Source: Phycisphaerae bacterium SM23_30
GTDB lineage: Bacteria; Planctomycetota; Phycisphaerae; Sedimentisphaerales; SM23-30
Reading direction: 5' to 3'
Length of the DNA stretch: 35,488 nt
Assembly: GCA_001303695.1 (NCBI GenBank)
Contig: LJUC01000005.1
Location: 1-35,488, forward strand
Shown: in pieces, positions 1 to 35,488 of the stretch
Numbering within the stretch: the stretch's first letter is position 1
Layout of the letters: each line of letters opens with the position of its first letter
Position numbers and translations under genes: made by a program
Notes under the pieces: generated by a model
What the model was told of the DNA's origin: nothing
The model's database searches: none
What the model saw: the letters and a program-made list of their open reading frames with translations, nothing else

Positions 1-5
1 CGGCG

Positions 6-2693
6 ATGGACGCGGCGCGGACCTCGTGGCGGCTGGGGGCGGACAAGGTGATTATCCTGTATCGCCGGACGCGGGCGGAGATGCCGGCAGACGAGATGGA
101 GATTGAAGATTGCCTCGAGGAAGGCATCGAGATCATGGAGTTGGCGGCGCCGGTGGGTATTGTGAAGGAGCAAGGCAAGCTCAAATCCCTGCGGTGCATC
201 CGGATGAAGCTGGGGGAGCCGGACGAGTCCGGCCGGCGGCGGCCGATCCCTCTGGAGGGCTCCGAGTTCGAACAGCAATGCCAGATGGCGGTTGCGGCCA
301 TCGGACAGGCGCCCGTCCTGGAGGGGCTGACCCAGGTGAAGGGTAAGGATATAGGAGTAACCAGATGGGGCACCTTCGTGGTCGATACCGAGACTATGAA
401 GACCAATATTGAGGGTGTTTTTGCGGGCGGGGATGCGGCCGATGACGGCCCGACGGTGGTAATAGACGCTATCCGGGACGGCCAGCGGGCGGCCCGCGCT
501 ATTGACGCCTATTTAACGGGCCAAAAGCCGGAGGCGAAGCCTTTTGTGGTGAAAAAGGAGTTCTGGAGCAAGCCCGGGCAAACCGAACTGGGCGAGGTGA
601 AGGAAAGTCCCCGTCACGAGGTGCACGTGATCGACGTAGAATTGCGGAAGAGCAACTTCAACGAGGTGGCGACCGGCTTCGAGTACGAAGACAACGAGCA
701 CGAATGCGAACGGTGCCTTTCCTGCGGGTGCCTCCGGTTCGAGGACTGTAATCTGAGGCTCTATGCCGAGCAGTACGGCGTGGATATGAATAAATTCAAA
801 GGTTACGTGCGCCGGCACAAGGTGGACGATCGTCATCCTTATATCGTCTATGATCCCAATAAATGCGTTCTTTGCGCCAGGTGTATCCGGACCTGCGCCC
901 GGATTTTGCCCATATCCGCGTTGGGACTGGTGGGGCGGGGCTTCCAGACGGAGATGAGACCGGCGTTGAACGATCCGCTGGTGCAAACGAGTTGCGTGAG
1001 CTGCGGCAACTGCGTGGATTCCTGTCCCACGGGGGCCCTGACTTTTAAGTATCCTTTTCCCGGTCGAGCCTCACTTTATACGGAAGATGGAAAGACGCAT
1101 TGTGGTTTCTGCTCATTAGCTTGTCCGATCACGGTCAAGAGATTCGGCGGGGATCGCTATTTTGTGGGCTCGTCCGGGGTTTGGGGCGAGTATTTGTGCC
1201 GATACGGCAGGTTTGGTCATGAGCTCTTTATTAAACAGAAAAGGATCGTCGCCCCGGAGGTCCGCAGCGGCAGGGAAAGGCGGAAAGTGGAGATCACAGA
1301 GGCCGGGCAAATGATAGTCAGGGGGATGAGAAGGGTGGCTGACAAATACGGCCCCGACAAGGCGGCGGTCTTTGTATCCCCGGAGCTTACCAACGAGGAG
1401 CTGTACCTGGCGGGCCGCATCGCCCGAGAGGGTGTGGGGACCAATAACGTGGCCTCCCTTTCGATTCTGGGCGCCGGCAAGGAAGCCGGGGTGCTGGATA
1501 GATCTTTGGGTTTTACCGCTTCCACCGCCGATCGGTCCTGTATCGACCGGGCTGACCTGATAATCTGCAACAACACCTCGATGGAGTCAGATCACCTGAT
1601 TCTGGCCGTGAAGGTGATACAGGCGGTCAAGGCGGGCGCCAAGCTTATCGTATCCAATTCCGCGCTGGATACGACCGACCAGCTTTTATCAACCCTGGCC
1701 TTGGATCCCATGCGGGGCAGGGCGGCCGTTCTGTGGAACGGAATCCTGCAGGTGCTGTTGGATCAAGGCTACTTTAAGGCGGGCTTTATCAATAAGATAG
1801 AAGGTGGTAAAGAGTTTTTGGCCCGGCGGGATTTTGGGATGGAGCGGGTATCCGATCTATCGGGTGTTGCTCCGGAGGGCATCCGCCAGGCCGCCGAGAT
1901 TATCCGTAAGGCAAAAAAGATGGTATTCATTCACAGTCCCGATCGTAACCAGGACCAGGCCCCGGGTGATATGGAGACGATAGCCAACTTTATCGTACTG
2001 CTGAGGGCAGTCGGCCGGGAAGCGGATCTGCTTCTGCCGCGAACCATCTCTAACAGTGCTTCTCTGGAGATAATGGGCGCAGATCCGGTATTTGGTCCCG
2101 GCCGGGTTGCTCCGGAGGGTAGTTATGCCGGCGCCGCCAGTCACGCGGAGTTACGTAAACTACTGACCGACAGAGAGATAAGGGCGGCGCTGATAATAGG
2201 AGAAGACCCTTTGGCCTGGGGGCAGAGCGGCGTGTGGTTTGAGAATTTGGAATTCCTGGCAACTATGGACTGGACAGACACCGAGACCACCCAGTATGCT
2301 GATGTAGTGTTGCCGGGCTCGACCTACCTGGAGGCCGGCGGCACCAGGTGCAACTTTGAAGGCCAGGTAATCGAGTTTTCCCGGACGGTGGAGCCGCCGG
2401 CGGGCGTTTCCGGGAGAGAAATACTGCAGGTATTGGCGGCGGAGTTCGGTATTGAAACAGGATCCGAGCCCTTCCGGGAAATTGAGGGTATAATGCGTGA
2501 TAAACTCGGCCCCAGGCGGTGCTTTTATTGGAACACGGGTCAAGAGCGCGTTTTGGATGAGGGAAAGCTGCGTCTGGTTGCCGCGGAGACGGGTTTTCGT
2601 ACGGGTTCGATTCCGCCGCCCCTGACCCATGGAGAGAAGTACAAAAAGCAAATCAGGGACGTAGGCACCGACAGGTTCAGAGTCAGGTATTGA
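6..2693 (+). CDS. Fused oxidoreductase (5'-truncated by window): GltD-like FAD/NAD(P)-binding domain, 4Fe-4S ferredoxin domain, molybdopterin oxidoreductase/NuoG-FdhA-like domain
   Basis: GltD-like segment (ILYRRTRAEMPADEMEIEDCLEEGIEIMEL ... GVFAGGDAADDGPTVVIDAIRDGQRAA); Cys clusters CERCLSCGC, CVLCARCIRTC and CVSCGNCVDSCPTGA; THCGFCSLACP...GEYLCRYGRFG Mo/W-type 4Fe-4S motif; molybdopterin-like C-terminus (YADVVLPGSTYLEAGGTRCNFEGQVIEF). Confidence 0.85.
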   Translation: MDAARTSWRLGADKVIILYRRTRAEMPADEMEIEDCLEEGIEIMELAAPVGIVKEQGKLKSLRCIRMKLGEPDESGRRRPIPLEGSEFEQQCQMAVAAIGQAPVLEGLTQVKGKDIGVTRWGTFVVDTETMKTNIEGVFAGGDAADDGPTVVIDAIRDGQRAARAIDAYLTGQKPEAKPFVVKKEFWSKPGQTELGEVKESPRHEVHVIDVELRKSNFNEVATGFEYEDNEHECERCLSCGCLRFEDCNLRLYAEQYGVDMNKFKGYVRRHKVDDRHPYIVYDPNKCVLCARCIRTCARILPISALGLVGRGFQTEMRPALNDPLVQTSCVSCGNCVDSCPTGALTFKYPFPGRASLYTEDGKTHCGFCSLACPITVKRFGGDRYFVGSSGVWGEYLCRYGRFGHELFIKQKRIVAPEVRSGRERRKVEITEAGQMIVRGMRRVADKYGPDKAAVFVSPELTNEELYLAGRIAREGVGTNNVASLSILGAGKEAGVLDRSLGFTASTADRSCIDRADLIICNNTSMESDHLILAVKVIQAVKAGAKLIVSNSALDTTDQLLSTLALDPMRGRAAVLWNGILQVLLDQGYFKAGFINKIEGGKEFLARRDFGMERVSDLSGVAPEGIRQAAEIIRKAKKMVFIHSPDRNQDQAPGDMETIANFIVLLRAVGREADLLLPRTISNSASLEIMGADPVFGPGRVAPEGSYAGAASHAELRKLLTDREIRAALIIGEDPLAWGQSGVWFENLEFLATMDWTDTETTQYADVVLPGSTYLEAGGTRCNFEGQVIEFSRTVEPPAGVSGREILQVLAAEFGIETGSEPFREIEGIMRDKLGPRRCFYWNTGQERVLDEGKLRLVAAETGFRTGSIPPPLTHGEKYKKQIRDVGTDRFRVRY

Positions 2694-2754
2694 TAATACA
2701 AAAAGCCTGTGCCGGGAAGGTTTTCCGAGGGCAGGCAGGTTTGAGGGGAGGTTC

Positions 2755-4749
2755 TTGGTCATGCTCAGGCGTGAAAGTCTTTACTATTTTATGGAAAGTA
2801 TTTTCGACTACCTGCTGGTAGTGGATGACGAAGAACAGATACTTCACGTCAACGAGCTTTTCGACAAAGATTACTCCCAAAAATCTTCTCTGCGGCACCG
2901 TTATCTGAGCGAGGTCATAACGTCGGACTCAAGCATGATGTTCCGAGCGGCGATGGCCCAGGCCAGAGCGGGGATCCGAAGCATTGCCGTTTACAGCGCC
3001 AAAGATAACAAGTCCCGATCCATACCTCTAAAGGCCGGATTTGCCGAGACCGAAAGCGGGGGGGTATGGCTGTTCTTCGGTAACAAGGTGGAAGGGTTAA
3101 GTAAAAAGGAGGAATGGGAAAAAAATGAAAGAATAAAGGAATTGGCCTGCCTTTACGAGGTGGCCGACTGGATTGAGGTTTCCAGTTCCGTGGATGAATT
3201 TTTTAGTAAGCTGCCGCGGTATCTTAGCGAGGGGATGCTTTATCCGGAAGAAGTGTTGGTATATTCAGTCTATCAGGGTGTGGAGTACGGACAAAAAATT
3301 TCTTCGAAAAACTATCTATCGGTCAAGTTGGTGGTAGGAAAGCAGCATAAAGGCGAGGTCCGGGTGGGTTATCCGGATGATAAATATGAGCTGCTGCCGG
3401 AAGAGCAGAAGATGCTGGATGAAATCGGCCGCATTCTTAATCTGGCCCTGGAACGAAAGGAACTCCGGGAGAAAATCGCCCTGATCCAGAAAGAAGAGGC
3501 GGATTACCACCGCCGTCTGCAGGAGTTGAAGGCCGAGATTGCCTCCCGCACGAAAGAGCTCGAGGAGCAAAAAAACAATCTCAGCATTGTGAATTCCTAC
3601 ATGGACCGGCTCAACCGGGGCTGGGAAGAGGCCAAGTTCCGCCTGGAGACGATGTTCAAGGCCATACCGGATGAAGTGGTGCTGATTGACAAGAACCGTA
3701 AGATCATTATGACCAATCGGGAGAACGTGGAACCGGGTGATTTTTGTTATCGAACCTTTTTCGAGAGAGACCGGCCCTGCAAAGACTGCCGGCTGGCCCG
3801 GATCCTTAGGGACAAGACGCCGCTAATGCTCACCATGAAGCACAATGATCGATATTTACAGGTGCACGCCCTGCCGGTTTATAACCAGCGGCACGAAGTG
3901 GACGGCATTCTGGAGTTTTACCGGGACGTCACGCTGGAGAAGACCTACGATCAGCAACTGCAGCAGGCCGACAAGCTGGCCTCGCTGGGACAACTGGTCA
4001 GCGGCATCGGCCATGAGATCAACAATCCCAACCAGTTCATCCGCGGAAATATAAAGATCGTTAAGCAGGCGCTGGATGACCTGCTGCCGCTTGTGGACGA
4101 GTACTATAAGTCGCATCCGAATCTGAAGATTGCCCGGCTTGATTATGATTTCCTCCGGGAACACATTATGACTCTGGTTGACGATATGGCGCACGGCTCC
4201 GAAAGAATTACCCGAATCGTGGAAGGTCTGCGGGGTTTCGCCCGCAAGGACGAAGGACTGTTAGTGGACACGGTGGATATAAATACGCTCATCGAGGCCA
4301 GCGCCCGCCTGGTGCACAACGAGGTGCATAAGCGCGCCGATATCAAGCTGGATTTGGCGGAGGATCTGCCGAGTTTCACGGGAAACTCCCAAAAGATCGA
4401 ACAGGTTTTCGTCAATCTGCTGGTCAATGCCAGCCATGCCATGCGGGAGGGCGTTAAAGGTTTGATCACCATCCGCACCCGGAGGGAGAATAAAGACCTG
4501 GTCGTAGAGGTCGAGGACAACGGGGTGGGGATGAACCAGAAGACCATGAAACAGATTTTCGATCCCTTTTTCACCACCAAGCGGGCCAAAGGAGGGACGG
4601 GGCTGGGGCTGGCCATTGCCTACCGGATAATCGAGGAGCACGGCGGAACCATCTCCGTCACCAGTGAGCCTGGCCGCGGCGCCAAGTTTACCATCCGGAT
4701 ACCGGTGCAAAGCGGCGCCGGCGCCGCCAAGGAAGATCCCAGGCCATGA
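2755..4749 (+). CDS. Sensor histidine kinase with N-terminal sensory region, PAS domain, HisKA and HATPase_c
   Basis: PAS-like FKAIPDEVVLIDKNRKIIMTN; H-box ASLGQLVSGIGHEINNPNQFI; N box NLLVNASHAM; G boxes VEDNGVGM and GGTGLGLAI. Confidence 0.93.
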   Translation: MVMLRRESLYYFMESIFDYLLVVDDEEQILHVNELFDKDYSQKSSLRHRYLSEVITSDSSMMFRAAMAQARAGIRSIAVYSAKDNKSRSIPLKAGFAETESGGVWLFFGNKVEGLSKKEEWEKNERIKELACLYEVADWIEVSSSVDEFFSKLPRYLSEGMLYPEEVLVYSVYQGVEYGQKISSKNYLSVKLVVGKQHKGEVRVGYPDDKYELLPEEQKMLDEIGRILNLALERKELREKIALIQKEEADYHRRLQELKAEIASRTKELEEQKNNLSIVNSYMDRLNRGWEEAKFRLETMFKAIPDEVVLIDKNRKIIMTNRENVEPGDFCYRTFFERDRPCKDCRLARILRDKTPLMLTMKHNDRYLQVHALPVYNQRHEVDGILEFYRDVTLEKTYDQQLQQADKLASLGQLVSGIGHEINNPNQFIRGNIKIVKQALDDLLPLVDEYYKSHPNLKIARLDYDFLREHIMTLVDDMAHGSERITRIVEGLRGFARKDEGLLVDTVDINTLIEASARLVHNEVHKRADIKLDLAEDLPSFTGNSQKIEQVFVNLLVNASHAMREGVKGLITIRTRRENKDLVVEVEDNGVGMNQKTMKQIFDPFFTTKRAKGGTGLGLAIAYRIIEEHGGTISVTSEPGRGAKFTIRIPVQSGAGAAKEDPRP

Positions 4750-6101
4750 AAAAGATACTTATTGTTGACGATGACGTGGCGGTGACCAACTATTTCAATG
4801 TTTTTTTAACGCAGACGGGCCGCTTTAACCTGGCGGTGGTTAACGATTCTCGCGAAGTAGCCGGCGCGCTGGCGCGGGAGCCCTTCGACATTATACTGCT
4901 GGACATGGACATGCCTAACGTGAGCGGGATAGACATCCTCAGCGACATGCGTCAGAAGGGCCTGGATATTCCGGTGGTGGTTCTGACGGGCGTCAGCGAC
5001 GTGGACCTGGCCGTTAACGCCATGAAGCTCGGCGCCTTTGATTATTTGATAAAACCGGTGGAGGATGAGAAGCTTTTAGAGGTACTCGAAAGTGCGGCGG
5101 CGCATCGGGATATCCATCAGACTATCGAACGGCTTCCGCCCCAGTTAACGCGGCAGGAACTAACCCATCCCGCCGCCTTCGACCATTTTCCCACCCGTGA
5201 TGCGGGTATGATCCGTCTTTTACACCAGGCGGAAAAGATGGCCTCCAGCGATCTGAGCATTTTTATCTGGGGGGAGCGGGGTACGGGCAAAGAATCTCTG
5301 GCGCGGGCCATTCATCAGGCCAGCGCCAGGGCGGAGAAACCTTTCCTGGCAGTGGAGGCGGACAGTCAGGACCCGGAGAGGTTTTGCGCCTTTTTCTTCG
5401 GTCAGGCCCGGAGATGGAGCAGTTCCGAGCAGGAGTCAACCGGCATATTGGAAGAAGCCGACGGGGGAACTTTGTTTCTGGACAACATCGACGCCCTGAC
5501 GCTGCCGGTGCAGGTACGACTTAAGCGGGTGATCCAGACGGGAGAATACTGCCGGGAAAGCTCCGCGCAGGTGCGAAAAATTGATGTTCGGATGATTGTC
5601 TCATCCACGCACGACCTCACCCTTCAGGAGTACGAAGATGTATTTTCCCGAGACCTGCTGTATCATCTGATGGTCAACTCGATCAGGATTCCGTCCCTCA
5701 GGGAACGGCTCGACGACCTCGGCTTGCTGGCGGAGCATTTTCTGAAAGAACAATGCCAAAAAACGGGAAAGAAGATCACGGGCTTTTCCCGGGATTTCCT
5801 CGATTGCCTGAGGAGATACAGCTTTCCCGATAATGTACAGGAGCTGGGCACCATTATCGCCGGGGCGGTGGCCGGGGCGGAATCCGACATTATCACCGAA
5901 AGCGCCCTGCCTGCCTATATCAAAGACCAGATCAAGCCGGAAGCCGCCGCGGCCGGTGAAGGTTTCCGGCCCCGGAGACTGGAAGAGGTAATCAAAGAGC
6001 ATGTTCAGAATACTTTGGAGTATTTCGGGCAGGATCGGCAGAAAGCGGCAGAAAGATTAGGGGTGCCGCTCGAAGAAATCGATCGAATCATCGGGGGATA
6101 A
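4746..6101 (+). CDS. NtrC-family response regulator: receiver, sigma54-type AAA+ domain (degenerate motifs), short Fis-like C-terminus
   Basis: Receiver KKILIVDDDVAV...IILLDMDMPNVSG...LIKPVEDEKL; Walker A GERGTGKE; Walker B-like GGTLFLDNID; SLRERLDDL; C-term RRLEEVIKEHVQNTLEYFGQDRQKAAERLGV; 4-nt overlap with the kinase gene. Confidence 0.9.
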   Translation: MKKILIVDDDVAVTNYFNVFLTQTGRFNLAVVNDSREVAGALAREPFDIILLDMDMPNVSGIDILSDMRQKGLDIPVVVLTGVSDVDLAVNAMKLGAFDYLIKPVEDEKLLEVLESAAAHRDIHQTIERLPPQLTRQELTHPAAFDHFPTRDAGMIRLLHQAEKMASSDLSIFIWGERGTGKESLARAIHQASARAEKPFLAVEADSQDPERFCAFFFGQARRWSSSEQESTGILEEADGGTLFLDNIDALTLPVQVRLKRVIQTGEYCRESSAQVRKIDVRMIVSSTHDLTLQEYEDVFSRDLLYHLMVNSIRIPSLRERLDDLGLLAEHFLKEQCQKTGKKITGFSRDFLDCLRRYSFPDNVQELGTIIAGAVAGAESDIITESALPAYIKDQIKPEAAAAGEGFRPRRLEEVIKEHVQNTLEYFGQDRQKAAERLGVPLEEIDRIIGG

Positions 6102-6172
6102 ATAGATTTTTTCCCGGCGTTTCGGGGCTCAGAATGACGGAAGTAGCTGCCGGTGTGGCAAGGGAGGTTTTG

Positions 6173-6406
6173 TTATAGGTTTCTAGTATCTGCACCGGCG
6201 TCTTGTTTACCCTGTTTTTCTTTCCAGGTGTTTATGACATCGCTGAACTTTTCATCGATATGCCGGATAAACCAAACGTCAATTATCGACTTTTTGAAGC
6301 GCCACTCCCGTCCTAATTTAGCGGCAGGTATTTTTTTTTCCTGGGCCCAGGTATAAATGGTCTGAGGTTTGAGTCTCAGATAGGCGGCCACTTCTTCCAG
6401 GGTCAT
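6173..6406 (-). CDS. Excisionase/MerR-like helix-turn-helix DNA-binding protein (HTH_17 type)
   Basis: MTLEEVAAYLRLKPQTIYTWAQEKKIPAAKLGREWRFKKSIIDVW; the provided ORF starts at 6478, but the ATG at 6406 (or GTG at 6421) fits better because 6478 lies deep inside the upstream gene. Confidence 0.85.
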   Translation of the reverse strand: MTLEEVAAYLRLKPQTIYTWAQEKKIPAAKLGREWRFKKSIIDVWFIRHIDEKFSDVINTWKEKQGKQDAGADTRNL

Positions 6407-6410
6407 AATG

Positions 6411-7190
6411 TCATTTTCCACTGACTTTTCCTTCTTTGTTGGGTTCCATGGTATCCTGAGCCGCCGACGGTTCGACATTCTTACGGTTAGTTTTCTCCGG
6501 GGCAGATTTAACCAAGTCTGTCATGGATCGAATCACCGCTATATAAAAGTTTCCTTCTCGCGCCCTAAATAATTCAAAGGGCAGATCTCGGGCCCCGATA
6601 AAGGGTCTCAAATTCCAGGCCAGCTGCATGCCGACGAAGGCCAGGATTATAATCCAAAACCGGAAAACAACCACCCCGGTTCTCGGATAAATATTTTTTT
6701 TCTCGCAGGAGAAGCGCAAGGCGTCCAAGATAGTTTTCATACCGAAGATACCGGCCAGGGCGAATATGACAACATGTAAAAGTTTCAGGAAAGAGTAGTT
6801 GTCGCCGGTGATGACAAAGAAAAGGACAATGGGGGCGAAGGCGACCATAATCAGCCCCATCACCACAAAGCCTGACAGGATAACCATAAACACCTGCCAG
6901 AACCTAAGCCGGGACCCCAGAGCGTATTGAATGATAAAAAAGGCGGGAAAGCATATTAACATCCCCAGTGAAAGAAGCAGAGGTACTTTTATGGCAGAGG
7001 CAAGCGCCTGTCGATAATCAAAGAAGCTTCCCATAACAATGCCATACACAAACGAACAGATAATCAAGAGTTTGAACAGGTTCACCGCTCGAGGCAGCAT
7101 GTTTTCATCGCTGATTAACGTTTCAAAGAACTTTTCCTTATCCTGAAAATCCCGAAAGAATTCCGTCGATAATATTCTTTTTTTCTCCAT
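6411..7190 (-). CDS. Yip1-like multi-pass membrane protein of unknown function
   Basis: Several hydrophobic segments (LFKLLIICSFVYGIVMG, LLLSLGMLICFPAFFIIQYAL, VFMVILSGFVVMGLIMVAFAPIVLFFVI); Yip1-like layout. Confidence 0.65.
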   Translation of the reverse strand: MEKKRILSTEFFRDFQDKEKFFETLISDENMLPRAVNLFKLLIICSFVYGIVMGSFFDYRQALASAIKVPLLLSLGMLICFPAFFIIQYALGSRLRFWQVFMVILSGFVVMGLIMVAFAPIVLFFVITGDNYSFLKLLHVVIFALAGIFGMKTILDALRFSCEKKNIYPRTGVVVFRFWIIILAFVGMQLAWNLRPFIGARDLPFELFRAREGNFYIAVIRSMTDLVKSAPEKTNRKNVEPSAAQDTMEPNKEGKVSGK

Positions 7191-7199
7191 AGATTTCTC

Positions 7200-7380
7200 C
7201 TTATTTAATATTTATTATATATTTTAAGTGTATATTATGTATTTATCAAATATAATGTTATATATTACTGTATATTATTATATATTATTATTTTACTCGG
7301 TAAAATGGGAATATTAGTTTAGGGGGGTATATTCTTTAAGTCATTTATTTACAAAAGTTTACATTGAATGAGGAGTGCAA
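7200..7380. promoter_or_regulatory. AT-rich intergenic island with TATATTA-type repeats
   Basis: TATATTACTG TATATTATTA TATATTATTA at 7261-7290 is three adjacent 10-bp units; related TATATTATG and ATATAATG upstream; strongly AT-rich against a GC-richer window. Confidence 0.6.
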
Positions 7381-7411
7381 TTAGGATATTAACGCTAAAG
7401 GTGGAGGCTAT

Positions 7412-8509
7412 TCAGCCGATGACTTCTTTGAAGACCCGATAGAAATTTTGGCCCATGATTTTTTCGATGTCGCCGGTTTTATAGCGGCGTTTTTCGAGGC
7501 CGGTGCGAACGGTCTCCATGCGTCGGGGCCCGTTTAATTCGGCAATGAAAAAGGGCCAGTCGATCTGGTTCACCTCGGCGCCGCGGAAGACACCTTTGGT
7601 GCTTTTGCCGACCATTTCCTTTTGCAGGCGCTTAAATTCTTGCTCGGTATCGGGAATATATTGGTGTTCGCGGTCGCTGGAGATGCCGACGTGGTCGAGG
7701 CCGGCAACTTTGACGGCGTGATCGATGTGGTTTAAGTAATCATCCAGGGTGTTGCGTTGTTTGGGGCCTAAAAAAGGATTGATCTGATAGATGCCGATGA
7801 CGCCGCCCTTATCGGCCAGGGCTCTCATGTTTTCGTCGGTGGTGTTTCGGGGGTGATCGAAGACGGTCTTGCAGCCGGAATGACCGACGATGACGGTTTT
7901 TTTGGAGTATTTGATGCCGTCGGCCATGGTGGCCATGGAGGCGTGGGATAAATCGACCAGCATATTCAGGCGGTTCATGCGATCAATGACCTGCAGGCCG
8001 AATTCGGAGAGGCCGGCGTTGGTGCGGTCCATGCAGCCGTCGCCCACCAGATTCCTGACATTGTAGGTCAGTTGAATGCTGGTGACGCCGAGGTTGCGGA
8101 AAAAGTCAATCTTATCGAGGTCATATTCGATGGGGGTGGCGTTCTGGAAGTAGTACATCAAGGCCAGGCGGCCTTGTTTTTGGGCCTTGTCGAGGTCGGC
8201 GACGCAGGCGGCTTTGGTGAGAAAGTCTCGATTATCATTGACGTACCGTTCATACTGCGCATAGGTATCAACTACAATCCTGAATGCCCGAGAGGGAGGC
8301 AGAGGGCTGCCCAGGGAGATGCGTACGACGTTGGTGCCGCCGGCGAGCACCTCTTTAATCAGGTCCATGGGATAAGTGACTCTGATTTCGGCCATTCCGT
8401 CGATAACGAGGGAATTGGATTTTTGTTGAGGTCTGGCGCTATCGGCCATACCCCAGGCAAGAGCGGGTACGGCTAAAGATGCGGTTTTTAAGAAATCTCG
8501 TCTGTTCAT
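7412..8509 (-). CDS. Peptidase M19 (membrane dipeptidase)-like protein, Tat-signal bearing, divergent metal site
   Basis: Tat signal MNRRDFLKTASLAVPALAWG; M19 landmarks GLSEFGLQVIDRMNRLNMLVDLSHAS, GHSGCKTVFDHPRNTTDENMRALADKGGVIGIYQINPFLG, VGISSDREH, GDIEKIMGQNFYRV. Confidence 0.88.
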   Translation of the reverse strand: MNRRDFLKTASLAVPALAWGMADSARPQQKSNSLVIDGMAEIRVTYPMDLIKEVLAGGTNVVRISLGSPLPPSRAFRIVVDTYAQYERYVNDNRDFLTKAACVADLDKAQKQGRLALMYYFQNATPIEYDLDKIDFFRNLGVTSIQLTYNVRNLVGDGCMDRTNAGLSEFGLQVIDRMNRLNMLVDLSHASMATMADGIKYSKKTVIVGHSGCKTVFDHPRNTTDENMRALADKGGVIGIYQINPFLGPKQRNTLDDYLNHIDHAVKVAGLDHVGISSDREHQYIPDTEQEFKRLQKEMVGKSTKGVFRGAEVNQIDWPFFIAELNGPRRMETVRTGLEKRRYKTGDIEKIMGQNFYRVFKEVIG

Positions 8510-8528
8510 AGTAAATTCCTATTAGTTA

Positions 8529-9530
8529 TCAGCCGTTTACCTCTTTTATTAGTCGGCGGCAATTTTGGCCCATGATCTTTTCGATGTCGGAGGTTTTGTA
8601 TTTTCTTTTTTCGAGGCCCCGGCGGATGGTTTCCATGCGGCGCGGGTGGTTGAGTTCGGAGATGAAGAAGGGCCAGGGGATTTTTTGTTTTTTATCGGGA
8701 TAGTAATTAGCCAGTTCCTCTTCCAGTTTCTTTCTTTCTTCATCAGTGTCGGGGATGGTGCGATGTTCGCGGTCGCTGCCGACGGCGACGTGGTCAACGC
8801 CGGCGACTTTGACGGCGTGATCGATGTGGTTTAAGTAATCATCAAGGTTGTTGCGGTCTTTGGGGCCCAGGAAGGGATTGATCTGGTAGATGCCGATGAG
8901 GCCGCCCTGGTCGGCCAGGGCCTTTAAGTTTTTATCGTCGGTGTTTCTCGGATGGTCGAAGACGGTTTTGCAGCCGGAATGGGAAATAATAACCGGCTTC
9001 TGGGAAAATTTAAGGGCGTCGGCCATCGTGGCCATACAGGCATGAGATAGATCAATGAGCATACCCAGTTGGTTCATTTTATAAACTACATTGATGCCGA
9101 ATTCGGAAAGGCCGCTGTTGGTGCGTTCCATGCAGCCGTCGCCGACGAGATTTCTGGTGTTGTAGGTAAGCTGGATGCTGCGGACGCCGAGGTTGTTAAA
9201 AAAGTTCAGCTTGTCGAGGTCATCGGCGATGGGGGTGGTGTTCTGAAACAGGTACATTATCGCCAGGCGGCCTTCTTTTTGGGCCCTGTCGAGGTCGGCG
9301 GCGCAGGTGGCTTTGAGAAAATAATCGCGGTGGGCGTCGATATGCCGTTCGTAGGCGGCCAGTTCGTTTATCACATTATCGAAGGCCTCCGGGCCATGCA
9401 GGGTGGGATCGCCCAAGGTTATCCGTACGCAGCAAGTGCCGCTATGGAGGATTTCGGCGATCAGGTTCATGGGATAATCCAGTCTGATTTCGCCCATGGT
9501 ATCGATAAGCGGTTTAAGCTTTTGTTCCAT
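8529..9530 (-). CDS. Peptidase M19-like protein, tandem paralogue without a signal peptide
   Basis: Collinear with the 7412-8509 product (GLSEFGINVVYKMNQLGMLIDLSHAC, SHSGCKTVFDHPRNTDDKNLKALADQGGLIGIYQINPFLGPKDRN); starts MEQKLKPLIDTMGEIRLDYP. Confidence 0.87.
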   Translation of the reverse strand: MEQKLKPLIDTMGEIRLDYPMNLIAEILHSGTCCVRITLGDPTLHGPEAFDNVINELAAYERHIDAHRDYFLKATCAADLDRAQKEGRLAIMYLFQNTTPIADDLDKLNFFNNLGVRSIQLTYNTRNLVGDGCMERTNSGLSEFGINVVYKMNQLGMLIDLSHACMATMADALKFSQKPVIISHSGCKTVFDHPRNTDDKNLKALADQGGLIGIYQINPFLGPKDRNNLDDYLNHIDHAVKVAGVDHVAVGSDREHRTIPDTDEERKKLEEELANYYPDKKQKIPWPFFISELNHPRRMETIRRGLEKRKYKTSDIEKIMGQNCRRLIKEVNG

Positions 9531-9978
9531 ATAGCTTCGCCCTTTCCTAACTTTAAGGCTTTAATATTGATGAAGGCGCCGAGGTTTATCGCCTTATCAC
9601 TGCGTGCCTTGCCGATTCTCTTTTCCGCGAAACGCTTATTGGTGAAGCAGGGCGTCGGCTGGGCGGCACCGATGACGTCCGGTTCGGCAAAACGGGATTT
9701 TATTTTACCGGAGATTATCCGGATGTACTTTTATTATCCGTGTTTTTTCTACGGTTTAACATGCTACCTAATCCACCCGGGATATGCAAACCATTTAGCC
9801 ACAATTTCCATTTTGCAGAAGGGGAAAGAACCACTATAATTGTAAATATTGCCTATACCAGTTGTTATGAACGGCATTGAGGAGCGGGGGCATTATTTGG
9901 TTGAAAGAGGCAGGTTTGATCGCATTATATATTAACGGGACTTTTGTAAGACCTTAGTGATTAAGGAAGGCGGTTCAT

Positions 9979-11472
9979 ATGATTATGCGAAGAAGAAACG
10001 ACGGAACCACGCGGCGTGAGTTTCTGGAATTGATAGGGGCGACGGCGGGCGCCCTTGCCCTTACGGGCTGTTCCGGGGAGATGATGTTTGGAGGGGGCGA
10101 TAAGCGTCCGCCCAACGTTGTCATCATATTTACCGACGATCAGGGATACGCCGATGTCGGTTGTTACGGGGCTAAGGGTTATACCACGCCTCACCTCGAT
10201 CGTATGGCCCGGGAGGGGATGCGGTTCACCAGCTTTTATGTTTCTCAGGCGGTTTGCAGTGCTTCGCGGGTTTCGCTTTTGACCGGATGCTACGCCAATC
10301 GCGTGAGTATTCTGGGTGCTTTAGGACCAGGGGCCCAGCACGGTCTGCATCCGGAGGAAGAAACCATTGCCGAGGTTCTCAAGAAAAAAGGTTACGCCGC
10401 CGGCATCTTCGGCAAATGGCATCTGGGACATCACCGCGAATTTCTACCTTTACAACATGGTTTTGATGAATACCTGGGTGTTCCCTATTCCAACGACATG
10501 TGGCCGATTGGTTATGACGGCAAACCCGCCCCAGAAGGCGCCAAAGCCGGTTATCCCTTTTTGCCGCTGATCGACGGCAATGAAAAAGTTACGGAAATCC
10601 GCACTCTGCAAGATCAGGATACTCTGACCACCCGCTACACCGAACGGGCGGTCAAATTTATCGAAAAAAATAAAGATAGGCCTTTTTTTCTCTACGTTCC
10701 CCATAGCATGGTCCATGTGCCGCTGGGGGTATCGGACAAATTCCGCGGCAAAAGCGAACAGGGGATGTACGGGGACGTAATGATGGAAATCGACTGGTCG
10801 GTGGGGCAGATTCTCCGATCCCTGGAGAGATACAAGCTGGCGGAAAACACGCTGGTGATATTCACCAGCGACAATGGTCCCTGGTTAAACTTCGGCAATC
10901 ACGCCGGTTCGGCCTTTCCCTTGCGGGAAGGCAAAGGCACCATGTGGGAGGGCGGCGTGCGGGTGCCCTGCCTGATGCGCTGGCCGGGGCATATTCCCTC
11001 GGGAAGGGTCTGCGATGAGATGGCCGCCACCATTGATCTGCTGCCGACGCTGGCGGCAATTGCCGGGGCGCCGCTGCCGAAAAACAAGATCGACGGCGTT
11101 AGTCTTCTGCCTCTGCTGGAGGGCCGAGAGGGCGCCAACCCGCGCGATCATTATTTCTATTATTACGGCCGAGAGCTTAGATGCGTGCGTCAGGGAAAAT
11201 GGAAGCTGCACTTTCCCCACAGCCATCGGTCATATGCGGGGGTAGCGCCGGGAAGGGACGGTCTGCCGGGGCCTTATGCCCAAGGCCAAACGGGCCTGGA
11301 GCTTTACGATCTAGAAGATGATATTTCCGAGACGAAGAACGTGGCAGATAAATATCCCCTCGTCGTCGAACAACTTAAAATACTGGCAGAAGCGGCACGG
11401 GATGATCTGGGCGATACGCTCACCAAGCGTAACGGTAAAAATGTTCGTCCTCCCGGACGTCGGGTTGGTTGA
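9979..11472 (+). CDS. Sulfatase (arylsulfatase A family), Tat/lipoprotein-like N-terminus
   Basis: [21 protein letters not shown]; sulfatase signature [13 protein letters not shown] (C-x-A-x-R); [41 protein letters not shown] leader. Confidence 0.95.
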
Positions 11473-11508
11473 GTACGTCATAGCGCCCAGGGCAAGAGGT
11501 TGGGGCGG

Positions 11509-12936
11509 TTAAGGCGGGTTTTTTTTGATCATATTGAGCATGGCGCTGTAATTTTTAGCCTGGAAAATGGTCCAGGGATAAGAGGGAAGATCTATTAGGT
11601 AAGGCTTCTGCCATTCGTACTGCGGATGAGCTTTAAGAAAAGGTTCAGCCAGGAAGGGGATGTCGCAGGAATGGCCGAACTTGGCGAAAAACTTCATCTG
11701 GGAGGCCCATTCGGAATCGGTTACTTTTGCGTCAATGGCGCCGCCGGGATAAAAGGGGGGCCAATCCCATTCCGGCAGGCCGTCGGGGTCATATTCGACG
11801 TGGCCGCATAAGGTACGGCTACCAGGATTGTATGCTTGTTGGAAACTGTCATGATGATCGGCCAGCAGGCGCCGGGCGATATTTCGATCAATTTTGCCGT
11901 AATGTTCTCGCATCAACTGCTGCCAGCGGGCCCAGCGGGCATGGGGAGAAGACGACATCTTGGTATAGTCCATACCCCCGGCTTCCTCACGGCGCACGGT
12001 CGGATCCTGAGCGACGTTGGAACCGGTGAAGTAGCCGTCGAAGGTTCTCTCCAGTTGGGGATTTTTCAGGGCCAGCTCCAGACGGGCGATTTCATTGGTT
12101 TTAATATCGCCAATCAGCCAGTCGTTAGCGTAACCGCCGTTGTTGCCTTTGAGCATGATCTCGGCAAAGGAGTCGATGGAATAGGCGTATTGCAGGGCTT
12201 TTCGAATCCTTTGAAACTCCGGGATACCCTCAGGGTCGAATCCTTCAAATCCGCTTATGGTGGTTTCGACGACGACCAGGCCGGCGCTGTTGATCCAAAA
12301 ATCGGTGCCCCCGAAAATCCAGCCGGGGAAGGCCTGGGTAATAAACCGATTTCCCTTATCGGGATTAACATCGAGGATGACGTTCCATTTGCGGCAGAAC
12401 ATGTAATCATACCACAAGTTGTGGGCCGCCACGATGCGGCCGTCGGGAGTGGCGTTGCCGGCGGCGATAAAAGCGCTGCAGGAGCCGTGGGCTTTGGTGT
12501 GAGGCAGATAATACCAGGCCAGTTCGATCCAGCCGTTATAAGCGGTGATGTCGATATGATCGTATTTGATTACGCCGGCCCTGGTCAATCCTGAGACGAT
12601 GCCTTTAATTTCCTCCTGATATTCTCGCTCCAGGACGGGCCAAAACATTTTCTCGGCGGCGTTACGATAAAAATCCCATTTCTTTTCAGTGGTTTTTTCT
12701 AAATAGTAGGAGATGATTTCTATCGTCTCGTCGATATGCTCGGCCAACAAGTACCCGTTTTGAAATCCCCTCTCGAACGGTTTCCCTTCCGCATAAAAAT
12801 ATATCCACCCGTTTTTTGGATACGTATCAGCCTTTTCCAGCCATGATTTTTCTTCGGGAATGAGTTTTTCCTGGGAGAGGGCCATGGTATTTGATAATAG
12901 TAAGATCATACATATTTTAATGATTTTCTTACGCAT
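11509..12936 (-). CDS. Secreted phospholipase B-like / C45-type Ntn-hydrolase
   Basis: Signal peptide MRKKIIKICMILLLSNTMALS; candidate nucleophile region HGSCSAFIAAGNATPDGRIVAAHNLWYD; PGWIFGGTDFWINSAGLVVVETTISGF; NNGGYANDWLIGDIKTNEIARLEL. Confidence 0.75.
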   Translation of the reverse strand: MRKKIIKICMILLLSNTMALSQEKLIPEEKSWLEKADTYPKNGWIYFYAEGKPFERGFQNGYLLAEHIDETIEIISYYLEKTTEKKWDFYRNAAEKMFWPVLEREYQEEIKGIVSGLTRAGVIKYDHIDITAYNGWIELAWYYLPHTKAHGSCSAFIAAGNATPDGRIVAAHNLWYDYMFCRKWNVILDVNPDKGNRFITQAFPGWIFGGTDFWINSAGLVVVETTISGFEGFDPEGIPEFQRIRKALQYAYSIDSFAEIMLKGNNGGYANDWLIGDIKTNEIARLELALKNPQLERTFDGYFTGSNVAQDPTVRREEAGGMDYTKMSSSPHARWARWQQLMREHYGKIDRNIARRLLADHHDSFQQAYNPGSRTLCGHVEYDPDGLPEWDWPPFYPGGAIDAKVTDSEWASQMKFFAKFGHSCDIPFLAEPFLKAHPQYEWQKPYLIDLPSYPWTIFQAKNYSAMLNMIKKNPP

Positions 12937-13166
12937 GTTTTTTCCTTTCTAACCGGACTTTGTAAAACTTTAGTTTGTAATTTGAAAACGGTAAAGCCGG
13001 AGGGCGAGGCTTTATCCGGCGCGATAACCTTTCAGCGATTAATTTGATAATGTTAAGGGTTTTGTTTTATGCAAACAAGTACATATTTATCCATTCTTGC
13101 TCAGGGGCGCCGGTTAATTTATAATAGCGGGACCAAACACCTATTTAATGTGAAGGAGTGAAATAG

Positions 13167-14195
13167 ATGATTGATTTGCGCAGCGACACGGTAACCAGGC
13201 CTACCGAGCCGATGCGACAGGCGATGGCCCGGGCGGAGGTAGGCGATGACGTGCACGGCGAAGATCCTACCGTCAAGGAACTGGAACAGCGTACGGCGGG
13301 GATACTCGGCAAAGAAGCGGCGGTTTATATGCCTTCCGGCACCATGACCAATCAAGTGGCCCTGCGAATCCACACCCAGGCAGGCGATGAAGTATTGCTG
13401 GAGGGCCTGGCCCACATGTATGTTTACGAGGCCGGGGCGCCGGCGGCGTTGTCGGGGGTGATGTGCAAACTGTTGCCGGGCGTCCGGGGCATCTTCACCG
13501 CCGAAGATGTTAAGGCGGCCCTGCGCCCGGTGAATGTGCATTTTGCCCCGACGCGGCTGGTGTGCATAGAAAACACTCACAATCGCGGGGGCGGCAGTAT
13601 CTGGCCGATCGAAAAAATTGCCGAAGTGGCGGCGGCGGCGCGGCCGGCGGGGCTAAAAATGCATCTGGACGGGGCGCGTTTATGGAACGCTTCGGCCGCC
13701 ACGGGTATTCCGGAGAAAGAATATGCTAAGTATTTTGATTCCGTCAGCGTCTGTTTTTCCAAAGGGCTGGGGGCGCCGATAGGTTCGGCATTGGCCGGTA
13801 CGAAGGAGTTTATCGCGCGGGCACGCCGCTTTCGCAAACAGTTCGGGGGCGGCATGCGGCAGGCGGGCATCATCGCCGCCGGCGCCCTTTATGCCCTGGA
13901 TAATCATCGCCAACGATTGGTTGAAGACCACACCAATGCTAAAAAGCTTGCCGAAGCCATTGCCGGCATTGATGGTTTGGAAATTGATCCACAAAACGTG
14001 GAAACCAATATCGTTATCTTTAAAGTATTAACCATGTCGGCGTTGGAGTTGGCCGACCAACTGCGTCAAGAGGGAGTCCTGGTTTCGCCCCGAGACGCCC
14101 AAAACGTCCGGGCCGTAACTCATCTGGATGTAACCTCCGATCAGATTGACCAGGCGATTAACATTTTTAACAAAATACTGAGCCGCCCTGAATAA
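13167..14195 (+). CDS. ltaE: Low-specificity L-threonine aldolase
   Basis: [70 protein letters not shown] (PLP lysine); Shine-Dalgarno-like aaggag upstream. Confidence 0.93.
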
Positions 14196-14208
14196 GGTTA
14201 ACTCTTCA

Positions 14209-14343
14209 GGCAAAGCCCCGCCCCACAAAAAAGCCCCCCCGACTTTACGTCGGGGGCTAGGGGGTGAAGTAGATAGAAGATGCTTGAATTGGGCGGTGAA
14301 AAGTGTATAATTAAGTTTTCGGCGGGGCGAACCCCGCCCCACC
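14209..14343. repeat. Cluster of GC-rich REP-like palindromes
   Basis: GGCAAAGCCCCGCCCCAC (14209-14226); CCCCCGAC-TTTAC-GTCGGGGG (14236-14256); GGCGGGGCGAACCCCGCCCCACC (14321-14343). Confidence 0.7.
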
Positions 14344-14415
14344 AAGAATGAGATCAATCGAAATTGAGGTTTTATCATTGCCGCAACCCAAAATAAGAAA
14401 GGAGAGGCGTAAACC

Positions 14416-16509
14416 ATGAACACCTGTCTAAAGAAAATCGGATGGCTTTTAATCCCGGGATTAGCATTGCTTTTCATGGCCGATCCGGCCTGGAGTCAAC
14501 GGGGACTGCGGGGAGCACGAGGAGGGCAGGAATCGCGCCAGGAACGGTTGTACGTCAGCAACGAACCCAACGACCATCCCCGAACTAATTACGAGAGGGC
14601 CATGCAGCAAAAGGCCGAGACCGACAGGCAATTTGAAGAGGCCTGCGCCGGTATTATTGATTATAAAAAGATCGAATATCGCAGCCGCATCGGCGATCTG
14701 GATATCCCGGCCTATGTGTTTCAACCGCTGGAGAAGCGCGGCCCCAAGGGCCATGCCGCTATGGTCTGGGTGCATGGCGGGGTGCACAGCAACATGGGCT
14801 TTAGTTATTTTCGTTTTATCGCCGAAGCGGTGGAGCGCGGCTATGTGATTATTTGTCCGGAATATCGCGGCAGCACCGGCTACGGGGAGGAATTTCACCG
14901 GGAGATTGATTACGGCGGTTATGAAGTCGATGACTGCATCACGGCGTACGATTACCTTAAAGAGAATCTGCCCCACATCGATCCGGAACGGATCGGCATA
15001 ATGGGCTGGAGTCATGGGGGCTTTATCACCTGCCACGCCCTGTTCCGTGAAAATCAGACCGAGTTCAAATGCGGGGCAGCGATAGTACCGGTTACTAATT
15101 TGATCTTTCGTTTATCTTATAAGGGGCCCAGCTATCAGCGTTCTTTTTCCACCCAGAAACGTCTTCAGGGTTTACCTTTTGAAAATAGAGAAGAATATGT
15201 CAAGCGTTCGCCGGTCTATCATGTTGATAATCTGCAGGTGCCGATTTTATGCCATGTCGCCACCAACGACCAGGATGTAAATTTTGTCGAATGCGAGGCC
15301 ATGATCAACGCCCTGCGGGCCAAAAAGCCGTATCTGTCGGAAACCAAGGTCTATGTCGATCCACCTTTTGGGCACAGTTTCAGCCGCCGGGGCGATTCGC
15401 GTGAACTTAAGGACTCCTGGGAACGCACCTGGACGTTTTTCGAGTGGAATCTCCAGCCGAATTTGGATAAATCGGCCCCCGCCGTCGAAGAGCCCAGAGA
15501 AGAAATTAGCCCTCTCGAACGAATCCATCAAAGGACGGTATTCGCCGATATGCACGCCCATCCGGACCAGTTTCATCGGGCCAATGTCGAACGTATCAGC
15601 CGCGAAGAACTCGACCGGTATCGCCGGGGGCTGATCGACGTGGTGGTGTGCAATGTCAGCTCCGATGCGGCTTACCAGGGCGGTTACACCAAGCGCGACG
15701 GCACCCGAATCAGGCGTTTGGGGGCCGGGGAAGATTATACCCTCCAGCCGGGAGAGGCGTTTGATTTTACGGTGGACCGCCTGGAAAGGGTATTCAAGAC
15801 CATCGAAGAAGATGAGGACGTGGTCTTAGCCTCTGATCCCCGCACGGTGATGCGCGCCAAAAGGCGGGGCCAAATTGCCCTGATCCCGGCCCTGGAAGGC
15901 GCCGACGGATTGGAAGGAAAAATAAGCAACCTTCACCAACTGCACCGTCAGGGATTGCGGCTGCTGCAATTTGTGCATTTTCGAGCAAACGAACTGGGGT
16001 ATATTCAGACCCGACCCTATCAGGCGGGCGGCCTGACCGACTTTGGCCAAGAGGTCGTTAGAGAATGCAACCGGCTGGGGATTATCATCGACCTGGCCCA
16101 TGCGCACAAAGAAACAACATTAGACGCGGTGAGAGTATCCGAAGATCCGATCATTTTCAGTCACACCGGCGTGAAAAAGCTTTATGAGGGGGATCGCTAT
16201 CTCTCCGACGACGAGATAAAAGCCATCGCCTCTAAAGGGGGCATCATCGGCATCTGGCCTTCTTCTTCCTTTAAAAATATGAAAGAGATGGTCCGCCACA
16301 TTGATTATGTAAAAGATCTGGTCGGCATCGATCACGTGGGCATCGGCAGTGATCTGAGAGGCATGAGCTATGTCCCGGAATTCGGCGAGGAAGCCCGTTT
16401 CCGGGCCATTGCCGAAGCCCTTTTGGATAGCGGATATTCCGCCGACGATGTCGGCAAAATAATGGGCGGCAATTTCTTTAGGCTCTGGCAGCAAATAAGC
16501 AGGAATTGA
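14416..16509 (+). CDS. Secreted fusion protein: S9-type alpha/beta-hydrolase (prolyl oligopeptidase-like) plus C-terminal M19 dipeptidase domain
   Basis: Signal peptide; GWSHGGF nucleophile elbow, TNDQDV and PFGHSF for the triad Asp and His; C-terminal M19 motifs FADMHAHPD, PALEGADGLEG, GLTDFGQEVVRECNRLGIIIDLAHAH, FSHTGVK, GIDHVGIGSDLRG, VGKIMGGNFFRLW. Confidence 0.92.
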   Translation: MNTCLKKIGWLLIPGLALLFMADPAWSQRGLRGARGGQESRQERLYVSNEPNDHPRTNYERAMQQKAETDRQFEEACAGIIDYKKIEYRSRIGDLDIPAYVFQPLEKRGPKGHAAMVWVHGGVHSNMGFSYFRFIAEAVERGYVIICPEYRGSTGYGEEFHREIDYGGYEVDDCITAYDYLKENLPHIDPERIGIMGWSHGGFITCHALFRENQTEFKCGAAIVPVTNLIFRLSYKGPSYQRSFSTQKRLQGLPFENREEYVKRSPVYHVDNLQVPILCHVATNDQDVNFVECEAMINALRAKKPYLSETKVYVDPPFGHSFSRRGDSRELKDSWERTWTFFEWNLQPNLDKSAPAVEEPREEISPLERIHQRTVFADMHAHPDQFHRANVERISREELDRYRRGLIDVVVCNVSSDAAYQGGYTKRDGTRIRRLGAGEDYTLQPGEAFDFTVDRLERVFKTIEEDEDVVLASDPRTVMRAKRRGQIALIPALEGADGLEGKISNLHQLHRQGLRLLQFVHFRANELGYIQTRPYQAGGLTDFGQEVVRECNRLGIIIDLAHAHKETTLDAVRVSEDPIIFSHTGVKKLYEGDRYLSDDEIKAIASKGGIIGIWPSSSFKNMKEMVRHIDYVKDLVGIDHVGIGSDLRGMSYVPEFGEEARFRAIAEALLDSGYSADDVGKIMGGNFFRLWQQISRN

Positions 16510-16528
16510 AACGTCAAATGGTTCCTGT

Positions 16529-16598
16529 TGTTATAAACATTTTTTAGCCGTAGAGACGCAAAATTTCGCGTCTCTACGCACGGCTGCTGTTTATAACA
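16529..16598. repeat. Nested inverted repeat (dispersed-repeat-like)
   Basis: Outer arms TGTTATAAACA (16529-16539) and TGTTTATAACA (16588-16598); inner arms GTAGAGACGC (16550-16559) and GCGTCTCTAC (16568-16577); additional AGCC/GGCT pairing. Confidence 0.75.
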
Positions 16599-16623
16599 TT
16601 CAAAAATTAAAATTCCATTAGAA

Positions 16624-16661
16624 AGCCCTGCCCGGCGCCAAATAGCCCGGCAGGGCTTTTT
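16624..16661 (+). terminator. Rho-independent terminator
   Basis: AGCCCTGCC ... GGCAGGGCT stem followed by TTTTT, about 115 bp downstream of the S9-M19 stop codon. Confidence 0.8.
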
Positions 16662-16708
16662 GGCCATAAAGGCAACCTTTACTGCAATTTACGTCACATT
16701 TTATTTTC

Positions 16709-16736
16709 TTGACAAATTGACAGCTTAATATATAAT
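16709..16736 (+). promoter_or_regulatory. Sigma70-type promoter for the beta-helix protein gene
   Basis: TTGACA (16709-16714), 16-nt spacer, TATAAT (16731-16736). Confidence 0.7.
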
Positions 16737-16872
16737 CTAATAATTAGTAGTACAGTCAAGCTTGAGATCTTGTTCGCGTCTGGCAATAAAGTGAGGAGAA
16801 CTCTTTTCCTAAAATTCTCTTATCTCAATTATCACGCGGCTAATTTACCACATATTATTGAAAGGGTAGAAA

Positions 16873-19800
16873 ATGAAACAAAGAAAAGGTCTATTTAGCG
16901 TCGCCATTTTAGCTTTGGTGCTTTTGGTCTGCGGTTTTGGTCTGACTCCAAATGCCCAAGCGGCAGATAAGATTGCGGTTACCATTCTTTCTCCAACATT
17001 CCCGGCGGCATTGGTCAACAATGACCATGTTACCGTCAGCTTTAAGTATACCACAGATGATTTGGGCGGGGTGCGTATTTGGGTAATTCCCTATACCAAA
17101 GGATCAATATCTCCTGGTGCGGCATGGCAAGGCTCAGCCTTGGAACCTTTTCCCAGCGGCTCGAGCAGCAGGTATTTTACCATTACCTCCGATGATGTGC
17201 ATGTAGATCAGTTTAGAATCTACATGAAATCTAACGCCTCAGGCAAGTTGCTTTTCGAAGATTTTATCGATGTGGATTATCATTTTGGTAATGCCATCGT
17301 CAATATTGTCCCCAGCCCTTCTTCTCCGCATGGGCTATTAAATGAGGAATATGTCCTGGTTGACTTTGACTATTCCACCAATAAAGTAAATGGTGTTCGT
17401 ATTTGGGTACTAGCTTATTCCGGTGGGGTCGTCAACCCGGATCAATGGTACTACGGTTCCCCGATTGTTTATGGCAGCGGCAGCCTCACCAGAGGTTTCA
17501 CTATTCCCGCTTCCGCGGGAGATGCGTTTGTCGATCAATTTAGAATCTACATGAGAGATGAAGACACCGGTCTGACGCTTTGGGAAAAATTCGTTGATGT
17601 GGAATACTATTTCGGTAATTCCATCACCAATATTAACATGGTTCCCGCCTCACCGTCCCTCCTGATAACCGGCCAAGACATAAACATTACCTTCGACTGT
17701 GCCACTATGGACCCCTTGGGGGCATATGTTTTTGCCCGACCCTACACCAATGGTGTGGTGACTTATGATTACGCGGCCTCCGGCGGGGATTATTTTACCG
17801 GAACGGATTCCGGCACCCAATCTTTTGATATTAACACCGATAACCAGAGAATCGATCAGATCAGATTCTATATGTATAATAACGATAAAACAGTAATTCT
17901 AGTAGATTTCTTTGTCGATGTGGATTATCATATCAGTGACTCCGGATCATGCATTTGGTATGTCGATGCCGACGCGGTCGGGTACGAAACGGGCCGTAAT
18001 TGGTATCATGCGTTCAACGATCTTCAGGATGCGTTGGGGGCGGCCTGGCCCGGGGATCAGATCTGGGTGGCAGAAGGTAATTACAAACCCGACCAGGGTG
18101 TCGGTTTCACTTCCGGTGATCGCAATGCCACCTTCTCCCTGAAAAACGAAGTGGAAATCTACGGCGGCTTCGGCGGCACCGAATCCATCCGCGACGAAAG
18201 AGATTGGCACGCCCACGAAACCATCCTCTCCGGTGAGATCGGCAACGGGGGAATGGTCACCGACAACAGTTTTCATGTGGTTTACAGCGCATCTAATGAC
18301 GCTACGGCCATCCTGGACGGATTCACTATCTCCGGCGGCTATAATGTCGGTGAGGCCTACCCGGATTACGTCGGGGCCGGCATGCTAATTATGATAGGAG
18401 GAGAACCAACTGTAAGCAACTGTTTGTTTACTGATAATGACGGCGGCAACGGGGGCGGTCTGGGTGTCTGGGCCTCGAGCAGCCCTTCTCTGTTCAACTG
18501 CATCTTCATGGACAACACGGCCAGCATCGCGGGCGGTGGAGTCTCCTTACAACACAGCAATCCGGTCTTTGTCTCCTGTATGTTCCTCGGGAATATTTCC
18601 GGCGGCGGCGGCGGCTTGATGGCTCTGGATAACTATGCCGCTCCTATACTTACCAACTGCGTTTTCAGCGGCAATTCCTCCGCCGGTTATGGAGGGGCGA
18701 TCTATAACGCCGGTGTCGGGGGCAATCCCAATGGTTTTCCCCCGGAACTGCAAAACTGCTCCCTCAACGAAAACTCCGCCGTTTTTTCCGGCGGCGGTAT
18801 TCATAACGCCGGCGGTAACGACGTGGTTCTCAACAGTTGTATCCTCTGGGCCAACACCGACGCCGGCGGCGACGATGAGTCAGCCCAATTTTTCGATTCG
18901 AGCGGCGCCCCGACTATTGAATACAGTTGTCTCCAGGGCTGGACGGGAGGCTGGGGTGGTCCGGGAAATATCGGAACCGATCCTATGTTTGTCGATCCGG
19001 ATGGCCTGGACGACATCCTGGGCAACCTGGATGACAACCTTAGGTTACAGGTAACATCGCCCTGTATTGATACCGGCGATCCAAATCCTTTAATGAATGA
19101 TTCCGATGGCACCCGTAACGACATGGGAGCTTACGGGGGACCGGGCGCCGATCTGGGAGGCATCGGGGTTATTCCAGGCAGTGGATTTCTCTTTACCGAC
19201 GTAGGTAATATCCCCCGTTCTGAAATCACACAAGACGACCTCAATCCCAACTTATTGCAGGGAACCGCCAATGTGGTGGGATCCGGCCTGGGTATTCCTA
19301 CTTATGTTAACACCGCCTTCGGCAGAAGCCTCTGGCTCCATGGCCTCTTCGGTGCTGATAACATGGATGATATTGATTACTACCAGGTTTTGGCTGGCCT
19401 CTGGGACGGCACTACCCCTCCCGATCCCCTCGAACCCGGCGACTGGGTTACTCTGGACGATAAACTGGTCAAGGTGCGCTGGTTCTATACCACCGAATGG
19501 GAGTCGGAATATGTTACTATCGGACCTCGCGAAATCGACGGCGTCGAAGATCTATATCTATTAACCCCCACGCCCACCGATGATATGTGGTCCCGCCTGA
19601 CAGTGAGGATCATCTGGAACACCAGAAATTACGCCAACGGCTTATATACCTTAACCGTCAAGGCCTATCGTGAGGATCCCCCCGGCAACCTGACTGATGT
19701 CACGGCGTCGCTGGGAGATATCGCCGCCGGCGAACTGATCCTGCGGATCGACAATACTCCGGTAACGTCGATCATCCACAACGTCAAATACGATCCCGAT

Positions 19801-20295
19801 AATCCCTACTATATCCCCGCCGACGATGGTGAGATCAAAGAATGCAGTATCATCAATCTCACCGATGAAAATGAAAACCTCCGCTTCACCCTCACCGCAA
19901 GTCATGCCAACGGCTTTTTAAGACAATTCACCCTGGACAACATCTGGGGTAAAAACCAAAACGGCGGCGTCATCGCCCAGGAATTATATTCCAATCCGCC
20001 ACCACTCTGGAATGGCGTAACAAATACAGAATATCAATCCCAATTTGCTCCCGACCCGCCCGGCAACCTTCAACCATGGCGACGCTGTGCCTATCAATTC
20101 CGGCTGCGGGTGTGGCCGCGCATCACCAACGGTTTCGGGTACCTCGGCCACAGCGAGTTCAACGACCATTACTTCCTAGACTTGCCCGGCGTCCTGGACT
20201 GCTCCGTCTATGACGTTGACAACAACAGCTTTATTAATATGATCGACTTTGCCGCCTTTGCCCAATTTTGGCTCAAATCCTGCATCATTGAATAA
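16873..20295 (+). CDS. Large secreted protein: three N-terminal ~107-aa repeats, PMP-like/right-handed beta-helix region, C-terminal dockerin-like Ca-loop tag
   Basis: Signal peptide; repeats each ending VDQFRIYM...DFIDVDYHFGN / KFVDVEYYFGN / DFFVDVDYHIS; WYVDADAVGYETGRNWYHAFNDLQDALGAAWPGDQIWVAEGNYKPD; SGGGIHNAGGNDVVLNSCILWAN; C-term CSVYDVDNNSFINMIDFAAFAQFWLKSC. Confidence 0.85.
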   Translation: MKQRKGLFSVAILALVLLVCGFGLTPNAQAADKIAVTILSPTFPAALVNNDHVTVSFKYTTDDLGGVRIWVIPYTKGSISPGAAWQGSALEPFPSGSSSRYFTITSDDVHVDQFRIYMKSNASGKLLFEDFIDVDYHFGNAIVNIVPSPSSPHGLLNEEYVLVDFDYSTNKVNGVRIWVLAYSGGVVNPDQWYYGSPIVYGSGSLTRGFTIPASAGDAFVDQFRIYMRDEDTGLTLWEKFVDVEYYFGNSITNINMVPASPSLLITGQDINITFDCATMDPLGAYVFARPYTNGVVTYDYAASGGDYFTGTDSGTQSFDINTDNQRIDQIRFYMYNNDKTVILVDFFVDVDYHISDSGSCIWYVDADAVGYETGRNWYHAFNDLQDALGAAWPGDQIWVAEGNYKPDQGVGFTSGDRNATFSLKNEVEIYGGFGGTESIRDERDWHAHETILSGEIGNGGMVTDNSFHVVYSASNDATAILDGFTISGGYNVGEAYPDYVGAGMLIMIGGEPTVSNCLFTDNDGGNGGGLGVWASSSPSLFNCIFMDNTASIAGGGVSLQHSNPVFVSCMFLGNISGGGGGLMALDNYAAPILTNCVFSGNSSAGYGGAIYNAGVGGNPNGFPPELQNCSLNENSAVFSGGGIHNAGGNDVVLNSCILWANTDAGGDDESAQFFDSSGAPTIEYSCLQGWTGGWGGPGNIGTDPMFVDPDGLDDILGNLDDNLRLQVTSPCIDTGDPNPLMNDSDGTRNDMGAYGGPGADLGGIGVIPGSGFLFTDVGNIPRSEITQDDLNPNLLQGTANVVGSGLGIPTYVNTAFGRSLWLHGLFGADNMDDIDYYQVLAGLWDGTTPPDPLEPGDWVTLDDKLVKVRWFYTTEWESEYVTIGPREIDGVEDLYLLTPTPTDDMWSRLTVRIIWNTRNYANGLYTLTVKAYREDPPGNLTDVTASLGDIAAGELILRIDNTPVTSIIHNVKYDPDNPYYIPADDGEIKECSIINLTDENENLRFTLTASHANGFLRQFTLDNIWGKNQNGGVIAQELYSNPPPLWNGVTNTEYQSQFAPDPPGNLQPWRRCAYQFRLRVWPRITNGFGYLGHSEFNDHYFLDLPGVLDCSVYDVDNNSFINMIDFAAFAQFWLKSCIIE
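16972..17940 (+). repeat. Three tandem intragenic protein repeats (about 16972-17292, 17293-17619, 17620-17940)
   Basis: Units of about 321, 327 and 321 nt ending in VDVDYHFGN, VDVEYYFGN and VDVDYHISD; shared G(V/A)RIWV..Y and D(Q)FRIYM cores. Confidence 0.85.
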
Positions 20296-20301
20296 GGCCC
20301 T

Positions 20302-21549
20302 TTATAGGAGGCCCAAAACCTCCGCTCCTTTACCCTGGGCGATGAGGGATTGGTATGATTTGAGTTCTTTTTGGATGGCCGGGTCGGTGAGGTAGATGGT
20401 TTTATGTCTTTCGGCGGACATGTAGGCGGCCTGGACGAGTTTGGTGATCTCCAGGCCGTATTGCCAGTTTAGCAAGGCATCCCGGCCGGCCAGGAACGCA
20501 TCGCGCATATCCGCCAGCTCATCCACATAACCGTATAGATCAACTTCGTTAGGCTGTACCGTCAGCAGGCCCCGTGTAGCGGTGGCTTTTTCCAAAGCAC
20601 TCTCGGCGTCGGCCGCCGCTGCGGCAGCGGCGTCGCTGATAAATATCTCCAGAGGCGAACTAAGAGAATTGACCTCGAAGGCATAACCCGGTCCCAGCCC
20701 GTCCATCATCAGACGCAGTCCCTGTTTGTCGTACATCCAGGAATTGGTGAATTGACCTATGACCATTTGGTTGGTATCGGGATGGCGAAATTTAATCGTT
20801 CCGGTGCAAAAATCCTCCGCCGGGGTCTTACCATAATCAACGCCCATCCGATCCCGCAATTCTCTACGATATTTGTCCCGGCCCCATTTGAGAAGCGCGG
20901 TTTCGGCGGTTACCCAGACCGGTTCCAGAAACGTTACCGGTTTGCCCACGGGGGTGAGAACAAACCAGGATACCGCGATGCTGTGACAGCCCATATCAGA
21001 GAGCACCCCGCCGCCCTGCCGGATCGGATCCCAGAACCAAGGTTCGTGAGGTCCGGCGTGTTCTTCGGCACAGCGGGCCAGGGCGACCGGTCCCATCGTT
21101 TTTTGTACCGGCTCCAGTTGGGAACGGGCGTTTTTAATGGCCTTGATGTGAATTTGATTTTCGAAGTAAGCGGTGGGTAATTTTATCGGGCTGACTAACT
21201 CAACGAGACGTTGGGCTTCGGCGACGGTGCGGCCCAGCGGCTTTTCACAGATTATCCCTTTCAGTTCGGCTCCGGCTTTCACGGCCTCGACTATCTGCTC
21301 AGTCAACTCGATCCGGACGTAGTTCGGGGCAAATAACGCCACCACCGCGCTGTTTTTGCAAAGCTCCTTCACGTTGGGATATACCCTGCAGTCACCAAGC
21401 CCATTATCCCGGGCGAATTGAGCCAATTTATCCGCCCCTTTCAGGGCATAAACCCCTGCCAGCTCCACGCCGCGAACCATTTTCATCGCCTGGGCCTGAA
21501 AATTGCCGATAAAACCCGCTCCGATGCATCCCAGTTTCAGCATTTCCAT
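20302..21549 (-). CDS. Gfo/Idh/MocA family oxidoreductase
   Basis: LKLGCIGAGFIGNFQAQAMK; GIICEKPLGRTVAEAQRLVELV; GGGVLSDMGCHSIAVSWFVL. Confidence 0.92.
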   Translation of the reverse strand: MEMLKLGCIGAGFIGNFQAQAMKMVRGVELAGVYALKGADKLAQFARDNGLGDCRVYPNVKELCKNSAVVALFAPNYVRIELTEQIVEAVKAGAELKGIICEKPLGRTVAEAQRLVELVSPIKLPTAYFENQIHIKAIKNARSQLEPVQKTMGPVALARCAEEHAGPHEPWFWDPIRQGGGVLSDMGCHSIAVSWFVLTPVGKPVTFLEPVWVTAETALLKWGRDKYRRELRDRMGVDYGKTPAEDFCTGTIKFRHPDTNQMVIGQFTNSWMYDKQGLRLMMDGLGPGYAFEVNSLSSPLEIFISDAAAAAAADAESALEKATATRGLLTVQPNEVDLYGYVDELADMRDAFLAGRDALLNWQYGLEITKLVQAAYMSAERHKTIYLTDPAIQKELKSYQSLIAQGKGAEVLGLL

Positions 21550-21833
21550 AGGTAAAAATCTCCATTTATCACAGGTTCATAGGTTAAAATTCGCAGCTTC
21601 CTGCCGCCCGAGGCAACAAGACGTAACATATTGCCATTAAAGTAAATATGTCGCCGTCATTATAGCTGACGATGTAAAAGTAATTATTTCTTCTAGCAAA
21701 AAAAGCAAGAGCCGGTCAAGGGAATTTTTCCCCGAAATCGCGGATATTACCCTTGCGACAAACGATCTGTGAAAAGATAATAACCAATTTAATAAGGCTT
21801 AAAAAATGTGCATTTTTATCAGGAAATACAGCC

Positions 21834-23174
21834 ATGAAAAACCAAAACAGAAATCATAAATCAAAGGGCCGCAAGATTTCCCGGCGCGATTTTATCGGCA
21901 GCGCCGTGACCACGGCGGCGGCGTTTACCATTGTGCCCCGACACGTGCTGGGCGGTCCCGGCCATACTCCACCCAGCGAAAAGCTCAATATTGCCGGTAT
22001 CGGAGTAGGCGGACAGGGAAAATCCGACCTGGAAAATCTCCGCAGTGAAAATATCGTCGCCCTGTGCGACGTGGACCAGGAATACGCCGCCAAGACGTTT
22101 AAGGCATTCCCCCAGGCTAAAGTCTATAACGACTTCCGTATAATGCTGGAAGAGCAAAAAGACATCGACGCCGTCGTGGTCGCCACCCCGGACCACACCC
22201 ACGCGGTAATTGCCATGGCCGCCATGAAAATGGGTAAACACGTTTATTGCCAGAAACCTTTGACCCATAAGATCTCCGAAGCTCGCGCCCTTACCGAGGC
22301 GGCCCGCAAATACCAGGTGGTCACCCAGATGGGCATTCATATCCACGCTACCGCCTCTTTAAGGCTGGCCGTGGAGATGCTCAAAACGGGCGCTATCGGC
22401 AAGGTCCGCGAAGTCCATCTGTGGTGCAACCGGGGCTGGGGATTAGGAAACATTTCTCGTCCCCAAGAAACGCCGCCCGTGCCGGATACCCTTGATTGGG
22501 ATCTATGGCTGGGACCGGCGCCTGCCCGTCCCTATCATCCTGTCTATTTGCCGGTTGACTGGCGCTGCTGGCGGGATTTTGGAACGGCCTCTTTGGGTGA
22601 TATGGGTTGCCATATTTTTGACGTGGCGGCCTGGGCGTTGGATTTGGGGCCGCCCTCCAGCGTTTATGCCCGCAGCGCCCCATTCAGCGAGGAAAGTTAT
22701 CAGGTCGCCACTACCGTGCATTATGAATTCCCCGCTCAAGGCGACCGGCCCGCTCTAAAGCTTACCTGGTACGACGGCGGCATGAAACCTCCCCGCCCCA
22801 AAGAACTGGAGGACGATCGTTATCTGCCCGCCAACGGCGGACTTTATATTGGTGAGGAGGGCGCTTTAATCTCTACTCATTTTGGCCCCGCCCCCCAGCT
22901 TTTGCCTTTATCCCGAATGCAAGAGTATAAAAAGCCCGAACCTTTCCTCGGCCGTATCAAAAGCCACTATGACGAATGGGTACAGGGCTGTAAGGGCGGT
23001 CCGAAACCCTCAACCAACTTTGATTATTCAGGACCGCTGACCGAGACGGTGCTGCTGGGCAACGTGGCGGTGGCAACGGGTAAAAAGCTGTACTGGGATG
23101 GAAAAAAGATAACTAATGAACCTGAGGCGAACCAGTATCTGGAATATGAATACCGCCCGGGATGGATATTATAG
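21834..23174 (+). CDS. Tat-exported Gfo/Idh/MocA family oxidoreductase
   Basis: ISRRDFIGSAVTTAAAFTIVPRHVLGG Tat signal; LNIAGIGVGGQGKSDLENL; GKHVYCQKPLTHKISEAR; SLGDMGCHIFDVAAWALDLGPPSSV; start moved from 21753 to ATG 21834. Confidence 0.93.
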   Translation: MKNQNRNHKSKGRKISRRDFIGSAVTTAAAFTIVPRHVLGGPGHTPPSEKLNIAGIGVGGQGKSDLENLRSENIVALCDVDQEYAAKTFKAFPQAKVYNDFRIMLEEQKDIDAVVVATPDHTHAVIAMAAMKMGKHVYCQKPLTHKISEARALTEAARKYQVVTQMGIHIHATASLRLAVEMLKTGAIGKVREVHLWCNRGWGLGNISRPQETPPVPDTLDWDLWLGPAPARPYHPVYLPVDWRCWRDFGTASLGDMGCHIFDVAAWALDLGPPSSVYARSAPFSEESYQVATTVHYEFPAQGDRPALKLTWYDGGMKPPRPKELEDDRYLPANGGLYIGEEGALISTHFGPAPQLLPLSRMQEYKKPEPFLGRIKSHYDEWVQGCKGGPKPSTNFDYSGPLTETVLLGNVAVATGKKLYWDGKKITNEPEANQYLEYEYRPGWIL

Positions 23175-23187
23175 AATTTGAGACCGA

Positions 23188-24213
23188 ATGCAAACGCAGC
23201 GAGTTGGAATAGTCGGCTTTGGGTTCATGGGGCGGATGCACTATCGCTGTTGGAAGCAATTAGAACAGATTCAGATTGCTGCTATCTGCGACAGCAATCC
23301 TGATATTATTAAAGATACCAAAAGGCCCGTCGGTAATATCGAAGGAGCGGCAGAAACCGTCGATTTCAGCAGCACCAAAATTTTCGCTGATTTTGAACGG
23401 ATGCTCGCCGAACAGCAGCTCGATGCCGTCTCTATTACCTTGCCGACCCATATGCATCCGCAGTTTACGGAAAAAGCCCTTGCCGCCGGGGTGCATGTCT
23501 TGTGCGAAAAGCCCATGGCCCTGAACGTCGCGGACTGCCGGCGGATGATCGCCGCGGCCCAAAAGAGCGGTAAAATTCTGCAGATCGGCCATTGCGTTCG
23601 ATTTTGGCCCGAATACGCCAAAGCCAGAGAATTGGTCGATAGCGGCGCATACGGCAATTTGATCGCCGCCAGTTTTCGCCGGTTGGCGTCGCCTCCCGAC
23701 TGGGCGGCCGACAACTGGTTCGCCGACGAACAACGCTCCGGCGGTATGGTCCTGGACCTGCACATTCACGATACCGATTACGTGCAATATTTATTAGGCC
23801 GGCCCCGGGCGGTCCATAGCTTCGCCTCCCACAGACCGGATGGGTCGATTCCCCATATCGTAACTCAGTACCTTTATGACGATGAGAAAGTGATTACTGC
23901 CGAAGGCGGCTGGATTATGATGCCGTCGTTCGGTTTTGAGATGAGTTTTAATCTGGTGCTTGAAAAAGCCACTATCGTTTATGACTGCACCCGGCAGCCG
24001 ACATTTAAGGTCTGCCCCGCCGGGGGCGAGGCCTTTACGCCTGACGTGGCGGAAGGTGACGGTTATCTTCAGGAGATAGCCCATTTCGCTCGTCTGATCC
24101 GCGGCGCAAAGGTTGCCCAAGTCACCACGCCCCAACAATCGTGCGATTCGGTCCGCATCATCGAAGCGGAAAAACAATCTGCGAAAACCGGAGAAAAGAT
24201 TCTAATTGAATAG
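23188..24213 (+). CDS. Gfo/Idh/MocA family oxidoreductase
   Basis: RVGIVGFGFMGRMHYRCW; GVHVLCEKPMALNVADCRRMIAAAQKSGKILQIGHCVRFWPEY; LDLHIHDTDYVQYLLGRP. Confidence 0.94.
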   Translation: MQTQRVGIVGFGFMGRMHYRCWKQLEQIQIAAICDSNPDIIKDTKRPVGNIEGAAETVDFSSTKIFADFERMLAEQQLDAVSITLPTHMHPQFTEKALAAGVHVLCEKPMALNVADCRRMIAAAQKSGKILQIGHCVRFWPEYAKARELVDSGAYGNLIAASFRRLASPPDWAADNWFADEQRSGGMVLDLHIHDTDYVQYLLGRPRAVHSFASHRPDGSIPHIVTQYLYDDEKVITAEGGWIMMPSFGFEMSFNLVLEKATIVYDCTRQPTFKVCPAGGEAFTPDVAEGDGYLQEIAHFARLIRGAKVAQVTTPQQSCDSVRIIEAEKQSAKTGEKILIE

Positions 24214-24259
24214 GCGGGGCGGGCCCTTGGCCCCCTATTTTAATAGCAGCAAAGGGTAA

Positions 24260-25087
24260 TTGTATATGTTGAAGTGTTATCATTGGCCTATCGGAGTCTG
24301 CAGTTGGTCCCTGCAAATGGACGTCCCGGGCGTGGCCGAGGCGATGAAAAAACTCGACCTCGAACACATTCATCTGGCCGTCAGGCCGGCCCTGGAAGAG
24401 AGCGGCGCCGAATACCTGCGGGCGGTGCGTGAACAAAACTGGACCATTACCAGTTGCATGATCGATTTTCCTCAGGAGGACTATTCCTCCCTGGAGGCCA
24501 TCAAGCGCACCGGCGGCGTGGGCCCGGATGAATACTGGCCCGGCAACAAGGAACTGGTGTTAAAAGCCATAGACGCTACTGCCGATTTAGAGGTGAAGTA
24601 CCTCTCGTTTCATGCCGGCTTTCTCGACCACACCAAGCCGGCCTACGCCCAGAAATTTTACGACCGGGTCGGGGTGCTGGCCGACGCCGCCCAGCTCCAG
24701 GGCGTCGTCCTGCTCATGGAGACCGGCCAGGAAACCGCCGCCGACCTGCGGCTTTTCCTGGAGGAGCTGAATCATTCCGCCCTGGCCGTCAATTTCGACC
24801 CGGCTAATATGATCCTTTACGACAAAGGAAATCCCATCGAAGCGATGGAAATCCTGGCCCGCTGGATCAAACACATCCACATTAAAGACGCTCACCGCAC
24901 TAAAACGCCCGGCACCTGGGGCGCCGAAGTGCCCTGGGGCGCCGGCCAGGTCAACGACCAACTGTTCCTGCATACCCTTAAAAAAATCAACTTCGCCGGG
25001 GCCTTGGCCGTCGAACGCGAAGCCGGCTCCGACCGCCTCGGAGATATTAAATTCGCCGTCGAAAAACTTAGTGATTTTAGTGGTTAA
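24260..25087 (+). CDS. Sugar phosphate isomerase/epimerase (xylose isomerase-like TIM barrel)
   Basis: IGVCSWSLQ; LSFHAGFLD; LLMETGQETAADLRLFLEEL; VNFDPANMILYDKGNPIEAMEILARWIKHIHIKDAHRT. Confidence 0.88.
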   Translation: MYMLKCYHWPIGVCSWSLQMDVPGVAEAMKKLDLEHIHLAVRPALEESGAEYLRAVREQNWTITSCMIDFPQEDYSSLEAIKRTGGVGPDEYWPGNKELVLKAIDATADLEVKYLSFHAGFLDHTKPAYAQKFYDRVGVLADAAQLQGVVLLMETGQETAADLRLFLEELNHSALAVNFDPANMILYDKGNPIEAMEILARWIKHIHIKDAHRTKTPGTWGAEVPWGAGQVNDQLFLHTLKKINFAGALAVEREAGSDRLGDIKFAVEKLSDFSG

Positions 25088-25111
25088 CTGTTAGTAAGAA
25101 AGGACGTTGCT

Positions 25112-26290
25112 GTGGAGCTAAAATTATACCTTCCTTTGAGCGTGATGATGTTTCTGGAGTTTGCCATCTGGGGCGCGTGGGCGCCTATTTTGGCTTCTCA
25201 TTTGGTGGGCCCCTTAAAGATGAGCGGCAAGCAGACCGGCTGGATCTACGCTACTTTATGGCTCGGATGCATCGTGGCGCCATTTGCCGGCGGACAAATT
25301 GCCGACCGCTGGGTTGCAACAGAGCAATTTCTAGCGGCGGTGCATTTGATTGGCGGCGTGGTCTTGTTGTTGGCGGCCTTTCAAAAAAGATTCTGGGGAT
25401 TGTTTGGATTAATGGGATTTTACGCCTTGCTTTATGCTCCGACACTGGCGTTGGTCAATTCTTTGATGTTTACCCACTTGACCGATCCCGACGCGCAAGC
25501 TGGCAACGTTCGCGTTTGGGGCACGATCGGCTGGATCGTCGCCGGACTTTTCATAGCCCTGTGGCGGCGCTCGGGAAAATTGAGAATCAAAGGCAGTGAC
25601 GCCCTGACCCTGGCCGGAATATTATCTTTGATTATGGGGGTATTTTGCTTTTTCCTTCCTCACACCCCTCCTCCCGACCAGCCGGGAAACCCGTTGGCCT
25701 TCATGGATGCCTTTGGGCTGCTCAAAGATGCAAACTTTTTAATTTTCTTGGTTATCTCTTTTATCGTTACTACCGAGTTGCAGTTCTACTATGTGCCGAC
25801 GGCGCCCTTTCTGGAGGATATCGGCGTCAAACATAAAAATGTCTCTGCCGTGATGTCCGTCGCGCAAATGGCCGAAATTATCGCCATGGTTTTATTGTTG
25901 GATTATTCTCTGGATAAATTTGGTTACCGCTGGACGTTGGTGATTGGCGTTATCGCCTGGCCTTTGCGTTATATTGTCTTTGCCATGATGAGGCCCGTGT
26001 GGCTGGTGATTTCTTCGCTGACCCTTCACGGTTTAGGTTATACCTTCTTTTTCTTCGTGGGGCAGATGTATGTCGATAGAGTAGCACCGGACGACATCAA
26101 AGCCTCTGCGCAGGCCCTTATTGCCGTGGTGACTTTGGGATTAGGTAACTTCGTAGGCACTCAAATAACCGGCGTTATTATGGATTACTTCAAAAAAGAA
26201 GACAAATTCCGCTGGCGGCCGATTTTCCTGGTGCCCTGTGTCCTGACTATTCTATGTGCGGTAGCCTTTTTGTTGTTCTTCAAAGATTAA
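25112..26290 (+). CDS. MFS permease, nucleoside:H+ symporter (NupG/XapB)-like; GTG start
   Basis: LPLSVMMFLEFAIWGAWAPILASHL; LVNSLMFTHLTDPDAQAGNVRVWGTIGWIVAGL; multiple TM segments. Confidence 0.85.
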   Translation: MELKLYLPLSVMMFLEFAIWGAWAPILASHLVGPLKMSGKQTGWIYATLWLGCIVAPFAGGQIADRWVATEQFLAAVHLIGGVVLLLAAFQKRFWGLFGLMGFYALLYAPTLALVNSLMFTHLTDPDAQAGNVRVWGTIGWIVAGLFIALWRRSGKLRIKGSDALTLAGILSLIMGVFCFFLPHTPPPDQPGNPLAFMDAFGLLKDANFLIFLVISFIVTTELQFYYVPTAPFLEDIGVKHKNVSAVMSVAQMAEIIAMVLLLDYSLDKFGYRWTLVIGVIAWPLRYIVFAMMRPVWLVISSLTLHGLGYTFFFFVGQMYVDRVAPDDIKASAQALIAVVTLGLGNFVGTQITGVIMDYFKKEDKFRWRPIFLVPCVLTILCAVAFLLFFKD

Positions 26291-26356
26291 ACCCGTATCG
26301 GCCTAAAACGAATTTTAAGTATATCAGTTGAAATATCTCCGAATTAAGAGGTGTTT

Positions 26357-27883
26357 ATGGAAAACCAAATCGACACCAGTGTTCATCAGCGTTTTTCCTC
26401 CCGCTGGGCCTTTCTCCTGAGCGCCATCGGCATCGCCGTCGGCACCGGCAACATCTGGCGCTTTCCCCGCATCGTCGCCAAGTGCGGCGAAAACGGGGCC
26501 GGCGCCTTTCTAATCGCCTGGGTGATATTTTTGTTTCTTTGGAGCATCCCCCTGATTATCGCCGAATACGCCCTGGGGCAAAAATTCCGCCAGGGGGTGG
26601 TGGGCACGATCAGCCGCGCCGCCGGCAAAACCTTCACCTGGATGGGCGCCTTTATCGCCTTTGTCTCCACCGCCATCACCTTTTTCTATTCCGTCGTCGT
26701 CGGCTGGGTGATTTATTATTTCGTTCGATCTATCTTTACCGAACTGCCCTTGACCGAACAGGCCGCCCAAGATACCTGGCGACAGTATCAGGACGGATAT
26801 GTACCTTTGCTGACCCATGCTGTCGTTATGGTCATTGGCACCGTCGTTATCTGGAAAGGCATTAAATCCATCGAAAAAGTCAATAAGATTCTCATACCTA
26901 CCCTGCTGGGTATCGTAATCTTGGCCGTCATCCGCTCCTTAACCTTACCCAACGCCTTTGAAGGGATTCGCCACCTGTTTACCCTTGATGTGGCCGATCT
27001 GGCCAAAACTTCCACCTGGATCGAAGCTTTGACCCAAAACGCCTGGGACACCGGCGCCGGCTGGGGCTTGTTTTTAACTTACGCCGCCTATATGAAACGC
27101 GAACACGGGGCCGTTAAAAACGCCTTTACCACCGGCATCGGCAACAACACCGTCTCTCTTCTGGCGGCTCTGATGGTCTTCGGCACCGCCTTTTCCATCT
27201 GCAGCACGCAAATGAATAAAACCCCCGAAGAAATCATCGGTATCCTGCAAACCAGCGGCGAAGCCGGCACCGGCATCACCTTCATCTGGATGCCCGTCCT
27301 GTTTGAAAAAATGTCCATCGTCGGCCGCCCCCTTTGTGCCCTCTTTTTCCTGGGTCTGATGTTTGCCGGTTTTTCCTCGCTGATTGCCATGCTGGAGCTG
27401 CCCACCCGGGTGTTTGTCGATGCCGGCTTCAAACGTCCTGTTGCCATTGGTCTGGTCGTCGGCGTCAGTTATCTTTTGGGCATCCCTTCGGCGATCAATA
27501 CCAAATTACTGAGCAATCAGGATTTCGTCTGGGGCGTCGCCTTGATGATCTCCGGAGGGTTTGTCGCCTTTACCATCATTCGCCAGCACGCTAAAAATGT
27601 TCGTACTCAGGACCTGGTGGAAAAAACCGATTGGAAACTGCACTTCGGCTGGGATTACATCATCAGTATTTTTGTGCCCTTGGCGGCCCTGGTCCTTTTA
27701 GGCTGGTGGCTATATCAGGCCGCCACCATTTACGATCCCGATTACTGGTATAATCCCCTGCGGCAGGAATCGTTCATGACTTGCCTGGTACAATGGACCG
27801 TTATTTTGTTGATTTTTATCCTGCTCAACCGCTGGATGTCCCGGCGCATGATCGCTAAGTCGGAACTTCAGCAGCCGGATTAA
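26357..27883 (+). CDS. Sodium-dependent transporter, neurotransmitter:sodium symporter (NSS/SNF) family
   Basis: RWAFLLSAIGIAVGTGNIWRFPRIVAKCGENGAGAFLIAW; IPLIIAEYALGQKFR; about 11-12 TM segments; ATG at 26357 preferred over GTG 26351. Confidence 0.94.
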   Translation: MENQIDTSVHQRFSSRWAFLLSAIGIAVGTGNIWRFPRIVAKCGENGAGAFLIAWVIFLFLWSIPLIIAEYALGQKFRQGVVGTISRAAGKTFTWMGAFIAFVSTAITFFYSVVVGWVIYYFVRSIFTELPLTEQAAQDTWRQYQDGYVPLLTHAVVMVIGTVVIWKGIKSIEKVNKILIPTLLGIVILAVIRSLTLPNAFEGIRHLFTLDVADLAKTSTWIEALTQNAWDTGAGWGLFLTYAAYMKREHGAVKNAFTTGIGNNTVSLLAALMVFGTAFSICSTQMNKTPEEIIGILQTSGEAGTGITFIWMPVLFEKMSIVGRPLCALFFLGLMFAGFSSLIAMLELPTRVFVDAGFKRPVAIGLVVGVSYLLGIPSAINTKLLSNQDFVWGVALMISGGFVAFTIIRQHAKNVRTQDLVEKTDWKLHFGWDYIISIFVPLAALVLLGWWLYQAATIYDPDYWYNPLRQESFMTCLVQWTVILLIFILLNRWMSRRMIAKSELQQPD

Positions 27884-27887
27884 CTGA

Positions 27888-28039
27888 CAGGGTGGGCTCT
27901 TGGCCCGCCCAAATCTTAAGTCCCCTCTGGAGAGGGGATTTAGGGGTGTGTTATAAATTGAATATTAATGCTGTTATAAATATGTAGGGTGGGGCTTTGC
28001 CCCACGTGTTACTAAACCCCCGACTTTATGTCGGGGGCT
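27888..28039. repeat. Mosaic intergenic cluster of four different REP-like palindromes
   Basis: GGGTGGGCTCTTGGCCCGCCC; TCCCCTC-TGGA-GAGGGGA; GTGGGGCTTTGCCCCAC; CCCCCGAC-TTTAT-GTCGGGGG (28017-28037). Confidence 0.7.
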
Positions 28040-28059
28040 GACCTCTGAAAGGAGTTTTA

Positions 28060-29445
28060 ATGTTTCCCGCAGACACTTACATTAAAAGGCGAAAACGTTT
28101 AATCGATGATGTAAAATCCGGCGTAATCCTTTTTCTCGGCAACGATGAATCCCCCATGAACTACCCGGCCAATCCCTATCATTTTCGCCAGGACAGCTCG
28201 TTTTCCTATTTTTTTGGGCTCGATTTACCCGGTCTGGCGGCGGTCATTGATGTCGATCAGGCTCGGATAACCGTTTTCGGCGACGATGTAACCGTCGAGG
28301 ATATCGTCTGGACCGGCCCCTTGCCCACCCTGAGAGAAAATTGCCGTAAGATCGGCGTCGAAAATACCGCCCCTTCGGCCCAACTTGAAAATATCCTTAA
28401 AAGTGCCGTCCGGAATAATCGAAAAATCCACTTCCTGCCCCCGTATCGGCCGGAAAATATATTAAAACTTCAGCGATTACTGGGCGTCCAACCCGACCAG
28501 GCCAAAAGCCGGGCATCCGTACCCCTCATAAAGGCCGTCGTCGCCCAGCGTTCCATAAAATCCGCCCGGGAAGTCGAACAGATTGAAACCGCCCTGGAGG
28601 TTTCTTACCTGACCCACACCTACGCCTTCAAAAACGCCAAACCCGGCATGTACGAATGGGAGATCGTCGGCGGCATGGACGACATCGTTCATTCCCGCGG
28701 CATGACGGCCTCTTTCCCTATCATCTTCACCATCAAAGGCCAGACCCTGCACAACCATTACCACGGCAATATCATGCAGGCCGGCAACATCGCCATCAAC
28801 GATTCCGGCATCGAATCACCCCTCCATTACGCCAGCGACATCACCCGCACCATCCCTATCGGCGGCAAATTTACCGACCGGCAAAAGGAAATCTACCGCA
28901 TCGTCCTCGATTGCAACACCAAAGCCATCGACGCCTGTAAACCCGGCATCGAATTCCGCGCGGTGCACGCCCTGGTCGCCCGCACGGTCCTGGCCGGCCT
29001 GAAAGACGTAGGCCTCGTCCAGGGCGATCTCGAAGAAGCCTTCCACGCCCACGCCCACACCCTCTTTTTTCCTCACGGCCTCGGCCATATGTTGGGTCTC
29101 GACGTTCATGATATGGAGGACCTCGGCGAAGACTATGTCGGCTATACCGACGCCATCAAAAGAAGACCGGAATTCGGCTGGGCCTATCTCCGCCTCGCCA
29201 AGGCCCTCGAACCCGGCCACATCGTCACCATCGAGCCCGGCATCTACTTCATCCCCGAACTCATCGACCGCTGGCATGCCGATAAAAAATGCGAATCCTT
29301 TATCAATTACCAAAAACTGCTCGCCTACAAGGATTTTGGCGGCATCAGAATCGAAGATGATGTCCTGGTCACCGAAGACGGCCGGCGCCTATTGGGCCAA
29401 CCCATCCCCAAAACCATTGAAGATGTGCAAAATCTGTCATCCTGA
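28060..29445 (+). CDS. Xaa-Pro aminopeptidase (AMP_N + M24)
   Basis: N-term GVILFLGNDESPMNYPANPYHFRQDSSFSYFFGLDLPG; M24 motifs INDSGIESPLHYASDITRTIP, FFPHGLGHMLGLDVHD, VTIEPGIYFIPE, GGIRIEDDVLVTEDG. Confidence 0.94.
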   Translation: MFPADTYIKRRKRLIDDVKSGVILFLGNDESPMNYPANPYHFRQDSSFSYFFGLDLPGLAAVIDVDQARITVFGDDVTVEDIVWTGPLPTLRENCRKIGVENTAPSAQLENILKSAVRNNRKIHFLPPYRPENILKLQRLLGVQPDQAKSRASVPLIKAVVAQRSIKSAREVEQIETALEVSYLTHTYAFKNAKPGMYEWEIVGGMDDIVHSRGMTASFPIIFTIKGQTLHNHYHGNIMQAGNIAINDSGIESPLHYASDITRTIPIGGKFTDRQKEIYRIVLDCNTKAIDACKPGIEFRAVHALVARTVLAGLKDVGLVQGDLEEAFHAHAHTLFFPHGLGHMLGLDVHDMEDLGEDYVGYTDAIKRRPEFGWAYLRLAKALEPGHIVTIEPGIYFIPELIDRWHADKKCESFINYQKLLAYKDFGGIRIEDDVLVTEDGRRLLGQPIPKTIEDVQNLSS

Positions 29446-29538
29446 ATACCCCTTATCAACGCGAACGCCTATGGTCATCCAGAATGCCTGTTGTCATCCA
29501 AAACGTCCATTGTCATCCTGAACGCAGCGAAGGATCTC
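29435..29538. repeat. Degenerate ~19-bp tandem repeat array overlapping the M24 stop codon
   Basis: Units starting at 29435, 29453 (degenerate), 29472, 29492 and 29511, core TGTCATCC(T/A)GAAYGCC. Confidence 0.65.
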
Positions 29539-29799
29539 GTTACCACCGTGCTTGTTAGTAATACACCATGTCTATCCGCCCCCCGGCTTTAGCGGGAGGT
29601 TTCACTTAAAATTCCAGGGAAAATCCAGTCTTACACTGTTAATAAAATCTGGCGACTGCCCTAAATGCTTTATTATCAAAGAGATACAATGGCAAGTATT
29701 TTTTGCCTTACCGCCGGGATAATCTTGTAATTTTGCGCCGCTGTTTACGTCTTCATTGCATATGTAGAACCGCTTAAAATTGTTTTTTGGGTTTTTTTA

Positions 29800-29829
29800 T
29801 TGACATTATCTGTTCTAGACCGATATAAA
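29800..29829 (+). promoter_or_regulatory. Sigma70-type promoter upstream of the small membrane peptide ORF
   Basis: TTGACA (29800-29805), 18-nt spacer, TATAAA (29824-29829). Confidence 0.65.
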
Positions 29830-29945
29830 TTTAACACACAAAAGAGTTTATCGATGTTTTATCCAGTGTGATTATTTGACTGATCGCCGATTTTAGATTG
29901 GTAGGAGAATCGTCGCAGGATCTCTCAAATCAAGGAGATAGTTGC

Positions 29946-30068
29946 ATGGAACCGACAAATATGCTGGCGGCATTCATTGGGTCAGCCCTCTGGTATGTTC
30001 TTCTTGGAGGCGCTCTACTGGTGCTGATCATTATCTATGTGATGTATCGCCGCAAACAACAAGAATAG
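29946..30068 (+). CDS. Small single-TM membrane peptide, 40 aa (not in the ORF track)
   Basis: ATG...TAG gives MEPTNMLAAFIGSALWYVLLGGALLVLIIIYVMYRRKQQE; strong Shine-Dalgarno-like AAGGAGAT 8 nt upstream; promoter-like element upstream; TM helix with a positively charged tail. Confidence 0.65.
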   Translation: MEPTNMLAAFIGSALWYVLLGGALLVLIIIYVMYRRKQQE

Positions 30069-30152
30069 CAAGTCTTTGCTTATTTGTTCGTCAAGAGTTA
30101 TTTAGGGCTGATCTGCCGGAATAGTTCGTTGGCCCGGCAGGAGCTCTACTCT

Positions 30153-30806
30153 TTATGTATCAATAGTGTGTTCAAACTGCTCCAGGGGGCAGTTTGTGCA
30201 GTCGGCTCGAACCTTACAATGGTATTTCCCTACCTGCACCAGCAGGGCGTGAAATTCATTGAAGAGGCCCGCCTCCGCCGGCAGGCGGCTCTCACAAAAT
30301 TCCTTCACCTCTTCGTAGCCGCATTCCCCGTTGATAAAACCGTGTCGTACCAGAACCCGGCAGGTATAGCTGTCCACGACAAAGGTGGGCTTGCCCACCG
30401 CGTAGAGAATGATCGAATCCGCCGTCTCGGGCCCGATGCCGTTGATCTGCAGCAGTTGTTCGCGCAGCTGATCTACCGAGCACCCCTCCAATGCCTCTAG
30501 AGAACCGTCGTATTCCTGTCTAAACCACCGCACCAGATTTTTCAACCGGCGCGCCTTGATATTGAAATAACCCGCCGGCCGAATAAATTGCGCCAGCTCC
30601 GTCGTCTCCATGCTGTCAATCGTCTCCGGGGTGAGCCGCCGGTGCCTTTTCAGGTTGCCGAGCGCTTTTTCCACGTTCTGCCAATTGGTATTCTGCGTTA
30701 ATACCGCCCCCACCATCGTTTCAAAGCCGCCCGCGCCCGGCCACCATCCCTGCCGACCGTAATGATCTAACAAGACCTCATAAATATCAATTAAATCGCC
30801 TCTCAT
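30153..30806 (-). CDS. HhH-GPD base-excision DNA glycosylase, endonuclease III/MagIII-like
   Basis: GGFETMVGAVLTQNTNWQNVEKAL; INGIGPETADSIILYAVGKPTFVVDSYTCRVLVRHG; C-terminal Cys cluster HCKVRADCTNCPL. Confidence 0.9.
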   Translation of the reverse strand: MRGDLIDIYEVLLDHYGRQGWWPGAGGFETMVGAVLTQNTNWQNVEKALGNLKRHRRLTPETIDSMETTELAQFIRPAGYFNIKARRLKNLVRWFRQEYDGSLEALEGCSVDQLREQLLQINGIGPETADSIILYAVGKPTFVVDSYTCRVLVRHGFINGECGYEEVKEFCESRLPAEAGLFNEFHALLVQVGKYHCKVRADCTNCPLEQFEHTIDT

Positions 30807-31016
30807 AATGCTTATCCTGCCTCATCATAATCTCTTGCAATTAAACGCCGCCCATGTTAGCTTAACCGCCTGGGTGTTGCAAGATAATCGAGATAAATAC
30901 CAGCCCCCGACGTAAAGCCGGGCAGGTCTTATCAACGGCATAGTTTTCAACCCCATAAGATGTAATATGGTAATTTCTGGCATATGACATTGAATCTTGT
31001 AATGAGGCCCTCATAA

Positions 31017-31844
31017 ATGCCCCTCACCCCAAAAACAAAACCTCTTGCTCCTCCCGGCAGGCTCTTGAACTTCGCTCCGGGTTCTTACCTGGAATCCACT
31101 TCCCGTCCCCTTTACGCCCTGCTGTTCTTGCTGCCTTGGATAGTCGTCTATGAGCTGGGCACCCTCTGGGTGAATACCGAGCAATACGGGCAAATTCTCA
31201 CGCGTAAATGCGTGGTATCTTTTCTTTGGCTGACCCGTCTGGCCCAATGGATCGGCATTCATCCCCGGCTGGTTTGGCTTTTCCCGGGTTTTGTGGTGGT
31301 GGTGATCTTACTCTGTTGGCATTTGGCCGGCGGACAACCCTGGCGGGCCCGACTTAAATGGTTGGGATGGATGGCTCTCGAATCCGTCCTCCTGGCGGTG
31401 CCCCTCTTGATCCTCAGCGCCGCTATCGGCGGCTCCTCCCGCGCCGCCGCCTTTGCCCAATTTCCCCTCCCCGGACCCATCCAATCCTACTTCGCTCACC
31501 TGGTCACCAGTATTGGCGCCGGCATCTACGAAGAATTAATCTTTCGCCTGATCCTGATCGGCCTGATGCTGATGATTTTGGAGGATTTGTTTAAGGTCAA
31601 GGCTTCCCTGGCGACCCTTATCGCCGTGCTGATTTCCTCGCTGCTCTTCGCCTTGCATCATTACTTCGGCATCGTGGACGGACGCCTGACGGCCTTCTCG
31701 ACGGTTCTGTTCACCTGGACCAGTTTTATCTTCCGCACCGCCGCCGGCGTCTATTTCGCCTTCCTCTTTCGCTACCGCGGCTACGGCATCACCGCCGGCG
31801 CCCACGCCGCCTACAACATCATCCTCAGAACCCTTTGGCCTTGA
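31017..31844 (+). CDS. CPBP family intramembrane (CAAX-type) metalloprotease
   Basis: SIGAGIYEELIFRLILIGL (EExxxR), SLLFALHHYFG, YGITAGAHAAYNII, multiple TM segments. Confidence 0.88.
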   Translation: MPLTPKTKPLAPPGRLLNFAPGSYLESTSRPLYALLFLLPWIVVYELGTLWVNTEQYGQILTRKCVVSFLWLTRLAQWIGIHPRLVWLFPGFVVVVILLCWHLAGGQPWRARLKWLGWMALESVLLAVPLLILSAAIGGSSRAAAFAQFPLPGPIQSYFAHLVTSIGAGIYEELIFRLILIGLMLMILEDLFKVKASLATLIAVLISSLLFALHHYFGIVDGRLTAFSTVLFTWTSFIFRTAAGVYFAFLFRYRGYGITAGAHAAYNIILRTLWP

Positions 31845-31945
31845 CCCAAACCCGGTTTTTAATTAAATTTAAAAAATGCCGTTTTCGCGGAAGAATTAGA
31901 CACATTTGATGTAACTTAGTAGTTTATAATCTGTAATGGTAGAAC

Positions 31946-32779
31946 TCAATCCCGCTTGTGCCGTTCCGTCGCCCGTCGCAGAATCTCTTTTTCTCGACGC
32001 GTGAGACTTTGGATCCCCTGTTCATGCACCTTGGCCAGAATACGATCCACTTCGTACTGTATCTGTTCCTCTTGCTCCATTTTACGCCGGTATGCCCCCC
32101 GTCGTCTCTTTTGCCACAGCGCCGCAAAATGTCCCCGCCCCATCACCCAAACAAGCCCTGTCGCCATACCCCCCAGATGACACAGATGCCCTCCCGCGTT
32201 AGGGCCGCTGGTGATCACGATTAAAAAATAAACCGCCGTCAACAAAATAGCGGCTGCCCGAATCGGCACCGGAAAAAGAACCAGAATCACCGTAATCTGA
32301 GGAAACAAAACCGCACAGGCTACTAATAATCCCAACACCCCCCCCGAAGCTCCCACTAATATCATCTTGCGATCTAATAAATCTAGATTACTCGCTGCCA
32401 CAAACAAGAATCCTCCCACCGCCCCGCAGAGAAGATAAAACGTTAAAAACTTTCGCCCCCCCCAGGTCCGCTCCAGAATCGGTCCCAGAAAATACAAACC
32501 GATCATGTTGAACAACAAGTGAAACGGATTCGACGCTGCATGCAAAAATTGAAAAGTGATCAGCCGCCAGACCTGCAGCGGTTGGGTGCCCATCGCGGCG
32601 AACCAAATTTCCAGACGTTGACTAAATATTATTTGCAGCAGAAATACCGCTATATTAATAATCAGCAGGTATTTAACCACCGTTGTCGGCCTGGGCAGAC
32701 CCATACGGCCTATCCCCCGCCCGCCCCCGAAACCGCCCGGCTGGGGCGGCTGATAGTATGGACGGTCCTGAAAACCCAC
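31946..32779 (-). CDS. Rhomboid family intramembrane serine protease
   Basis: FLHAASNPFHLLFNMIGLYFLGPILERTWGGRKFLTFYLLCG; VGASGGVLGLL (catalytic Ser); GGHLCHLGGMATGLVW (catalytic His). Confidence 0.93.
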   Translation of the reverse strand: MGFQDRPYYQPPQPGGFGGGRGIGRMGLPRPTTVVKYLLIINIAVFLLQIIFSQRLEIWFAAMGTQPLQVWRLITFQFLHAASNPFHLLFNMIGLYFLGPILERTWGGRKFLTFYLLCGAVGGFLFVAASNLDLLDRKMILVGASGGVLGLLVACAVLFPQITVILVLFPVPIRAAAILLTAVYFLIVITSGPNAGGHLCHLGGMATGLVWVMGRGHFAALWQKRRRGAYRRKMEQEEQIQYEVDRILAKVHEQGIQSLTRREKEILRRATERHKRD

Positions 32780-33030
32780 GGTATTACCCTTGTCTATTAT
32801 CGCCTATTATAATTTTAGCTCTGCTTTTATGGATGATATGATTTTTTTCGGCTAAATCAAGCCGTAATTACACATTATATCTCTCCGACCGCTTCACCAC
32901 AAATACGCCCCCCCCAAGATAAAACATTTAGACTTTGGGCGGCAGCCTCAAGCGCAGCCTGGGGATGGGTATTCCACTTAAAAAACGTTGTTTTACCCCA
33001 TTGACCCGCTCAACTGATAGCTGTCGCTGT

Positions 33031-34278
33031 TTAAAATCCCTTGCCGATGATCGAATTTTGCTTGATCTTTTGCAGATTTTCCGCCTTTTGAATCACTTCC
33101 GCCGACGGCGCCGGCAGTTCCGCCGGGGCGGCCCAGCCGTCATATATGTTAAACGCCTGCTGGACCTGACCGCCCGCTCCCAGCAACGCGTCATAAGGCC
33201 CGCTCAGGCTCGCCGCATTTTGATCTAGTATGGCGGTGGAGAAAAGACGGCGCGACCGGGGTGATTGTAAGGCCGCATCGCAAATACTCCGAAATCCGTC
33301 TTCTCCCACTAACAGCAGCGTTCTCAGGGTCTGTTGGCTTGGATCAGTTACCAGCGGCACCGTCTTACCATCCTCCGTCCGGTAGCTGATTCCCCGCGTG
33401 TAACGTTGGTAAGCCGCCCAATACAACTCCGCCGCGCTGCGCAGCAGATCCGTCGCTGATCGCTTGTCGTTCGCCCCCAGCTTTTGCTCCGCCGCCAGAA
33501 ATACCTGATGCAGAATCTCCGAATCCGCCGCCTCGCTTTCCACCTGCCAGAGACGGTATTGGGCTGTCCGTTTATCGACGCATTTTTTTAATATCGTCAG
33601 TCCCCGCGCCTTCTCCGGCAGATTCGCCGCCGTGGCTATCTGCATGATCACCTCCGGTGAACTCTCCTGCGCCAGGCATTGATCCAGACCCCCCAGTACT
33701 TTCTGCACCACTGCGTCCGTCTCCTCGACCTGAGTTAGATATTCGTGTATGTTCCGCGTGGTGAAACCCTTCGCCGCATAGTTCCGCACGTCTTCCAGAT
33801 CGTCCTGCAGCAGCCGCAGCAAATCATCGATAATGCGGGGGTGGTCGCTCACCGTCAAAGGCAGCGCCGCCGCCCGTTTCAGATGCGCTCCCATTTCTTG
33901 CAGGGCCTCCAAATCCTGGCCCGACAGATTTACCCCCCGCTGAAAAACCGCCATATATCTCGCTTGCACCATCTCGGCAAGCCGCTCCGAATATTGCTGC
34001 CGGGTTAAGGGATTGTTGGAATTGCTGGTCGTAATCGCTAACAGCTCCCTCACCGGTTCGTTTAATTCCGCCCCTGACTGGGCCAATTCCATCTGCTCAA
34101 ACTGGATCTGGATAAACATCTCCAGCCTTTGAAGATCTTCCGCGGACAATGCCTCATTTTTGCGGATCCTGTCGATATCCGTCCGCGTGATTTGTCCCCT
34201 CGCCGGCCCGCTCAAGATAACCGCACCTAACGCCCCCGTAAGCATTATAAATATACTTGACCGTACCATTTCTTTCAT
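33031..34278 (-). CDS. Secreted hypothetical protein, alpha-helical
   Basis: Signal-like MKEMVRSSIFIMLTGALGAVILSGPARGQ; long ORF with GC-appropriate composition; predicted helical by composition; no recognised motif. Confidence 0.7.
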   Translation of the reverse strand: MKEMVRSSIFIMLTGALGAVILSGPARGQITRTDIDRIRKNEALSAEDLQRLEMFIQIQFEQMELAQSGAELNEPVRELLAITTSNSNNPLTRQQYSERLAEMVQARYMAVFQRGVNLSGQDLEALQEMGAHLKRAAALPLTVSDHPRIIDDLLRLLQDDLEDVRNYAAKGFTTRNIHEYLTQVEETDAVVQKVLGGLDQCLAQESSPEVIMQIATAANLPEKARGLTILKKCVDKRTAQYRLWQVESEAADSEILHQVFLAAEQKLGANDKRSATDLLRSAAELYWAAYQRYTRGISYRTEDGKTVPLVTDPSQQTLRTLLLVGEDGFRSICDAALQSPRSRRLFSTAILDQNAASLSGPYDALLGAGGQVQQAFNIYDGWAAPAELPAPSAEVIQKAENLQKIKQNSIIGKGF

Positions 34279-34442
34279 CTGTAACTCCTGTTCCCCTCAC
34301 GTTACCCGGCAGGAAAACGCCCCTTTTTGGTTCCAATCTCAACTTTTCTCTATAAATAGTCTAACTCCGCTCCTGCCCCCTGTCAAGCGGATTCCTCGTT
34401 GGTGCCTTTGATAATAAGTGCTGCAGCCGGCCCACCCCATCG

Positions 34443-35486
34443 TCACGGTTGCTGCAGTTGGGCGGCGGTTTTTTGCAGGAGACGCCAGGCGTTTTCGACG
34501 TGGCGGGCCTGGGTGTGGGTTTGCCCGACGCTGAGGCGGAGGGTGAAGCGGTCGTTCAGGACGGTATGGGTCAGGTATAAGAGGCCGCTTTGGTTGAGTT
34601 GATCCATGATTCTTTTATTGAATTCGTCGCCGCCGACGTGACGGAAACACACCAGGTTCAATGGCGGTTTGACGGCCAGCTCGAAATCTTCGGATGCTTG
34701 AACCCGACGGGCGAAATCCCGGGCTAACTCGACGTGCCGGCGAACGTGATGACGCAGCCCTTCCAGGCCGTAATGGCGGATGACAAACCAGAGTTTCAAT
34801 GATCTAAAACGACGGCCCAGCGGGATATGCCAGTCGCGGTAGTCGATAACCGCGCCCGATTCGGTGGGTTTGTTACGCAGGTATTCCGGCATGATGGTCA
34901 GCGTGCGGATGAGGCGATTCTTGTCCGCCACGTAAAAACAATCGCAGTCGAAATTGGTGAACATCCATTTATGCGGATTGAAGCAATAGCTGTCGGCCAG
35001 TTCCAGGGCTTGATGGATATGGCGAAACTCCGGGCAGAGCGCGGCGGTGCCGGCCATGGCGGCATCGACGTGCAGGTAGATATTGTGTTGACGGCAGATT
35101 TTGCCGATCGCCCCCAGCGGATCAATGGCGTTTGAAGAGGTAGTGCCCACCGTGGCGCAGACAAAACAGGGTGTTAAACCGTTTTGTTTGTCTTGTTCGA
35201 TCTGCTTGGCTAAAGCCTCCGGCCGCAAGGCAAAGTGGTCGTCGACTTCAATCAGGCGGAGGTTGTCGCTCCCGAGACCGGCGATGCGGACGGCTTTTTC
35301 GATGGAAGAATGCGCCTGGGTGGAGGCGTAGGCGGTAAGTTTGCCGTCACAGCCTTTTTTATCGCTGGAAAAATTAGTGGCCCGTTCGCGCCCCGCCAGC
35401 ACCCCGCAAAGAGAGGCGCTGGAGGCGCTATCCTGGATCACCCCGCCGCCGGCATTCGTCGATTTGAAATGCTCGGGCAGGGCCAT
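34443..35486 (-). CDS. PLP-dependent group II (aromatic-L-amino-acid-type) decarboxylase, N-terminus truncated by window end
   Basis: GGGVIQDSASSASLCGVLAGRERA; CFVCATVGTTSSNAIDPLGAIGKICRQHNIYLHVDAAMAGTAALCPEFR; SYCFNPHKWMFTNFDCDCFYVAD (PLP Lys); YRDWHIPLGRRFRSLKLWFVIRHYG. Confidence 0.93.
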   Translation of the reverse strand: MALPEHFKSTNAGGGVIQDSASSASLCGVLAGRERATNFSSDKKGCDGKLTAYASTQAHSSIEKAVRIAGLGSDNLRLIEVDDHFALRPEALAKQIEQDKQNGLTPCFVCATVGTTSSNAIDPLGAIGKICRQHNIYLHVDAAMAGTAALCPEFRHIHQALELADSYCFNPHKWMFTNFDCDCFYVADKNRLIRTLTIMPEYLRNKPTESGAVIDYRDWHIPLGRRFRSLKLWFVIRHYGLEGLRHHVRRHVELARDFARRVQASEDFELAVKPPLNLVCFRHVGGDEFNKRIMDQLNQSGLLYLTHTVLNDRFTLRLSVGQTHTQARHVENAWRLLQKTAAQLQQP

Positions 35487-35488
35487 CA

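Follow-up and report, generated by a model that had tools for sequence, protein, structure and literature searches.

A tandem pair of M19-fold proteins belongs to a conserved M19 branch with altered metal-site residues

Two adjacent genes encoding M19-like proteins lie on the minus strand at positions 7412-9530 of the stretch analysed here (the window, 35,488 nucleotides of Phycisphaerae bacterium SM23_30), and both depart from the canonical dipeptidase motif at the first metal site. Are they decaying dipeptidases, or members of a selected subfamily with altered metal use or a non-peptidase function, as the original prediction proposed?

The gene pair and its active-site residues

P2 (8529-9530, minus strand, 333 aa) precedes P1 (7412-8509, minus strand, 365 aa), and the 19-bp gap from the P2 stop to the P1 start (8510-8528, minus strand) makes a single transcript likely. 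The two proteins are 67% identical. With Pfam scores of 273 and 262 bits against a cut-off of 26 and an M19 fold, they belong to PF01244 Peptidase_M19; the predicted tandem M19-like genes are thus both present, together with all the motifs quoted for them. The predicted structure of P2 (mean pLDDT 94) matches M19 structures, including PDB 2i5g and true dipeptidases. NCBIfam gave no family name for the pair except the Tat domain, and PADLOC gave no assignment.

Canonical M19 proteins carry H-D-E-(H or W)-H-H-R-D at positions 20, 22, 125, 152, 198, 219, 230 and 288 (human renal dipeptidase numbering, used here for all sites), Trp152 being found in one group. H20 and D22 bind the first metal, E125 bridges, H198 and H219 bind the second metal, H152 and R230 contact the substrate, and D288 is the base. 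Alignment to about 100 M19 proteins and PDB 2i5g, and then to 135 proteins, showed that P1 and P2 both read M-E-Q-Y-H-H-R-D at these positions. The corresponding residues are M39, E41, Q122, Y149, H189, H210, R221 and D279 in P1 (from alignment) and M12, E14, Q96, Y123, H163, H184, R195 and D253 in P2 (from alignment and conservation). The changes of H20 to Met, D22 to Glu and E125 to Gln that had been read from the motifs are borne out, and a fourth, H152 to Tyr (in LTYN), had been missed. H198, H219, R230 and D288 are retained in both proteins, in agreement with the earlier reading of the second-site His residues and the later Asp. Compared with a canonical two-metal M19 dipeptidase, P1 and P2 therefore have M, E and Q in place of H20, D22 and E125 but keep H198, H219 and D288. 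To call the first site lost would be too strong, since position 22 is still acidic, being a Glu that is invariant across the clade. The register at positions 20 and 22 depends on the MAFFT alignment, in which the Asp before them serves as anchor, because the Pfam alignments of P1 and P2 begin past the first strand (profile positions 40 and 59) and hhalign skips that strand.

The variant branch and the subclade of P1 and P2

We pooled 135 M19 sequences; the set was drawn with P1 and P2 as queries, is biased to their relatives and includes two duplicates (L026/L166 and L025/L163). Of these sequences, 78 combine Gln or Asn at position 125 with Tyr152 and have no H20, yet retain H198, H219 and D288, and R230 is retained in 77 of them. 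The remainder comprises 52 sequences of the canonical E125 class, four that show a third pattern, and a truncated relative of intermediate type. The D22 column is shifted for some canonical proteins in this multiple alignment, and the motif is seen directly in the alignment of about 100 proteins. The idea that Q125 and Y152 are perfectly coupled was abandoned, as four sequences combine Gln with H152 and one truncated sequence combines Glu with Y152. In the maximum-likelihood tree, the variant and canonical groups split at 100/99, and 2i5g, deposited as an 'amidohydrolase', falls inside the variant group by both tree and residues, as do P1 and P2. The site changes are clade characters rather than oddities of this pair, and they mark an old, conserved M19 branch. 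Many genes labelled 'membrane dipeptidase' lack the dipeptidase residues (the 78 above, in a biased set), and a large M19 branch probably bears this label wrongly. Our literature search found no measurement of the chemistry of the variant branch, no paper on the function of 2i5g, and nothing on PA5396, 2I5G, or M19 in connection with the amidohydrolase superfamily.

Other M19 arrangements were also observed. At 14416-16509 (plus strand) of the window, a prolyl-oligopeptidase-type S9 domain is fused to a C-terminal M19 domain, which keeps Glu125 and has DMHAHP in its first strand, with His replacing D22. Another tandem M19 pair occurs at four loci (L036, L037, L046 and L053, about 5830-8015); its first copy is of the variant type (Gln125, Tyr152), and its second, immediately after it, reads A-G-Q-H-G-H-M-D, so that H198 is missing too. 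A further variant M19 group from the phylum of the window (L012-L015 and L017-L024) has Tyr or Phe near position 20, an insertion past the first strand and no Glu125, while keeping H198, H219, R230 and D288.

Within the variant branch, the phylogeny suggested in the original prediction places P1 and P2 in a monophyletic subclade (support 100/99) with the motif (M/L)xE(I/L/M)R. A profile of this subclade (A2), built from six members, scores members at about 420-646 bits, one truncated match at 387 and the next relatives at no more than 314. P1 and P2 carry the motif and score within the clade range; as both were included in the profile, the tree is the independent part of this assignment. At E<=1e-90, A2 matches were found in 23 of 300 genomes in the Gemmatimonadota sample (two of these, G906 and G1012, below the clade range), 4 of 299 in the order around Euryhalocaulis, 1 of 296 in the order around Paraglaciecola, and 2 of 6 in the phylum of SM23_31, so that among the genomes searched the subclade is mostly found in Gemmatimonadota. 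Among 199 relatives of the source genome, a match was found in the source genome only, and close matches to P1 or P2 were otherwise absent from a phylum sample of 297 genomes. The sister of P1 is the protein of SM23_31, a member of another phylum, rather than P2 (100/100). Because P1 is nearer to this protein than to P2, we rejected a recent tandem duplication; either the split between P1 and P2 predates the divergence of P1 from the SM23_31 protein, or one copy was transferred. A foreign base composition was not seen, the GC content of both genes matching that of their neighbours.

Across 27 subclade members, E14, R16, Q96, N97, Y123, D160, H163, H184, R195, D253 and R254 (P2 numbering) are invariant, and H256, a clade-specific His three residues past D288, is nearly so. 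Because the changed residues are themselves invariant or nearly so, the altered site is more than chance. For the P1/P2 pair alone, synonymous sites being saturated in other pairs, dN is 0.249 and dS 0.863, giving dN/dS of about 0.29 (Nei-Gojobori). This conservation, the dN/dS and the confident P2 model uphold a selected subfamily rather than decay. The argument originally offered, that both copies share the same changes, does not hold, since they share them by common descent within one clade and are not independent evidence; the evidence for selection is the clade-wide conservation.

The TIGR01409 profile identifies a Tat signal in P1 (18.6 bits against a cut-off of 16.7). P2 has no in-frame signal, because a stop codon lies in frame 10 codons upstream of its start, and a search by eye of the other upstream frames for a surviving signal found none. 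A loose Tat pattern was present in 27 of the 28 sequences examined, P1 among them and P2 being the clear exception. By this sequence pattern, P2 appears to have lost an ancestral Tat signal. The predicted pairing of exported and cytoplasmic versions thus stands for this locus and fails as a trait of the subfamily: it is a local oddity, given the near-universal Tat pattern and the finding that, among the genomes searched, none besides the source genome has two clade-level members. It is well supported that the subclade represents a selected, ancestrally exported variant M19 protein. P1 and P2 thus belong to a real M19 subfamily, for which altered metal use or a non-peptidase function is plausible.

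Gene neighbourhoods and possible chemistry

The window's own neighbours of P1 and P2 show no clear pathway. Downstream of P1 (6411-7190, minus strand) lies a gene for a predicted 259-aa, apparently membrane-spanning protein with no Pfam match. The sequence at 9602-9700, upstream of P2, has one weak partial second copy (G000:C166:32747-32829, 70% over 83 bases); the first 21 bases of the query differed from the sequence of the window and did not align.

At other loci, collected as leads and without a control set, the neighbourhoods suggest catabolism of amino acids, imino acids and N-methyl amino acids. An aldehyde dehydrogenase is common to all five proteobacterial clade loci (L027, L028 and L160-L162), along with, as judged by eye, a TonB receptor, an XRE-cupin regulator and TPR proteins; the dehydrogenase of Paraglaciecola (L028) scores above the cut-off for L-piperidine-6-carboxylate dehydrogenase. 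In Euryhalocaulis caribicus (L027:2-1335), a class-III-type aminotransferase is split into two separate frames by a frameshift or sequencing error. Two Gemmatimonadota loci (L149 and L155) have an S58 peptidase, a class-III aminotransferase and an aldehyde dehydrogenase as neighbours, and in L155 the latter two exceed the AptA and MMSDH cut-offs, respectively. The remaining clade loci are varied (Amidohydro_3, beta-lactamase-fold, creatininase, SDF symporter, M28). Neighbours in the sister clades include BCCT transporters, a DMGDH-like protein, N-methyl-tryptophan oxidase, an MttB homologue, DUF3726 and Ldh_2. Ornithine-cyclodeaminase-family genes lie near variant M19 genes at L031, L046, L171 and L172, and that of L172, a sister-clade locus, is over the cut-off for the pyrroline/piperideine-2-carboxylate reductase family. 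A Pseudomonas gene labelled 'membrane dipeptidase, dgc operon' is induced by root exudates along with dimethylglycine demethylase genes (PMC8079746).

At seven loci, variant M19 genes adjoin a conserved pair (7311-9666 in L034, and also in L033, L039, L042, L043, L049 and L098). One member is about 520-540 aa long and has no Pfam match in L034; the other is a DUF3726 protein, and genes for a BCCT transporter and an aldehyde dehydrogenase are often close by. L172, from a Rhizobium leguminosarum plasmid, carries three M19 genes within 17 kb (1-713, 7920-8936 and 16371-16930), accompanied by peptide-type ABC transporters and its ornithine-cyclodeaminase-family gene. The third M19 gene, truncated where the stretch ends, seems intermediate, keeping H20 and E125 with Tyr at 152.

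As to the number of metals, the mechanism and the substrate, we infer a scheme that we favour tentatively, in which P1 and P2 would be one-metal, beta-site C-N hydrolases with a rebuilt pocket. Their selected subclade is nested in a large M19 branch that has given up the canonical first metal site. Hydrolysis of a C-N bond would rely on a single metal ion in the second (beta) site, with H198, H219 and perhaps also Gln125 as its ligands; D288 would act as general base, and R230 would bind the carboxylate of the substrate. The rebuilt first strand, with its invariant Glu22 and the Arg two residues on, and Tyr152 may shape the pocket for a substrate other than an ordinary dipeptide; judging from neighbouring genes, this could be an amino-acid-derived amide or a cyclic imino acid in peptide or amino-acid catabolism. 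P1 would act outside the inner membrane, and P2, its ancestral signal lost, would perform the same chemistry inside. Placing a single metal at the second site is the most parsimonious guess, by analogy with the beta-mononuclear amidohydrolases, an established class (PMC12017989), and the residue pattern of P1 and P2 is compatible with it. This scheme is favoured by the retention of H198, H219 and D288, the monophyly, the invariant residues, the purifying selection, the fold match and the catabolic genes near other members of the branch. Against it count the variation of neighbourhoods between lineages, the want of a clear pathway among the window's own neighbours, and the change of E125 to Gln, which leaves the beta site without its usual third protein ligand. 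In a bolder and improbable form, the clade would have a new M19 metal centre, either one beta-site metal or one based on Glu22 and Asp288, acting on cyclic imino or N-substituted amino acids rather than dipeptides; genes widely labelled 'membrane dipeptidase' would then encode a step in the catabolism of pipecolate, lysine or betaine that has gone unrecognised.

A serious rival, though one we doubt, is that hydrolysis has been lost and the proteins are binding or accessory proteins outside the membrane, as is thought for the periplasmic M19-fold protein PvdM (PDB 3b40, so identified by our fold search), whose operon pvdMNO has a first gene essential for pyoverdine formation (PMC6206403). The loss of H20, E125 and H152 and the ancestral Tat export would fit such a pseudoenzyme, but a scaffold alone would not need all of H198, H219, R230 and D288, which are fixed across a large and diverse branch. 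Glu22 could help to bind the substrate or belong to a first site that has been partly rebuilt. An ordinary two-metal hydrolase with a first site re-formed from Glu22, D288 and perhaps H256 (P2 numbering) would agree with the invariance of E14 and D253, the near invariance of H256 and the mildness of an Asp to Glu change; it is unlikely given that every clade member has Met or Leu for H20 and Gln for the bridging E125, and that Glu22 is absent from the sister clades too.

A metal-independent enzyme using the same pocket would have precedent in a recognised class of the amidohydrolase superfamily (PMC12017989), and the invariance of both second-site His residues makes this very unlikely. That the altered residues reflect decay or an assembly artefact is scarcely credible: the source assembly is an unfinished draft of 295 contigs, 78.5% complete, and none of the others among 199 relatives has a clade member, but the frames are intact, dN/dS is low, the GC content is neighbour-like and the same residues recur in many other genomes, the clade-wide conservation already contradicting this reading.

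Comparison with known systems

With the variant branch, natural versions of one fold that have and lack the first metal site can be compared, and the branch also supplies a solved yet unexplained structure (2i5g) and neighbourhoods that name candidate substrates. The canonical dipeptidases DPEP1 (1itq), Sco3058 (3id7), Lmo2462 (3neh) and GliJ (5lwz) share with P1 and P2 the fold, H198, H219, R230 and D288, but they keep H20, D22 and E125, which P1 and P2 do not. PvdM also has the M19 fold, and a non-dipeptidase role has been proposed for it (PMC6206403); it is distant (67 bits with P2). The arrangement proposed for P1 and P2, a single beta-site zinc with two His ligands, is that of D-aminoacylase and OngB (PMC12017989). 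These enzymes belong to families other than M19 and have Cys as the third ligand, where P1 and P2 would have at best Gln, and OngB, unlike the proposal for P1 and P2, additionally requires its HxH His residues (PMC12017989). The closest known system is 2i5g from Pseudomonas aeruginosa, the best match by sequence profile (230 bits) and by fold to the P2 model (TM 0.86/0.88). Like P1 and P2, it lacks H20, has Gln125 and Tyr152, and keeps H198, H219, R230 and D288; unlike them, its first strand lacks the xE of MxEIR (a two-residue gap), and it belongs to another subclade.
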